55,063 bases of DNA from Actinomycetes bacterium (lineage in GTDB: Bacteria; Actinomycetota; Acidimicrobiia; Acidimicrobiales; Acidimicrobiaceae). The translations under genes and the position numbers were made by a program. The stretch is from NCBI GenBank assembly GCA_021786375.1, contig JAJYNL010000053.1, forward strand, positions 1 through 55,063, read 5' to 3'. Shown here piece by piece: positions 1-55,063 of the stretch. A model generated the notes under the pieces. The model was not told where the DNA came from and ran no database searches. It saw nothing but the letters and a program-made list of their open reading frames with translations. Each line of letters opens with the position of its first letter. Position 1 is the stretch's first letter.

Positions 1-57
1 TAGGCGCCTTCGGCCTCGATCTACACACGCCCAAGGCCAGAGCGAGGAGACGAGGCC

Positions 58-1608
58 ATGGCGCCAGAAGATGGCCGCACGGACGCGCCACCTCCCACCA
101 AACGAGGTTGGCGCACAAGCGGCTTTTTCCTGCGCGTCTTCGTCTTTGCCACCGGAGCGGCTGTCATGGCGGTGGAGTTCGCCGCCGAGAGGCTGCTGCA
201 GCCGTTCTTCGGGAACTCCGAACTCGTATGGGCCACGCTCATCGGCCTTGTGCTTCTAGCGCTTTCACTCGGCTACGCAGCCGGCGGACGCCTTGCCGAC
301 CGCAGGCCCACGCCTTCCGGACTTGGCCTTCTGGCCCTGGGGGCCGGAATATTCGTCGCGCTCCTGCCCGTGCTGGCATCGCCACTGCTTTCTCAGGTGC
401 TCCACGGCCTCCTGGCCACACCAGCCGGCGTCGTAATCGCCACATTGGCAGGAACCAGCATCCTCTTCATGCCGCCAGTGGCCTGCCTTGGAGCCGCCAC
501 TCCATATGCGCTGCGCCTTGCCGTCAGCCAACCCGAGAGCGTGGGATCAAAGGCGGGTTCGCTTTACGCATGGTCAACTGCCGGCTCGATTGCGGGGACC
601 TTCGTGCCGACCTTTTACACCATTCCCTACCTGGGCGTCCGAACGACGCTATGGCTCTCGGCCGCAGTGCTCATCGCGCTGGGGGCTACCATGCTCGCCA
701 GCCGCTTTACCGTTTTGGCCCTGGCTGTACCCATCACCGCGGCCTACGCCGCTCCACCGCTGCTCAAACCTGTGCCAGGCCTCATCAAAGAAGTCGAAAC
801 TCCTTACCAATTCGCCCAGGTATACCGACTATCCAACGGCGACACGGCCCTAAGCGTCAACGACGCAGCCGGCATTCAGTCGCTCTACACGACCTCGCGC
901 CTCACCGGCCTCTATTACGACGCCTACCTGCTCTTACCGTACTTCTATCCGGCGACACAGCCCCTGTCGACCCTGCTCATCGGAATGGCGGCGGGAACGA
1001 TACCCACGCTCTACTCGCGAGACGTGGATCCATACCGCGCACACGTCGCCATGACAGGCATCGAACTCGATCCCGACCTGGTGGCGCTAGGACGGCAATA
1101 CTTCCACCTGCGGCCCTCTGCAGCAAAAGTGATCATCTCCGACGGGCGGCTTTACCTCCGCCGAACATCCCACCGCTACAACATAATCATCGTCGACGCC
1201 TATAGCCAGGAGATCTATATCCCATTCTCACTGGCCACCAAGCAGTTCTTCGAACTCTGCCGCCAACACCTCGCCGCCGGAGGCACGCTCGCCATCAACC
1301 TAAATGCGACCTCGTCCACCGCGCCGCTGACCCAAGCAATGGTGCGTACCCTGCACGCGGTCTTCTCCCACGTCTATCTCGCCAAAGCACCCGGCAGATA
1401 CAACTATTTTCTTGTCGCCTCTGAGGCTCCGGCCAGGCTGCCCGCCCCATCAAGCGTCCCGGCATTCCTGCGTCCCGTCCTTGCCCGCATCGCTACAACC
1501 TGGCACCAGCCCAAATCCACGCCAGGGATCGTCTTCACCGACAATCGCGCACCGGTCGAAGCGATGACCAACCAGATGATCATCAACCACCTTCTCTCTT
1601 CCCCGTAG
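58..1608 (+). CDS. Spermidine synthase-like protein with N-terminal membrane domain
   Basis: 516 residues. The first half is hydrophobic, with about six membrane segments between residues 20 and 220. The second half is a Rossmann methyltransferase-like fold of the spermidine synthase type: LLIGMAAGT near residue 305, GIELDPDLVALG near 335, a DGRLYL turn near 358 and IIIVDAYS near 375. This is the layout of the fused MFS/spermidine synthase-like proteins common in bacteria. The substrate is unknown, and aminopropyl transfer should not be assumed because no polyamine gene is nearby. A GAGGAG/GAGG ribosome site lies a few bases before the ATG. A TTCCCC-GTA-GGGGAA hairpin (1599-1613) overlaps the stop codon but has no T-tract. 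The start is well supported; the biochemical role is not. Confidence 0.8.
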   Translation: MAPEDGRTDAPPPTKRGWRTSGFFLRVFVFATGAAVMAVEFAAERLLQPFFGNSELVWATLIGLVLLALSLGYAAGGRLADRRPTPSGLGLLALGAGIFVALLPVLASPLLSQVLHGLLATPAGVVIATLAGTSILFMPPVACLGAATPYALRLAVSQPESVGSKAGSLYAWSTAGSIAGTFVPTFYTIPYLGVRTTLWLSAAVLIALGATMLASRFTVLALAVPITAAYAAPPLLKPVPGLIKEVETPYQFAQVYRLSNGDTALSVNDAAGIQSLYTTSRLTGLYYDAYLLLPYFYPATQPLSTLLIGMAAGTIPTLYSRDVDPYRAHVAMTGIELDPDLVALGRQYFHLRPSAAKVIISDGRLYLRRTSHRYNIIIVDAYSQEIYIPFSLATKQFFELCRQHLAAGGTLAINLNATSSTAPLTQAMVRTLHAVFSHVYLAKAPGRYNYFLVASEAPARLPAPSSVPAFLRPVLARIATTWHQPKSTPGIVFTDNRAPVEAMTNQMIINHLLSSP

Positions 1609-2269
1609 GGGAACAGCGCGAGCCGACCAGCGGGAACCGCGAATTGGGGCGTCGGCACATGTGCGGATTCTCCCGCCAAGCGCGGGGCTGGAAATCCTCG
1701 GCATTGAACAAGAACCTGGGGCTGCCCGAGACCAGCCGGGGCCGTCGATCCCAGTAGCGCGCGGTTACCCTGATCCTGCTCCCGCTCGCCACCGCAGGTA
1801 TCGAGCTACTCCGAGACACCTGCGCAGATCGCTCGGCGCGAGGCACCCGATGCGGCGATGGCCGGGTAGGGGTCCAAGGGGGCCGCACGAGAGCGGTTCG
1901 GAGCATTCCGAGCCCGCCCAGGATCCCGGCGCAGGCCAACAAAAGGTCCAGCACAGGACCAAGCCTGGCTCGGCTCTTCGTAGTTACGACTACGATTCTG
2001 GCTGCTCACAACTTTCGGAATGGCGCGGCGATGAAGGCTCTGAAACGAGATTGCAGTCAAATCCCGGGGTCGGCAGCAGACCTACTCCAGAACGTCAACA
2101 GCCGAGGGCATCCCGGTTTCAGGCCGGGCCAAACCCCGCAACGAGCTCGGCGTCGCTCCTATTCCGGCGACCGAGAGTGCAGCGCCGGACCCATCACCAA
2201 GCTCGGTATCGATTGCATGACCAACCACAGCCTCAAGCCGCCAAGCGGCCGCGTCGGGAGCTACCGAAA
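1609..2269. other. 660-bp stretch without a convincing gene
   Basis: Open frames cross this interval on both strands, but their translations are Arg/Pro/Ser-rich and match no family I recognise. The plus-strand frame that runs into the following methyltransferase has no domain before position 2270. A minus-strand frame begins with a short hydrophobic stretch near 1950 and then becomes low-complexity. It may be decayed coding sequence or a long leader. I see no tRNA, terminator or clear repeat. Confidence 0.45.
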
Positions 2270-2899
2270 ATGACCGGCCCGATGGGGGAGATGTGGGATC
2301 GGCGCTTAACCGAGCAGGCCTGGCCCAGCACTCCTGATCCCTACCTGGTTGAGTTCGCCGATCCGCTGCCCCCCGGAAGTGGCCTCGACCTCGGTGCTGG
2401 ACCTGGTAGGAACAGCTTGTGGCTCGCCGTCAAAGGCTGGGGAATGACCCTCGTCGACGTGTCGAGAATAGGCCTTGGCCAGGCAGCTCGAGCTGCCAAG
2501 AGCCACAGCGCGACGATCAACGCGGTGCATGCCGACGTGACCACCTGGCGCGCGCCCGAAGGCGGCTTCGACCTCGTCATCGTCGCCAACCTCCACTTGA
2601 GGACCGACACTCTCTCGCGCGTCCTCGATGGTGCCGCCCGCGCGCTTCGCCCTGGCGGACACCTTTATCTGGTTGGACACCACATATCGAATCTCGGCCA
2701 CCACGGGCCATCGTCCGCTGAACGGCTCCTCACCGAAGACCGGCTACGCCGTGCACTGCCGCCTAATCTCACAGCGGACATCCTGGACACGCGCTATCGG
2801 ATGGCCGGCCAGGAGGCGCGCCGGCTCCATATGCCCGGCGATGCCATCGTGCTCGCGTGGACGACAAAGTTTGCGAACTCCGGAGGTGGCAACTCATGA
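2270..2899 (+). CDS. Class I SAM-dependent methyltransferase (TehB-like)
   Basis: 209 residues from the ATG at 2270, which follows a GGGAG ribosome site by about nine bases. The frame stays open far upstream, but the domain begins only here. Motif I is LDLGAGPGRNSLWL near residue 40. An acidic residue follows in TLVDVS near 65 (motif II), and FDLVIVANLHL near 100 resembles motif IV. The GxGRN form of motif I and the WDRR opening resemble the TehB/thiopurine methyltransferase-like group. The stop overlaps the next start (ATGA), so the gene is probably translated with the MarR regulator and MFS transporter that follow. Together they suggest a small-molecule modification, sensing and export unit. 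The substrate cannot be read from the sequence. Confidence 0.8.
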   Translation: MTGPMGEMWDRRLTEQAWPSTPDPYLVEFADPLPPGSGLDLGAGPGRNSLWLAVKGWGMTLVDVSRIGLGQAARAAKSHSATINAVHADVTTWRAPEGGFDLVIVANLHLRTDTLSRVLDGAARALRPGGHLYLVGHHISNLGHHGPSSAERLLTEDRLRRALPPNLTADILDTRYRMAGQEARRLHMPGDAIVLAWTTKFANSGGGNS

Positions 2900-3390
2900 T
2901 GACCAGCGCATCCCAGCACCAAGGGCTGCAAACAGCACAACCAACCCGCGACCGGCTTGGCTTGGACGGCATTGGATTCCTTCTCGGCGCGGCCCACCGG
3001 ACACGTCGCCGGCTGTGGGAGGCACAGCTTGCCGACCTCGGGCTGAGTGCGCCGCAGGCAGCCATCCTTCGGCTCGTAACCGCCGAACCCGGCTGCGGCA
3101 TCCGCGAACTCGCCCGCCGGATCGGCACAGACCCAATGAATGCTCGGCGCATCGTGGAATCGCTCCTCGAAAGCGGACTGTGCGAATCCCGGCCGGACCC
3201 CAACGACGCCCGCCGGCGCCCCCTTTATCCCACCCTCCGGGGCCGCGACCTGGCCCAGGCGGTCGCAGACCGAGCGCGTCGTGACGAGCAGAATCTCGTC
3301 CGCGCCCTCGGAGAGGGGTGTTACGACTCGCTGGTAGCCGGCCTGCGGACCCTCATCGCCTACCAGCAAAACCCACAAGGAGCCTCTTAG
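2896..3390 (+). CDS. MarR family transcriptional regulator
   Basis: 164 residues. The ATG at 2896 follows a GGAGGTGG ribosome site and overlaps the methyltransferase stop as ATGA; an ATG one codon later is also possible. The winged helix-turn-helix spans about residues 55 to 120: CGIRELARRIG, the recognition segment DPMNARRIVESLLESGL, and a wing with DPNDARRR, the usual MarR D-x-R-x(3)-R pattern. Helices on both sides would form the dimer interface. MarR proteins usually repress neighbouring efflux or modification genes until a ligand binds. The one-base overlap with the downstream transporter makes that the likely target here (inference). No clear palindromic operator was found upstream of the operon. 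Confidence 0.88.
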   Translation: MMTSASQHQGLQTAQPTRDRLGLDGIGFLLGAAHRTRRRLWEAQLADLGLSAPQAAILRLVTAEPGCGIRELARRIGTDPMNARRIVESLLESGLCESRPDPNDARRRPLYPTLRGRDLAQAVADRARRDEQNLVRALGEGCYDSLVAGLRTLIAYQQNPQGAS

Positions 3391-4706
3391 TGTCAAAACG
3401 CCCCGCCCCGCGGCCGGCTCGAATGCTGGCCGTCAGCTCCCTCGCGCATTTCATGAACGACGGCGTGGTCTTCTTCATCCCAGTGATCGGTGACCTGCTT
3501 TCCCAGGACCACCGCGTTTCGACCGCCGTAATAACCGCGATGCTGACCATCTTCTACCTCACCTCGGCCGGCTTCGGCATCGTGGTCGGCATGCTCGCCG
3601 ACCGGATAGGGCGGAGGGGAACCATGATTGCGACGGGGATCGCAACCCTTGGAGTAAGCCTCGTCGGCTTCTACGGTTCATTGGTACTTAGAGGAGTCGG
3701 TAGCGACATTCTGGTACTGGTGGCATCGGCCGTGGCGGGGATAGGCAGCTCCACCTATCATCCGCTGGGCGGCTCGATTCTGCAGCGTGGCTTCTCGCCA
3801 AGCGCTCGCGGTCGCGCGCTTGGCGTCAACGGCGCCTTCGGGAGCCTCGGCCGCGCCCTCTATCCCGCCCTCTTCTTCGTGATCGCCGCCCTCGGAATCT
3901 CCCGGCCCGCCACAACGCTCGTCTTTGCCGGCCTAAGCCTTCTTTCCGCGGCGATCATCACCGTGGGGCTTCCGGCGGAATCGAGCGAAACCAAAGCCCG
4001 TCGCCAGAACGCGGCGGCGACGGCCGGATCAGCTGGAGAAACGGCCGAGGCGCCCACCACCAGGCTTGCGCCGCATTCCGACTCCCCCGTCCAGCCTCCA
4101 TCACTCCGTTCGCTGCTCAACCGGAGCGTCGTGTCGCTGACCACCATCGCCTTTTTCCGATCCATCGCCTTCATCGGCATCGTCTCCTGGATACCCATCT
4201 ACCTCACCACCCAGCGCCACGCCGGCCTCTCGACCGGCCTCGGATTGACAGTGACCGCCATGTACGCCGGGGGGATCATCGGGCAACCCATATTCGGCCT
4301 GCTCGCCGACCGATTCGATAAGCGCGTCGTGCTGGCCATCGACAGCCTGGGCTCCGCACTGGGGATCTTCTGGTTCCTCACCACCACCGGCACCGATGTG
4401 GACGCTGTTCTGGCACTGGCAGTCTTCGGCCTCTTCACCTTCAGCGGATTCCCCTTGCTGCTGTCCTTAGTTGCCGACTACGTACCGAGAGGATCCTTCG
4501 CCACCGGCAACGCCCTGGTGTGGGGGATCGGCTCGACAGGGGGCCAGGCGCTTGGTCCTCTCGCCGCAAGCGTACTGACGGCCGGATCCCACGCAAATCT
4601 GGGCATGGCGTTCGCCATCCTCGGAGCCCTCGCCGCGGCCACCGTGCTCGCCACGCCGCTCCTCAAGCGCGTCCCGGGATCCGCCCGCATGGCGATGTTC
4701 GGATAG
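3390..4706 (+). CDS. MFS transporter, fosmidomycin-resistance-like
   Basis: 438 residues from a GTG at 3390 that overlaps the MarR stop by one base (TAGTG), with an AAGGAG site six bases before it. About twelve membrane helices are visible, with the MFS signature GMLADRIGRRGT after helix 2 and GLLADRFDKR in the second half. A hydrophilic Ala/Thr/Pro-rich central loop lies near residues 205 to 245. The opening SLAHFMNDGVVFF and the GIGSSTYHPLGG segment recall the Fsr (fosmidomycin resistance) branch. It probably exports a small molecule by proton antiport. The coupled MarR gene suggests ligand-induced expression. Confidence 0.85.
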   Translation: MSKRPAPRPARMLAVSSLAHFMNDGVVFFIPVIGDLLSQDHRVSTAVITAMLTIFYLTSAGFGIVVGMLADRIGRRGTMIATGIATLGVSLVGFYGSLVLRGVGSDILVLVASAVAGIGSSTYHPLGGSILQRGFSPSARGRALGVNGAFGSLGRALYPALFFVIAALGISRPATTLVFAGLSLLSAAIITVGLPAESSETKARRQNAAATAGSAGETAEAPTTRLAPHSDSPVQPPSLRSLLNRSVVSLTTIAFFRSIAFIGIVSWIPIYLTTQRHAGLSTGLGLTVTAMYAGGIIGQPIFGLLADRFDKRVVLAIDSLGSALGIFWFLTTTGTDVDAVLALAVFGLFTFSGFPLLLSLVADYVPRGSFATGNALVWGIGSTGGQALGPLAASVLTAGSHANLGMAFAILGALAAATVLATPLLKRVPGSARMAMFG

Positions 4707-4948
4707 ATCCAGCTGTATCTCGCCACCTGCCGTCCCCGGCTCCCGACCCGCAGATCATCCCCCGCACCAGTTCACAAGCGACGGGGCACCGGTGACCTCG
4801 CAAGCAGGGTGAAGTTCCGGCGCCACCCGGCGCTGCGCCCAAGGCCGCACGCTCAACCTCGAGCATCCCCAACAGCCACCCTGCACCGGCTCACGGATTG
4901 CGTCGAAGGTCATGTGCCGATTCGGGACACGATCGCTTTGGGCCGAGC

Positions 4949-4964
4949 TACCATGTACAACATG
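4949..4964 (+). promoter_or_regulatory. Leaderless -10 box and possible PadR operator
   Basis: TACCAT (4949-4954) lies seven bases before the ATG at 4962, the spacing expected if transcription starts on the start codon. GGGACA (4924-4929) is a possible -35. The 13-base inverted repeat CATGT-ACA-ACATG (4952-4964) covers the start site. ATGT/ACAT half-sites are the type PadR proteins bind, although the known spacing is wider, so autorepression is only plausible. Confidence 0.42.
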
Positions 4965-5306
4965 GTTCCTGGCGAGCAGGGCAACTGGGTGGCGCAGCTG
5001 CGACGAGGTGCGGCCGAGGCCTGCGTCCTATCATTGCTCGGCGTACAGGAGCGATACGGCTTCGAACTGGCCCGGGCCCTCACCGACAACGGACTCGTGG
5101 CCAGCGAAGGAACCATCTACCCGCTCTTGACCCGCCTACGCCAGCAGGGCTTCGTCGAAACGACCTGGCGCGAGTCGACCGAAGGCCCCCCTCGCCGCTA
5201 CTACCGCCTCACCGCTGATGGGCAAATCGCGCTCGCCTCCTTCGCCGACCAATGGAAGCTATTCCGGAACGCGGTCGACCGAATCCTGCAGAGCGGGCAG
5301 CCATGA
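4962..5306 (+). CDS. PadR family transcriptional regulator
   Basis: 114 residues with the compact PadR winged helix. It starts WVAQLRRGAAEACVLSLL, then YGFELARAL, then the recognition segment LVASEGTIYPLLTRLRQQGFVETTW and the wing PRRYYRLTADG. The usual C-terminal dimer helix follows. I chose the ATG at 4962 because TACCAT sits seven bases upstream and no ribosome site is visible; the in-frame ATG at 4953 would add three residues. The stop overlaps the following start (ATGA), pairing it with a HAAS-type membrane protein. PadR plus HAAS pairs are common in Gram-positive bacteria and often respond to envelope stress or drugs. Confidence 0.88.
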   Translation: MVPGEQGNWVAQLRRGAAEACVLSLLGVQERYGFELARALTDNGLVASEGTIYPLLTRLRQQGFVETTWRESTEGPPRRYYRLTADGQIALASFADQWKLFRNAVDRILQSGQP

Positions 5307-5938
5307 GACACAAAGCACCAGCTGACCGGCTCATTGCTCGCTATCTCGCCACCCTCGACCGGGAACTTAGGGCACTGCCCCACGCCCGACGACGCCAGAT
5401 CGTCGACGAGATCAACCGCCACATCACCGAGGCCCGGGCTGATCTCGACCGCCATGACCCGGTCGCGATCAAGGCACTTCTTGAACGCGTCGGCGACCCG
5501 CGCTCCATCGCCGTGGAAGCCGACCCCTATGCGCCGGAGGTACGCCCGAACCGCTGGGCCGACCGGTTGGTACCCTGGCTCCTCTGGTTGGGCGGCTTCA
5601 TCTTTGGCGTCGGGTGGCTGCTGGGCGTGGTCCTCCTATGGGCGTCGCCCACATGGCGTACAAGAGACAAACTGCTCGGGACCGTCGTGTTCCCCGGCGG
5701 CCTTGCCACCGCCTTCGCACTTCTCTCGCTCCAGGCTCTTGGGGCCTCATGCACCGGCAGCCAACACCCCGGCAAGCGGCTTGTCTTTCACTGCACCACC
5801 TCGGGGTTCGTACTGCCCTTTCCCGTCGCGATCCTCACGCTGATCGTGATGGTGGTGGCACCAATCATCACCGTGGCACACCTCGACCAAACTCGCCGTC
5901 GGAGGGAGACCGATAGCCGGGTGCCTTCCAACCTCTGA
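5303..5938 (+). CDS. HAAS-domain membrane protein (DUF1700-like)
   Basis: 211 residues, translationally coupled to the PadR gene by an ATGA overlap. The N-terminal 75 residues form the helical HAAS-like domain: RYLATLDRELRALPHARR, then EINRHITEARADLDRHD, then LLERVGDPRSIAVEA. Three to four membrane segments follow between about residues 90 and 195. Proteins of this type accompany PadR regulators, and the HAAS domain is proposed to take part in signalling. No enzymatic motif is visible. It may act as the membrane-side partner or target of the regulator; the evidence is gene pairing only. Confidence 0.75.
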   Translation: MRHKAPADRLIARYLATLDRELRALPHARRRQIVDEINRHITEARADLDRHDPVAIKALLERVGDPRSIAVEADPYAPEVRPNRWADRLVPWLLWLGGFIFGVGWLLGVVLLWASPTWRTRDKLLGTVVFPGGLATAFALLSLQALGASCTGSQHPGKRLVFHCTTSGFVLPFPVAILTLIVMVVAPIITVAHLDQTRRRRETDSRVPSNL

Positions 5939-6388
5939 GCGCCTAAGACCCTTGGACAGTGCACTTCGATGGCGCGTCCAATCCCAAACCGGCCACAGGA
6001 AAAAGTGCGGCCGCCCTCGCGGCAACGGCTGGCGGACCCAGGCAGTCCGGCCGCCATGAATCGCACGACGCAACGGTGTCCCGTATCCTGCGTAGATACC
6101 GCCAACAACTGCCCACGTCCTAATACCGCATCACCACCGATGGATTGGGTACACACCAAAACCACGGGGAAACTCGCCTCGTCTTCCCCCTCGTTCCACG
6201 CGCCCCGGAGCCCAGCCACCGGAACAATCACCTGCACCAAGGGGCGGGAAACCAGACCCACGAAGCCGGGGAAGCGACAGTACCGCTCCCATAGGCGAGC
6301 TGTCCGACCACCCTTGCGCCCAACGCCGTAGTCGGCCTATCCCGCGACACGGCACGGTCGCCGACCCCGGGAGCCGCTTAAACGCCAA
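5939..6388. other. Intergenic region without a convincing gene
   Basis: 450 bases between convergent transcription units. Frames are open on both strands, including a minus-strand frame from about 6261 that starts with a hydrophobic stretch. None has a ribosome site, a recognisable domain, or an end that fits between the neighbours. No repeat or RNA gene was seen. The oxidase operon terminator lies at its right edge. Confidence 0.4.
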
Positions 6389-6420
6389 GGGGCCGCTCCG
6401 GCAAAAACCGGAACGGCCCC
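6389..6420 (-). terminator. Hairpin terminator of the oxidase operon
   Basis: The arms GGGGCCG-C-TCCGG (6389-6401) and CCGGA-A-CGGCCCC (6408-6420) pair over twelve base pairs with one mismatch and a six-base loop. It lies 17 bases after the stop of the small membrane peptide gene on the minus strand. The following minus-strand bases are only moderately T-rich. Confidence 0.6.
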
Positions 6421-6436
6421 GCAAGACCAACTATCC

Positions 6437-6556
6437 CTAGTTGAACCTCTTCCGCTGGAAGAAACCCCAGAACAGCAGAGCTACGAAAATGCCCAATGGA
6501 ACTACCATCGTGAGCACTGCGCCAGCCGGCGAGTTCTGGACCATGCCAAGAAACAT
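6437..6556 (-). CDS. 39-residue single-membrane-helix peptide of the oxidase operon (CoxD-like)
   Basis: This short gene lies downstream of ctaE on the same strand and ends just before the operon terminator. The ATG at 6556 follows GGAAAGGA, a good ribosome site. The translation is MFLGMVQNSPAGA, one hydrophobic helix (residues 13 to 31), and a basic tail ending FQRKRFN. The layout (short outer end, one helix, positive inner end) is typical of tiny accessory subunits of heme-copper oxidases. It sits where coxD sits in the Acidithiobacillus ferrooxidans rus operon, but I cannot show homology at this length. Its role as an assembly or stability subunit is inference. Confidence 0.65.
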   Translation of the reverse strand: MFLGMVQNSPAGAVLTMVVPLGIFVALLFWGFFQRKRFN

Positions 6557-6604
6557 AGCAATCCTTTCCTGGACACGGGACGCGTGAACGTCCCGTGTCA
6601 CTGG

Positions 6605-7252
6605 CTACAGAACGTAGAAGAGGACGAAGAACAGGATCGACATGATGGACAACGCATTCCATGCGTATGTAAATCCCTCAAGGTTCGCCCTGAAGTTCTC
6701 CGCCTTCGGCTGACGGGAAATACCGACTCCGCCATCTCCGTCCAGCACCGCGCGGTTGCGCACAAGCCGAACCAGCAAGGTCTCGAGCCAGTACATATGG
6801 AGCAGGATAATGATCGAGTAAACGGGCGCAAAGGCCACGAACACCCCACCGTACCCGGAAGCACCCGGGAAGAAGTTCAGCCTGGTCAGCTCCCAAATCT
6901 GGAAACCGCCCGCAAGAACCCCAAGCCCGAGGGCCACGAAGCCCCCTACCAACCAGTCGATTGTCGAGCCACTACGGAGGCGCCGAGCCCCGACAGACTG
7001 CACAATCGCGCTTCCTAAAACGCAGGCCAGGATCAGCGAACCCAGCAGCACGGAGGCGGTCTGGTGATGCGGATCCCACAACCCATGGGAGTTCAAGGAG
7101 CGCAGGTAGAAGTAGGCGAAGACAAGCCCACCGAACGCCGTGATGGTCAGAGCGATCGAGATTCGCGAACCCCACCACAGCGAGCCAAGGGCCGCCTCGT
7201 GATACAGCTGCTCCTCGTCTACTGCCGGCCTGTCCTCAGTGATCTCACTCAT
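6605..7252 (-). CDS. ctaE: Cytochrome c oxidase subunit III
   Basis: 215 residues with five membrane helices, the short bacterial form of subunit III. Typical features are LGSLWWGSRISIALTIT, the FAYFYLRS segment in the first helix, and the C-terminal FTYAWNALSIMSILFFVLFYVL-type final helix. Subunit III supports proton uptake and stabilises the catalytic subunit I. It starts directly after the subunit I stop with no gap, so translation is probably coupled. The 39-residue membrane peptide gene follows after 48 bases. Confidence 0.88.
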   Translation of the reverse strand: MSEITEDRPAVDEEQLYHEAALGSLWWGSRISIALTITAFGGLVFAYFYLRSLNSHGLWDPHHQTASVLLGSLILACVLGSAIVQSVGARRLRSGSTIDWLVGGFVALGLGVLAGGFQIWELTRLNFFPGASGYGGVFVAFAPVYSIIILLHMYWLETLLVRLVRNRAVLDGDGGVGISRQPKAENFRANLEGFTYAWNALSIMSILFFVLFYVL

Positions 7253-9190
7253 TTATGCCCTCCCAACCGGATCGAGGTCCTTGGTCTCGTTGACGATGTC
7301 GGCAACGGGCAGGGCGTTTGGATCGCCGTACTCATATGGCCAGGACAACACGACGGGAACTCGCTTGAAGTTGTAAGCGGGCGGCGGATAGGACTCCACG
7401 TACCACTCCAGGCTCCGCGAGCCCCAGGGATTCCTTACCGTCGGCTTGCGTGTAACAGCAAGCTGCCAGACGAAGGTAACCGCAAAGAAGAGCAGCGAAG
7501 CTCCGAGCAGGTAGGCCGAGATCGACACCCACTGATTCAGGAACTGCAGCCGGTGAGCGTACTCGAAGACCCGACGCGGCATCCCCAACAATCCCACCGC
7601 GAAGAGCGGGAGGAAGGTTGAATTGAAGAAGATGATCATGGTCCAGAAGTGAATCTTCCCCAGCTTCTCGGAAAGCTGGTATCCGGTCACGAGTGGTGTC
7701 CAATAGTAGATCGCCCCAAAGAACGCGAAGATTACCCCACCCATGATCGTGTAGTGGAAGTGAGCCATGACGAAGAAGCTTCCATGCACGGTGACGTTGA
7801 TCGGCACGTCCGAGACGTAAACACCGGTCAGCCCACCGAAGAGGAAGTTGAAGTACACACCAAGCATGAAGAGCATCGGCGTCGTGAGCCGAATCCTCGC
7901 ACGCCACAGGGTGCCCATTCCCACCAGGTAAATAAAGCCCGTCGGGATGGAGATCAGCTCCGTCGTCAGCATGAACAGCGGCCGCATGTCCGGATTCATT
8001 CCACTCTGGAAGAGGTGGTGCTGCCACACGAAGAAGCTCAGAATCGCCAGGCCGATGAATCCGGCCGCAGAGGTCTTGTACGCAAATATGGGTTTACGGG
8101 CAAAGACGGGAATGATCTCCGCGACCAGGCCGAATCCGGGTATTGCCAGCAAGTACACCTCGGGATGGCCGAAGAACCAGAACAGATTCTCCCAAAGGAA
8201 CGACGACCCCCCGTGTCCCGAGTACAGAAGTGAAGTCTGGGCAGTGCGGTCGAGCGCCAACACATACAGACCATCGATCAGCACTGGAATGGACAGGATC
8301 ATGGTAAAGCCAAGCGAGAGCATCGACCACCCCATGACCGGGAGCCTGCTCCAGGACATACCGGGCGCTCTGTAGTTGATGATCGTCGCCACGATATTGG
8401 TCGAGGCGCAGACCATCGAGAGGCCCTGCAGGCCGAAGCCGAGGATATAGGTATCCTGACCAACACCCTGCTGAACCGAGAGTGGAGCGTAACCGGTCCA
8501 TCCGGACTGGAAGCCACCTTGCCAAAGGCCGGAGAGAAGGATGAAGTAGGAGATAGGGGTGAACCAGAACGAAAGAGCCTCGAGACGGGGGAAAGCCACC
8601 CGCTTGGAGCCGATCATCAAGGGCACCACGTAGTTTCCGAACGGACCGAGGACAACCGAGGTCATCATCATCATCATCATGGTTCCATGCTCGCCCACGA
8701 TTTCGATGTAGGTGTCAGGGCTCCAGATGTGATAGGTAGGCGAGAGAAGCTCGGTCCGGATGGCCAGGGCGAGCAGGCCGGCGGTGAAGAAGTAGACGAG
8801 CATACCGAAGAGGTACTGCACGCCCACCGTCTTGTGGTCCAGGGTGTAGCGGAAGTACTTCGTCCACCCTTTCTCCGTGACCGGCTCCTCAGCCTCAGCC
8901 TCAACACCGAAGAGCTTCTGGATCGGGTAGTTAAGTGCGCCCAGTCCGGCGAACCAACCAATGATCATGAAGATGTAGCCCATGAACTCCGCGATGTCGT
9001 TTGACCCGGAACCCTGAACCTGCTGATAGCCCTGGGTGAAGGAGTTACCTATCCAGTGGCCGAGCAACCATCCAATCACACCGCCGATGATGCCGGTGAT
9101 GATGCTCGGCCTGAGCAGACCACCCCCGCCTCCACCTGGCGCGCCGCTCGAAGAACCGGTACCGGTCGCTTTCGAGTAGTCAATTGCCAT
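7253..9190 (-). CDS. ctaD: Heme-copper oxidase subunit I with altered proton-channel residues
   Basis: 645 residues, about 100 more than usual. The extra N-terminal part has a Gly/Ser-rich start and two added membrane helices (about 28-50 and 68-90) before the canonical YTLDHKTVG opening. The catalytic core is intact: heme a ligands H168 and H479, heme a3 ligand H477, CuB ligands H342, H391 and H392, cross-link Tyr Y346, and E344 of GHPEVY, which marks an A-family enzyme. Unusually, the position of the D-channel Asp holds R197 (GSKRVAFP), the following channel Asn is E204, the K-channel Lys is I420 (IPTGFI) and the Mg-site Asp is G470 (VHGSFF). M171 to M176 form a run of six Met. A GGAGG site precedes the ATG. 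It reduces oxygen to water using electrons from subunit II. Confidence 0.93.
   Translation of the reverse strand: MAIDYSKATGTGSSSGAPGGGGGGLLRPSIITGIIGGVIGWLLGHWIGNSFTQGYQQVQGSGSNDIAEFMGYIFMIIGWFAGLGALNYPIQKLFGVEAEAEEPVTEKGWTKYFRYTLDHKTVGVQYLFGMLVYFFTAGLLALAIRTELLSPTYHIWSPDTYIEIVGEHGTMMMMMMTSVVLGPFGNYVVPLMIGSKRVAFPRLEALSFWFTPISYFILLSGLWQGGFQSGWTGYAPLSVQQGVGQDTYILGFGLQGLSMVCASTNIVATIINYRAPGMSWSRLPVMGWSMLSLGFTMILSIPVLIDGLYVLALDRTAQTSLLYSGHGGSSFLWENLFWFFGHPEVYLLAIPGFGLVAEIIPVFARKPIFAYKTSAAGFIGLAILSFFVWQHHLFQSGMNPDMRPLFMLTTELISIPTGFIYLVGMGTLWRARIRLTTPMLFMLGVYFNFLFGGLTGVYVSDVPINVTVHGSFFVMAHFHYTIMGGVIFAFFGAIYYWTPLVTGYQLSEKLGKIHFWTMIIFFNSTFLPLFAVGLLGMPRRVFEYAHRLQFLNQWVSISAYLLGASLLFFAVTFVWQLAVTRKPTVRNPWGSRSLEWYVESYPPPAYNFKRVPVVLSWPYEYGDPNALPVADIVNETKDLDPVGRA
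8663..8680. repeat. Six-copy CAT/ATG trinucleotide repeat inside ctaD
   Basis: A perfect (CAT)6 on the plus strand, read as six consecutive ATG codons in ctaD directly after the heme a ligand HGT. It could change length by slippage without shifting the frame. Confidence 0.95.
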
Positions 9191-9253
9191 TAATGCAATC
9201 CTCCGATTAGGTGAACATTTTCCATGGCGAGCTCACGCCCGGCCAGGAGATGA

Positions 9254-10165
9254 CTAAAGATTCGCATTCGGGTCCTGCGGCGGATAATATCCGCCACCGT
9301 TGCCGGCATACGAGGGCGTATAGGTGGTCGCGTACTTGGGCAGCAGCTTGGTGACCGCGGCATTCTGCGCTTCCATCTGCGTTGCCCACTGCTGGAACTG
9401 CGCCTGGGAGACGACGTACCCGTAGTTGTACATGGCACCGTGCCAGACACCACAAAGCTCGTCACAGCGCACCGTAAACCGGCCGAGCTGCTGAGTCTTG
9501 GTGAAGGCGACGTTGTTGACATCCGGATTGGCGTCGGCCTTGACCCCGAGCTGATATGCCCAGAAGTCGTGGATCACGTCCAGGCTGGTGACGTTGAACT
9601 GAATCTCCGTGTTCACCGGCAGATATATGCTCGTCGTCTCCATCCCGCCGAACTGCGGCCAGCGATAGGTGAAACGCCACTGCTGGGCGATCACCTGCAC
9701 CTGCAGCATGTTCTTGGTCTTGGGGGTCCAGATCGGGCTGGGACCCTCGCCGCCGCCTGCACCGGCGGGCACAACCAGGAAATACGTGCCGAAGGCAGCC
9801 AGGAAGAGCACCAGGACGGTCGTGATGATATACCACGCACCCTGAGTCTTGGAGTTCCCGCGGAAATCCGCAGCCGGAGCCAACGGATCCTCGCCCGGCT
9901 TCACGCGCCACTTGACCAGCGAGTAACCGAAGAAGATCCAGATGAAGAACAATACCGGCGGCACCAGAGTCGACACGAACCTGATGTCGAACTGGGCACC
10001 CGCAGCCTGGTCGGTCATCGTTCCGGGTGGCAGATGCGGCCCCAGGACGAACCACACCAGCAGGGAGCCGATCAGGGAGGTCACTATCCAAACTGCGATG
10101 AGCTTGGGTATCGCCTTCCTGGTCGCCTCAACGGATCTCGAATCATCGAGAGCGTTCTGCGACAT
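9254..10165 (-). CDS. ctaC: Cytochrome c oxidase subunit II with CuA site
   Basis: 303 residues. Three hydrophobic helices (about 21-41, 64-84 and 109-131) precede the periplasmic-side cupredoxin domain; most subunit II proteins have two. The CuA ligands are complete: H199 (VIHDFW), then C234, E236, C238, H242 and M245 in the CDELCGVWHGAM segment. The aromatic patch QQWRFTYRWP matches the electron entry region. A Gly/Pro/Tyr-rich tail follows the domain. It begins immediately after the stop of the upstream cupredoxin gene, and ctaD follows 63 bases later. It takes electrons from a periplasmic donor and passes them to heme a. Confidence 0.92.
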   Translation of the reverse strand: MSQNALDDSRSVEATRKAIPKLIAVWIVTSLIGSLLVWFVLGPHLPPGTMTDQAAGAQFDIRFVSTLVPPVLFFIWIFFGYSLVKWRVKPGEDPLAPAADFRGNSKTQGAWYIITTVLVLFLAAFGTYFLVVPAGAGGGEGPSPIWTPKTKNMLQVQVIAQQWRFTYRWPQFGGMETTSIYLPVNTEIQFNVTSLDVIHDFWAYQLGVKADANPDVNNVAFTKTQQLGRFTVRCDELCGVWHGAMYNYGYVVSQAQFQQWATQMEAQNAAVTKLLPKYATTYTPSYAGNGGGYYPPQDPNANL

Positions 10166-10840
10166 TTACGCCACCACCTTCAGGAATCCGCCCATGTACC
10201 CCACTGTCGTCATGGGCCCACCGTTCCCGTTGAGGAAGCCCAAGCCGCAGGGCACAAAGCACTGCCAGCGGTACATCCCCGGGTTACCGGTCTTGATGTC
10301 GAACGTGATGGTGTTGTGCAACTGGCTCATAGTGCATGGACCCGCATTGCAGAAGTTGCTGGCATTGCCATTAACTCCGGCAAAGGGGACGTTGATCCCC
10401 AGGGCAGGCACGTTGAACGAGTGGCCGATACCGTTGCCGACTTGGTCATTGAAATAAGTAGCCGACTTCCCGTTGAGGTAGGCAACGCCGCCTACAGTAC
10501 CTGCGACTTGGTCCCACACAGGATTGCGGAATCCGGAGCCGGAGTCATACTGATAGACGGTGAAATGAACGTCGGAATGTGCTGGAAGTTGAATGATAGT
10601 GGTTTGGATCCACTGTCCACTCGCATTCTGCACCCGGTACCCAACCCAGCTCGGATGTGGGCCGGTGCCCACAGCTCCGTCGACCTGCATTGTGACGTTC
10701 ACTACCCCGGGAGTGGAAGACGGTTGTGCGGAGATAGTTGGCGGCTTATGTAGCAGCCAACCCACGACGCCGTAGACCACGAGAGCCAAGGCGATCGCGA
10801 AGCCGACGACTACGAAAGCCGCTCGAGCTCCTTTCGACAA
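10166..10840 (-). CDS. Membrane-anchored cupredoxin with CuA-like CxxxC (AcoP-like position)
   Basis: 224 residues. A TTG start at 10840 follows AAAGGGG; no ATG is available. One N-terminal anchor helix (about 8-30) precedes an exported beta domain. Copper-type elements are H140 (GHSFNVPALGI), the strand ending NPGMYRWQC, then C194-x3-C198-G, and M210 or M216. This resembles a CuA loop, but the His normally four residues after the second Cys is missing (CGLGF). A further Cys pair, C164 and C169, could form a disulfide. It is the first gene of the oxidase operon, as acoP precedes coxBACD in the A. ferrooxidans rus operon. It probably delivers electrons to, or stabilises, subunit II (inference). 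Whether it binds one or two copper ions is open. Confidence 0.72.
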   Translation of the reverse strand: MSKGARAAFVVVGFAIALALVVYGVVGWLLHKPPTISAQPSSTPGVVNVTMQVDGAVGTGPHPSWVGYRVQNASGQWIQTTIIQLPAHSDVHFTVYQYDSGSGFRNPVWDQVAGTVGGVAYLNGKSATYFNDQVGNGIGHSFNVPALGINVPFAGVNGNASNFCNAGPCTMSQLHNTITFDIKTGNPGMYRWQCFVPCGLGFLNGNGGPMTTVGYMGGFLKVVA

Positions 10841-11124
10841 TCTAACCCCTTTCGATAACTACCGTGAAGACTCCGAGGGCCACGGAAGGGACCAAAGACC
10901 CTACACAGATGTGACCTTCCTCACCTTCGGGTTCAAACTTACTATGTCCGGACTTTGCATACGATGCACCTGAGAAACAAATTTGAAATTGCTGGGCACA
11001 CTCACCCCTTAGGGGGAGGGCGGCTGCTTCTGGTCTTCTAGCTGCTCTTTTGTGCGCTAAAAAGGAGTACGTACATGCGTCTAAGTCAGATACACCGTTG
11101 ACGCAAGCTGCGGGGAAGGTGCAG
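10841..11124. other. Intergenic region upstream of the oxidase operon
   Basis: About 280 bases between the end of the thioredoxin-like gene and the start of the cupredoxin gene, both on the minus strand. It should hold the oxidase promoter. Its centre is AT-richer than its surroundings (10930-10990), but I could not fix a -35/-10 pair with confidence. A short CCCC-TTA-GGGG hairpin lies at 11005-11015. No gene was found. Confidence 0.4.
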
Positions 11125-11751
11125 CTAGGAAGAAAGCAGCGCAGTAACGCGCTGCGTCAGAGTCTTGTTCGAGATCGCCCCGGCCACATAGCCCTTGACG
11201 ATTCCCTTGGCGGAGACGAAGACGGTGACGGGGACGCCGGGTATCAGATAAGGCCCGACCAGATCCCCGTTGGCGTCGAGCACCGTCGGGTAAGGCACGT
11301 GATCGGCCTGCACCATCTGCAGAGCCGACGAAGCGCCCGAGGTTTCGGCAACGCCTATGAAGTTGATCTTGCCGGCGTACCTGGCCCCAAGCGCCGCGAA
11401 GGTTGGCATTTCTTCACGGCAGGGTACACAAGCAGGCGAGAAGAAGTTAATGACCACCGGTTTGCCAAGCAGCTGCCCGAGAGCCACCGACCGCGACGAA
11501 TCAGCGAGGCTCGGAAGCTTGAATGTTGGTGCGCTCTGACCCACTAGAGACGAACTCGTTAGAACTCCGGATCCCGGCAAATTCGCGGAACCTGTGGCAC
11601 CGCTCTGGGTGGCCTTCATCACCGCGTAGCCCACCAGAGCTGCGAGCACAATAACGACTGCTAGAGCCGCCACCTTGCGTCTTCGTGCGTAGCCCCTCGG
11701 CTCAGCCGGGGTATCGGCTGCGTCCCGATCAGAAATGATGGACAAGGACAT
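11125..11751 (-). CDS. TlpA/ResA-like membrane-anchored thioredoxin
   Basis: 208 residues with an N-terminal anchor helix (about 27-45) and an exported thioredoxin domain. The active site is FFSPACVPCREEMP (CVPC), and the cis-Pro loop is PGVPVTVF. The AhpC/TSA-like opening VGQSAPTFKLPSL is typical of the TlpA family. Such proteins reduce disulfides outside the membrane, in cytochrome c maturation or in preparing the CuA Cys pair of oxidase subunit II. Its place between ctaB and the oxidase genes fits that second job. The ATG lies inside the 3' end of ctaB (23-base overlap), so the two are probably co-transcribed. Confidence 0.85.
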   Translation of the reverse strand: MSLSIISDRDAADTPAEPRGYARRRKVAALAVVIVLAALVGYAVMKATQSGATGSANLPGSGVLTSSSLVGQSAPTFKLPSLADSSRSVALGQLLGKPVVINFFSPACVPCREEMPTFAALGARYAGKINFIGVAETSGASSALQMVQADHVPYPTVLDANGDLVGPYLIPGVPVTVFVSAKGIVKGYVAGAISNKTLTQRVTALLSS

Positions 11752-12634
11752 CGACTCCCATTGCCAGGAAAAGGAGCGTCAGGTATGTAATCGAATAACT
11801 GAAAACGCGCATGGCAAGCTTGGGGCTCTGAGAAGCACGGAGCTTGAAGGCATAATAGAGGAATCCGGCTCCGAGGATGGCCGCCGACACCTCATAGATC
11901 GCGCCCAGATGCGCAACCGGGCCGAGAAGCAAGGTCACCACGACCATCGCGATGGTGTAGATGATGATCTCCCTTGCCGTCCGCTTGAAGGTCGCCACCG
12001 AAGGGAGCATGGGGACACCGGCCGCTGAATAGTCCTCACGATAGCGAAAAGCGAGTGCCCAGAAGTGTGGCGGGGTCCAGAGAAAGATGACCAGGAACAT
12101 GAGCAGTCCGGCCAGGGTGATGTCGTTCTGCACCGCCGCCCACCCGACCAGCACCGGCGCAGCCCCGGCGGCACCACCGATAACGATGTTCTGACTGGAG
12201 GAGCGCTTCAACCACATGGTGTAGACAAAGACGTAGAAGAGCGCAGCCGCCAGCGAGAGCACCGCGGAGAGGAGGTTGACGGAGCGCCAAAGCATCAAGA
12301 AGGAAAGCGCCTCGATGGCAATCGCGAAAGCCAGCCCTGCCGCGGGAGTGATCTCCCCGGTGACGAGCGGACGGGACTTGGTACGCTTCATCACCGCGTC
12401 GATGTCGCGGTCGAACCACATGTTCACCGCATTGGCGCCGCCAGCCGAAAGCGTCCCGCCGGCGAGAGTGACCAAGACCCTCGACAGCGAAGGAAGGCCA
12501 CGCTGGGCAACGACCATGGCGGGGAGAGTCGTGGTCAGCAGAAGCTCGATTATGCGCGGCTTCATTAGCGCCACGTATGCGCGAACCGTCCGCAACCTGA
12601 ATCCAGTCTTGACGGCTACAGGAATGGAATTCAT
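11729..12634 (-). CDS. ctaB: Protoheme IX farnesyltransferase (heme O synthase)
   Basis: 301 residues, the usual length, with about eight or nine membrane helices. UbiA-family Asp-rich motifs are clear: NMWFDRDIDAVMKRTKSRPLVTG near residue 75, and the second cluster FRYREDYSAAGVPMLP near 195. It adds a farnesyl group to heme B to make heme O, the precursor of heme A for the aa3 oxidase encoded next to it. No strong ribosome site is visible before the ATG. The gene faces away from the M24 peptidase, with about 180 bases between the starts. Confidence 0.92.
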   Translation of the reverse strand: MNSIPVAVKTGFRLRTVRAYVALMKPRIIELLLTTTLPAMVVAQRGLPSLSRVLVTLAGGTLSAGGANAVNMWFDRDIDAVMKRTKSRPLVTGEITPAAGLAFAIAIEALSFLMLWRSVNLLSAVLSLAAALFYVFVYTMWLKRSSSQNIVIGGAAGAAPVLVGWAAVQNDITLAGLLMFLVIFLWTPPHFWALAFRYREDYSAAGVPMLPSVATFKRTAREIIIYTIAMVVVTLLLGPVAHLGAIYEVSAAILGAGFLYYAFKLRASQSPKLAMRVFSYSITYLTLLFLAMGVDVLVHHF

Positions 12635-12741
12635 GCTGCGAAGAGACCCGCCTTTCGTGCTGGCGCCGGACCGCGGCTTCGAAATGCTTGACCGCTATGA
12701 CCCTAGCCGCAGCTTCGAGCATAACGGATTGCACCTCGCGC

Positions 12742-12771
12742 TTGTACGGACAAACGTCGGATAAATACATA
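12742..12771 (+). promoter_or_regulatory. Possible promoter of the M24 peptidase gene
   Basis: TTGTAC (12742-12747) and TACATA (12766-12771) are 18 bases apart in an AT-rich island between the divergent ctaB and peptidase genes. Several overlapping -10 candidates exist, so the exact start is uncertain. Confidence 0.3.
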
Positions 12772-12816
12772 CAGTATCCTAAGAATCATCTAATCGGCGG
12801 TCAGGGAGGTATCGCG

Positions 12817-13959
12817 GTGCCACAGGAAGAGCCGCTGGCGCGCCGCGCGCCGGCAGGGACCTTTGTGCGCCGCATCGAGCAGGCGGTACGAATCCTTTCC
12901 CAGCTGGGGCAAGTTGAGCGAGGAAGTGCCGTCATATCCTCCCTCCACAACTGCCGCTATCTCACCAACTTCTCCGGATCCAACGCACTGGCCGTGCTCA
13001 CCTGGGGAGGCGGTATCAATGTGAGTCTCATCACCGACGGCCGCTACCTCGATCAGGCCGAAGTGGAGTTGGCCGAGCTGCTTGGGACTAGCCCAATCCA
13101 AACCCAGTTGCTCGACCAGGCGGGCAGAAACGCCCATGGCGTCGCGGCGGAGCTAGCCGCGGCAGGCGGACAAATATTCTGCGAATATTCAGCTATCACG
13201 CACCGGAACTACGAAAGCTTCGTAGACGCTCTCGGGCGCGGTGACAGACCGGCCGATTGCTCAGGTGCCGTGGAGCGCCTCCGCCGGGTGAAGGACACCC
13301 ACGAAATAGAGCTTCTCTCCACAGCGGCGTCGATCGCCGACCGAGCCCTCGCGGCGGTGGTGCCGATGATCCAGGATGGCGTCCAGGAACTCGAGATCGC
13401 CGCCGAGCTGAACTCACAGATGATGTCACTCGGGTCGGGGGGCCCAGCCTTTGAGACGATCATCGGGTCGGGGCCCAACGGAGCTCTTCCGCACGCACAC
13501 CCCGGCTCCCGGAGAGTTCGCGGCGGGGAGGCCGTCGTTATCGACTTCGGTGCAGAATTCGCCGGCTACCGTTCGGACTGCACCCGAACCATCTTCGTAG
13601 GCGGCGAGCCGGCGGGCCGGGAATTGCGGCGTGTCTACGATGCGGTGCTCGCCTCGCAGCGTGCGGGAATCGACGCTCTAACCGCAGGAGCGGAGGTGGG
13701 AGCCATTGACGCCGCCTGCAGGAGCGCCCTGCCAAAGGACCTTGCGCCTCGCTTCACCCATGCCACCGGCCATTCGATAGGCCTCGAGGTCCACGAGGAC
13801 CCCATCCTACGTGCCGGCGGGGCAGACGTGTTGCGCCAAGGCATGGTGGTCACCGTCGAACCCGGGGTTTACCTAAGCGGGCAATTCGGAGTGCGTATTG
13901 AAGACACCATGCTCGTCGACGCATCGGGGTCTCGGCCTCTCACTGGCCTGCCCAAGTAG
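12817..13959 (+). CDS. M24 family aminopeptidase (Xaa-Pro peptidase-like)
   Basis: 380 residues from a GTG at 12817, six bases after a GGGAGGT ribosome site; the frame is open further upstream but without domain sequence. The N-terminal creatinase-like domain (VISSLHNCRYLTNFSGSNA) is followed by the pita-bread catalytic domain. All five metal ligands can be seen: two Asp in VIDFGAEFAGYRSDCTRT, His in ATGHSIGLEVHEDP, Glu in TVEPGVY and Glu in VRIEDT. It removes N-terminal residues before proline from peptides in the cytoplasm. It sits directly upstream of efp, an arrangement found in many bacteria. Confidence 0.9.
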   Translation: MPQEEPLARRAPAGTFVRRIEQAVRILSQLGQVERGSAVISSLHNCRYLTNFSGSNALAVLTWGGGINVSLITDGRYLDQAEVELAELLGTSPIQTQLLDQAGRNAHGVAAELAAAGGQIFCEYSAITHRNYESFVDALGRGDRPADCSGAVERLRRVKDTHEIELLSTAASIADRALAAVVPMIQDGVQELEIAAELNSQMMSLGSGGPAFETIIGSGPNGALPHAHPGSRRVRGGEAVVIDFGAEFAGYRSDCTRTIFVGGEPAGRELRRVYDAVLASQRAGIDALTAGAEVGAIDAACRSALPKDLAPRFTHATGHSIGLEVHEDPILRAGGADVLRQGMVVTVEPGVYLSGQFGVRIEDTMLVDASGSRPLTGLPK

Positions 13960-14052
13960 CCCGGGGCGGTAGCCGGCCCGCTAGCCTGGTTGAGGCAAAT
14001 CCGCGATTTCTCTTCCCGGCGGACCACTTCCCAACACACTCACGGAGCTTCA

Positions 14053-14619
14053 ATGGGCGTACCCACCTCTACCAACGACCTCAAGAATGGCATGACGCTG
14101 GAGCTGCCCGACGGGCTATTCCAGGTAATCGAGTTCCAGCACGTCAAGCCGGGCAAGGGTGGGGCGTTCGTGCGCACCAAGCTCAGAAATGTCAAGACCA
14201 AGGCAGTCATCGATCGCACCTACCGCGCTGACGAAAAGGTCGAGCAGGCCATCATCGACAAACGCGACATGCAGTTCCTCTATCGCGAGGGCAGCGACTA
14301 CGTCTTCATGGACAACGTCTCCTATGAGCAGCTCCAGGTAGGCACAGATGAGCTGGGTTCAGCCGGCCAATACCTGAAGGAGGGCGACCCCGCTGCGGTA
14401 TCCACCTACAGCGGGGTCGTGGTCGGCGTCGAGTTACCGGCTTCGGTCGAGCTGACCGTCACCGCCACCGAACCGGGCGTGCAAGGTGACCGGGTCTCCG
14501 GCGCGCGCAAGCCGGCCACCTTGGAAACAGGCATCGTCGTGCAGGTTCCTCTCTTCATCGAACAGGGTGAAAAGATCAAGGTGGACACCCGCACCGGCGA
14601 GTACATAACCCGGGCATGA
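14053..14619 (+). CDS. efp: Elongation factor P
   Basis: 188 residues, the usual length, with three beta domains. The ATG at 14053 follows GGAG by five bases. Domain I carries the loop HVKPGKGGAFVRTK, whose Lys is the tip residue that reaches the peptidyl-transferase centre; the last domain ends with EKIKVDTRTGEYITRA. EF-P relieves stalling at proline runs. Some actinobacterial EF-P proteins with a PGKGP loop work unmodified; this one reads PGKGG. No EpmA/EpmB-type modification gene was seen nearby. The stop overlaps nusB (ATGA). Confidence 0.96.
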   Translation: MGVPTSTNDLKNGMTLELPDGLFQVIEFQHVKPGKGGAFVRTKLRNVKTKAVIDRTYRADEKVEQAIIDKRDMQFLYREGSDYVFMDNVSYEQLQVGTDELGSAGQYLKEGDPAAVSTYSGVVVGVELPASVELTVTATEPGVQGDRVSGARKPATLETGIVVQVPLFIEQGEKIKVDTRTGEYITRA

Positions 14620-15089
14620 GTCAGAAGGGGGAGCGCCGCAACCGCGGTGCAAGCCCGCAGCGCGCCGTCATGTCAAGACGGTCGGCACGCGAACGGGCCA
14701 TCTCCATCCTCTACGAAGCTCGCATCAAGGAAATTTCCCCCAGCGACGTACTCGCAACTGAAGGCGAGGGCGTGGCGGACGCGCTTACGGCGAGGATCGT
14801 CTCCGGCGTCTCCTCGATGCAGGCTCAACTTGATGCCAGGATCGCGGAACACAGCATAACGTGGGGTTTCGAAAGACTCCCGATCACCGCGGTCTGCATC
14901 CTGGAGGCGGCCATCTGGGAGTTGATCGACGGCCAGGTGAGCGCCGCTGTAGTGATCGACGAGGCGGTGGAGCTCGCCAAAACCTTTGGCGAGCCCGCCG
15001 CAGCCAGGTTCGTGAACGGCGTGCTCTCCCGCATCGCCGGAGAACTCGGACGCTTGGCGCGCCGCCCTGAGAGCAGCGCCGACGAGTAA
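14616..15089 (+). CDS. nusB: Transcription antitermination factor NusB
   Basis: 157 residues if started at the ATG overlapping the efp stop; an in-frame ATG at 14670 would drop a basic 18-residue lead and give the more common length. The all-helical NusB fold is recognisable from SRRSARERAISILYEA, then LPITAVCILEAAIWEL, then VVIDEAVELAKTFGEPAAARFVNGVLSRI. NusB binds boxA RNA with NusE (S10) and promotes antitermination of rRNA operons. The efp-nusB pair is a standard neighbourhood. Confidence 0.92.
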   Translation: MSQKGERRNRGASPQRAVMSRRSARERAISILYEARIKEISPSDVLATEGEGVADALTARIVSGVSSMQAQLDARIAEHSITWGFERLPITAVCILEAAIWELIDGQVSAAVVIDEAVELAKTFGEPAAARFVNGVLSRIAGELGRLARRPESSADE

Positions 15090-15126
15090 CCTCACCCCCG
15101 GACGTCCTGAGGCGCCCGATATTCGT

Positions 15127-15139
15127 TACAGTGGTCCGA
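15127..15139 (+). promoter_or_regulatory. Leaderless -10 box of the VOC gene
   Basis: TACAGT (15127-15132) followed by seven bases and a GTG at 15140. There is no ribosome site, so transcription probably starts on the start codon. Confidence 0.45.
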
Positions 15140-15550
15140 GTGAGGGTGCTTTTCGTCGCTGGATTCGGTCCGGTCTCCACTCGGCCGGCTGTATCGCGCA
15201 GGCTCTATCAGGATCTGCTCGCTCTCCACCTACAGGTCGAGGGGGACTACCTGCATACGGAGTCCTTGGGCGGATCGAAGCACTTTGCGGTATGGTCGCT
15301 CTCCGATGCGGCTCAATCCTGCTTCGGCGAACCTGCCTGGCCACCGGATATTCCCATCCCGCAAGCATGGATCGAATTCGAGGTTGAAGACCTCGAGCAG
15401 GCGAGTGCCGAGCTGCGTGAGGCCGGCTACCGGCCCCTGGTCAACGACATGACCGAGCCTTGGGGCCAGCGAGTCACACGCTTTCTGTCGCCCGAGGGGC
15501 TGCTGGCCGCTCTGGTTCACACCCCTTGGCTGCGCCAGCCCGGCTCCTAG
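15140..15550 (+). CDS. VOC (glyoxalase-like) family protein
   Basis: 136 residues from the GTG at 15140, chosen because of the leaderless -10 box; a GTG at 15131 would add three residues. The sequence opens VRVLFVAGFGPV, then SRRLYQDLLALHLQ, and ends with the paired module WIEFEVEDLEQASAELREAGYRPLV and TRFLSPEGLLAALVHTP, the beta-alpha-beta-beta-beta pattern of the VOC superfamily. Members include glyoxalases, dioxygenases and antibiotic-binding proteins. The metal-binding residues are not clear enough to say which applies here. Confidence 0.75.
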   Translation: MRVLFVAGFGPVSTRPAVSRRLYQDLLALHLQVEGDYLHTESLGGSKHFAVWSLSDAAQSCFGEPAWPPDIPIPQAWIEFEVEDLEQASAELREAGYRPLVNDMTEPWGQRVTRFLSPEGLLAALVHTPWLRQPGS

Positions 15551-15559
15551 ACATCCCCC

Positions 15560-15573
15560 GCTCGAGCGCGAGC
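15560..15573. terminator. Small hairpin between convergent genes
   Basis: GCTCG-AGCG-CGAGC lies in the 27-base gap between the VOC gene and the converging hypothetical gene. The stem is short and there is no T-tract, so termination is only possible. Confidence 0.3.
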
Positions 15574-15577
15574 CTCA

Positions 15578-16210
15578 TCAGCCCAGGATCGCGGCCGGGT
15601 AATCCTTGACGCTTATCAGTTTCAACTGCTTGGTCGGGACCCCAAGGGTGTGCGAGTTCGCGTCCATCATGGCCTGGCTTTCAGAGGCAAGCTTGTCCAT
15701 CAGCTGCTGGCGCTGGAGAATATCGGCCCTTAGAGAAGCGGAATTCGGGTGAGCGAGAAGCCCCTTCAGGTCATTGATTATGGCGGCCGCGTTGGGGAAG
15801 GCCCAGTTGTCGAGATCGAAAACGATCGTCTTGATCTTATAGTTCACAAGCAGGTTGGGAACGTTGATCGAAGCAAGGTCCAGCAGGTCGGAGCTCCCCG
15901 AGGGATTGCAGTTGGGCTCGTTCGTGGTGGCGATCTCGTTGGCCGTCACCGTATCCGTGCTCTGGTGCGAGAGAATTTCTCCCACTGCGATGATGGTGTC
16001 ATTCAGGCTGGCATTGCAAGACTGAACGTCGCCCCAAATCTCAGTCTGCAGGGCGGCATAAACGCTCGCACGGTCAGCCTTGTTCGCCGCGCGGGGGTAG
16101 TCCGATATCACCACGATCGCCAGGGCGATGACCACTGCCACCGAGATGGCCCAGGTACGTAGGTACCAAGGCTTCTTATCGGGGGCAAAGACGGTTGGGC
16201 TGGCTCTCAT
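15578..16210 (-). CDS. Hypothetical membrane-anchored exported protein
   Basis: 210 residues that I do not recognise. A short basic N-terminus is followed by one hydrophobic helix (about 20-36). An exported region of about 170 residues comes next, with two Cys (near residues 64 and 100) that could form a disulfide and a helical, Gln/Leu-rich second half. Composition and GC match the neighbours, so it is a normal resident gene. It follows aroQ on the same strand after about 105 bases and may be expressed separately. No catalytic motif is visible. Confidence 0.65.
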   Translation of the reverse strand: MRASPTVFAPDKKPWYLRTWAISVAVVIALAIVVISDYPRAANKADRASVYAALQTEIWGDVQSCNASLNDTIIAVGEILSHQSTDTVTANEIATTNEPNCNPSGSSDLLDLASINVPNLLVNYKIKTIVFDLDNWAFPNAAAIINDLKGLLAHPNSASLRADILQRQQLMDKLASESQAMMDANSHTLGVPTKQLKLISVKDYPAAILG

Positions 16211-16315
16211 GCGACCCGGACACCTCGATCCTTGAGGAAAAGCGATTCAAGTAAGCACAGGCTAGCGAAATGTGCGCCGAGACCATCCCTCAAGGCGGCT
16301 CGCCGAGCCTGGGCG

Positions 16316-16759
16316 CTAATCGCTTGCCTTGAGCAGCGCTGCGACCGCCTCGGTTGCCACCATGAAGCCGATTTTTCCGAGACCAACTATCGTGCCGTTG
16401 ACCACTGGCGCCACCACCGAGACCTGTCTCCACGGCTCTCGCGCGAAGACGTTCGAGAGATGCACCTCTATCTTCGGGCCGCTAAAGATGGCCAGGGCAT
16501 CGGCAAGCGAATAGGAGTAGTGGGTCAGGGCTCCGGGGTTGATCACGATTGCCCGGTTCCGCGCAACCGCGGCATGGACCGCATCGACCAGATCCGCCTC
16601 GCGATTCGATTGCAGAACCTCAGCGGACAGACCGTGCCTCGCGGCGGCATCGATACATCCTGCCTCGAGGTCGGCCAGGGTCGCCGACCCATATACAGCG
16701 GGATCGCGGGTACCAAGACGATCGAGATTCGGGCCGAAGAGGTAGATGATGTCTCTCAC
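16316..16759 (-). CDS. aroQ: Type II 3-dehydroquinate dehydratase
   Basis: 147 residues, the standard size of the dodecameric type II enzyme, read from a GTG start. Visible motifs are FGPNLDRLGTRDPAVYG with the catalytic Tyr, INPGALTHYSYSL with the catalytic His, and EVHLSNVFAREPWR with the substrate-binding His and Arg residues. It converts 3-dehydroquinate to 3-dehydroshikimate, the third step of the shikimate pathway, using the product of aroB just upstream. A TAGGTT box six bases before the GTG suggests its own leaderless transcript. Confidence 0.92.
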   Translation of the reverse strand: MRDIIYLFGPNLDRLGTRDPAVYGSATLADLEAGCIDAAARHGLSAEVLQSNREADLVDAVHAAVARNRAIVINPGALTHYSYSLADALAIFSGPKIEVHLSNVFAREPWRQVSVVAPVVNGTIVGLGKIGFMVATEAVAALLKASD

Positions 16760-16771
16760 GCTACGAACCTA
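16760..16771 (-). promoter_or_regulatory. Leaderless -10 box of aroQ
   Basis: On the minus strand TAGGTT (16766-16771) lies six bases before the GTG start of aroQ. TTGGGG about 19 bases further upstream could be a -35. Confidence 0.45.
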
Positions 16772-16802
16772 ACCCGCGCAGCCACATCGGCCCCAATCGC
16801 AT

Positions 16803-17840
16803 TTACCGCGCATCGGCTTCGCGCATCTCCTGCCACGCACGGCGCACGTCATCCCGGCCAACTCCGCGCACCACCTCGAGCCCATCGACAGCACCACTCC
16901 CAAGCACGAAGGTCATCGACCCCATCGCCTTTTTGTCGCGTTCCAGAAACGAAAAGGTATCCTCGACGTCCAGTCCGGCTGGAAGCCGGCTAGGCAACCC
17001 CATCCGTTCCACCACCTCGTAGTGCGCGTTCAGTTCTTTATTGCCAATCCGGCCGAGAGTGTGCGCAAGGTGCGCGGCGAAGACCAGTCCGATGGCGACC
17101 GCCTCGCCATGGTAGAGCCGCTCACTCCTGCCGGCAAGCCCGAGGGCCTCGACCGCGTGACCCATGGTATGCCCGTAGTTCAAGAGCGCGCGCCGTCCGC
17201 CCTCTCTCTCATCAACCGCGACATAATCCGCCTTGATGGCCGCGCAACGCGCAACGGCCGATTCGAGATCCTCGGTGTCCAGCCGCCCTGAACCAAGAAA
17301 CTCGTATTTGGCCATTTCGCCCAATCCGCTTCGGTACTCGCGTGGATTCAGGGTGGAAAGAGTGGACACGTCACATATCACCGCGCTTGGCTGCCAGAAC
17401 GATCCCACCAGGTTCTTGCCGGCGGACAGGTTCACACCCGTCTTACCACCGATGGCGGCATCCACCTGCGCAAGAAGGGTCGTTGCAACGTTGAGATAGC
17501 GGATGCCACGAAAATACACTGACGCGACAAAGCCGGCCAGGTCGGTCACCACTCCCCCGCCAACGGCCACGACCAGATCCGACCGCGACAAGCCAAACTC
17601 GGCAATTCCCTCAGCGAGTTCCGCCGCCACCGACATCGACTTGGCATCTTCGCCATCGGGAACCGTGAAGATTCGTGAGTCAAGCTCACCCAAATCCGGC
17701 CGATGAGGGATGTTCTTTTGCGTGACGACCGCGACCTTGGCGACCCCGGGCGGAACGAAGTCGCGCACCCGCGCCAATGCCCCCACCCCAATGATGATCG
17801 GGTAACTGCGCTCACCAAGCTCCACTCGGATGCTCTCCAC
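16803..17840 (-). CDS. aroB: 3-dehydroquinate synthase
   Basis: 345 residues from a GTG at 17840, two bases after the aroK stop. The frame extends into aroK but without family sequence, and the protein proper begins VESIRVELGERSYPIIIG. The NAD-binding DLVVAVGGGVVTDLAGFVASVYFRG segment and the signature TTLLAQVDAAIGGKTGVNL are typical. The Zn ligands lie in LGEMAKYEFL, LNYGHTMGHAVE and HGEAVAIGL. It cyclises DAHP to 3-dehydroquinate. GGAAG about eight bases upstream serves as the ribosome site, and coupling to aroK is likely. Confidence 0.95.
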   Translation of the reverse strand: MESIRVELGERSYPIIIGVGALARVRDFVPPGVAKVAVVTQKNIPHRPDLGELDSRIFTVPDGEDAKSMSVAAELAEGIAEFGLSRSDLVVAVGGGVVTDLAGFVASVYFRGIRYLNVATTLLAQVDAAIGGKTGVNLSAGKNLVGSFWQPSAVICDVSTLSTLNPREYRSGLGEMAKYEFLGSGRLDTEDLESAVARCAAIKADYVAVDEREGGRRALLNYGHTMGHAVEALGLAGRSERLYHGEAVAIGLVFAAHLAHTLGRIGNKELNAHYEVVERMGLPSRLPAGLDVEDTFSFLERDKKAMGSMTFVLGSGAVDGLEVVRGVGRDDVRRAWQEMREADAR

Positions 17841-17842
17841 GA

Positions 17843-18430
17843 TCAGCTCACTTCCCCGGCAGCGGAGCCAATTGCCCCGAACCACTCGCGGAGCTCGGTG
17901 AGCGCCCTCACGCGCAAGTCTTCCCAAGGAAGATCCGGGCCAAGCACCAGATCAGCCAGCTCGAGGTAGCGGGGGTGGCGCTCCCCGTAAAGGCGCTCCA
18001 ACCGTTCCTTCATGTCACCTTCAGCGAGTAGCGGCCGCTTCATACGCTCCTGCTCGTCCTGGAGCGCTACCAGCAGGTGTGCAGGCGTGCACCAAAGATA
18101 GATCACCCGGGCGCGACCGCGAAGCAGTTCCGCGCTGCGTCTGTCGGCAACACCGGTGCCTCCGCCGAGCGCGATCACCAGGGGCGTTCGGTCCGGCCGC
18201 GAAAGGAGCCTCGCGAGCTCGGCAACCTCACGGTCCCGGAACCCACCTTCGCCGTGGCGGCGGAATATCTCGGCGACGCTGGCTCCTTCCCGGACCGCAA
18301 TCTCCTCGTCCAGGTCGGCAAGGCGCAGATCCAGTGCGGACGCCAGGGCCGCCGCAAGTGTCGACTTCCCCGCCCCGGGCATTCCGGCCAGGGCAACCAC
18401 AGTGGGCGCCTGAGGCCGCTGCTCAGTCAC
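17843..18430 (-). CDS. aroK: Shikimate kinase
   Basis: 195 residues from a GTG at 18430, which overlaps the end of aroC by eight bases; a longer open frame inside aroC is not real. Motifs are Walker A GMPGAGKST, the LADLDEEI Asp, the RxxE Arg in GGFRDREVAEL, the shikimate-binding LGGGTGV, and the lid Arg in ERMKRPLL. It phosphorylates shikimate with ATP. It is slightly longer than the usual 165 to 185 residues, with an added C-terminal helix. No ribosome site is visible, so translation probably depends on aroC. Confidence 0.93.
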   Translation of the reverse strand: MTEQRPQAPTVVALAGMPGAGKSTLAAALASALDLRLADLDEEIAVREGASVAEIFRRHGEGGFRDREVAELARLLSRPDRTPLVIALGGGTGVADRRSAELLRGRARVIYLWCTPAHLLVALQDEQERMKRPLLAEGDMKERLERLYGERHPRYLELADLVLGPDLPWEDLRVRALTELREWFGAIGSAAGEVS

Positions 18431-19610
18431 CTGGCCGGCGGGCAGCCGACGGCGTTTCTCCGAGTGCTGCCAAATAGGCGTCATGGTTCCGCTTGAACTC
18501 GGTGACCGAATCACCACCGAACTTACGCATCGCCTCCGAGGCCAGGACGAGGGCAACCATCGTCTCGGCAACGACACCCATGGCGGGAACAGCAGTCACG
18601 TCGGTCCGCTCCTTGAAAGAGAGGGTCGACTCCTTGGACTTGACGTCGACGGTCTCGAGCACCGGGCGATTCAAAGTGGCCAGGGGTTTCATCCAGGCGG
18701 TGGCCACAACCGGCCCACCCGTGGTCATGCCCCCCTCGATCCCACCAGCGCGCCACGTATCGCGGTAATAGTCGCCCCGCTCGTCACTCCAATGGATGGC
18801 GTCGTGCGCCTCCGACCCTCGTCGATATGAGATGTCAAGGCCCTCCCCGATCGAAACCGCCTTCACCGCCTGGATGCTCATCAGCGCAAAGGCGAGCAGC
18901 CCGTCGATGCGCCGATCCCAGTGCACGTGTGATCCCAGGCCGACCGGCACACCCCAGGCTACGACCTGGGCGGCTCCACCTAGCGAATCCCCCACCTTGG
19001 CAGCGGCCTTGATCTCAGCGATCATTGCTTCCTCGGCAAGCGGGTCCATGCAGCGAACCGGAGACGAGTCGATGGCCTCCAAGTCCCCCGCGGTAGGAAG
19101 CGTCCCGCCCTTTGCCTCAACCGACCCCATCTGGGTGACGTGCGAAACAACGCTAACGCCCATCTCGGCCAACAGCGCCTTGGCGACGGTACCGGCCACA
19201 ACTCGCGCAGCCGTCTCACGAGCACTGGCTCGCTCGAGCACGTCACGCGCATCCTCAAAGCCATACTTGAGCATTCCCGCGAGGTCGGCATGACCCGGGC
19301 GTGGCTTGGTTAGCACTTTGCCAGGGGAACCTGGCGCAGGAGACATCTCATCTTCCCACTTCGGCCATTCGGTATTACGGATCTCGACAGCGATCGGCGA
19401 TCCAAGCGTGCGCCCGTGGCGGATCCCACCCACAAGGCTCAGCTCGTCGCGTTCGAACCGCATGCGCGGCCCACGCCCATAACCAAGCCTCCGCCTGGTG
19501 AGCTCGCCTTGAAAGTCGTCCTCGGTCAGAGCCAGTCCGGCCGGGACGCCCTCCAGAATCACGACCAGCCCGGAACCGTGGGACTCACCCGCCGTCAAGT
19601 ATCGAATCAT
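18423..19610 (-). CDS. aroC: Chorismate synthase
   Basis: 395 residues. It starts MIRYLTAGESHGSGLV with the first signature and its active-site His. GPRMRFERDELSLVGGIRHGRTLGSPIAV and KPRPGHADLAGMLKYGFEDARDVLERASARETAARV match the FMN-binding region, and SDERGDYYRDTWRAGGIEGGMTTG-type sequence marks the C-terminal core. It converts EPSP to chorismate using reduced FMN. A TAGGCT box lies eight bases before the ATG. It heads aroC-aroK-aroB and follows the pilus genes on the same strand. Confidence 0.96.
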   Translation of the reverse strand: MIRYLTAGESHGSGLVVILEGVPAGLALTEDDFQGELTRRRLGYGRGPRMRFERDELSLVGGIRHGRTLGSPIAVEIRNTEWPKWEDEMSPAPGSPGKVLTKPRPGHADLAGMLKYGFEDARDVLERASARETAARVVAGTVAKALLAEMGVSVVSHVTQMGSVEAKGGTLPTAGDLEAIDSSPVRCMDPLAEEAMIAEIKAAAKVGDSLGGAAQVVAWGVPVGLGSHVHWDRRIDGLLAFALMSIQAVKAVSIGEGLDISYRRGSEAHDAIHWSDERGDYYRDTWRAGGIEGGMTTGGPVVATAWMKPLATLNRPVLETVDVKSKESTLSFKERTDVTAVPAMGVVAETMVALVLASEAMRKFGGDSVTEFKRNHDAYLAALGETPSAARRPGD

Positions 19611-19624
19611 GTCGACACAGCCTA
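19611..19624 (-). promoter_or_regulatory. Possible leaderless -10 box of aroC
   Basis: On the minus strand TAGGCT (19619-19624) is followed by eight bases and the ATG of aroC. There is no clear ribosome site. The spacing is at the long end for a leaderless start. Confidence 0.35.
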
Positions 19625-19662
19625 GCCCGCGCAGGTGCAGCAGTCTCTTGGCAGGCCAGGGC

Positions 19663-20277
19663 CTACTTCAGGACCGCCTGTCCGGTGCAGAGCTGGAAGT
19701 TGCTGGATCCGCCGTTGGTCAACGTCGCGCAAGCCGTCGACTGGTTAATTGCGGTGACTTTATACGCGCCGTTGTCGAAGGTTGTCCCCACTGTCAGGCC
19801 GGGGTAAGAAGTCGAACCAACCATAACCTCGGCAGTCGGTGAGGTCCCCGCCGGCGAGACCGAGACCAAAGAGATCTGGCTGGCCACCGTGGTTGCCGTC
19901 GTGGGAACCACCACGCCACTAGGAGCGCTGGTCGTAGTCGTCGAGGCACTTGCTGTGGTGGTAACGGTGGCGGCCACCAAGGGAACGAACGGATCTCGAT
20001 TACCGTAGGAGCCGGCGAATGTGGTCACAGTGGCGCCGGTAGTGGTAGTGGCCTCGGATGTCTCCGGCGATCCCGCTGGCGGGAGGGTCGGAGAGCTGCT
20101 GCTCGAAGAGCTAAAGATCTTGGAGGCGGCATACACCAGGGCAATTATCAAAACCACAGCCAGTATCACCAGCAGGATCTTCGAACCGGTTGAAAGTCGG
20201 CCGAAGAAGCCATGCTTGGGCTCCGCGTCGTTTGAGTTCTCCTCGGTGGCGATCAACTCGGTGCTGTTTTGAGACAT
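19663..20277 (-). CDS. PilP-like type IV pilus assembly protein
   Basis: 204 residues: a cytoplasmic start, one membrane helix (about 32-52), a Ser/Thr/Ala-rich linker, and an exported beta domain. Two features suggest PilP: NRDPFVPLV, the usual entry motif, and the SLVSVSP to GLTVGTTFDNGAYKVTAINQSTACATL segment. It lacks a lipobox, so it is anchored by a helix rather than a lipid. In other species PilP links the PilN/PilO inner complex to the outer secretin; in an actinobacterium its outer partner is unknown. An AAGGTGAGG ribosome site precedes the ATG, 15 bases after the pilO stop. Confidence 0.65.
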   Translation of the reverse strand: MSQNSTELIATEENSNDAEPKHGFFGRLSTGSKILLVILAVVLIIALVYAASKIFSSSSSSSPTLPPAGSPETSEATTTTGATVTTFAGSYGNRDPFVPLVAATVTTTASASTTTTSAPSGVVVPTTATTVASQISLVSVSPAGTSPTAEVMVGSTSYPGLTVGTTFDNGAYKVTAINQSTACATLTNGGSSNFQLCTGQAVLK

Positions 20278-20292
20278 CTGCTACCTCACCTT

Positions 20293-20967
20293 CTAGCCCG
20301 CTGCGGTGGTTGTGGTCGCGCGCGCAGGAGCCGTGGTGGTTGTGGTCGAGGAAATTGGCACCCCCGGGGTGCCCGCCGGGATGTTCTGCGTGTAGATTCG
20401 CGCCTGCAACGACGCGCTTACCTGCGAACCATTCACAAGTGGTCCGGTCTGGGTTCCGGATCCCGAGAGGCTGACAGAGCTTGTGACCACGAGGCGTGGA
20501 AGGTTGTCGAGACGATTCAAGAAATCCAGGACCTGGAAGTAGCCGCCCTTGATCTGGATGCCGACGCTTACGGCCGCGGGCAATGACGACCCGGCGGCAC
20601 TCGGTACCTGCGGGGCCTGGGGAGCCGGCTGGGCCGGACTGATCGCGATGAAGCTGATGCCACTCTCATTGGAGATTTGATTGACCATGAGAATAAAGTC
20701 AGCAAGTTGCGGATACTGCGGGATCGCCGTTGTGAGCCGGGCAAGCTCCGCCTTGGCTGTCGGTAGCTGCGCCTTGAATGCTTCCAGGGTCGCCACCTCT
20801 GCTCGTGCACTGGCTTGCTCGCTCTGTAGCGATGCGAGCTGGAGGTTGGCCGAGGAGATCTCCTTGCCTTTAGGTAACCAGATGAGAAAGATGAAGGCCC
20901 CGACGAACACCACGCCAACCAGAAGCGCTACCGCGAATATCATCCGCCTGCGCATCATCGACTTCAT
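20293..20967 (-). CDS. pilO: PilO-like type IV pilus inner-membrane protein
   Basis: 224 residues: one helix (about 11-30), a coiled coil rich in Ala, Leu, Gln and Glu (about 35-85), and a ferredoxin-like domain containing ADFILMVNQISNESGISFIAISP and GGYFQVLDFLNRLDNLPRLVV, both typical of PilO. The tail is Thr/Ala-rich and variable. PilO pairs with PilN to form the alignment complex that connects the PilM ring to the exported parts. The start overlaps the end of the PilM-PilN gene by four bases (ATGA), so expression is coupled. Confidence 0.82.
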   Translation of the reverse strand: MKSMMRRRMIFAVALLVGVVFVGAFIFLIWLPKGKEISSANLQLASLQSEQASARAEVATLEAFKAQLPTAKAELARLTTAIPQYPQLADFILMVNQISNESGISFIAISPAQPAPQAPQVPSAAGSSLPAAVSVGIQIKGGYFQVLDFLNRLDNLPRLVVTSSVSLSGSGTQTGPLVNGSQVSASLQARIYTQNIPAGTPGVPISSTTTTTAPARATTTTAAG

Positions 20968-22838
20968 TGCGAAATGCCCTCCCCGGTAAGGTAGGCCTGA
21001 TATCGACTCGGCGTGACGCTGGGAGCGAGCGTAGCCGTCGAGTCGAAGGACACCACCACGTTGTTTGGAGCGTCAACCGCAGATTCGTTGATGCACATCT
21101 GCCCGGTTGATGCCGTGGAAGAGGAAACCCACGGATCCAGCAAACCTGGCATCGTGGCCAGATCATTCAGCCAGTGGGCTGGTGCCTTCTGCGAGCAGCC
21201 TTGGCCGGCGAAGCTGATGGTCCCTGGCGTCGAGCCCGTAGGGGCCTGACCGCTGAGACTGGTCCACCACACATCGGGCGGAGTGGCGGTGTCGAGGCTG
21301 TTCACCAGGATTGGCCACTGCACGTCGTTCACCAGAAGACTTTGCAAGGTGCTTTGCTGCTTGGTCAGATTGGCCTTGACCTGAGCCACGGGTGCAAGTC
21401 GCGCCAATTGCGCCTGCTCCTGGGAAAGCTGTACCTGGGCCGCTGCAACCTGGTTATTGGCGTTGTTCAACTGGCTGGACCTCAGGGCGGTCAATCCGCC
21501 CAGGACGAGAAGAACGGCGAGCAGGCTTATGCCGGCGACGGCCAGATCTCGACGCACGCGTCTTGCGTCCTCGGCTTCCCCGCCCAGGAGGTTGATCACC
21601 CGCGTGCCATCAGCGGCGATCCAGCGGCCAAGTGCCAAAGCCAGGGCCTCGGGCATTACACCCGTAACCCTGTCCTTGTCCGCCGCCAGCATCTCCGGGA
21701 CGTTGAAGTCGACCAATTCAAGAAGGTCGAGGCGCTCAAGGACGACCTCGGGGGCCAACCCCTGGCGCAGGGAGTCGAAGAAGCCGAAGGCGAGCGAACC
21801 CCCGCCACAAACGAGGACCTTGACCTCGGCTGGATTTTCCTTTTGGAAGAGGTAGGAGCTCAGGGTGGTGGAAATCGACGACGAGATGTCGCTGACCCTT
21901 ACCGCCACCAATCGATCGAGCTCATCCCTGTCCACCCGAGCAGCAAGCTCCTCGGGAACCGGTGTGAAGAGCCCAAGGGCCCGCTTCAACGACTCTGCCT
22001 CGGTCTCCGACAGGTCAAAACGCTCGGCTATCGCAGCCGTCACCGCATCGCCCGCACGGTCCTCGATGGAACGCGCCAAGGTGAGCATTCCATTTTCTGC
22101 GATGCCGATATTGATACTGTCCGCCCCGACCGAAACCACCGCGAGAATTTTTTCCCGCATGGCTCCCCCGGCGACCGGGAAGGCGAGCGTCCGCTCTTCC
22201 TCCGGGTTTCCGCCTAGCTCAGTGGTCTCCACCACGGGATCGACAATTCTTACCGACGATCCGCGACGGCGGCCGTTGGTGCCGACCACCTCGCCTGACC
22301 GCTGGGCCTCCTCTAGGATGACAGCACGCACCAACGCCAGGAAGGAGGTGTCGACCGAGGCAAGGCGCAGGCCCGCCTCCTGGACGACGCTCTTGTAGTC
22401 GGTCAGTAACGCATTGTCCGTGGCCGCCAGGTGAATCGTGAGGGTGCCGTCTTCACGGACCACTCGCCGACCCTTCGGATACTCGAAGTCGACCTCGTAC
22501 TCGCTCGTGTCACCAGGCAGGAAGGTCGTGGCCTCGAACCGCACGGACGAGAGAAGATCCTCGTCCTCCATGCTCGGGAACTCGAGATCACGCAGGTAGA
22601 CACGAGAGCCGGAGAGGCCGACGCAAACGTCCTTTGACTTGAAGTTGCCGTCCGACCACATGCGGCGGATTGCCTCGATGACCGCGCCGTGGTCGCGAAT
22701 GTCGCCACCTACCACGGCACCCTTGGGAAGGGTCACCAGTCCAAAATTAGATACGGTCGGCTTATGCCCCGCATCATATTCAAGCTCGACAGCCTTGACC
22801 GAGAAGGCGCCGATGTCAATTCCAACGACACGCCTCAA
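20964..22838 (-). CDS. pilM: PilM-PilN fusion, type IV pilus assembly
   Basis: 624 residues joining two normally separate proteins. Residues 1 to about 400 are an actin-like ATPase of the PilM type: VVGIDIGAFSVKAVEL (phosphate 1), LAVVSVGADSINIGIAENG (phosphate 2), VLVCGGGSLAFGF (adenosine). A charged, disordered-looking insert lies near 180 to 225. From about 420 a PilN part follows: the NLLGG motif, one helix (about 438-458), a coiled coil (about 460-500) and an exported domain. In most species the PilN N-terminus binds PilM; here they are covalently joined. The TTG start at 22838 follows GGGAGG by eight bases. The stop overlaps pilO. Confidence 0.85.
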   Translation of the reverse strand: MRRVVGIDIGAFSVKAVELEYDAGHKPTVSNFGLVTLPKGAVVGGDIRDHGAVIEAIRRMWSDGNFKSKDVCVGLSGSRVYLRDLEFPSMEDEDLLSSVRFEATTFLPGDTSEYEVDFEYPKGRRVVREDGTLTIHLAATDNALLTDYKSVVQEAGLRLASVDTSFLALVRAVILEEAQRSGEVVGTNGRRRGSSVRIVDPVVETTELGGNPEEERTLAFPVAGGAMREKILAVVSVGADSINIGIAENGMLTLARSIEDRAGDAVTAAIAERFDLSETEAESLKRALGLFTPVPEELAARVDRDELDRLVAVRVSDISSSISTTLSSYLFQKENPAEVKVLVCGGGSLAFGFFDSLRQGLAPEVVLERLDLLELVDFNVPEMLAADKDRVTGVMPEALALALGRWIAADGTRVINLLGGEAEDARRVRRDLAVAGISLLAVLLVLGGLTALRSSQLNNANNQVAAAQVQLSQEQAQLARLAPVAQVKANLTKQQSTLQSLLVNDVQWPILVNSLDTATPPDVWWTSLSGQAPTGSTPGTISFAGQGCSQKAPAHWLNDLATMPGLLDPWVSSSTASTGQMCINESAVDAPNNVVVSFDSTATLAPSVTPSRYQAYLTGEGISQ

Positions 22839-22839
22839 A

Positions 22840-23007
22840 TCAGTTGCCTCCCTGCTTGAGGTAACGGGCCACGTCGGAGCGCTTTACGCGCCAGGCCTTG
22901 CCAACCCTGCTGGCGGGGAGCTCCTGCGAGGCGATCAGCCTGTATACCGTCGTGGTGGAAACCTTCATGACGTCGGCCACTTCCCTCACTCGCATCAGCT
23001 CTTCCAT
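22840..23007 (-). CDS. Small helix-turn-helix regulator (excisionase/BldC-like)
   Basis: 55 residues. The ATG at 23007 follows GGGAG, and the stop lies one base before the TTG of the PilM-PilN gene. Translation gives LMRVREVADVMKVSTTTVYRLIASQELPASRVGKAWRVKRSDVARYL with little else, a textbook MerR-like HTH_17 domain as in excisionases and BldC. Proteins this small bind DNA without a separate dimer domain; BldC-type proteins bind direct repeats head to tail. As the first gene of the pilus operon it probably regulates it. Direct repeats upstream (23062-23115) are candidate sites. It is not phage-derived by context, since no integrase is present. Confidence 0.85.
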   Translation of the reverse strand: MEELMRVREVADVMKVSTTTVYRLIASQELPASRVGKAWRVKRSDVARYLKQGGN

Positions 23008-23061
23008 AGAAGCCCACTCCCGTTACTTCCTCTGGCCAGCGCACACGTTGGTGCTGCTCTG

Positions 23062-23115
23062 CAACATGTTGGACATCTTCAACATATTCCACAACTTCAA
23101 CAAGGCGAGCACAGC
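23062..23115. repeat. Three 18-bp iterons upstream of the pilus operon
   Basis: CAACA occurs at 23062, 23080 and 23098, exactly 18 bases apart. The first two units agree at 14 of 18 positions (CAACAT-x(5)-ACATCTT and CAACAT-x(5)-ACAACTT); the third keeps only the first five bases. CTTCAACA is repeated perfectly at 23077 and 23095, and the first unit includes the palindrome CAACATGTTG. They lie 55 to 108 bases before the small HTH gene. Confidence 0.6.
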
Positions 23116-23171
23116 ATACTCTCAAATCGTCACGAGCGCCAAGGGAATGTAGGGATTTTCTAACAAATCAA

Positions 23172-23201
23172 GAAAAAATTTCAACGGTGTAACTCCACCG
23201 T
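23172..23201 (-). terminator. Rho-independent terminator after the prepilin peptidase gene
   Basis: On the minus strand ACGGTG-GAGTTA-CACCGT (23184-23201) is followed by TTGAAATTTTTTC. The short stem with a T-tract would end transcripts from the peptidase gene before the pilus operon promoter. Confidence 0.55.
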
Positions 23202-23277
23202 CGCTTACCGCGCATTGCGACCATTTCTCAGAAGCGCTCCTTCGCCTCAACGACCCGCTTCGGGAGGGCTCAGCTTC

Positions 23278-24039
23278 CTACAGTACCCGAATCAATCCGG
23301 CCGCCAATGCCGAAAGGAGGGCCGCCAATGCCATGAATGGCCCAAAGGGAATGGCCACTTTGAGAGTCTTTGATTTGAGCAGCGCGAAAGCCACCCCGAA
23401 CAGCGCCCCAAAGATAAAGGCTCCGTAGAGAAAGTAGACCACGGCGGCGATGCCTAGAAATCCCAGGTTGATCCCTATATATGCTGCGAATCTAACGTCC
23501 CCGAAGCCCATGGATCTAGGAGCGATCAAGTGGATGACACCGAAGACAGCCCCCGCCATAACCGCCCCGAGTGCGGCATCTACGGCCATGCGTACGTTGC
23601 TCGAATAAAGCGCATCGCCGAGAAGGAATGCGACGGAAAGGGGCGTAGCCATATAGATGACGCGTCGGGGAAGCTTGCGGGTGTCAAGGTCAATGATGGC
23701 TTCCGCGATAAGCACCGCAGCGAAAATGCAAAGCCCGGCGAGCAACAGCGGATTGGAGTAACGCAGAGCGAGAGCCGTATAAGCGACCCCGGCAAGCAAC
23801 TCCACCAGCGGATACCGCCACGAGATGGGTTGATGACAGGCCCGGCATCGCGCTCGTAGCACCAGGAAGGAGATTACGGGGATGTTTTCCCAGGCCGAGA
23901 GGCGATGACCGCACCTGGGGCACCTGGACGGAGGAGTGACAATCGACTCCCCGCGCGGTACCCGGTAGATCACGACGTTGAGGAACGAGCCGACAACCAG
24001 GCCGATAATTACTGCGACCGCAACCTCGAACCCCCTCAA
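23278..24039 (-). CDS. pilD: Prepilin peptidase (type IV leader peptidase)
   Basis: 253 residues from a TTG that overlaps the stop of the upstream membrane protein gene (TTGA); an upstream ATG at 24087 would add 16 residues without family sequence. The N-terminal methylase part has GSFLNVVIYRVPRGESIV and the two Zn-binding CxxC pairs, CPRCGHRLSAWENIPV and CRACHQPISWRYPLVE. The catalytic Asp residues lie in AIIDLDTRKLP and MGFGDVRF (GxGD). About seven helices are present. It cleaves and N-methylates type IV pilins in the membrane. It lies just upstream of the pilus assembly genes but is separated by a terminator. Confidence 0.93.
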   Translation of the reverse strand: MRGFEVAVAVIIGLVVGSFLNVVIYRVPRGESIVTPPSRCPRCGHRLSAWENIPVISFLVLRARCRACHQPISWRYPLVELLAGVAYTALALRYSNPLLLAGLCIFAAVLIAEAIIDLDTRKLPRRVIYMATPLSVAFLLGDALYSSNVRMAVDAALGAVMAGAVFGVIHLIAPRSMGFGDVRFAAYIGINLGFLGIAAVVYFLYGAFIFGALFGVAFALLKSKTLKVAIPFGPFMALAALLSALAAGLIRVL

Positions 24040-25337
24040 CCGCGCACCTCTTCGAAGGCTGCATCGCAATTCTCCGATGGAACACAACCGTTCGCCACCA
24101 GGCTGGCAGGTGCAGTACCAATGTCCTCCTCGACCCGGTCACGTAGAGGAATACTCATGAGAACCGCCAAGACGCCTGCCAACGCGAGCGGCCAGAGAGT
24201 CAGCGAATAGCTGAGGGCCGAAAGCCTGGCCATCGCAGCCCCCATCTGGCTGAGACCAAATGCCACCCAGGCCAGGGCGAAGATCCGCGGCCGCGAGGCC
24301 GTGCCAACCAGGGCGATAGCGCCGAAGGCGAGGTAAGGAGAGAGGTAGTAGGCAACTTGAGTGGGCTCGAGAAACGCCCGCAGGGCCAGGCCCGCAGTAC
24401 AAACCACCAAAAGGGTCCGAGCGTCAACCTGCCTCTTACGCCAGGCGATACGGAGTACGATTCCGACACCCAGTGCAATCAACAGCATTGCTACCCGAAA
24501 CCAGCCTGTGGAGATTTGGTCGTGGTGGAACTGCAGCAGCGAATCCCACAGCGTAGGGCGGTTGAAACGCAGCCTCGCTGATTGAGGTTCGGAGAGGATC
24601 GCCGAAAGCGATGACGAAAAGTTGCCTGCCATAGCTGGCAGAGCTACAGCCAGCGGGATCACCACAGCCCTAGCAATGAAGGATGCAAGGCGCGAGAGTC
24701 CCCTGACCTGTATCAACGCAAGAGGCATAAGAAAGAGGAGCGTCAAGGGCTGGAAGGCGGCTGCGGCACCTGCCAGGTAGGCGCCACGCGTTGTCCTCCC
24801 TTCGCGTAGATCCACGAACGCAAACAGGGCAAGCGCCATAGCGGCGACGTCCTCCGGATGCCCCCAGGGGAAAAGACAAAAGGCGGCGAGAATGGCGGAG
24901 CTTCCGGCTACCCAGCCCCGCCTCGATTCGGGCAGGCCCAGCCGTCGATACGCGCTCGTAGCTGCAAGCACGTATATGAACAAGTAGATGCTCATGTAAC
25001 CCAAGCCCCACAGCCAGATCACCGGCCGGCTCAGCGGGTACGGAAATGGCTCTATGTAATGCATCAGGCTCGAGAACTCGGCGAGCGGCACGAGACTGAT
25101 AGCGCCCAGCGGGTGAGGAGTCTGGCCGATACCGGGGGAGTAGAAGATTCCGAAGCCGCCCCAGAGAATCATGTGAGCATCGCGCATGAGGGCGAAGAAG
25201 TCCGCCGCGTAGAGCCAGCCGTGAAGCGGGAAGAAGAGTTGCGCTCCGGTTGAGATGCCCAGCGATACGACAAGGAATCCAATCGCGATGATGGCGGACA
25301 GAACTACGTCAGACCGCAGTTTCGGCACTAATCGCAT
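24036..25337 (-). CDS. Polytopic membrane protein, possible GT87-like glycosyltransferase
   Basis: 433 residues with about ten to twelve hydrophobic helices and a short hydrophilic tail. The first long loop after helix 1 contains the ADFFALMRDAHMILWGG segment with an Asp. The overall layout (DUF2029-like, lipid-linked mannosyltransferase style) suggests a GT-C enzyme using polyprenyl-phosphate sugars, but no motif is decisive. It ends where the prepilin peptidase starts, which could mean pilin or envelope glycosylation is made alongside pilus biogenesis (inference). GAGGAG precedes the ATG by about nine bases. Confidence 0.6.
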   Translation of the reverse strand: MRLVPKLRSDVVLSAIIAIGFLVVSLGISTGAQLFFPLHGWLYAADFFALMRDAHMILWGGFGIFYSPGIGQTPHPLGAISLVPLAEFSSLMHYIEPFPYPLSRPVIWLWGLGYMSIYLFIYVLAATSAYRRLGLPESRRGWVAGSSAILAAFCLFPWGHPEDVAAMALALFAFVDLREGRTTRGAYLAGAAAAFQPLTLLFLMPLALIQVRGLSRLASFIARAVVIPLAVALPAMAGNFSSSLSAILSEPQSARLRFNRPTLWDSLLQFHHDQISTGWFRVAMLLIALGVGIVLRIAWRKRQVDARTLLVVCTAGLALRAFLEPTQVAYYLSPYLAFGAIALVGTASRPRIFALAWVAFGLSQMGAAMARLSALSYSLTLWPLALAGVLAVLMSIPLRDRVEEDIGTAPASLVANGCVPSENCDAAFEEVRG

Positions 25338-25513
25338 GGCGGCGACTCCTCATTTCCTTCCGCAATGTTATCGGAGCGCCAGCTGTGAATCTGAAAGACC
25401 GATAAGCGCCACCGCCTCAAAAGCCCCGGTGCGCGATCGGTTTGTATCACTTCGCCCGCCTGTGGTCTAAGTTCGTATCGGAGAGTGTAGATCCGGAACC
25501 GGTTGGGGTGGGA

Positions 25514-26284
25514 ATGCACGAGCAGCTTCGTGAAATGGCACCAGACGAGCCTGACAGGCGCATACCGCTCGAGCGGGCCTTCAACTTTCGTGACCTTGGC
25601 GGCTACCCGGCACGAGGTCACAAGAGGCTGCGCCGCGGCAAGCTTTTCCGATCGGACGACCTTTTCAGGCTGAGCGACGGGGACCTGGCCCACCTCGCGG
25701 AGCTCGGCATAAGGACGGTGATCGATCTTCGCACCGAGGCGGAGGCGGTCCGCGGACGCTTCCCCGCCGAGAAATTCGCCATCGACTATTACCAAAACTC
25801 CTTAATCGACATCTCCGCCGATCACGCACAGGCACGCGGAGACGGTGCACAGGACTACATCTTCCTCCGCTACCGGCAGATCCTGACAGAAGGTAGCGCA
25901 GGCATCCGCCAGGTGTTCGCTCGCTTGGTGCGCGCCGAGGCGGCCCCGGCCGTCTTCCACTGCGTGGCCGGCAAAGACAGGACTGGCCTCGTCGCCGCGA
26001 TCACTCTGGAAGTGCTCTGCGTCGACCGCGAGCACGTCCTTGCGGACTACTCGATGACCGAACTGGCCATGGGCGAGGCACTGGAATGGCTGGAGGCCGA
26101 ATTTCCCGACCTGGCCCGACGCATGAACGACCTGCCACCCGTGGTACTCAGTGCCAAGCCGGAGAATCTCGCCCGCGTGCTCGACTGGCTTGACACTTCG
26201 CACGGCGGTGCCGAAGGCTACCTCCTCTCACTCGGCCTTACCCGCGAGGAGCTGGCGGACTTTCGCTCCTGGATGCTGGAATGA
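25514..26284 (+). CDS. Tyrosine-protein phosphatase (PtpB-like)
   Basis: 256 residues from the ATG at 25514, chosen because the family sequence starts shortly after (RAFNFRDLGGYPARG, the usual opening) and GGGGTGGG precedes it; a longer in-frame start at 25442 is less likely. The catalytic P-loop is VFHCVAGKDRTGLVAA, the HCxxGKDRTG form of the MptpB-like family, some of which also act on phosphoinositides. A general-acid region RTVIDLRTEAEA lies earlier. The stop overlaps the next start (ATGA). The coupling to a secreted amidase-like protein is unusual. Confidence 0.9.
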   Translation: MHEQLREMAPDEPDRRIPLERAFNFRDLGGYPARGHKRLRRGKLFRSDDLFRLSDGDLAHLAELGIRTVIDLRTEAEAVRGRFPAEKFAIDYYQNSLIDISADHAQARGDGAQDYIFLRYRQILTEGSAGIRQVFARLVRAEAAPAVFHCVAGKDRTGLVAAITLEVLCVDREHVLADYSMTELAMGEALEWLEAEFPDLARRMNDLPPVVLSAKPENLARVLDWLDTSHGGAEGYLLSLGLTREELADFRSWMLE

Positions 26285-28140
26285 AGACAGGTAAGGGAGC
26301 CCACGTGATCAGGACACCGGGGCGAAGGCTCTGGAAGCGGCCTGCCTTCGTCGCCCCCGCCATCACCCTTGCTTTAGCTGCCCTGATCGCGGCGACGGTG
26401 CTCACATTGGAGCCCGGCGCCCGTCCCAGGCCGGCCAAGGCGTCCGTAACCACCACCTCCAGCGAGGGGGCGACCACTGCCACCACCCGGCCCAGCGCCA
26501 CTGTGCCATCGCTCTCCCCAGGGCCGCTCTACTCGGCGGCCGTCAAGCAGCAGAACTCGTTGCCCGGCACCTCGGCGTGGAGGATCGGGAGTAACGCGAA
26601 TTCGAAGGTCATCTCCGGGTTTGCCGGCAGTACCTATGCGCTCGTGGGACAGACCGTCCCTCTGTACATCACGACCACCGCCCCAAGCTTCACTGTCACG
26701 GCGTTCCGAATGGGCTGGTATCAGGGCTTGCTCGGTAGGCTCATCTGGACCTCCCCCACCATTAGGGGCCTGGTCCAACCGCGCTGTCCAATACTGGCGC
26801 CATCGAACACGGTGGAGTGCTCCAATTGGAAACCACTTGTGCAGATGCATGTCACCAGCGCCTTCGTTCCGGGAGACTACCTGCTCAAGCTTGTGGCCTC
26901 AAACGGCGACGCACAATGGATCCCACTAACCGTCATCGATCCGGCGTCGAACGCGGCCGTGGTCGTATTGAATGCCGTTACCGATTGGCAGGCCTATAAC
27001 GCCTGGGGCGGCTACTCCCTATACCATGGGCCGGCTTCGAATTGGCCGGACCGGGCCACCAAGGTCTCTTTCGACCGTCCATACGGCTACGGGGCTGGCG
27101 CAGGAGACTTCATCGGCAACGAGCTTCCGGTGGTGGAGTTGGTCGAGAAGCTGGGGCTGAACGTCACCTACGTTACCTCTGTCTTCCTTGAACAGCACCC
27201 CACGCTGACCCTCAATCACCACGTCCTGGTATCGCTCGGCCATGACGAGTACTATTCGGTCACCATGCGCCAAGCGCTGCGGAACTCCGTTAACCACGGC
27301 GGAAGCCTCATGTTCCTCGGAGCCAACGCGATATTCCGTCGAATCCGGTTTGCCGCGTCGCCGCTTGGGCCCGACAGAATCGAAATCAACTACCGCAACC
27401 CATACCAGGACCCATTGTTTGGAAAGGACAACGCAAGAGTCACGGCCAACTGGCCTGCGTTTCCCGACGCGCGGCCCGAGAGTTCCCTCATCGGCGTGCA
27501 GTACCAATGCTTCCCGGTCAACTATCCGATGATCATCACAGATCCGCAGTCATGGATCTTCCAGGGATCGGGCCTCGGATTTGGCTCGGAGATCCCACAC
27601 CTGATCGGCTCTGAATTCGATGGCTTCATTCCCAGCAGCCCGCATCCCGCCAACCTCGAGATCCTTGCCAACTCCCCCGTACTATGCAGGAACCAGCCCT
27701 ACTTCTCGGACATGACCTACTACAGCACCCCAAGCGGAGGCGGCGTATTTGCCACCGGAACCGCTAATTGGGTTGCCACGCTCGCACCGGCGTGCATTCC
27801 TTCAGCCGGAGAATGCCCCGATCCGGCCACCCTCGCAATCACCACGAACGTGCTCGAGGCATTTGGCGCCGGAGGGGTAGGGCAAAGGCACCCCTCGGTC
27901 CCGAACGCGCTCAGCGTATACTCGAATCCGCCTTTCGGACCGCTGAGGCCAGTGCAAGCACCGACTTCGACGACAAGCGGCACCAGCTCCACCACCACCG
28001 CGGGGGTGGCTACGAGCACTACCGGCTCAACAACCACGAGTAGCCGGCCGGCGAGTGCCACGTCGACGACCTCGGCCTCGACCACCACGACAAACCCGGC
28101 GACCACGACAACCATCGGGGCGACAACCACGACGAAATGA
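26281..28140 (+). CDS. Secreted N,N-dimethylformamidase beta-subunit-like protein
   Basis: 619 residues. A basic N-terminus and one hydrophobic helix (about 22-43) serve as signal or anchor. A Thr/Ser/Pro linker follows, then the large domain typical of the dimethylformamidase beta-subunit family: FRMGWYQGLLGRLIW, then SDWQAYN-like TDWQAYNAWGGYSLY, SLGHDEYYSVTMRQAL, and the C-terminal NVLEAFGAGGVGQRHPS. The last 65 residues are almost only Thr, Ser and Ala, a wall-spanning or glycosylated tail. True dimethylformamidase has mononuclear iron held by Tyr and Glu. Whether this protein keeps that site, and its substrate, are unknown. Most homologues are uncharacterised exported proteins. Confidence 0.75.
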   Translation: MKTGKGAHVIRTPGRRLWKRPAFVAPAITLALAALIAATVLTLEPGARPRPAKASVTTTSSEGATTATTRPSATVPSLSPGPLYSAAVKQQNSLPGTSAWRIGSNANSKVISGFAGSTYALVGQTVPLYITTTAPSFTVTAFRMGWYQGLLGRLIWTSPTIRGLVQPRCPILAPSNTVECSNWKPLVQMHVTSAFVPGDYLLKLVASNGDAQWIPLTVIDPASNAAVVVLNAVTDWQAYNAWGGYSLYHGPASNWPDRATKVSFDRPYGYGAGAGDFIGNELPVVELVEKLGLNVTYVTSVFLEQHPTLTLNHHVLVSLGHDEYYSVTMRQALRNSVNHGGSLMFLGANAIFRRIRFAASPLGPDRIEINYRNPYQDPLFGKDNARVTANWPAFPDARPESSLIGVQYQCFPVNYPMIITDPQSWIFQGSGLGFGSEIPHLIGSEFDGFIPSSPHPANLEILANSPVLCRNQPYFSDMTYYSTPSGGGVFATGTANWVATLAPACIPSAGECPDPATLAITTNVLEAFGAGGVGQRHPSVPNALSVYSNPPFGPLRPVQAPTSTTSGTSSTTTAGVATSTTGSTTTSSRPASATSTTSASTTTTNPATTTTIGATTTTK

Positions 28141-28167
28141 ACTGGTTGGGGCCTCCGCAGGTGCAGG

Positions 28168-28644
28168 CTAAGGAATTTGGAGGCGCGAAAGTGGCACTTC
28201 GAGCAGGCGCGCCAATTCGCCAACGTCCCTCTTGGAGAGCCCTGCGAGCAGATAGCGCCGTACCCCGGCAACGTGAGTGGGAACAGCCTCTTCGAGGCGC
28301 TTGCGTCCTAGGCCCGTCAGGTGCGCAATCATCCCGCGCCGATCTGACGGGCAGATCTCTTTAGATACCAAGCCTCGGGCCGCCATCGACTCCACCCGGC
28401 GGGTTAGGCCCGATCTCGACACCAAAGCGAGCTCGGCGAGCGCGGACATCCGCAGCTGATTTCCCTCGGCTTCGGAGAGGTGCACCAAAACCTCGTACTC
28501 GGCAAGCGTCATCGAGTGTGCCGCAACCAACTCAGCATCGAGCCGGCTGAGTAGCAAGGCGTTGGTGCGCAGCAATCTCCGCCAGGCAAGTTGCTCCAAC
28601 GCATCTAGCCATTCACGTCCGCTTCCTGCTTCGTCAACGCTCAT
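28168..28644 (-). CDS. MarR family transcriptional regulator
   Basis: 158 residues. The N-terminal helix carries WRRLLRTNALLLSRLDAEL. The winged helix contains MTLAEYEVLVHLSEAEGNQLRMSALAELALVSRSGLTRRVESMAARGLV and the wing KEICPSDRRGMIAHLT, with the D-R-R motif. It is clearly MarR type and distinct from the one at 2896. It converges with the secreted amidase-like gene, leaving 27 bases, and lies upstream of no co-directional effector gene, so its target is not evident. The ATG at 28644 has no strong ribosome site, though GGGG lies close to it. Confidence 0.88.
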   Translation of the reverse strand: MSVDEAGSGREWLDALEQLAWRRLLRTNALLLSRLDAELVAAHSMTLAEYEVLVHLSEAEGNQLRMSALAELALVSRSGLTRRVESMAARGLVSKEICPSDRRGMIAHLTGLGRKRLEEAVPTHVAGVRRYLLAGLSKRDVGELARLLEVPLSRLQIP

Positions 28645-28712
28645 CTAAACCCCAGGCCCCGGCTCCGAGCTTCCTCGCGCGGCGAGGAGAACCCGCTCCG
28701 CGGCGGACCAGG

Positions 28713-29342
28713 CTACTTCTTGGACGACTGGTAGTAAGGATTGGTGCCGGAGAGATGGTCCGTTACGTCGATCACCTCCGTGATCTCGGGTGCACTTTCA
28801 CGGATCGAGACCTCGATACCCTGGGAGAGAGTCACCGCGGCAAGGCCACATCCTTGACAGCCGCCGGATAGGCGCACGAAAGCGGTGCTTCCTGTTACGC
28901 CGACCAAGTCGGCGCGGCCACCATGGCTGGCGATTGCCGGGTTAACCTCGTCTGCCAGGATCGCAATTATGCGTTCCGCCAGCTCTCCTTCGAGGGTCGC
29001 GTCCTCGAAGCCCTCTGGAGCGCCTGGAGCCGAAGGCGGAGAGTTCGGATTGATGATCACCAAGCCGCCGTCGTCGGAACTGACCTCCAGGCGGCTTCCT
29101 CGGAGACTATCGACGCTGGCCTGTGGAACCACGACGCGAAGGCCGGGGGCGACATTTTCAACTACGTCCAACAGGCCGGCGTCGGCCGCGGCCTGGAAGT
29201 AGACGTCGTAGTTGTAAGTAGTACCCTCCTGGCCTGCCACCTCCACCCACAGAGCGAGGCTCTCAGGATCCGACTCCTCAGCAAGAACCGATCTGACCAG
29301 CTCCTTGGCCTCTTCCGAGAGCTCCAAGACCATCTCAGCCAT
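28713..29342 (-). CDS. nfuA: NfuA-like Fe-S cluster carrier
   Basis: 209 residues from the ATG at 29342, which follows AAAGG; a longer frame exists but overlaps the divergent gene. The first 105 residues form a degenerate A-type (HesB-like) domain without its Cys residues (VLELSEEAKELVRSVLAEE). The last 80 form a NifU C-terminal domain with the cluster-binding CxxC in LSGGCQGCGLAAVTLSQGIE. The two-domain order equals that of E. coli NfuA, which also lacks the A-type Cys residues. It carries 4Fe-4S clusters to target enzymes. It faces away from the ATP-grasp gene across 58 bases; the radical SAM protein encoded beyond that gene is a possible client. Confidence 0.9.
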   Translation of the reverse strand: MAEMVLELSEEAKELVRSVLAEESDPESLALWVEVAGQEGTTYNYDVYFQAAADAGLLDVVENVAPGLRVVVPQASVDSLRGSRLEVSSDDGGLVIINPNSPPSAPGAPEGFEDATLEGELAERIIAILADEVNPAIASHGGRADLVGVTGSTAFVRLSGGCQGCGLAAVTLSQGIEVSIRESAPEITEVIDVTDHLSGTNPYYQSSKK

Positions 29343-29400
29343 ACCAATCAACCTTTCGTCGCCGACACACCTCGAAGTCCGGCTCGCTTCTCTAACTACA

Positions 29401-30654
29401 ATGATAGGTGCATTGGACAAATTGCTTTTGGTGGTGCCCTCCAATACGTACCGCGCTCAACGCTTCCTGGAGGCTGCGCGCAGGCTAGGGGTACTGGTCG
29501 CGATAGCGACGGATTCGGAGATGAGCGCGCCCGACCACCTCGGAATGGTCTTTGACCGCCTGGACTTCTGCGATGCCCCCTCGGCCGCAGAGGAGCTTGC
29601 CTCGCTCGCGCGCAGCTATGGAATAACCCATGCTCTGGCAGTCGACGAAGGGGGCGTGGAGATTGCGGCTCTCACCAACGCGAGCCTTACGGGGAGTGGC
29701 CAGGGCCTCGAGGGGATTCTCGCGACTCGGGACAAGGCAGGGCTTCGCACGGCACTCTCAGCCGCCGAAATTCCCCAACCCAGGTGGGTCAGACTTCCGG
29801 CGGCATGCTCTTCCGACCACGCGGCGCTGAGGGACATTGGTTTCCCGTTAGTGGTCAAGCCAACCAAGGGATCCGGATCCATAGGCGTCACCCTCGCTCG
29901 GAATCAGAATGAACTTGCCCGTTCGGTGGAAATAGCAAGGGCCGTAGGGGAGGAGATGAAGACCCGTGGGAACGAGATCCTCGCCGAGGAATACATCGAG
30001 GGCGAGGAGTACGCGGTCGAAGGCATGATCATCCACGGAGCGATGAATGTGCTGGCAATCTTCGAAAAGCCCGACCCCCTTGTCGGCCCCGTCTTCGCCG
30101 AAACAATCTATGTAACGCCGCCGAGAACAAGCGGGCCCACCACGGAGGCTATCGAGGCAACCGTTTCAGCGGTGGCGCGTGCCCTCTCGCTGCCTGACGG
30201 CCCGGTGCACGCGGAGGTACGAGTGGGCTCCGATGGAAGGTGCGTTCCCATAGACGTGGCGGCACGGTCCATCGGGGGGCATTGCTCGGACGCGCTCTCC
30301 TTTGCATTCTCCACAACCCTGGAGGAGTTGATACTGGCTAATGCATTGGGCCAGAAGTTGAGTTCCACTGATCGAGAACGCCAGGCCTCGGGGGTGTTCA
30401 TGATCCCGGTCGAGGCGCGTGGGGTACTGCGGGCGGTATCCGGCGTCCAGGAAGCATCGCGCGTGCGGTTTGTGAACGGAGTCGAGGTCACGGTCCCGGT
30501 GGGGACGCCCGTTAGGCCACTCCCCTGGGACAACCGATACCTCGGCTTTATCTTCGCCAAGGCGCCGGGCTCCGGCGCCGTTGTAGCCGCGCTCAGGGAA
30601 GCTCGCAGGCTGCTGAACTTCGAGATCGACCCCGACGTCGCAGTGGACGCTTAG
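29401..30654 (+). CDS. ATP-grasp ligase
   Basis: 417 residues from the ATG at 29401; the frame extends upstream only over the divergent promoter region. The N-terminal preATP-grasp part is DKLLLVVPSNTYRAQRFLEAA. The ATP-grasp core has FPLVVKPTKGSGSIGV, then ILAEEYIEGEEYAVEGMII, and the Mg site HAEVRVGSDGRCVPIDVAARSIGG. The C-terminal domain resembles those of BacD-type L-amino-acid ligases. It probably forms an amide or acyl-phosphate bond between a carboxylate and an amine. The radical SAM gene starts ten bases later, so the two likely act on the same substrate (inference). Confidence 0.85.
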   Translation: MIGALDKLLLVVPSNTYRAQRFLEAARRLGVLVAIATDSEMSAPDHLGMVFDRLDFCDAPSAAEELASLARSYGITHALAVDEGGVEIAALTNASLTGSGQGLEGILATRDKAGLRTALSAAEIPQPRWVRLPAACSSDHAALRDIGFPLVVKPTKGSGSIGVTLARNQNELARSVEIARAVGEEMKTRGNEILAEEYIEGEEYAVEGMIIHGAMNVLAIFEKPDPLVGPVFAETIYVTPPRTSGPTTEAIEATVSAVARALSLPDGPVHAEVRVGSDGRCVPIDVAARSIGGHCSDALSFAFSTTLEELILANALGQKLSSTDRERQASGVFMIPVEARGVLRAVSGVQEASRVRFVNGVEVTVPVGTPVRPLPWDNRYLGFIFAKAPGSGAVVAALREARRLLNFEIDPDVAVDA

Positions 30655-30664
30655 GGTTTTGCTA

Positions 30665-32098
30665 ATGAAGGTTCTCATCGCGTCGCTCTACGAATTGGGT
30701 CATCAGCCGCTCTCGAGCCTCGCCCTGGCCGGTTCCCTTGCGGCTGCCGGCCACGAAGCACAGGTGTTCGACTACGATCGGGCCGGCTCAGGTGACGTCC
30801 TCTCCGCTCTCAACGGTCACGATGCACTGTTAATCTCGGTGCCGATGCACACTGCCAGCGCGATCGCGTTAGGCCTGATGGAGAGGGTATTCGACGAACT
30901 TCCCCATCTGCCAATTGCACTTTTCGGACTTTACGCAGTTAACCTTTCCCGCGCCGACCTGCCTCCATCGGTGGGCCTACTGGCCAGCGGAGAAACGGTT
31001 GCCGACGTAGTGGAATGGGTTGACCACCTTGGGCGGGAGGAAGGTTTCGGCGGAGGCCTTAAATCGGTGACGCGCGCTCGCGAGAGGCTCCGAATGGAGC
31101 CGGCAGCCCTGAACCGCTCCCTCCTCCCTCCTCTGGACGCATATGCCAAGCTGTCGGTCGGCGGTACTGAACGCCTTACGGGCTACACCGAAGCCTCTCG
31201 CGGGTGTATTCACACCTGTGCCCACTGTCCGGTTCCCACCGTGTACCAGGGACGCATCCGAATAAACAAGCCCGAGTGGGTCCTGAAAGACATCGACCAG
31301 CTGGTGGAAATGGGGGCGGCGCACATTACGTTCGGCGATCCCGACTTCTTCAACGCCCCTGCTCACTCGATGCGCATCCTGCGGGCCATGCACGGGTCTC
31401 ACCCCAAATTGACTTTCGACGCCACGATCAAGGTCGAACACCTTCTGGAGCATCGGGAGCTCTTGCGGGAGCTGGCCGACCTGGGATGTGCCTTCGTCGT
31501 CTCCGCCTTCGAGCACACCTCGGAGGAGGTGTTGGTGAAACTGCGCAAGGGGCACACCCGCCCCCAGATGGCGGAGGCGGTGCGCGCGTGCCGCGAGGTC
31601 GGGATCGAGCTGCGCCCCTCACTGCTGCCATTCACGCCGTGGACATCACCCTCCGAAATCATCGATCTGTTCGAGTTTGTCCACGACCAGGAGTTGATTG
31701 GTAACGTGGATCCGATCCAGTTCACCATCCGCCTCCTGGTGCCCGCGGGATCCCTCCTGCTGGACGAGCCCGCCACCCGGGGCCTTTTCCACGGCTCGGA
31801 AAGCGAGCCGCTTTCCTATGGCTGGCGATCACCATGGCCGGAACTCGACGCACTGCAAGCCGAGCTTTCCTCCCGGCTTCCCAGCTGGCTGGACTCGTTG
31901 GCCAACTGGCAGATCTTCGAGCAAATGTACCGCCTTGCCTGCTCTTACCTGGGCTTTGTCGCCAAGGACTTCGATTACAGCCGGGAGCAGGAGCGGTCAG
32001 TTCCTAAGCTGACTGAGTCATGGTTCTGCTGTGCAGAGCCCGCCGAGACCATGGTCATAGCTCCTATCACGCTTTCTCGTCGCATCGCGGCCATTTAG
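30665..32098 (+). CDS. Radical SAM protein with C-terminal CCAEP tail
   Basis: 477 residues from the ATG at 30665. An N-terminal Rossmann-like domain (about 1-125) resembles the cobalamin-binding domain of B12 radical SAM enzymes but lacks the DxHxxG motif. The SAM cluster motif is C181-x3-C185-x2-C188 in ASRGCIHTCAHC. It is followed by TIM-barrel sequence (HITFGDPDFF, FDATIKVEHLL). Near the end WFCCAEPAETM places adjacent Cys residues at 455 and 456 (TGC TGT). I recall a radical SAM family named for a CUAEP/CCAEP tail, in which some members carry selenocysteine at the second position; this is the Cys form. Function unknown. It is likely co-transcribed with the ATP-grasp gene. Confidence 0.85.
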   Translation: MKVLIASLYELGHQPLSSLALAGSLAAAGHEAQVFDYDRAGSGDVLSALNGHDALLISVPMHTASAIALGLMERVFDELPHLPIALFGLYAVNLSRADLPPSVGLLASGETVADVVEWVDHLGREEGFGGGLKSVTRARERLRMEPAALNRSLLPPLDAYAKLSVGGTERLTGYTEASRGCIHTCAHCPVPTVYQGRIRINKPEWVLKDIDQLVEMGAAHITFGDPDFFNAPAHSMRILRAMHGSHPKLTFDATIKVEHLLEHRELLRELADLGCAFVVSAFEHTSEEVLVKLRKGHTRPQMAEAVRACREVGIELRPSLLPFTPWTSPSEIIDLFEFVHDQELIGNVDPIQFTIRLLVPAGSLLLDEPATRGLFHGSESEPLSYGWRSPWPELDALQAELSSRLPSWLDSLANWQIFEQMYRLACSYLGFVAKDFDYSREQERSVPKLTESWFCCAEPAETMVIAPITLSRRIAAI

Positions 32099-32125
32099 AA
32101 CGACCACCGGCCACAAGGCGGACAT

Positions 32126-34189
32126 ATGGACGACCTACCATACCTGCGCGGCCTCACCGTCGAGCAGACCGAGGCGGTGACGGACCCGGCTCAACTGCTG
32201 TGCATCGTGGCCGGGCCCGGCAGCGGAAAGACAACCGTTCTAACTCGTCGCATCGCGTTTCGCGCCATGGACCCCGAGGTCGCTCCGAAGAACACGGTCG
32301 CGATCACCTTCACCAACCAGGCTGCCGACGAGCTGAAGTCCAGGCTCGCCGGACTTTCCATGTACGAGCTTCCATGGGTGGGTACGTTTCACAGCTTTGC
32401 TTTCCTGGTGCTACGGCGCTACCTGGAGGAACTGCGGCGGCCCGTGCCTCGGCTGATCGTCGCCAAGACCCGGGCGGTTGCAGCAGCGGTGCGTGAGGAT
32501 GCATCCCTGCGACGCCACTTCGGGAAGGCCGGAGACGATGGTGGCCGGCGGCTGGAAAGTTCGTTGGTGATCTCGGAGCTAACCAGGGAGATCGAGACCG
32601 CCAAGGCGAACATGGTGGCGCCCGATGGCTACGTGCGCTGGCACACGGCCAGCGGTCGCGAGACGAGTCTCGACTCCCAGGCGATCGCCGCGGCATGGCG
32701 ATCGTACGAGCGCTTCAAGGCCGCGTCTCGCCAGATGGATTTCGACGACCTGATTGTGCGAGCCGAGGCGGCGCTTCGTGAGAACCCGGCATTCGCCCAG
32801 ACAATCCGGTGGTGGTACAGGCACTTCTACGTCGACGAATTTCAGGACGTAAATGCCCAGCAGATCGCCCTAATGAAGCAGCTCGTCGGCACCTACCCCG
32901 ACCTTTGCGTGGTGGGCGACCCCAAACAGGCGATCTACGCATGGAACGGCGCCCATCCTCGGCTGATGCTCGAGTTCGATCGGGTCTTCGCGGGTGCCTC
33001 CTATCGCTATCTCAGGTCAAACTTCCGCTCGGTGGTGGAAATAGTGGACTTGGCCAATGCCGCGTCCGAGGAGTTCGCGGATCCCGCCATCGCTCTACAT
33101 GGAGGCGTCATCCATGCCAAGCGGCCCAGTGGCTCGCCGCCGCGACTCCACACCTTCGACTCCGCCGAGGCGGAAGCCACCTTTGTCGCCCGCCAGATCT
33201 ACACCTCCATCGCCAATGGCGCCGCGCCTTCCTCAATCGCGGTGCTCGCACGCACGAATACCCTCTTGCCTCAGTATCAAGCCGCGCTCTCGGCTCTCGG
33301 GATCCACAATCATGTAGCCGGAACGGCGCAAATGGCCAACGACGGCTCACTCAAGGCAGCTATGGCCCACCTCCGTGAACTTCTCGGGCCAAGAGGACGC
33401 CTCCAGGATGCTTTGACCCATCTCGATGACCTCATTGACGAATACCGGCTCGACGGCACGGACGGCGGGGCCGCTGATTCTCTCGGATACTTCCGGCAGA
33501 TGGCGGTGGAAGCCCTGCGCAACGAACCTCGCATGGACTTGACCAGCTTCATCAGCTGGTTCAGGGTTCGAGCTGCGGAAAGCGCCCACGCGAGCAAGCA
33601 TGGGGTTACCCTCACAACTCTCCACCGCGCAAAGGGGCTGGAGTGGGAGATTGTCTACCTCGTAGCCATGGAACAGGGGGTACTCCCGCACGCCAAGTCG
33701 ACCCAACCCGCTGCGATGGAGGAGGAGAAGCGCCTCTTCTACGTAGGCATCACCCGGGCGCGAGATCATCTATACCTCACACTTGCGCGCAAGCGCGGTA
33801 AGGCGGAGCGCCAGCCATCGCCGTTCCTCACCAACCTTGCCGGGCTCATCGAAGACGGGATTCCGCAAAGAGCTCCCAAACGGCGCGCCCTCGAATACAT
33901 TCGCGCAAGCAAAGAGCGTCTCGGTTCAGCGGCGACGGCGCCCCTGGAAACCGATCCCGTACTGGAGACCCTGAAGCTGTGGCGGCGCCTGCGCGCGGCC
34001 GACCTTGGCGCTCCCGAGGAAACGCTACTGTCCGACCGGACTCTCAGCTACCTGGCATCCAACCTTCCCGTCAAGCGCGACGATTTCGACACCTGCCCGG
34101 GAATGTCACAGGAGTTCCTGGCCGAGCACGCCGAGGCGCTGCTCAAACTCATGAAGGCTTTGGCCAGGGCGCGAAAGGCGCGGCTCTAG
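32126..34189 (+). CDS. uvrD2: UvrD2-like superfamily 1 DNA helicase with HRDC domain
   Basis: 687 residues. Motif I is VAGPGSGKTTVL near residue 30, Ia ITFTNQAADELKSRL, II FYVDEFQDVN near 237, III VVGDPKQAIYAWNGA, IV YLRSNFRS, V VTLTTLHRAKGLEWEIVYLV and VI EEEKRLFYVGITRARDHLYLT. The last 80 residues (LWRRLRAADLG to HAEALLKLMKAL) form an HRDC domain, as in mycobacterial UvrD2. It is a 3'-5' translocase in DNA repair or replication. AAGGCGG precedes the ATG. It starts 27 bases after the radical SAM gene and may share its transcript. Confidence 0.92.
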   Translation: MDDLPYLRGLTVEQTEAVTDPAQLLCIVAGPGSGKTTVLTRRIAFRAMDPEVAPKNTVAITFTNQAADELKSRLAGLSMYELPWVGTFHSFAFLVLRRYLEELRRPVPRLIVAKTRAVAAAVREDASLRRHFGKAGDDGGRRLESSLVISELTREIETAKANMVAPDGYVRWHTASGRETSLDSQAIAAAWRSYERFKAASRQMDFDDLIVRAEAALRENPAFAQTIRWWYRHFYVDEFQDVNAQQIALMKQLVGTYPDLCVVGDPKQAIYAWNGAHPRLMLEFDRVFAGASYRYLRSNFRSVVEIVDLANAASEEFADPAIALHGGVIHAKRPSGSPPRLHTFDSAEAEATFVARQIYTSIANGAAPSSIAVLARTNTLLPQYQAALSALGIHNHVAGTAQMANDGSLKAAMAHLRELLGPRGRLQDALTHLDDLIDEYRLDGTDGGAADSLGYFRQMAVEALRNEPRMDLTSFISWFRVRAAESAHASKHGVTLTTLHRAKGLEWEIVYLVAMEQGVLPHAKSTQPAAMEEEKRLFYVGITRARDHLYLTLARKRGKAERQPSPFLTNLAGLIEDGIPQRAPKRRALEYIRASKERLGSAATAPLETDPVLETLKLWRRLRAADLGAPEETLLSDRTLSYLASNLPVKRDDFDTCPGMSQEFLAEHAEALLKLMKALARARKARL

Positions 34190-34191
34190 CT

Positions 34192-34890
34192 CTAGCGCGT
34201 CTCGGTGCGCCGTTGCCGATCGGCGGCAAGCTCGGCCAAACGGGTGAAGTCGACCGAAATGAAGAGTGCCTCCGCCTCCGCGGTCAGAAGATCACCCGCG
34301 TAGCAAGTGCCGGTGGTGAAAACTTTGCGGCCCTCGCGGCGTTCGATGCGGCCCTCGAAGCGCAGTGGCATACCCCATGGCGTCGGCTTGCGGTAGTTCA
34401 CTGTCAGCCGCGCGGTCATTCCCGGGGCACCGCTCACACCCTGGGCAAGACCTAGCACTTCATCGAAGGCCGCGGCGAGATAACCTCCGTGGACGTGGCC
34501 GGGAGGCCCCTCGTAGGCGGAGGCGAAGGTGACGTTGCCGACGACCACGGCAGCGCCGTTGCCGTCGTGCTCCAGCGAGAGCTCCACCGGCGGGGCAAGC
34601 GGGTTCGAGGCCCCGGAAATCGGGGAGAAGTCCAGGAAGCCACCGTTCCCGCCGGCATTGGCCGCCTCTGCAAAGCCCTCGTAGTCACGTCCCGACGGGA
34701 AGCTGCCTATCGAGTCGGCAACCGCCTCGATCTGCTGGGCGATTACCGCAAGCACGTCGGTAGGCGCCTTGGAGTCGACCACCGAGTCGATGATGCGCCG
34801 CGTCGCCGTACCGATTCGGCGCAACTGCGCACGGCGCACAGGATCCCCCGGAGCGGTCATCCGCTCGATCCACCTGTTTTCGTTGGCCAT
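34192..34890 (-). CDS. PaaI-like hotdog thioesterase
   Basis: 232 residues from the ATG at 34890, five bases after AAGGAG; a GTG two codons earlier is possible. The first 100 residues are a family-specific helical region. The hotdog fold follows: GNVTFASAYEGPPGHVHGGYLAAAFDEVLG with the HGG active-site turn and the Asp/Glu on the next helix, then MTARLTVNYRKPTPWGMPLRFEGRIERREGRKVF. It hydrolyses an acyl-CoA in the cytoplasm. It is the last gene of a fabZ-xthA-thioesterase run and converges on uvrD2 with two bases between stops. Confidence 0.82.
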   Translation of the reverse strand: MANENRWIERMTAPGDPVRRAQLRRIGTATRRIIDSVVDSKAPTDVLAVIAQQIEAVADSIGSFPSGRDYEGFAEAANAGGNGGFLDFSPISGASNPLAPPVELSLEHDGNGAAVVVGNVTFASAYEGPPGHVHGGYLAAAFDEVLGLAQGVSGAPGMTARLTVNYRKPTPWGMPLRFEGRIERREGRKVFTTGTCYAGDLLTAEAEALFISVDFTRLAELAADRQRRTETR

Positions 34891-34899
34891 CTCCACTCC

Positions 34900-35673
34900 T
34901 TATTCGATTTCCAGGCCGGCCAGCACCGGAGCGTGGTCTGAGGGCCCGGGGCCCTTGCGCTCGTTCCTGTCGATCACTGCCCACGACAGTTCGTTGGCCA
35001 CCGCATGGCTACCTATCAGCAGGTCGATCCGCATCCCTTGCCGCTTGTGAAAAGACCCTCCGCGGTAGTCCCACCACGAGAAAAGACCGTCCTCCTGGTG
35101 CTGAGCGCGGAACAGATCGACCATGCCCAGTTGATAGATCCCGGCCAGCGCTTCACGCTCAGGAAGGGAAACATGCGTTGCGCCTTCGAAGGCCGCCGGG
35201 CTCCACACGTCACGGTCATCGAAGGCGATGTTGAAGTCCCCACCCAGCACCAGGCGCTCCTGGTTCGCGAGCTCCTTGCGCACGGTGCCCGCCAACGCCC
35301 CCAACCATTCGAGCTTGTACCGGTAGTGGTCGGAATCAAGGGACCGCCCGTTGGGGATGTACAGTGAATAAACCCTGAGCGGCCCACAGGTCGCGCCAAC
35401 CGCGCGTGCCTCGCCGCCGGGCTCATCCTCCAGGCCCCGCACAGGCTCCACTATGCCGACCTTGGAAAGGATCGCAACCCCGTTCCACTGGCCTTGGCCG
35501 AAGTGGACCGACTCGTAGCCTGCCGCTGCGAAGGCGGCCGCCGGGAAGGCCGCCTCGGTGAGCTTAGTTTCCTGCAGGCATACCACATCGGGTGCCGCCC
35601 GCTCCAGCCACGAGAGTACGCGATCCAGACGTGCCTTGAGCGAATTCACGTTCCAGGTTGCAACCGTCAGCAT
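34900..35673 (-). CDS. xthA: Exodeoxyribonuclease III
   Basis: 257 residues, full length for the ExoIII family of AP endonucleases. Motifs: ATWNVNSLKARLDRVLSWL at the start, CLQETKL with the metal-binding Glu, YIPNGRSLDSDHYRYKLEWL, GGDFNIAFDDRDVW with catalytic Asp/Asn, RIDLLIGS, and PSDHAPVLAGLE with the catalytic His. It incises abasic sites and trims 3' ends in base excision repair. It lies nine bases before the thioesterase gene and 33 after the fabZ-like gene on the same strand. Confidence 0.94.
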   Translation of the reverse strand: MLTVATWNVNSLKARLDRVLSWLERAAPDVVCLQETKLTEAAFPAAAFAAAGYESVHFGQGQWNGVAILSKVGIVEPVRGLEDEPGGEARAVGATCGPLRVYSLYIPNGRSLDSDHYRYKLEWLGALAGTVRKELANQERLVLGGDFNIAFDDRDVWSPAAFEGATHVSLPEREALAGIYQLGMVDLFRAQHQEDGLFSWWDYRGGSFHKRQGMRIDLLIGSHAVANELSWAVIDRNERKGPGPSDHAPVLAGLEIE

Positions 35674-35706
35674 TTCGCGGCCGCCATCCCGGGTGCGAGG
35701 ACGGTT

Positions 35707-36123
35707 CTAAGCATCGGCGATGATGAACATAATGTCCACCTCTGCGCTCACGGCGCCGCCTACGCTCGCACGGCCGTGGCCCTTGCCTGCTCTTGCCGAT
35801 AACCTCACCAGCTCGACTTCAAGGTCAACCACCTCGCCGGGCACGACCTGGCGCCTGAATCGCGCCTGGTCTATTCCGCCGAAGAGGGGGAGCTTGCCCT
35901 TGTATCGCTCATCTGCCAGGACGGCACATGCCCCCAGTTGGGCAATCGATTCGACCTGCAGAACCCCCGGGAGGGTCGGCCTCCCGGGGAAGTGGCCGGC
36001 AAAGAAATCCTCCTTGCCGGTCAAGCGCCAAAGGCCGCGCGCGTACTCCCCTGGCCGTAGCTCCGTGATCTCGTCGACGAGGAGAAACGGGGGGCGGTGC
36101 GGGATGAGTTCTTCTGGTTTCAC
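35707..36123 (-). CDS. fabZ: FabZ-like 3-hydroxyacyl-ACP dehydratase
   Basis: 138 residues from a GTG at 36123. It opens LIPHRPPFLLVDEITEL, and the catalytic stretch AGHFPGRPTLPGVLQVESIAQLGA has the active-site His and Glu of FabZ. LFGGIDQARFRRQVVPGEVVDLEVEL follows. FabZ removes water from 3-hydroxyacyl-ACP in fatty acid synthesis. There are no other fab genes nearby, so a specialised role remains possible. A TAATCT box six bases before the GTG, with no ribosome site, indicates a leaderless transcript. Confidence 0.88.
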   Translation of the reverse strand: MKPEELIPHRPPFLLVDEITELRPGEYARGLWRLTGKEDFFAGHFPGRPTLPGVLQVESIAQLGACAVLADERYKGKLPLFGGIDQARFRRQVVPGEVVDLEVELVRLSARAGKGHGRASVGGAVSAEVDIMFIIADA

Positions 36124-36135
36124 GCCTAAAGATTA
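36124..36135 (-). promoter_or_regulatory. Leaderless -10 box of the fabZ-like gene
   Basis: On the minus strand TAATCT (36130-36135) stands six bases before the GTG start, with no ribosome site between them. Confidence 0.5.
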
Positions 36136-36183
36136 GAAGAGGGCAAGCGACTCAACGGTCCCCGGCACCGCTCCCGGGCTTCG

Positions 36184-39100
36184 TCAGAAGACGAGGCCCG
36201 AGGCGGCGTCTGAGGCCTTCAGAGTCACGGCGCGGTGGATGAGATCCGCCTGCTCCAGTGCGTGCATGGCGGCGGATCCCGTTGCCGGCGAGCCCGCAGG
36301 GACGCGGGACACATGGCGCAAGCGGTAGTCCACTCGCAACAGCGAATGCAGCTGCGAGTGGACGAATGACCAAGCGCCCTGGTTCTCCGGCTCCTCCTGG
36401 AGCCAAACCACCTCAGTCGCCCGGACATACCTTGCCAGCACTGCCGCGATCTCCTCGACGGGCCAAGGATAGAGCTGCTCGACACGGACGACAGCGCAGG
36501 TCTCCCCTTCCTGCTTGCCTTCGATGATCTGGCCGGCCGCGGCAAGCGCCTCGAAGGCGATCTTGCCGGAGCAAAGGACTACGCGACGCACCTCTCCGGG
36601 GTCACGGCTCGCGGAGATCCCGCTGAAAGTAGGATCGTCGAGAACCGGGTTGAAGCGACCGCCGGTAAGCACCTCGACGGGGACCCTGGCCTGCCGTGCG
36701 CGCAGGAGTGACTTCGGCGAGAAGAGGATGACCGGCCGCGGATTCTGTCGCTTGGGCTGTGCCCGCAGCATGTGGAAGTACTGGCCGGCGGTGGTCAGGT
36801 TCATCACGGCCAGGTTCTCACCGGCACACATCTGCAGGAAGCGCTCCATACGCCCCGACGAATGCTCAGGACCCTGGCCCTCATATCCGTGCGGCAACAG
36901 CATCACCAGTCCGGAACCCTGATCCCATTTGTCATGAGCAGCAGCAATGAACTGATCGATGATTATCTGCGCGCCGTTGCCGAAATCACCGAACTGTGCT
37001 TCCCAAATAACCAGGGTGTCCCGTCTCACCGTCGAATAGCCGTACTCGAAGCCGAGCGCGGCATACTCGGACAGAAGCGAGTCGTAGATCATGAACCGGC
37101 CAAAAGGCCCACGCCGTCCCGCCGAGGTCGCAAAGGTGGCAACGTGCTCGAGGGGGACATAATCCTCGCCGGTGCGGTAGTCGATCAGCGCGGCATGGCG
37201 ATGCGAGAAGGTACCCCTCCGCGAATCCTGGCCGGCCATGCGAACGTCAAAGCCCTCGAGCGCCAGCGTTCCAAAGGCAAGCTGCTCACCCAGACCCCAA
37301 TCCACGTCACCCCCGGCCAGGATCTCGCGGCGCGATTCCAGCTGTCGAACCAACTTGGGATGAACGGTGAACCCGGCGGGGAAGGTGTGCAGCACCTCGC
37401 CGATCAGCTCCAAGTCACTCGGAGCGATATGGGTGTCCACCGCCTCCAGAGCGACATTGTGCTCGGGCGCCTTTGGAAGCTCCGTCGGCTTGGGCGGAGC
37501 CGAGGAACGCGTTTGGTCCAGAGCGGACTGCAGTTGGCCGAGAAAGTCGTCCAGAGACTGCTCCGCCTCATCCATGGAGATGTCGCCTCGGGCCACCAGC
37601 GACTCGGTGTAGAGCTTCCTTACCGAGCGCTTCGCCTCGATGATCTCGTACATCTGAGGTTGCGTGTAACTCGGTTCGTCACCTTCGTTGTGCCCGAAGC
37701 GCCGGTAGCAAACCATGTCCACGACCACATCGCGGTGAAATGCCTCGCGGTAGTCGAGCGCCAGTTCGGCGACCCAGGCGACGGCCTCCGGATCATCCCC
37801 GTTCACGTGGAAGATCGGGGCCTGTATCATCTTGGCGACGTCGGTCGCATAACGCGACGAGCGGGCCTGCTCGGGATTGGTGGTGAAACCAACCTGGTTG
37901 TTGATGACCAGGTGCACCGTGCCGCCAGTACGATAACCGCCGAGCTGGGAAAGGTTGAGCGTCTCGGCCACGACACCCTGTCCGGCAAAAGCCGCGTCAC
38001 CATGTAAAAGCACCGGGAGGATCCTGAAGGATCCACGCTCGCCGGCTATATCCTGCTTGGCCCGGGTCATGCCTTCCACGACCGGATCGACCGCCTCCAG
38101 GTGAGACGGGTTGGACGACAGTGTCACCTCGATGTCGGTCCCGTGGTACCCGCGGTACACGCCACGGAAACCCTTGTGATACTTGACGTCACCAGAGCCC
38201 TGAACGCTGTTGGGGTCCAGGTTGCCCTCGAACTCTTTGAAGATCTCCGAGTAGCTCTTTCCGACGATGTTGGTGAGAACGTTGAGCCGGCCGCGGTGCG
38301 CCATGCCGATGACCGCCTCGCGAAGCCCGGCCTCAGCGCCACGGTCAAGAACCTGGTCCAGGAAGACGATCGCAGCCTCGCCACCTTCCAGGCCAAAGCG
38401 CTTCTGGCCGATGTAGCGGGTGTGAAGGAATCGCTCGAAGGCCTCGGCCGCGTTGAGTTTGCGCAGGAGGTGCATCTTCTGAGTCGTGTCGAGCTCGGGA
38501 CGGGCACCCTCCACTCTCCGCTGGATCCACTCCTTCTGCGCTGGGTCCTGGATGAACATGTACTCCATGCCGATGGTCCGGCAATAGGTATCCCTCAGGA
38601 GCTGCAGCAAGGCTCCGAGCGTCATAGAAGTGTGGCCGCCCAGCCCGCCGCAGTAGAACTCACGGTCGAGGTCCCAGACGGTGAGCCCATACCAGGCCGG
38701 GTCGAGTTCCTCGGGCATGGCCGGCGACTTCTGGGCCAGCGGGTCCAAGCGCGCCATCAGGTGGCCACGTGAGCGGTAGGTGTCGATCAGCTGGTTGACC
38801 ATAGCCTGCTTGCGCATGCGGGTCATGTCTCCCGGCTCGCGACCTGCGCTATCACGCTCCCAGGTGGCAGGAGGGTACGGGACCGACATTGCGTCGAAGA
38901 CTTCCTGATAGAAACCGTGCTGGCCAGTGAGCAGCTCGTGGATCCTGGCGAGAAAGAGCCCGGACTCCGCCCCCTGTATGACCCGGTGATCGTAAGTCGA
39001 AGTGAGCGTCACGGTCTTCGAAACACCGAGATCCACCAAGAGCGACGGATCCGCGGCGGCCATTCCGGTCGGGAAGGAGATCGAACCCACACCGATTATC

Positions 39101-39978
39101 GCGCCCTGGCCGAGCATCAGCCGCGGCACGGAGTGCTCCGTGCCGATGGTTCCGGGGTTCGTCACGCTGACGGTCGCCCCCACAAAATCGTCCGGTGACA
39201 GCTTGTTGGTCCGCACCTTCCTGATCAGGTTCTCGTATTCCCTGAGAAAGGCGAAGAAATCCATCTCCTGCGCCGAGCGGATCACGGGGACCATGAGAGT
39301 CCGCGAGCCATCCGCCTTCGCCATGTCTACCGCGATGCCGACGTTGATCTCCTTTGAGCGCTGCACGCCAGGCGTACCCTTTGCGTCGATCGATGACACG
39401 AAGACGGAGTTCATGACGGGATAGGCCTTGACCGCCTGCACAATCGCGTAGGCGATTATGTGTGTAAAGGAAACCTTTTCGCCCGAGGACCGCGCGAGAT
39501 GGTTGTTGATGATTCCGCGGTTGACCTCGAGGAGCTTGGCCGGAATCGAGCGGACGCTGGTCGCGGTGGGCACCTCAAGCGAGGCGGTCATATTGGCCAC
39601 GATCCGCGCCGCCGCGCCGCGAATGGCAATGACCTCCGCACCCGCGGGCGCAACGTAGGCCGCTGGCGTGGGCTTGGAAGCCTCGGCCGCCGGAGCGATC
39701 GGCGCAGCCGGGGCTGCGGGTGTAGCCGAAACCGCCTCAGCCGACGTGCTTGGAACGGGAGAGGGTACGAATGTCGCCGTTGCCGGCGTCAGCTGCTCGG
39801 ATGGTGCCGGCAGCTCCGTCTTGGCGGGGGCGACTTCCTCGCGGTAGTAGCCCGAGAAAAAGTCACGCCACGACTCGGGCACCGAGGCGGGATCGCGCTT
39901 GTAGGCCTCGTAATACTCCTCCACCAACCAGGAGTTCGGGCCGAAGGTGTTAACTGCATCGATGTGTTTCTCTGCCAC
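36184..39978 (-). CDS. kgd: Multifunctional 2-oxoglutarate decarboxylase/dehydrogenase E1/E2 (Kgd type)
   Basis: 1264 residues, the actinobacterial fusion. Residues 1-45 are the E1-type N-terminal segment (FGPNSWLVEEYYEAYKRDP). A Pro/Ala linker runs to about 115, then a succinyltransferase (E2) catalytic domain to about 350 with TSTYDHRVIQGAESG. From about 390 the ThDP-dependent E1 follows, with YRSRGHLMARLDPL, GMAHRGRLNVL, HGDAAFAGQGVVAETLNLS and the pyrimidine-domain region WEAQFGDFGNGAQIIIDQF. There is no lipoyl domain, as in other Kgd proteins, so a separate lipoylated E2 must be encoded elsewhere. It decarboxylates 2-oxoglutarate for the TCA cycle. A GTG start with TAGCAT six bases upstream suggests leaderless translation. 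Confidence 0.95.
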   Translation of the reverse strand: MAEKHIDAVNTFGPNSWLVEEYYEAYKRDPASVPESWRDFFSGYYREEVAPAKTELPAPSEQLTPATATFVPSPVPSTSAEAVSATPAAPAAPIAPAAEASKPTPAAYVAPAGAEVIAIRGAAARIVANMTASLEVPTATSVRSIPAKLLEVNRGIINNHLARSSGEKVSFTHIIAYAIVQAVKAYPVMNSVFVSSIDAKGTPGVQRSKEINVGIAVDMAKADGSRTLMVPVIRSAQEMDFFAFLREYENLIRKVRTNKLSPDDFVGATVSVTNPGTIGTEHSVPRLMLGQGAIIGVGSISFPTGMAAADPSLLVDLGVSKTVTLTSTYDHRVIQGAESGLFLARIHELLTGQHGFYQEVFDAMSVPYPPATWERDSAGREPGDMTRMRKQAMVNQLIDTYRSRGHLMARLDPLAQKSPAMPEELDPAWYGLTVWDLDREFYCGGLGGHTSMTLGALLQLLRDTYCRTIGMEYMFIQDPAQKEWIQRRVEGARPELDTTQKMHLLRKLNAAEAFERFLHTRYIGQKRFGLEGGEAAIVFLDQVLDRGAEAGLREAVIGMAHRGRLNVLTNIVGKSYSEIFKEFEGNLDPNSVQGSGDVKYHKGFRGVYRGYHGTDIEVTLSSNPSHLEAVDPVVEGMTRAKQDIAGERGSFRILPVLLHGDAAFAGQGVVAETLNLSQLGGYRTGGTVHLVINNQVGFTTNPEQARSSRYATDVAKMIQAPIFHVNGDDPEAVAWVAELALDYREAFHRDVVVDMVCYRRFGHNEGDEPSYTQPQMYEIIEAKRSVRKLYTESLVARGDISMDEAEQSLDDFLGQLQSALDQTRSSAPPKPTELPKAPEHNVALEAVDTHIAPSDLELIGEVLHTFPAGFTVHPKLVRQLESRREILAGGDVDWGLGEQLAFGTLALEGFDVRMAGQDSRRGTFSHRHAALIDYRTGEDYVPLEHVATFATSAGRRGPFGRFMIYDSLLSEYAALGFEYGYSTVRRDTLVIWEAQFGDFGNGAQIIIDQFIAAAHDKWDQGSGLVMLLPHGYEGQGPEHSSGRMERFLQMCAGENLAVMNLTTAGQYFHMLRAQPKRQNPRPVILFSPKSLLRARQARVPVEVLTGGRFNPVLDDPTFSGISASRDPGEVRRVVLCSGKIAFEALAAAGQIIEGKQEGETCAVVRVEQLYPWPVEEIAAVLARYVRATEVVWLQEEPENQGAWSFVHSQLHSLLRVDYRLRHVSRVPAGSPATGSAAMHALEQADLIHRAVTLKASDAASGLVF

Positions 39979-39990
39979 ATATCGATGCTA
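39979..39990 (-). promoter_or_regulatory. Leaderless -10 box of kgd
   Basis: On the minus strand TAGCAT (39985-39990) lies six bases before the GTG start of kgd, and no ribosome site is present. Confidence 0.5.
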
Positions 39991-40115
39991 CCCACCATGG
40001 CGGTCTTTTCAAAAATGCCATTCCGACCAGCGCAGACGAGAACGCCGCCCACCCGGCTTCCCTTTCACGAAGTTGGGCGGCGGCAGAAATGCTGTGGGCA
40101 CCTGCAGGAGCAGGA

Positions 40116-40478
40116 ATGTACGGGGCGCCGCCTTTGACAATCCGTTTGGTAATTGGAATCGTTTGCACTGCTGCGGTCTTCCGCATGGTCGTGGCGGCAA
40201 TCCTCGCCCGCTTCGGGAAGGTGGTAATTCCGGATGATCGTAACCGTTGGAATGGTCGCGAGCATGACCGCCACCGTGGCCCTACGCGCCGGATACCAGC
40301 GCCAGCAGGCGCCGGCCGGAACCCCTCACACTTGCATGAATCAATAGCTCGCTTGGCAGCGACCGGTGCGGGTCGGGCCTGCGGGACCTGGCGCGTGCCG
40401 CGGTGCGGCTCGGGCCTGAATTTGGCCACTCACGGTAGCACAATTACCCTATGTGACTGCGGGGTGCAGTTAAACTAA
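40116..40478 (+). CDS. Candidate small membrane protein (doubtful)
   Basis: A 120-residue frame in the 530-base gap between kgd and the next gene. The ATG at 40116 is preceded by GGAG with a five-base spacer. The first 45 residues contain a plausible helix (PLTIRLVIGIVCTAAVFRMV) followed by a short basic/polar segment. The remaining 75 residues are Arg/Gly/Pro-rich and look like untranslated GC-rich sequence. It may be a short real gene with a frameshift, or chance. Nothing else was found in this gap. Confidence 0.22.
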   Translation: MYGAPPLTIRLVIGIVCTAAVFRMVVAAILARFGKVVIPDDRNRWNGREHDRHRGPTRRIPAPAGAGRNPSHLHESIARLAATGAGRACGTWRVPRCGSGLNLATHGSTITLCDCGVQLN

Positions 40479-40509
40479 AGGGTTTCACAATGCCGCCGAT
40501 TAATCGTAC

Positions 40510-40746
40510 ATGCCTGTGACATCGTCCATGACCAGCAGCCGCGCCGCACTGAGGGCCGTCACCCCAGGAACGTATGCCGACTGCGCAACTTGCAACGCAA
40601 GGATCGCTTACTCAGCCAAGACACGTCCCAATCAAGTCATTGCAAACGTTTATTGCGACGGAAAGTGGAACCGGGTCGACCACTTTCACGAGGAGTGCTA
40701 TCTTCGCTCCGGGAGCCCGTATGGACCACCTGCGCTAGGAAGATAG
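40510..40746 (+). CDS. Small conserved zinc-ribbon-like protein
   Basis: 78 residues; an ATG at 40528 would give 72. A Ser/Ala lead is followed by a compact domain with CATCNARIAYSAKTRPNQV, then IANVYCDGKWNRVDHFHEECY. The C-x2-C and the later H-x3-C could bind one zinc ion. The pattern of QVIANVY, W and HF-H-xxCY recurs in small actinobacterial proteins of unknown function. It stands alone between kgd (opposite strand) and an alpha/beta hydrolase gene that starts 52 bases later. Zinc binding is inferred; the role is unknown. Confidence 0.72.
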   Translation: MPVTSSMTSSRAALRAVTPGTYADCATCNARIAYSAKTRPNQVIANVYCDGKWNRVDHFHEECYLRSGSPYGPPALGR

Positions 40747-40785
40747 GTGGGGTCCCTCCTCCCTGCGCGACGGAGGTTGCCCGCA

Positions 40786-40798
40786 TAGGCTTGCAGGA
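40786..40798 (+). promoter_or_regulatory. Leaderless -10 box of the hydrolase gene
   Basis: TAGGCT (40786-40791) is followed by seven bases and a GTG at 40799. AGGAG overlaps the start codon and is too close to work as a ribosome site. Confidence 0.42.
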
Positions 40799-41632
40799 GT
40801 GCAGCAATCGACGCCGCCAGGAATCCACCTAACGCATCACGCCTCCCGCGGTATCCTGTCGGGTGGGGCGAAAAGAGTGGTGCTCGTGCATGGCGCCATG
40901 GATCGTGGCCGCTCTTTCACGCGGATGGTTCGCATCCTGGTCGACGCGGGCTTCGAGTGCGTAACCTACGACCGTAGAGGCTACGAGTCATCGCGGCTCG
41001 ATGCACCGTCGCGCAATGTGGTGCTACCAACGATCACCGATCACGCCCACGATCTGGCCCAATTGATCGGCGACCGGCCAACTATCGTCTTTGGTCACTC
41101 GATTGGCGGGACCATCGCGCTCGTACTGGCCGCGGCGGGGACTTGCCCGGGAATATCCGCTTTGGTGACTTACGAGAGCCCTCTCCCGTGGCTGGAATTC
41201 TGGTCCAAATCCGGTGCCTACGCGACGCGCCCGGGGGAGATGAGTGAGCACGAGGCAGAGGACTTCGCCCAGAGCTTCATGGAACGGATGATTGGGCCAC
41301 AGCGCTGGGTTCGCCTCCCGCCGACCACGCGGGCACGGCGCCGCTCGGAGGGCCCGGTACTGGTGGCGGAGATGGCCAGCGCAAGTCACCTGGATCCACC
41401 TCCGGACCTTGGCGCCATCAAAGTGCCCTTCGTGGCGGCGCGAGGCGAGAACGCCCCGGCAAGGCACGTCATGGCCCTCGATCATCTCGCCAAGGCGGTA
41501 CCCGGATGTGACGCAGTGATCGTCCCTGGCACAGATCACGGCATACACCTGCGTAACCCGGCTGCCGCCGTCGAACTGGTCAAGCTGGCCTGGCGGCGAT
41601 CCGCGGACAGCCAGCTGGGTGCGGTCGGCTGA
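40799..41632 (+). CDS. Alpha/beta hydrolase
   Basis: 277 residues from a GTG. KRVVLVHGAMDRGRSFTRMVRIL gives the oxyanion-hole strand. YDRRGYESSR follows, and the nucleophile elbow is VFGHSIGGTIALVLA with the catalytic Ser. PGTDHGIHLRNPAAAVELV near the end carries the catalytic His. The lid region (about 140-190) is charged and variable. Esterase, lipase or C-C hydrolase activity cannot be told apart. It precedes the nucleotide-sugar epimerase-like gene by 79 bases. Confidence 0.87.
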   Translation: MQQSTPPGIHLTHHASRGILSGGAKRVVLVHGAMDRGRSFTRMVRILVDAGFECVTYDRRGYESSRLDAPSRNVVLPTITDHAHDLAQLIGDRPTIVFGHSIGGTIALVLAAAGTCPGISALVTYESPLPWLEFWSKSGAYATRPGEMSEHEAEDFAQSFMERMIGPQRWVRLPPTTRARRRSEGPVLVAEMASASHLDPPPDLGAIKVPFVAARGENAPARHVMALDHLAKAVPGCDAVIVPGTDHGIHLRNPAAAVELVKLAWRRSADSQLGAVG

Positions 41633-41711
41633 CGGTCCCGGCGCCGGAATTGCCCGGGCATCGCTCCGGTTCAACTATCCGCAGGGTGCCGGACAGGAAA
41701 GAGGCGTCGAA

Positions 41712-42617
41712 ATGAAGGTACTCGTGACCGGGGCAAGCGGACTCATTGGCTCGCACCTGGTACGCCTCCTCCGCTATCGAGGAGACGAGGTACTGGTGGC
41801 CCGGCGCGACGCCGTGCCTTCCGGCAGCAACGAGATCCGCTGGGATACCGTAAGCGGGCGTATCGAATTGCCCACCGGAGCCGAGATCGACGCCGTGGTC
41901 CACCTGGCGGGTGCGGGAATCGGTGAGAAGCGCTGGAACGCGCGCACTAAAGCCGAAATCATGGAGTCCCGCGTAAAAGGCACTCGCCAGGTGGTGGAGA
42001 TGCTCGCAACTCAGACCGGCCGGCCGGTGAGGCTGCTCAGCGCAAGCGCCATCGGAATCTACGGCGATCGGGGCGAGGAAGTCCTTACCGAGCAGTCCCC
42101 CACCGGGAGCGGATTCCTCGCCGAAGTGGTCAAAGCCTGGGAGGCCGAAGCGGATCGAGCGGCCGAAGCGGGGCACAGTGTCGCGACCCTTCGAACCGGA
42201 ATCGTCCTCGACTCTTCCGGCGGGGCTCTGCAAAAGCAGCTGCCCATCTTCAAGGCCGGTCTCGGAGCATCCCTGGGCAGCGGGAAGCAGTGGATGAGCT
42301 GGATCCACCGCTTTGACGAGGTGGCGGCAATCGCCTTCCTGCTCGACCGACCCGGCATAACCGGTCCGGTCAACCTCGTAGCGCCTAATCCGGTCACCAA
42401 CACCGAGTTCACCCGCACCCTGGGCAAGGCGCTTTCACGCCCGGCGCTGCTGCATGCGCCCGACTTTGCGCTCTCCACACTTCTCGGCCGGGAGATGGCG
42501 CATGAACTCCTGCTTTCCTCCCAGAGGGTGGAGCCATCGGTGCTGAAATCCCAGGGTTTCGAGTTCCTGCACCCGCGCCTTTACGCTGCCATGGCGGACC
42601 TGCTCTGGGCCGGGTAG
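41712..42617 (+). CDS. TIGR01777-type NAD-dependent epimerase/dehydratase
   Basis: 301 residues from the ATG at 41712 after GAAAGAGG; the frame opens earlier but without domain sequence. KVLVTGASGLIGSHLVRLL is the Rossmann nucleotide loop. VVHLAGAGIGEKRWNARTKAEIMESRVKGTRQVVE, SASAIGIYGDRGEEVLTE and FLAEVVKAWEAEADRA are the segments of the YfcH/SulA-like family. The usual YxxxK is replaced by the family-typical arrangement. The substrate is unknown in all species I know of. It continues the run that leads to the acyl-CoA synthetase gene. Confidence 0.87.
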   Translation: MKVLVTGASGLIGSHLVRLLRYRGDEVLVARRDAVPSGSNEIRWDTVSGRIELPTGAEIDAVVHLAGAGIGEKRWNARTKAEIMESRVKGTRQVVEMLATQTGRPVRLLSASAIGIYGDRGEEVLTEQSPTGSGFLAEVVKAWEAEADRAAEAGHSVATLRTGIVLDSSGGALQKQLPIFKAGLGASLGSGKQWMSWIHRFDEVAAIAFLLDRPGITGPVNLVAPNPVTNTEFTRTLGKALSRPALLHAPDFALSTLLGREMAHELLLSSQRVEPSVLKSQGFEFLHPRLYAAMADLLWAG

Positions 42618-42763
42618 GGCCGGTTGCCGTCACATACGCACCGAAGAAGACGGAGGGCGCCAGGTGGGCAGTGAATGCACTCCGGCCAAGACACCCACCG
42701 CCGGCTCGGAAGGCTGGCACCATGCAAGATTGAGGATGGCCACACGCTCGGTCTGGACTGGCG

Positions 42764-42775
42764 TATTGTAATCCC
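42764..42775 (+). promoter_or_regulatory. Leaderless -10 box of the acyl-CoA synthetase gene
   Basis: TATTGT (42764-42769) lies six bases before the ATG at 42776, and no ribosome site is present. Confidence 0.5.
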
Positions 42776-44413
42776 ATGACCATCTCATACGAGCACGGTA
42801 CCGCTCTCAAGCCGCTCCTTTCCGAGACCATCGGCGCCAATCTTGACGCCACCGTTGCGAAGTTCGCCGACCGCGAGGCAATCGTCTCGGTGCACCAGGA
42901 AGTGCGCATGACATATCGGGAGTTCGCTGAACAGGTGGAATCTTTGGCCAGAGCGCTGCTTGCCGACGGCTTCACCAAGGGTGACCGGGTCGGGATATGG
43001 AGCCCGAATCGCTACGAATGGGCGGTGGTCCAATACGCCACGGCCAAGATCGGCGTGATACTAGTCAACATCAACCCCGCATATCGAACGAGCGAACTCG
43101 AGTACGCACTGAAGCACTCCGGATGCGCCGGGCTCTTCGCAATGTCGGAATATCGCACCTCCGATTACCGGGGGATGGTGAACCAGGTCCGGGGCGCACT
43201 CCCGGACCTGCGCGCCGTCTATTACTTCGAGGACCAAACCTACGACGCCCTGCTCGCAAAAGCCGGGTCGGTACCCGCCTCGGAAGTTGCGGCGATCCAG
43301 GACGGCCTCGACTTCGACGATCCGATCAACATCCAGTACACCAGCGGGACGACCGGATTTCCCAAGGGAGCCACCCTAAGTCACCACAACATTCTCAACA
43401 ACGGCTACTTCGTCGGGGAGACCTGCCATTACACCGAAGAGGACCGGGTTTGCATCCCCGTTCCTTATTACCACTGCTTCGGGATGGTGATGGGCAATCT
43501 CGCCTGCACCTCCCACGGCTCCACCATGGTCATCCCCGCCTACACCTTCGATGCCCCGGCCACGCTGGCAGCCGTCGAGAAGGAGCGAGCCACCTCCCTT
43601 TACGGCGTCCCGACAATGTTCATCGCCGAGCTGGCCGATCCCAGCTTCGCCAAGTTCGATCTCACCAGCCTGCGCACCGGGATCATGGCCGGTTCGCCCT
43701 GCCCGGTCGAGGTGATGAAGCAGGTCGTCTCTCGAATGAACATGGACGAGGTAACCATCTGCTACGGAATGACCGAGACATCACCCGTGTCGATGCAAAC
43801 GCGGACCGACGATGCGCTGGAGAAGCGAGTGGCGACGGTCGGCCGGGTTCTGCCCCACCTCGAAGTTAAAATCATCGACCCCAGTGGGCACGTCGTGCCG
43901 CGTGGCCAGATCGGCGAATTCCTCACTCGAGGGTACTCCGTGATGCTCGGTTACTGGAACGAGCCAGCCAAAACCGCCGAGGCGATAGACCCCGCCCGCT
44001 GGATGCACACTGGAGATCTGGCGGTCATGGATGACGAGGGCTTCGTCAATGTCGTCGGCCGCGCCAAGGACATGATCATCCGTGGAGGGGAGAACATCTA
44101 CCCGCGGGAGATAGAGGAGTTCCTCTACTCACACCCAAAGATCAAGGACGTCTCGGTGATCGGGGTACCCAGCGAGCGCTACGGTGAAGAGGTCATGGCC
44201 TGGATAACTCCCAAGGAGGGAGAGCAGATCTCCGAGGAGGAGGTCCTGGAGTACTGCAAGGGGAGGATCGCCCACTACAAGGTGCCGCGCTACATCAAGT
44301 TCGTCGACTCCTTCCCGATGACGGTCACGGGAAAGATCCAGAAGTACCTGATGAAGCAGACGGCCATCGGCGAACTGGGCCTGCACGAAGAATCAAAGAT
44401 CCAGACCGCCTGA
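42776..44413 (+). CDS. Fatty-acyl-CoA synthetase (AMP-binding)
   Basis: 545 residues, full length for the FadD/medium-chain acyl-CoA ligase group. The AMP-binding P-loop is [22 protein letters not shown] near residue 185. [17 protein letters not shown], the hinge [39 protein letters not shown] and the final catalytic Lys in [14 protein letters not shown] are all present. It activates a carboxylic acid as acyl-AMP and then acyl-CoA for beta-oxidation or lipid synthesis. Chain-length preference cannot be read. Confidence 0.94.
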
Positions 44414-44448
44414 GTCGGCCCGGCTAGGCGCAACTCAAGGGCTGGAGA

Positions 44449-44460
44449 TAGATTTGGCTC
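44449..44460 (+). promoter_or_regulatory. Leaderless -10 box of the DUF169 gene
   Basis: TAGATT (44449-44454) stands six bases before the ATG at 44461. It lies only 47 bases after the upstream stop, so the gene could have its own transcript. Confidence 0.45.
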
Positions 44461-45189
44461 ATGGAGTTTGACAACACCGCGCAGCGGCTTGCCGCTGCGC
44501 TGCGCATGCGGACGGAGCCGATCGCCATCTCCTTGCATGACGCGCCTCCCGCCGGGGAGCGCTTCGAGGGGGCGGTTCCCGCTCCCACCGCGGACGGGCG
44601 AACCGGCAAGGTGTCCGCGGGCTGCGTCTTCTGGATAGAGGCGGGTCGCCAAGCGTTCTGGACCACCAAGGAAGACCACGCCAACTGCTCGGTCGGCTCC
44701 TTCACCCATGGCTTCCTCCCCCTCGAGGCCGCCGGCGCCGGCGCTGACGTCGGCGCCCTGCTCGAAGCAGGATGGGTTGGGGAATCGGACTTCGGGTCCA
44801 TCGAACACGTCTCAATCGAACCCGCCGCCGTTGCCTACGGGCCCTTGTCAACCGCGCAAGGAACCCCCGACGTCGTTCTCCTGATGCTCAGCTCGATTGG
44901 GGCGATGATCTTCCGGGATGCAATTCCCGAAGCCCGCATCGAAGGCAAGCCACAGTGCCACATCGTCGCAATCGCCAAGGAAAAGGAGCAGTTCGCAATC
45001 TCCTTCGGGTGCATGCTCTCTCGAACGCGCACGGGGATGCCTTCCGGTGAAATGACCGCGGTGATACCGGGGCCTCGCCTGACCGAAGCCCTGGAGCGCA
45101 TCGAGAGTGCGGCCGAGGTGGACAAGACGGTTGCCGCCTACGCCTCGATCGACGCCCAACGCTTCGACCGTCCCTCTACAGGCCGCTGA
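44461..45189 (+). CDS. DUF169 family protein
   Basis: 242 residues. The family pattern is visible: RMRTEPIAISLHDAPP near the start, AGCVFWIEAGRQAFWTTKEDHANCSVGSFTHGF with two conserved Cys, and FAISFGCMLSRTRTGMPSGEMTAVIPG with a third. DUF169 proteins occur widely in anaerobes and actinobacteria, often near redox or one-carbon genes, and have no firm function. The Cys residues suggest metal or cofactor binding (inference). A kinase-like gene begins 11 bases after the stop. Confidence 0.8.
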   Translation: MEFDNTAQRLAAALRMRTEPIAISLHDAPPAGERFEGAVPAPTADGRTGKVSAGCVFWIEAGRQAFWTTKEDHANCSVGSFTHGFLPLEAAGAGADVGALLEAGWVGESDFGSIEHVSIEPAAVAYGPLSTAQGTPDVVLLMLSSIGAMIFRDAIPEARIEGKPQCHIVAIAKEKEQFAISFGCMLSRTRTGMPSGEMTAVIPGPRLTEALERIESAAEVDKTVAAYASIDAQRFDRPSTGR

Positions 45190-45200
45190 CGAGGCGCCCG

Positions 45201-46556
45201 ATGGATGCCTCGGCTTCTGGGCGCGCGAGGAGGATGACCAGGGTCGCGCGAGTGGGCTCCAAGCTTGCAACGGCAGCCGCGCGCGCCAAGGCCCAGGAGA
45301 TTTTCGCCTCGCGGACTCCCAATGGCAAAACCGACCGAAGCCGGGAAATCGCGTCGGTTGCCGATGTGGCCAAGGAGCTGGGGTCGATGCGGGGGGTGAT
45401 GGCGAAGTTCGGTCAGATGCTCAGCTATGTCTCCACCCCGTTGGACTCCACGATCAGAACCGGGCTCTCCAGCCTTCAGGACCAAGCGCCACCCATGTCG
45501 TACGACTTGGTGGAGGAGGTCTTCGACCAGGAGTTCGGCAGCCCACCGGCTGAGATCTTCGAGACCTGGGATCCCGACCCGATCGCCTCTGCCTCCATAG
45601 GCCAGGTACACCGGGCCATCACCATGGACGGCGAAGCGGTCGCGGTGAAGGTCCAGTATCCAGGAATACGCGAGACCCTCTTCGCAGACCTCGCCAACCT
45701 GCGGCTGGTGGCACGCGCATTCCGATTCGCCTTCCCGGCCATGGATACCGACTCGATCGTCACCGAGATATCCGCGCGGATTACCGAGGAGCTCGACTAC
45801 GAGAGGGAGGCGGCCAACCAACAGCTCTTCGCAGATTTCTACCATGGTCACCCCTTCATACGGATACCCGGGGTCCGCCATGATCTCACCAGGCCCCGAG
45901 TACTGGTGACGGAGCTCGCCGCCGGTCTTCGCTTCGCGGATTTTCTTCACGAGGACCAGGAGGAGCGCGACCTGGCCGGAGAAACAATCTTCCGCTTCGT
46001 ATTTCGCAGCCTCTACAAGCTCCAGTGCTTCAACGGCGACCCGCATCCCGGCAATTACCTCTTCGAGGGGGACGGTCGCGTAACCTTCATCGACTTCGGG
46101 ATGACCAAATACTTCGTCTCAGAGGACATCTCCACCTTCGAAGAGATGGTGAGTGCCGCCGTCATCCAGGCAAGCCCCGTCGCCTTCCGGCGCGCCATCG
46201 TAAAGGCTGGACTCCTCGCCCCCGGTTGCACCTTGTCGGACGAGCAGGTCTACCGCTTTTTCGAGCCCTTCTACGCATCAATCGCCAAGGACGCCGAGTT
46301 CACCTTCAGCGACGACTACACCACGGCCCTGTTTGCCCACATGTTCGACAAGAACGACCCGGTGGCAAAGTTCCTGCAGGTATCGGAGCCTTTTGTCGTT
46401 ATCCAGCGCATCAACCTGGGCCTCTATTCGATCCTCGCCTCGCTGTCTGCAACCGCCAATTTCCGGAGTATCTCAGCGGAAATCTGGCCCTTCACTCAAC
46501 ACCCTGCCTCGACCAAACTGGGGAGGCGGGAAAAGGATTGGCTCAGCGACCGGTGA
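45201..46556 (+). CDS. ABC1/UbiB family atypical kinase-like protein
   Basis: 451 residues. The KxGQ motif is VMAKFGQMLSYVS near residue 70. The Ala-rich loop reads PIASASIGQVHRAI near 130 (ASAS in place of the usual AAAS). VAVKVQYPGI gives the lysine, ITEELDYEREAANQ the E-x-D-x-x-x-E-A-x-N motif, FNGDPHPGNYLF the catalytic loop, and FIDFGMTKYF the metal site. UbiB-type proteins are ATPases supporting quinone synthesis or lipid handling. In an actinobacterium without ubiquinone, menaquinone or lipid transport is a guess. Two closely spaced ATGs exist; the second, at 45234, is possible. Confidence 0.87.
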   Translation: MDASASGRARRMTRVARVGSKLATAAARAKAQEIFASRTPNGKTDRSREIASVADVAKELGSMRGVMAKFGQMLSYVSTPLDSTIRTGLSSLQDQAPPMSYDLVEEVFDQEFGSPPAEIFETWDPDPIASASIGQVHRAITMDGEAVAVKVQYPGIRETLFADLANLRLVARAFRFAFPAMDTDSIVTEISARITEELDYEREAANQQLFADFYHGHPFIRIPGVRHDLTRPRVLVTELAAGLRFADFLHEDQEERDLAGETIFRFVFRSLYKLQCFNGDPHPGNYLFEGDGRVTFIDFGMTKYFVSEDISTFEEMVSAAVIQASPVAFRRAIVKAGLLAPGCTLSDEQVYRFFEPFYASIAKDAEFTFSDDYTTALFAHMFDKNDPVAKFLQVSEPFVVIQRINLGLYSILASLSATANFRSISAEIWPFTQHPASTKLGRREKDWLSDR

Positions 46557-46699
46557 TTTCGCAGGCCGCCGCGGCCACTTCAAAATCGCCGGCGACAGGC
46601 CCAAGGGACCTTCGACGCGGGCGCGATAGGGCCGATAGCCGGGTATCCCTCCGACCAGGAGCGCTATTGTTGCGGTGGTGCGAGCTTTTAGGGGGACTC

Positions 46700-47905
46700 A
46701 TGGCTAAAATCCTGGTCTTGGGTGGGAACTTCGCCGGGCTGACGGCGGCGCTGGAGACCAGGCGCCATCTGAAGGACGCCGGCCACACCGTTACCGTGAT
46801 TTCGCAGAGGGACTACTTTCTTTTCGTGCCGTCACTCATCTGGGTACCTTTCTCCGAACGGGAGATCACGGACATAACCCTGCCGGTGGAGCCGATCCTG
46901 CGCAAGAGGGGGATCGAATTTGTCCACGCCACCGCGACCAGGGTCAACCAGTACGAGAACTATGTGGAGACCAACGCGGGACGCTTCGACTACGACTACC
47001 TGGTGATTGCCACCGGCCCCAAGCTCGACTATTCAATTAGCGGGGTAGGACCGGACAACGGCTACACGGCCTGCATCTGCGATCCGGAAGGAGCCCTGGA
47101 TACGAGGGAGCGCTTCGAGAACCTTGTCGACAACCCTGGTCCGGTGGTGATAGGAGCGACACAAGCGGCAGGGTGCGTTGGAGCGGCCTACGAGTTCCTA
47201 TTCAACGCCGAGTTCAACCTCCGCAAGCGCGGCGTGCGCAAAAAGGTGGAGATCACTTGGATCACCCCTGAGCCCTTCCTCGGCCACTTCGGCATTGAGG
47301 GGATCGCCGGTGGGAACACCATGCTTCGCAAGATGTTCGCGATGCTCGAGATCAACTTCGTGACCAATACGAAGATCGACCATGTCGGCCAGGACGAGAT
47401 CACGTTGGGCGACGGGCGAGCGCTGCCTTTCGCTTTCTCCATGCTGATGCCACCCTTCCTCGGCCAGGACGTGGTGTCCAACTCACCCGGCCTTGGCAAC
47501 GCCAAGGGCTACGTTCCCGTGAATGGCGCCTACCAGCATAAGGAATTCCCCAACGTCTTCGCGGCGGGAATCGCGGTCGATGTGCCCGCGCCCTTCACCA
47601 CACCTGTCCCGCTCGGGATCCCCAAGACGGGCTTCCCGGCCGACGAAGAGGCCAAGATCGCTGCGTACAATGTCGCCAACCTCGTGAACGCCCGCGTCGA
47701 TCTGAAGGTCAAGGAGTTCGGACACATACCTGGAGTGTGCATCCTCGACGCCGGCCACAAGGAGGTGTACCTGGTCGCCAACCACCTGTTCAAGCCGCGC
47801 CAGTTCGCCGCCCTGATACCCAATCCTGTCTACGACGGTGGCAAGCGGGCACTTGAGAAGTACTTCCTTTGGAAGACAAGAAACGGGCTCTCGTACCTGA
47901 CGTGA
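46700..47905 (+). CDS. Sulfide:quinone oxidoreductase-like flavoprotein
   Basis: 401 residues from the ATG at 46700, which follows AGGGGGA; a longer open frame upstream overlaps the kinase gene and is not real. The FAD-binding GGNFAGLTAALETRR motif opens the protein, and the second dinucleotide part contains VVIGATQAAGCVGAAYEF. Cys residues occur at 125, 127, 159 and 347; 127, 159 and 347 fit the three positions used by sulfide:quinone oxidoreductases (128, 160 and 356 in the A. ferrooxidans enzyme). FLGHFGIEGIAGG and TGFPADEEAKIAAYNVA are also SQR-like. It probably oxidises sulfide or a related thiol and reduces menaquinone at the membrane. NDH-2 is less likely because of the Cys set. Confidence 0.82.
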   Translation: MAKILVLGGNFAGLTAALETRRHLKDAGHTVTVISQRDYFLFVPSLIWVPFSEREITDITLPVEPILRKRGIEFVHATATRVNQYENYVETNAGRFDYDYLVIATGPKLDYSISGVGPDNGYTACICDPEGALDTRERFENLVDNPGPVVIGATQAAGCVGAAYEFLFNAEFNLRKRGVRKKVEITWITPEPFLGHFGIEGIAGGNTMLRKMFAMLEINFVTNTKIDHVGQDEITLGDGRALPFAFSMLMPPFLGQDVVSNSPGLGNAKGYVPVNGAYQHKEFPNVFAAGIAVDVPAPFTTPVPLGIPKTGFPADEEAKIAAYNVANLVNARVDLKVKEFGHIPGVCILDAGHKEVYLVANHLFKPRQFAALIPNPVYDGGKRALEKYFLWKTRNGLSYLT

Positions 47906-47960
47906 GTCCGATGCCGGCGTTGCACCCGGGCATCCGGCTGGCCGGCTGGCAAGGAGCGCC

Positions 47961-50288
47961 ATGGCGATCTTCTCGGCGCGCACCAGGGGCGAATTAGCGC
48001 TCGTCCTGTCGGCGGTCTTGACCGCAGGGGGAGGGCTTTCCCACTTGGTGGGCGAGGCGGGCTGGTCCCACCAACTCTTTCTCGCATCCACCATCGTTGG
48101 CATTCTGGTCTCGGCTGCCACCATCATCTTCGGCCTAGTCCAGAAGAGTTTCCGGGTCGACATCATTGCTTTGCTGGCACTCATCGGAACTGTGCTGGTA
48201 CACGAATATCTGGCCGGCGCCGTCGTCACCTTGATGCTCTTGGGCGGGCGAAACCTGGAGGACTACGCCACCGGACACGCCAAGCGGGAGCTGAAGCTGC
48301 TGGTCGAGCGCGCCCCGGTCAGCGCCCACGTCGAACGGCCCGGGGGCCTTTTCACTATCCCTCTTACCGAGGTTGCACCGGGCGAGACAATTGTGGTGGC
48401 AAGCGGCGAGGTCGTGCCGCTGGACGGCGAACTCCTCGACGACAGGAGTGTGCTCGACGAATCCGCGCTCACCGGCGAGCCGATGCCCGTAGAGCACTTG
48501 CGGGGAGAACCATTGCGCAGTGGCGTGGTCAACGTCTCCAACCCGTTCATGATGGTCACAACCTCCGACGCCCAAAGCTCCACATATGCCCGGATCGTCC
48601 GGTTGGCCCAGGAGGCCGAGGCGGGTTCAGCGCCATTCGTACGAATGGCGGACCGATACGCCCTTTGGTTCCTCTTCGCGACCCTTGCGGTCTCCGGTCT
48701 CGCCTGGGGGTTCAGCCACGAGTTCACACGAGCCGTGGCGGTCCTGGTGGTCGCGACACCATGCCCGCTCATTCTCGCCGCTCCGGTGGCAATCGTATCG
48801 GGCCTCTCCCGGTCGGCTCGGGTCGGGGTGGTGATCAAGGGTGGAGCAGAACTCGAAAAGCTCGCCCGTTCGAAGGTGCTCCTTCTGGACAAGACCGGAA
48901 CCCTTACACGCGGCGCTCCCCATGTCACCCAGGTGGTGGCTTCGCCGGGGATCGACGCTGACGCCGTCCTCGGGTTCGCCGCCTCCCTTGACCAGAGATC
49001 CCAGCATCCGTTGGCCACAGCTTTGGTGAGCGCCGCCCGCGAACGTGGCCTCGTTCTCACGCAGCCGGCCAATGTCAGCGAGATCCCTGGTCAGGGAATC
49101 AGCGGCGTAATCCAGGGAATGCCGGTCAAGCTTGGCAAGGCCGGGTTCGTCGGAGTCGGCCACGACGAACCATGGGTCGAGGGCGCACTTAGGCGCGCGT
49201 CATTCGAGGGGTCGATGACGATTTTCACCTCGATCGGAGAGAAGGCCGGGCTGGTGCTCCTGGACGACCCCGTGCGCCCCGATGCCAGCAGGACGCTGCG
49301 AGGTTTTAGGGCTCAGGGCATCGACCGCATCGTGATGCTGACGGGAGATCGCCGGCCGGTGGCCGAAGCTGTGGGGACGGCCCTCGGTATCGACGGCATC
49401 TACTCCGACTGCACGCCAGAGGACAAGGTGGCGGCGGCCAGGGCCGAGGCTCACTTCGGACCCACGGCAATGGTTGGAGACGGCATCAACGATGCTCCCG
49501 CTTTGGCGGTCGCCGACGTAGGGATAGCCGTTGCCTCGCGTGGACAGAGCGCGTCGTCGGAGGCTGCCGGGGTCGTCCTAACCGTTGACCGCATCGAACC
49601 GCTGGTGGCTTCGCTCGGGATCGCACACCGATCGTTCAGGATCGCCACCCAGAGTGCGCTGGCGGGCGTGGGCCTCTCGTTGGCGGCCATGCTGATCGCG
49701 GCAAGTGGCAACTTGACCCCCACCTGGGGGGCAATCGCCCAGGAGGGAATCGACCTGGCGGTCATTCTCAACGCCCTGCGAGTTCTGCGCGTTCCGCGAT
49801 CGAAACTCTCCTTTTCCGCCGAGACCGTCGAGCTCGCCGAGAAGTTGCAGGCTGAGCACCTCCAACTCAGATCCGGAGTTGACGACATGCTGGCGCTCGC
49901 AGGTGGACTCGACTTGATGAACGCGGAGGAGAGGCTGAGCGGGCTTCGAAACTGCCGGATGTTCCTCCAGCAGAAGGTGGTCCCTCACGAGCGTACCGAA
50001 AACGACGTGCTCTATCCCGCCCTGGACCAGGCCATGGGCCTACAGGGCGCCACTTCGGTCATGGCGCGGGAACACGCGGAGATCTTCTCCCTGGCTAGGA
50101 GGCTGGAGATGGTCGAGGATGACCTTGCCTCAGGCGCGGCAGGGTCAGGAGACGTCTCCGAGGCCCGACAAGTCCTCTACGGCCTGCACGCCATCCTCAA
50201 ACTTCACTTCGAGCAGGAGGAGGAATCCTACTTCTCGCTTGGAGAACTGGCTGGAACAAGAGGTGGCCGGTTCCAGCAACCGGCTTGA
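47961..50288 (+). CDS. P1B-5-type metal-transporting ATPase with C-terminal hemerythrin domain
   Basis: 775 residues. There is no N-terminal heavy-metal-binding domain; the protein begins with paired helices. The actuator domain has DESALTGEPMPVE. The metal-site helix reads VVATPCPLILAAPVA with T266-P267-C268-P269, the TPC form assigned to subgroup P1B-5. Phosphorylation Asp D310 lies in LLDKTGTLTRG, the His of SQHPLA binds nucleotide, and MVGDGINDAPAL closes the core. From about residue 630 a hemerythrin-like domain follows with LQAEHLQLR, VVPHERTENDVLYP, REHAEIF and LHAILKLHFEQEEESYF. Known members of this group are linked to nickel and iron export and iron or oxygen sensing through the tail. 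AAGGAG precedes the ATG. Confidence 0.92.
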   Translation: MAIFSARTRGELALVLSAVLTAGGGLSHLVGEAGWSHQLFLASTIVGILVSAATIIFGLVQKSFRVDIIALLALIGTVLVHEYLAGAVVTLMLLGGRNLEDYATGHAKRELKLLVERAPVSAHVERPGGLFTIPLTEVAPGETIVVASGEVVPLDGELLDDRSVLDESALTGEPMPVEHLRGEPLRSGVVNVSNPFMMVTTSDAQSSTYARIVRLAQEAEAGSAPFVRMADRYALWFLFATLAVSGLAWGFSHEFTRAVAVLVVATPCPLILAAPVAIVSGLSRSARVGVVIKGGAELEKLARSKVLLLDKTGTLTRGAPHVTQVVASPGIDADAVLGFAASLDQRSQHPLATALVSAARERGLVLTQPANVSEIPGQGISGVIQGMPVKLGKAGFVGVGHDEPWVEGALRRASFEGSMTIFTSIGEKAGLVLLDDPVRPDASRTLRGFRAQGIDRIVMLTGDRRPVAEAVGTALGIDGIYSDCTPEDKVAAARAEAHFGPTAMVGDGINDAPALAVADVGIAVASRGQSASSEAAGVVLTVDRIEPLVASLGIAHRSFRIATQSALAGVGLSLAAMLIAASGNLTPTWGAIAQEGIDLAVILNALRVLRVPRSKLSFSAETVELAEKLQAEHLQLRSGVDDMLALAGGLDLMNAEERLSGLRNCRMFLQQKVVPHERTENDVLYPALDQAMGLQGATSVMAREHAEIFSLARRLEMVEDDLASGAAGSGDVSEARQVLYGLHAILKLHFEQEEESYFSLGELAGTRGGRFQQPA

Positions 50289-50297
50289 GCCGCTCCT

Positions 50298-51557
50298 CTA
50301 AGCCGTAGACGCTCGGAGCGATCGTGCCAGTAACTCCACCGGATGGGCGGACGCCAACCCCGGATCCGAGTAGCGGGCGATCTGGAGCAAGCAGCCGGGG
50401 TTGCCCGTGGCAACGACGTCCGCGTGCAACTCGGCGATCGAGGATGCCTTGGCCTTGCCCAACACTTGGGCAGTCGCCGGCTCGACCAAATTGTATATCC
50501 CCGCAGACCCGCAGCAGGTGCCGGACTGGCCCGGGAGGACGACCTCGCAACCCGGAATCGCCCTCAGAAGCGCCAACGGCTCGTCGACGATCCCTTGCGC
50601 ATTGGCAAGGTGGCAGGCCGGATGGTATGCAACCCGCATTCCAAGTGGCTTGTAATCGGCCCGGAGCCCCTGCTGGTAGAGGAACTCGTGTATGTCGCGC
50701 ACGCGCTCAGAGAACTCGCGCGAGGCGGGATTGCCGGGTAGGAGCCGGTCGTAGGACTTCAGTGTCGACCCACAGCCGGCAGAGGTGGTAATCCAGGCGT
50801 CGACCTGTTCGCGCCCGAGCCTTGCAACCAGCGCGCCGGCCAGCCGGCGGGCTAGCGGAGCCTCGCCTGCATGCTCGGCCAGTGCCCCGCAGCACCCTTG
50901 CCCACCTGGCACCAGCACGTCGAAGCCCTCGGCACACAGGACGTCAATGGCCGCCTGCTCGGTGGAGCCGAACAGCACCGAGGAAACACAGCCTGTCAGA
51001 AGCCCCACTACCCCGCGCCTGGGCGCTGATGCGGAATAGAGGCGATTGCGTGCCGGCACGGCAGAGTTCGCCACGCGCGGCAGCAGGGCCAGGGCGGAGG
51101 CGAGCGTTGCAGCGACTCCCCCACTGGCCCGCCCTTTAGCAATGCGCTCGACGCCCAGCCTCTTGGACAAGCTGCCGAGGCGGGCCAGAGGGCGCATTCG
51201 CGCGGGATAAGGCATGATGGCAAAGATCACCTTTCGCACCAGGCGCTGCCGGCTCGGGCGTTGGAAGGAAGCGTGGATCATCGACTTTGCTTCGACGATC
51301 AGGGTCTCGTAGTCAACACCTGAAGGGCATGCCTTCACGCAGGCCATGCACCCCAGGCATGAGTCGATGTGAGCCACGAAGTCCGCGTCGAGTCCGATCG
51401 CGCCGTCCAAATACCTGCGCATGAGATCAATGCGGCCACGCGGGGACTCCGCCTCGTTCGAACTCAGCTGGTACGTCGGGCAGGCAGGCAGACAGAAACC
51501 GCAGTGCACACAGGTGTCGATCAGCTTGCGCTCCGGCCCCGTAGCTCCCACACTCAT
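50298..51557 (-). CDS. glcF: Glycolate oxidase iron-sulfur subunit
   Basis: 419 residues. Two 4Fe-4S motifs lie at the N-terminus: CVHCGFCLPACPTYQ and CLGCMACVKACPSGVDYETLI. Two CCG (heterodisulfide-reductase-like) domains follow, with VLVPGGQGCCGALAEHAGEA and GQSGTCCGSAGIYNL. It passes electrons from GlcD/GlcE to the quinone pool. The start overlaps the glcE stop by four bases (ATGA). It converges on the P-type ATPase gene with nine bases between stops. D-lactate dehydrogenase is the main alternative for the complex. Confidence 0.9.
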   Translation of the reverse strand: MSVGATGPERKLIDTCVHCGFCLPACPTYQLSSNEAESPRGRIDLMRRYLDGAIGLDADFVAHIDSCLGCMACVKACPSGVDYETLIVEAKSMIHASFQRPSRQRLVRKVIFAIMPYPARMRPLARLGSLSKRLGVERIAKGRASGGVAATLASALALLPRVANSAVPARNRLYSASAPRRGVVGLLTGCVSSVLFGSTEQAAIDVLCAEGFDVLVPGGQGCCGALAEHAGEAPLARRLAGALVARLGREQVDAWITTSAGCGSTLKSYDRLLPGNPASREFSERVRDIHEFLYQQGLRADYKPLGMRVAYHPACHLANAQGIVDEPLALLRAIPGCEVVLPGQSGTCCGSAGIYNLVEPATAQVLGKAKASSIAELHADVVATGNPGCLLQIARYSDPGLASAHPVELLARSLRASTA

Positions 51558-52726
51558 CTAGGATTCTCCGTTTCCTCGATTACTGACGTGCGCATTGGGC
51601 TCACCAGCCGCCCGTGGGGATCGAAGCTCTCCAGGACCCTTCGCATCGTGGTCAGGCCGCCCGGCCTTCTCCCGACGAAGATGCTGCCCCCGGCAGGATC
51701 GAGATGCCCCACCCGCTGACCGGCCACGCTCATGCTTCTCAGCACCGCGTCGAGCCGCCCGTACAATGCCCCGTTGCCAGGCAGCCCTAGGTAGTGGATA
51801 CCCACGCCCAAATGCGAGTGCATCCATACTCCTCGTTCGGCCAGCCCTGCCCCAACGATTGCCCGCTGCAACTCGGCCGCTCCTGAGAGACGGGTTCCGA
51901 CCTTGATTATCATCCCGCCAAAGGACTCCCTCTCCGCGGCCAATCTCGATCCAAGGACGGGAGAACCTTGGTCACCCTCACTCAGTTCAAGTTCGCCGAC
52001 TTTGCGCTCGAGCAGGTCCGCCAACTTGCGCACCGCCGCCTCGATCGCTTCCGATGGTCCTTCGATGCCCAACTCCAGCAGGCCTTGACCCCACTCGCAA
52101 GTCGCCATCTCGATGCCTCGGCGATGGGCCTGCTCGATGAGCGCAATCGCGTGAGGGATGTCCGCCTCGATGCTCAGACGGACCGAGCGGCGCGGGACGG
52201 GATACAGCCGCAACGAGGCGGCCGTCACGAAGGCTAAGGCCCCCAGTGAACCCGCCATAATTTTGGCCAAGTCATAACCTGCGACGTTCTTGATGACCCT
52301 GCCGCCGGAATGTGCGCGGGTGCCGTCGGGAAGCACGAACTCGGCGCCGATCAGGCTCTCGCGGAAACGGCCGTATCTTTGAGCGGCTGCGGTATCCAGG
52401 CCGGAACCCAGTATGGCACCCAGTGTCATGTCCCGCTGGCTGGTAGTCAGCGGAAAAGCCGCGATTCGCTGTCCGTGCTCAGCGAGCATCTGCTCGATCG
52501 CCCCGAGGCGCTCTCCAGTGGCCGCCACCAGCGTTTGATCGGCTGGCGAATGCTCGTACCCACGCAGGTTCGCGCAGACAAGCGTGGAAATGCCTTCTGC
52601 CGGATCTTGTGAATGCCCCTTGATTCGGAGCCTGCGCTGGGGCTCCATCGATGCAAGCAATTCGGATGCGTCTGCCGATGAGGCGGGTGCCAGCAGAGCC
52701 GAATCTGCGTTGATAGCTCCGCTCAA
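51554..52726 (-). CDS. glcE: Glycolate oxidase FAD-binding subunit
   Basis: 390 residues from a TTG that overlaps the glcD stop (TTGA). It has the FAD_binding_4 fold: LRGYEHSPADQTLVAATGERL, TTSQRDMTLGAILGSGLD, and GRVIKNVAGYDLAKIMAGSLGALAFVTAASLRLYPVP, which is characteristic of GlcE. The C-terminal part (SMVAGQRVGHL-like sequence to FDPHGRL) caps the flavin site. Together with GlcD and GlcF it oxidises glycolate to glyoxylate. Confidence 0.9.
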   Translation of the reverse strand: MSGAINADSALLAPASSADASELLASMEPQRRLRIKGHSQDPAEGISTLVCANLRGYEHSPADQTLVAATGERLGAIEQMLAEHGQRIAAFPLTTSQRDMTLGAILGSGLDTAAAQRYGRFRESLIGAEFVLPDGTRAHSGGRVIKNVAGYDLAKIMAGSLGALAFVTAASLRLYPVPRRSVRLSIEADIPHAIALIEQAHRRGIEMATCEWGQGLLELGIEGPSEAIEAAVRKLADLLERKVGELELSEGDQGSPVLGSRLAAERESFGGMIIKVGTRLSGAAELQRAIVGAGLAERGVWMHSHLGVGIHYLGLPGNGALYGRLDAVLRSMSVAGQRVGHLDPAGGSIFVGRRPGGLTTMRRVLESFDPHGRLVSPMRTSVIEETENPR

Positions 52727-54201
52727 AACCGAACCGCCTCTCCACTCAGTTCCAGCGCATGGGCCCGATACCGGCCCGGAGCATCACCGCACAAGCGAGG
52801 CGTGGGAAAGACCTTGCCCGGGTTGGCGATTCCCTGGGAATCGAAGGCCACGCGCAGGCGCTGCATGGCTTCCAGATCGCCATCGTCGAACATGGCGGCC
52901 ATGGAGCATGCCTTCTCCAAGCCAACCCCGTGCTCACCTGTGATGGAGCCGCCAATTTCCACGCAGAGTTCCACTATCTCGGTCGCCAGCTTCTCGGCGG
53001 CCTCCGACTCCTGCGTCGAGTCGGGGTTGTAGAGAACGAGCGGGTGCAGGTTGCCGTCTCCGGCATGAAACACGTTGGCGACCCGCAATCCCACCTGGTT
53101 GGCCAGTTCCTGGATCCGGCCGAGAATAGAGGAAAGCGCGGTGCGGGGAACCACACCGTCCTGGACGATGTAGGCGGGAGCAAGGCGGCCCGCGGCCGCG
53201 AACGCGGCCTTCCTGCCCAGCCAGATCCGGCTCCGCTCAGCCTGGTCGGCGGCTTCACGGATCTTGGTGGTGCCACAAGTGATGCAGGCGGTTTTCACCT
53301 CTTCGTAGAGGGCGTCAACCTCTTCTTGCGAGCCGTCCACTTCGACTATGAGCGCAGCTGCTGCATCGAGGGAGTATCCGGCCGCTACGGCCTTCTCACA
53401 GGCCTCGATGGCCAATGCATCCATCATCTCGATAGCCGCCGGAACGATGCCGGCTGCGATTATCGCACTGACAGCGGCGCCGGCGCTCTCCACGGAATCG
53501 AAGTCGGCCACCAGGGTTCTCACCGCCTCCGGACGGCTCAGAAGACGCAGCCAAACTTTGGTGACGATGCCGAGGGTGCCCTCGCTCCCGACAAAGGACG
53601 ACCTCAGGTCCAATCCCGGCTCGAAGGGCGACTCCCCACCCAGGACCTCGACGCTGCCGTCTGGCAAGACGACTTCGACTGCGAGGACGTGGTTGGTGGT
53701 AAAGCCGTACTTCAGGCAGTGGGCCCCACCGGAGTTCTCAGCGACGTTGCCGCCGATGGAGCAGACGCTCTGCGAAGAAGGGTCGGGCGCATAGTAGAGG
53801 CCAAGAGGGGCCGACCGCTCAGATACGACCAGGTTCGCCACCCCTGGCTCGACGACGGCGATCCGATCCACCGGATCTATCTCGACGATGCCCTTCATCG
53901 CCGATGCCGCAATCACCACGCCATGGGCGGGCGGCACGGCGCCACCGGAAAGTCCCGTACCAGATCCGCGCCCCACAAACGGTATGCCCAACTCAGCACA
54001 GAGCGAAACCACAGCCCGCACCTCCTCGGTGCTCTTGGCCAGGACCACCACCTCCGGCGTCTGCCGGAACCGGATCAACCCATCAGCGCCATAGCTGGAA
54101 AGAGCCGGGGCATCACCGACTATGCACTCGCCGTGTGGAACCAATTCGACAACCCGGCGCTTGAACTCTGCTATTCGGTCGGATAGCGACGCAATCGGCA
54201 T
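52723..54201 (-). CDS. glcD: Glycolate oxidase catalytic FAD subunit
   Basis: 492 residues from the ATG at 54201, which follows GGGGGAG; a TTG four codons earlier is possible but lies inside the ribosome site. PFVGRGSGTGLSGGAVPPAHGVVI binds FAD, FVGSEGTLGIVTKVWLRLL closes the domain, VFHAGDGNLHPLVLYNP carries the metal/substrate His residues, and GEHGVGLEK is the usual end motif. It is the first gene of glcD-glcE-glcF. Glycolate may come from phosphoglycolate salvage, consistent with an aerobic autotroph or mixotroph. Confidence 0.92.
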   Translation of the reverse strand: MPIASLSDRIAEFKRRVVELVPHGECIVGDAPALSSYGADGLIRFRQTPEVVVLAKSTEEVRAVVSLCAELGIPFVGRGSGTGLSGGAVPPAHGVVIAASAMKGIVEIDPVDRIAVVEPGVANLVVSERSAPLGLYYAPDPSSQSVCSIGGNVAENSGGAHCLKYGFTTNHVLAVEVVLPDGSVEVLGGESPFEPGLDLRSSFVGSEGTLGIVTKVWLRLLSRPEAVRTLVADFDSVESAGAAVSAIIAAGIVPAAIEMMDALAIEACEKAVAAGYSLDAAAALIVEVDGSQEEVDALYEEVKTACITCGTTKIREAADQAERSRIWLGRKAAFAAAGRLAPAYIVQDGVVPRTALSSILGRIQELANQVGLRVANVFHAGDGNLHPLVLYNPDSTQESEAAEKLATEIVELCVEIGGSITGEHGVGLEKACSMAAMFDDGDLEAMQRLRVAFDSQGIANPGKVFPTPRLCGDAPGRYRAHALELSGEAVRF

Positions 54202-54343
54202 TGTCTCCCCCAAAGAAGCTGCGCCCCGTGGTCGGCATCAGATGGCAACCCTAGCCGAGCGGAACCTCAAACTTAACCACACGCAAGGCGCTGCCAGGAC
54301 TCGAGGCACCGGCCTGGGCCATGGCAGCTAGGTTGGGGCGGAG

Positions 54344-55027
54344 GTGGACCCCGATCCCGAGGGAGCGCCCGTGGAAGATTCCGCACCGGAAGTGCGAAGG
54401 CGCGAGCCTCGCTGGCCGGCCAGCATCGCAATACTTGCTTCGATAGGCCTCTACGTCGTCCTGCCCCAGCGACTGATCCTCGGCCCACGCTGGCTCATGC
54501 CTTTGCTCGAACTTGGCCTGCTAATTCCTCTAACCATCTCAAGCCCGTTCCGCGACGATACCGAAACGAAGGTCCTCCGATACTTGGCGATCAGCGTCAT
54601 CGGCCTCTTGAACCTGGCCAACGCAGCTTCGGTCTGGTTCCTTGTCCACGACCTGCTCGCCGGGGGGAAGACCAGCGGGCCACAGCTCGTATATTCCGCC
54701 ATCGCCATTTGGCTCACCAATGTCATCGTCTTTGGTTTGTGGTTTTGGGAGCTCGACCGTGGCGGGCCTGCGGCAAGGGCGGTCGGCGAAAAGCGCTGGC
54801 CCGATTTTCTCTTCCCCCAGATGCTCCAAGAGGGCTTGGCCGGCCCATCATGGATGCCAGGCTTTATCGACTACATCTACGTCGCCTTCACCAACGCCAC
54901 GGCCTTCAGCCCGACCGACACCATGCCGCTCACGGGCGCGTCGAAAGCACTGATGACCGCTCAGGCGTTGATCTCGGTCATCACGGTGGTCATGGTCGCC
55001 GGCCGAGCAGTAAACATACTTCCCTAG
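54344..55027 (+). CDS. DUF1345-like membrane protein
   Basis: 227 residues from a GTG with GGGCGGAGG just before it. A charged 25-residue start is followed by about six hydrophobic helices. The last third, FIDYIYVAFTNATAFSPTDTMPLTGASKALMTAQALISVITVVMV, contains the FTNATAFSPTDT segment typical of DUF1345-like proteins and slightly reminiscent of two-helix ion channels. The function is unknown. It is divergent from glcD across about 140 bases. The stop is inside the window, so the gene is complete. Confidence 0.75.
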   Translation: MDPDPEGAPVEDSAPEVRRREPRWPASIAILASIGLYVVLPQRLILGPRWLMPLLELGLLIPLTISSPFRDDTETKVLRYLAISVIGLLNLANAASVWFLVHDLLAGGKTSGPQLVYSAIAIWLTNVIVFGLWFWELDRGGPAARAVGEKRWPDFLFPQMLQEGLAGPSWMPGFIDYIYVAFTNATAFSPTDTMPLTGASKALMTAQALISVITVVMVAGRAVNILP

Positions 55028-55063
55028 TCCTGATCGAATTGCTTTCGGATCATGGCTCCTAAC

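Follow-up and report, generated by a model that had tools for sequence, protein, structure and literature searches.

How does a heme-copper oxidase obtain its protons when the residues that mark both classical proton entrances have been replaced? The question is raised by an oxidase operon in the window, the whole 55,063-nucleotide stretch of actinomycete DNA that we analysed. The separation of substrate from pumped protons is still argued, mostly from point mutants, and this oxidase, with both entrance landmarks gone, the catalytic core kept and strong conservation, looks like a natural test of proton uptake and pumping.

The oxidase operon and its subunit I

The oxidase genes stand in the order cupredoxin, subunit II, subunit I, subunit III, preceded by two further genes:

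11729..12634, minus strand: heme O synthase (CtaB), profile match over cut-off
11125..11751, minus strand: TlpA/ResA-like thioredoxin, profile matches
10166..10840, minus strand: membrane-anchored cupredoxin-fold protein directly upstream of coxB, with H140, H175, C194, C198 and M210
9254..10165, minus strand: subunit II, with the complete CuA ligand set H199, C234, E236, C238, H242 and M245
7253..9190, minus strand, stop codon included: COX1, cytochrome c oxidase subunit I, 645 aa, ATG start, A-family fold, basic-D/Glu-N group (defined below)
8942..9103, minus strand: within COX1, two extra N-terminal helices (the '2TM' trait) in residues 30-83, predicted by the model at 30-52 and 65-83
6605..7252, minus strand: subunit III-like protein, 215 aa, adjoining COX1 and kept there in the group

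In profile searches COX1 matches PF00115 (E 4e-123) and TIGR02891 (E 1e-159), the latter with 532 bits, short of the cut-off of 671. Its AlphaFold2 model (mean pLDDT 87, pTM 0.88) matches R. sphaeroides subunit I in a whole-chain superposition of 493 residues (Z 51.8, rmsd 1.3 A), and the six His ligands of the two hemes and CuB are present (H168, H342, H391, H392, H477, and H479). By ligands and fold, COX1 is a subunit I of the heme-copper oxidase superfamily. The helix VI cross-link Tyr (Tyr-I) is found as Y346, which makes the enzyme a predicted O2 reductase rather than an NO reductase.

A sequence search of the PDB (best 60 of 65 matches) returned A-type chains at E 4e-116 to 5e-42, ba3 at 9e-10 and weaker, and cbb3 at 2e-8. 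Sequence and fold are nearer to A-type than to B- or C-type enzymes, and COX1 is of the A family by descent. The alternative K-channel of B-type enzymes has Thr, Ser, and Tyr at the Lys, Thr, and Ser positions (PMC3084760 Table 2), where COX1 has I420, T417, and A357. The C-type arrangement, with Tyr-II in helix VII instead of Tyr-I, is likewise absent: The sole helix VII Tyr, Y371, is also found in Paracoccus. The two extra N-terminal transmembrane helices of the model would place the protein among the '2TM' COX1 proteins described in PMC8239418.

All 50 group rows with an aligned subunit II have the CuA ligands, and the enzyme is, as predicted from these ligands, a CuA-type cytochrome c oxidase. 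The subunit III-like protein has no match in Pfam or NCBIfam. The cupredoxin is unnamed by NCBIfam and has one sub-threshold match in Pfam; its gene recurs at 45 of 50 other group loci, and each of the five without it ends early. The thioredoxin perhaps serves CuA or heme maturation. At several group loci a heme O synthase and a TlpA-like gene are also close by. The window's own genome further encodes CtaA, RuBisCO, and two more oxidases. One, L001, is an aa3 enzyme that retains Asp and Asn in its D-channel, Lys in its K-channel, and Asp at the Mg site, but whose S193 site is occupied by Gly; the other, L002, keeps the Asp and Asn and has neither the K-channel Lys and Ser nor the Mg-site Asp.

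Residues of the two proton channels

We compiled a census of subunit I sequences from 30 loci of 60 related genomes, two further loci of the window's own genome, six reference loci, 80 loci of named genomes (the best 80 of 574), and 10 loci from 396 genomes of the phylum (E limit 1e-140). After alignment this gave 128 rows, from which three CtaA loci and duplicates of the window and of L002 had been excluded; near-copies remain, as some genomes are present in two collections. Because rows of the census and of the trees were selected for resemblance to the window protein, they do not sample subunit I at random. A thinned set (<90% identity, at least 500 aa, a length limit that drops three fragments) has 89 rows.

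Fifty-six of the 128 rows carry a basic residue at position 197 (R in 40, K in 16), together with E (54) or Q (2) at 204; we call these rows the group. The remaining 72 all have Asp at 197, and 70 have Asn at 204. In the thinned set, 32 of 89 rows are basic at 197 (R 26, K 6; at 204, E 31, Q 1). Every group row lacks Lys420 and has E411, E344, and Gly470. The residues concerned are as follows, with Paracoccus equivalents in brackets:

8657..8662, minus strand: T177-S178, polar pair of helix II (S178 = I104)
8600..8602, minus strand: R197 at the D-channel Asp (D124)
8579..8581, minus strand: E204 at the D-channel Asn (N131)
8414..8416, minus strand: M259 at the D-channel Ser (S193)
8159..8161, minus strand: Glu344, the Glu of GHPEVY
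8120..8122, minus strand: A357 at the K-channel Ser of helix VI (S291)
7958..7960, minus strand: E411 (M345)
7931..7933, minus strand: I420 at the K-channel Lys (K354)
7847..7849, minus strand: N448, co-inherited with E411
7808..7810, minus strand: D461, co-inherited with E411
7781..7783, minus strand: G470 at the Mg-site Asp (D404)
7748..7750, minus strand: T481, co-inherited with E411
9842..9844, minus strand: Q108 of subunit II, at the usual K-channel entrance Glu (subunit II alignment)

The preliminary description had the coordinates, strand, and length of this reading frame and the numbers of R197, E204, I420, G470, and E411 exactly right, and the alignments bear out the four changes that it named, two in the D-channel (Asp and Asn sites), one in the K-channel (Lys site), and one at the Mg site (Asp). 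Five phmmer alignments with solved actinobacterial aa3 enzymes are free of gaps in residues 190-215, 401-430, and 455-490, and a multiple alignment including Paracoccus pairs R197 with D124, E204 with N131, I420 with K354, G470 with D404, and E411 with M345. The local shift that it had named as a refutation does not occur, there being no acid within residues 190-203 to move into the Asp position, and the predicted structure that it had proposed as a check gives the match to R. sphaeroides reported above. Nor are the changes seen to be widespread in ordinary neutrophile aa3 enzymes: All 72 non-group rows, picked by similarity, have the Asp. The heme and CuB ligands, the cross-link Tyr, and the Glu of GHPEVY are retained as it described. 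All 56 group rows have Y346, Glu344, the His residues that bind heme a3 and CuB, and His479 of heme a, and His168 of heme a occurs in all 53 rows filled at that position.

In the Pereira scheme (PMC3084760 Table 2), the A-type D-channel is defined by D124, N199, N113, N131, Y35, S134, S193, and E278 (E in A1) and the K-channel by K354, T351, S291, and Y280. Three of the eight D-channel residues are replaced in COX1 (D124, N131, and S193), and none of the three occurs in any group row; the others are kept, in the group as a whole at 51/51 (Y35), 53/55 (N113), 54/56 (N199), and 44/56 (S134). The S193 site holds M, L, or I in all 56 group rows, and Ser in 54 of the 60 rows without E411. A serine appears elsewhere: S178, at a site that lines the D-channel in Paracoccus (I104; PMC12901375 Table 2), is present in 50 of 55 filled group rows, with Ala in five and a gap in one. 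Four of the five Ala rows carry Leu, not Met, at 259, two of those four being near-copies. Judged from these residues, the D-channel looks rewired rather than lost, the acid having moved from 124 to 131 and a Ser having been lost from helix IV and gained in helix II.

At the Mg site, H469, the ligand adjoining G470, is kept. Loss of the Asp is no hallmark of the group: Gly is also found in three other E411 rows and in three rows without E411 (two of them with Lys), and two census rows have Asn there.

Two of the four K-channel residues are replaced in COX1 (K354 by I420 and S291 by A357), with T351 and Y280 kept. The Lys is found in none of the 56 group rows and the Ser in one, vs. 58 of 60 rows without E411 for the latter. 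The subunit II column of Q108 is, by its motif, what we take to be that of B-Glu101. That residue adjoins the K-channel entry (PMC8239185). Among rows with an aligned subunit II, the entrance Glu is present in one of 50 group rows, in none of 12 other E411 rows, and in 54 of the remaining 57. Sequence alignment thus points to a K-channel dismantled in both subunits (Lys to I420, Ser to A357, subunit II Glu to Gln108). The preliminary view that the usual proton-uptake residues are unavailable is strengthened, as the replacements are conserved and extend to Gln108, Ala357, and Met259.

E411 occurs in 68 rows, none of which has Lys420, and is accompanied by D461 (68 of 68 rows, and none of the 60 others), T481 (66, vs. 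one of 60), and N448 (65, vs. two of 60). It does lie nine residues before I420 as first described; the two do not share a single helix, since the model breaks it at 413, between them. With ideal helix geometry (100 degrees per residue), E411 would project to a side roughly opposite that of the former Lys and would sit in the outward half of the helix; on this idealized calculation, Glu411 is unlikely to be a simple substitute for the Lys.

Descent and distribution

COX1 has dN/dS values of 0.022-0.031 against three same-genus relatives, and the R/K and E/Q pair is fixed down to ~50% identity. Because decay would scatter residues, the low ratio and the fixed replacements indicate a working, selectively maintained enzyme.

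In a tree of 60 rows from which 15 trait columns had been removed, the basic/Glu rows form one side of a branch (bootstrap 100, SH-aLRT 99), as do the rows without E411 (100/100); to account for the 12 other E411 rows, two changes are required. In a quick tree of 65 rows, the neighbors of the group are L002, L130, and L133, which have an intact D-entry, no Lys, and a kept Glu344, and nine A2-like rows with YSHPAV lie at a greater distance. If these unrooted trees are assumed to have their root among rows that bear the Lys, loss of the K-channel came first and rewiring of the D-channel later, with a single event for each in this sample. It has been argued that 2TM oxidases are basal (PMC8239418); the K-less state could then be older, with the D-channel swap still a change on the branch to the group. 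Each trait is confined to one branch, and so the joint presence of D461, N448, and T481 with E411 reflects shared inheritance, not proven coupling. No relative turned up when viral contigs were scanned for six peptide patterns.

A homologue at ≥53% identity is present in seven of 396 genomes sampled across the phylum, the window's own included. Of 60 related genomes, 29 (again with the window's own) carry the rewired oxidase, one as a fragment, and 28 of these 29 also have a second COX1 at ~39%-43% identity to the window protein, L001 being the one whose sequence was examined. The named carriers among the best 80 of 574 loci (L040-L062) are labelled 'Actinomycetes', Acidimicrobiaceae, Acidiferrimicrobium, Nocardiopsaceae, Gaiellaceae, Actinomycetota, Dormibacterota, and 'Bacillota', and are MAGs except one. 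Palsa or bog appears in four of the 23 titles of these group loci, the other titles giving no habitat. One further locus, L046, is linked to acid mine drainage: It fits MAG 3 of a study of such a site, a carbon-fixing member of the Acidimicrobiaceae with no Fe(II) oxidation by that study's criteria (PMC8357290).

Within the window's family, probably the Acidimicrobiaceae, RuBisCO is found in 25 of 28 carriers and is absent from three. Among genomes of at least 80% completeness the count is 24 of 27 carriers vs. none of four non-carriers, those four being one genus; two of four less complete non-carriers (G006 and G023, both <75% complete) have it. Outside the family, G058 is an oxidase carrier that lacks RuBisCO, and G052 and G056 match RuBisCO strongly but lack the oxidase. 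Sulfocyanin (PF06525) was considered as a partner and rejected: Its matches are scattered over 14 of the 60 genomes with no association with the oxidase, and many score weakly and have a stop within the extended frame.

Proton uptake, pumping, and known oxidases

We favor, with slightly less than even confidence, a joint reading in which the D-path is rewired, the K-path dismantled, pumping small or absent, and the electron donor of high potential (the residues and their conservation, the tree grouping, the operon, and the companion oxidases are observed; we infer the route, the role of E411, the pumping, and the donor). The entry carboxylate would have moved from 124 to 131 (E204), next to the base that now occupies 124; a lining Ser would likewise have shifted, out of helix IV and into helix II; and cytoplasmic protons would pass along this path to the retained Glu344. 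Near the binuclear center, the buried Glu411 would compensate charge or hold a proton, standing in for the Lys in that sense only. O2 would be reduced with little or no pumping, electrons from a donor such as Fe(II) would reach CuA, perhaps through the operon cupredoxin, and pumping would be left to the ordinary aa3 enzyme of the same genome.

Low pumping would be expected because an acid in place of Asn at the D-channel neck decouples bacterial oxidases. In R. sphaeroides the Asn-to-Asp change uncouples pumping and slightly raises activity (PMC6934443); N98D-type mutants are likewise uncoupled and, added to a K-channel Lys mutant, restore the Pr to F transition (PMC12901375). The group resembles that combination, but with Glu as the acid and a basic partner. 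Against the rewired path, M259 may narrow it, and the base at the channel mouth could repel protons. In the mammalian enzyme the equivalent mutants leave pumping unaffected (PMC6934443), and the H-pathway, not the D-pathway, has been argued to carry the pumped protons (PMC12901375). H-pathway residues are uninformative as an explanation here, since many of their sites are variable among our rows without E411 too.

If Fe(II) (~ +0.77 V) is the donor, O2 reduction with cytoplasmic protons would leave <0.1 V per electron, as estimated from standard potentials, which would not be enough to drive pumping against the gradient typical of acidophiles. Cells of Acidimicrobium and Ferrimicrobium mixed with Fe(II) show a-type cytochromes, ascribed by the authors to a terminal oxidase (PMC5143472). 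A stronger statement, which we think doubtful, is that both classical cytoplasmic inputs are disabled and that the active site is fed by a path unlike D or K (through the neck Glu with no acid at the entry, or a Glu411 route, perhaps from the acidic outside). Nature would then offer here an oxidase for Fe(II) respiration that either does not pump or is coupled in another way. The system bears on possible acidophile respiration with donors too weak to drive a pump.

It is unlikely, in our estimate, that the enzyme is instead a full proton pump, in which the acid at 131 keeps the D-channel tight and the stoichiometry near normal, as in a re-coupled double mutant. The acid is displaced, not lost, and N113, N199, Y35, and E344 are retained; a D132N/N139D pair reportedly may restore pumping, according to a 2006 study. 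However, Glu is longer than Asp, its partner is Arg or Lys and not Asn, the S193 site holds Met, the K-channel has gone too, and on the exit side the Mg-site Asp is Gly.

About equally unlikely is a D-path shut by a salt bridge of the Arg or Lys with the Glu and by Met259, its work taken over by a new route, for example through E411, N448, and T481 with D461, possibly from the outside as in cytochrome c-dependent NO reductase. The constancy with which D461, N448, and T481 accompany E411 in Lys-less rows would suit such a route, and E411 and D461 presumably lie toward the outer side, by the helix boundaries of the model and the usual topology. In the ba3 oxidase of T. thermophilus, described as having an inactive D-path, the D-channel Asp position is likewise Arg (PMC12901375 Table 2). 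Yet 12 of the 68 E411 rows keep D124 and N131, and because such relatives exist, the E411 set alone is no replacement for the D-path. A group-specific scan of residues 100-619, with sides assigned by the usual topology, found no new cytoplasmic-side ionisable residue besides E204, and Glu344, which the D-path would feed in our favored reading, is retained in all 56 group rows.

The preliminary description had suggested that weak pumping would suit a cell facing a large inward proton gradient. The palsa and bog titles and the mine-drainage locus among the 23 group loci (best 80 of 574) lean that way, but we judge a cell-wide adaptation of this kind quite improbable: The same genome keeps the canonical L001 and the intermediate L002, and a second COX1 is the rule among carriers (28 of 29 in the 60 genomes, the one examined being L001). 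The oxidase is therefore not a cell-wide answer to acid, and a dedicated role with a high-potential donor fits better. An artefact, in favor of which nothing was found, is scarcely credible, since gap-free alignments, the structure match, and the Paracoccus alignment rule out misalignment or a shifted acid, 32 distinct sequences below 90% identity share the pattern against an assembly error, and the dN/dS values rule out a decaying gene.

The window oxidase shares with A1-type aa3 enzymes (Paracoccus, Rhodobacter, mycobacterial) the fold, the heme and CuB ligands, Tyr-I, the Glu of GHPEVY, the CuA subunit II, and D-channel residues N113, N199, and Y35. It differs from them in having two extra N-terminal helices and in lacking D124, N131, S193, K354, S291, D404, and the subunit II entrance Glu. 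With the '2TM' COX1 of iron oxidisers (Degli Esposti et al. 2021, PMC8239418), it has in common the extra helices and a non-canonical K-channel; non-canonical family A K-channels, including a K^C type common with family C, are already published there, and the text consulted in that paper describes no Arg/Lys with Glu in the D-channel. A literature search, mostly of papers outside subscription, found neither Arg/Lys with Glu in an A-family D-channel nor the full combination; the D-channel swap and the combination appear new, the non-canonical K-channel and the 2TM trait being already known.

Arg at the D-channel Asp position is shared with T. thermophilus ba3 of family B (R100). That enzyme carries Met, Ile, and Thr at the Asn, Glu278, and Lys sites (PMC12901375), against Glu, Glu, and Ile in the window protein; by sequence and fold the window protein groups with family A. 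A membrane-anchored cupredoxin encoded with the oxidase recalls AcoP of the A. ferrooxidans oxidase cluster (PMC4059628), a likeness of context: AcoP has C-x6-H-x4-M, and the window cupredoxin has C-x3-C and lacks a His between the Cys and the Met of that loop.

Three grades of oxidase occur together in one genome, L001 with Asp, Asn, and Lys, L002 without the Lys and with an intact D-entry, and the window enzyme without the Lys and with a rewired D-entry, which together bear on whether the classical entrances are needed for turnover or for pumping. An acid at the D-channel neck is otherwise familiar from the engineered R. sphaeroides N139D, Paracoccus N131D, and yeast N99D. Unlike these mutants, the window enzyme is natural, uses Glu rather than Asp, has a base for the entry Asp, and is missing the K-channel; in R. 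sphaeroides numbering, evolution has altered D132, N139, S201, K362, and E101 of subunit II, several critical changes made in one selected enzyme.

A subunit III-like protein and the third oxidase of the genome

The oxidase gene for subunit I is followed by a gene for a subunit III-like protein.

6605-7252, minus strand: subunit III-like protein

Searches of Pfam and NCBIfam returned no match for this protein. In the alignment, its Thr36 falls at the acidic-residue site of reference subunits III, and this site is non-acidic in 47 out of 48 aligned rows. By comparison, the residue is Asp in cyoC, Glu in a Nostoc subunit III, and Asp in the subunit III of L002, the third oxidase of the genome (contig G000:C50). 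The references are few, and one further reference row, which may be in the wrong frame, has Arg.

By alignment, L002 lacks the K-channel Lys and Ser and the Mg-site Asp and carries the Glu that corresponds to E411 of the subunit I described above (E411-type), but it retains both the Asp and the Asn of the D-channel. Next to it are a subunit III-like ORF and a relative of the cupredoxin type.

Other genes of the window and genome

36184-39978, minus strand: multifunctional 2-oxoglutarate decarboxylase/dehydrogenase
47961-50288, plus strand: heavy-metal translocating P-type ATPase
20964-22838, minus strand: long PilM-related ORF (score under the model's cut-off)

Genes resembling aroB and aroC share the stretch with the PilM-related ORF. 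The genome has two CtaA-family genes, on G000:C47 and C32 (three matches, L120-L122, two of which share one frame).

A cupredoxin-like protein beside the oxidase

10166-10840, minus strand: unnamed membrane-anchored protein, cupredoxin-like by predicted structure

The predicted model has a pLDDT of 82, with residues 201-209 poor. Compared with the CupA/CopA domain, nitrosocyanin, rusticyanin, and CuA domains, it gives Z scores of 8-10, a small margin over the usual chance level of 7-8; the Foldseek E-value is 3e-4. Residues H140, H175, C194, C198, and M210 are invariant among the 21 aligned sequences. Its C-x3-C motif resembles that of CuA, but its Cys-Met loop contains no His, so the protein may be a copper partner of the oxidase of a new kind.
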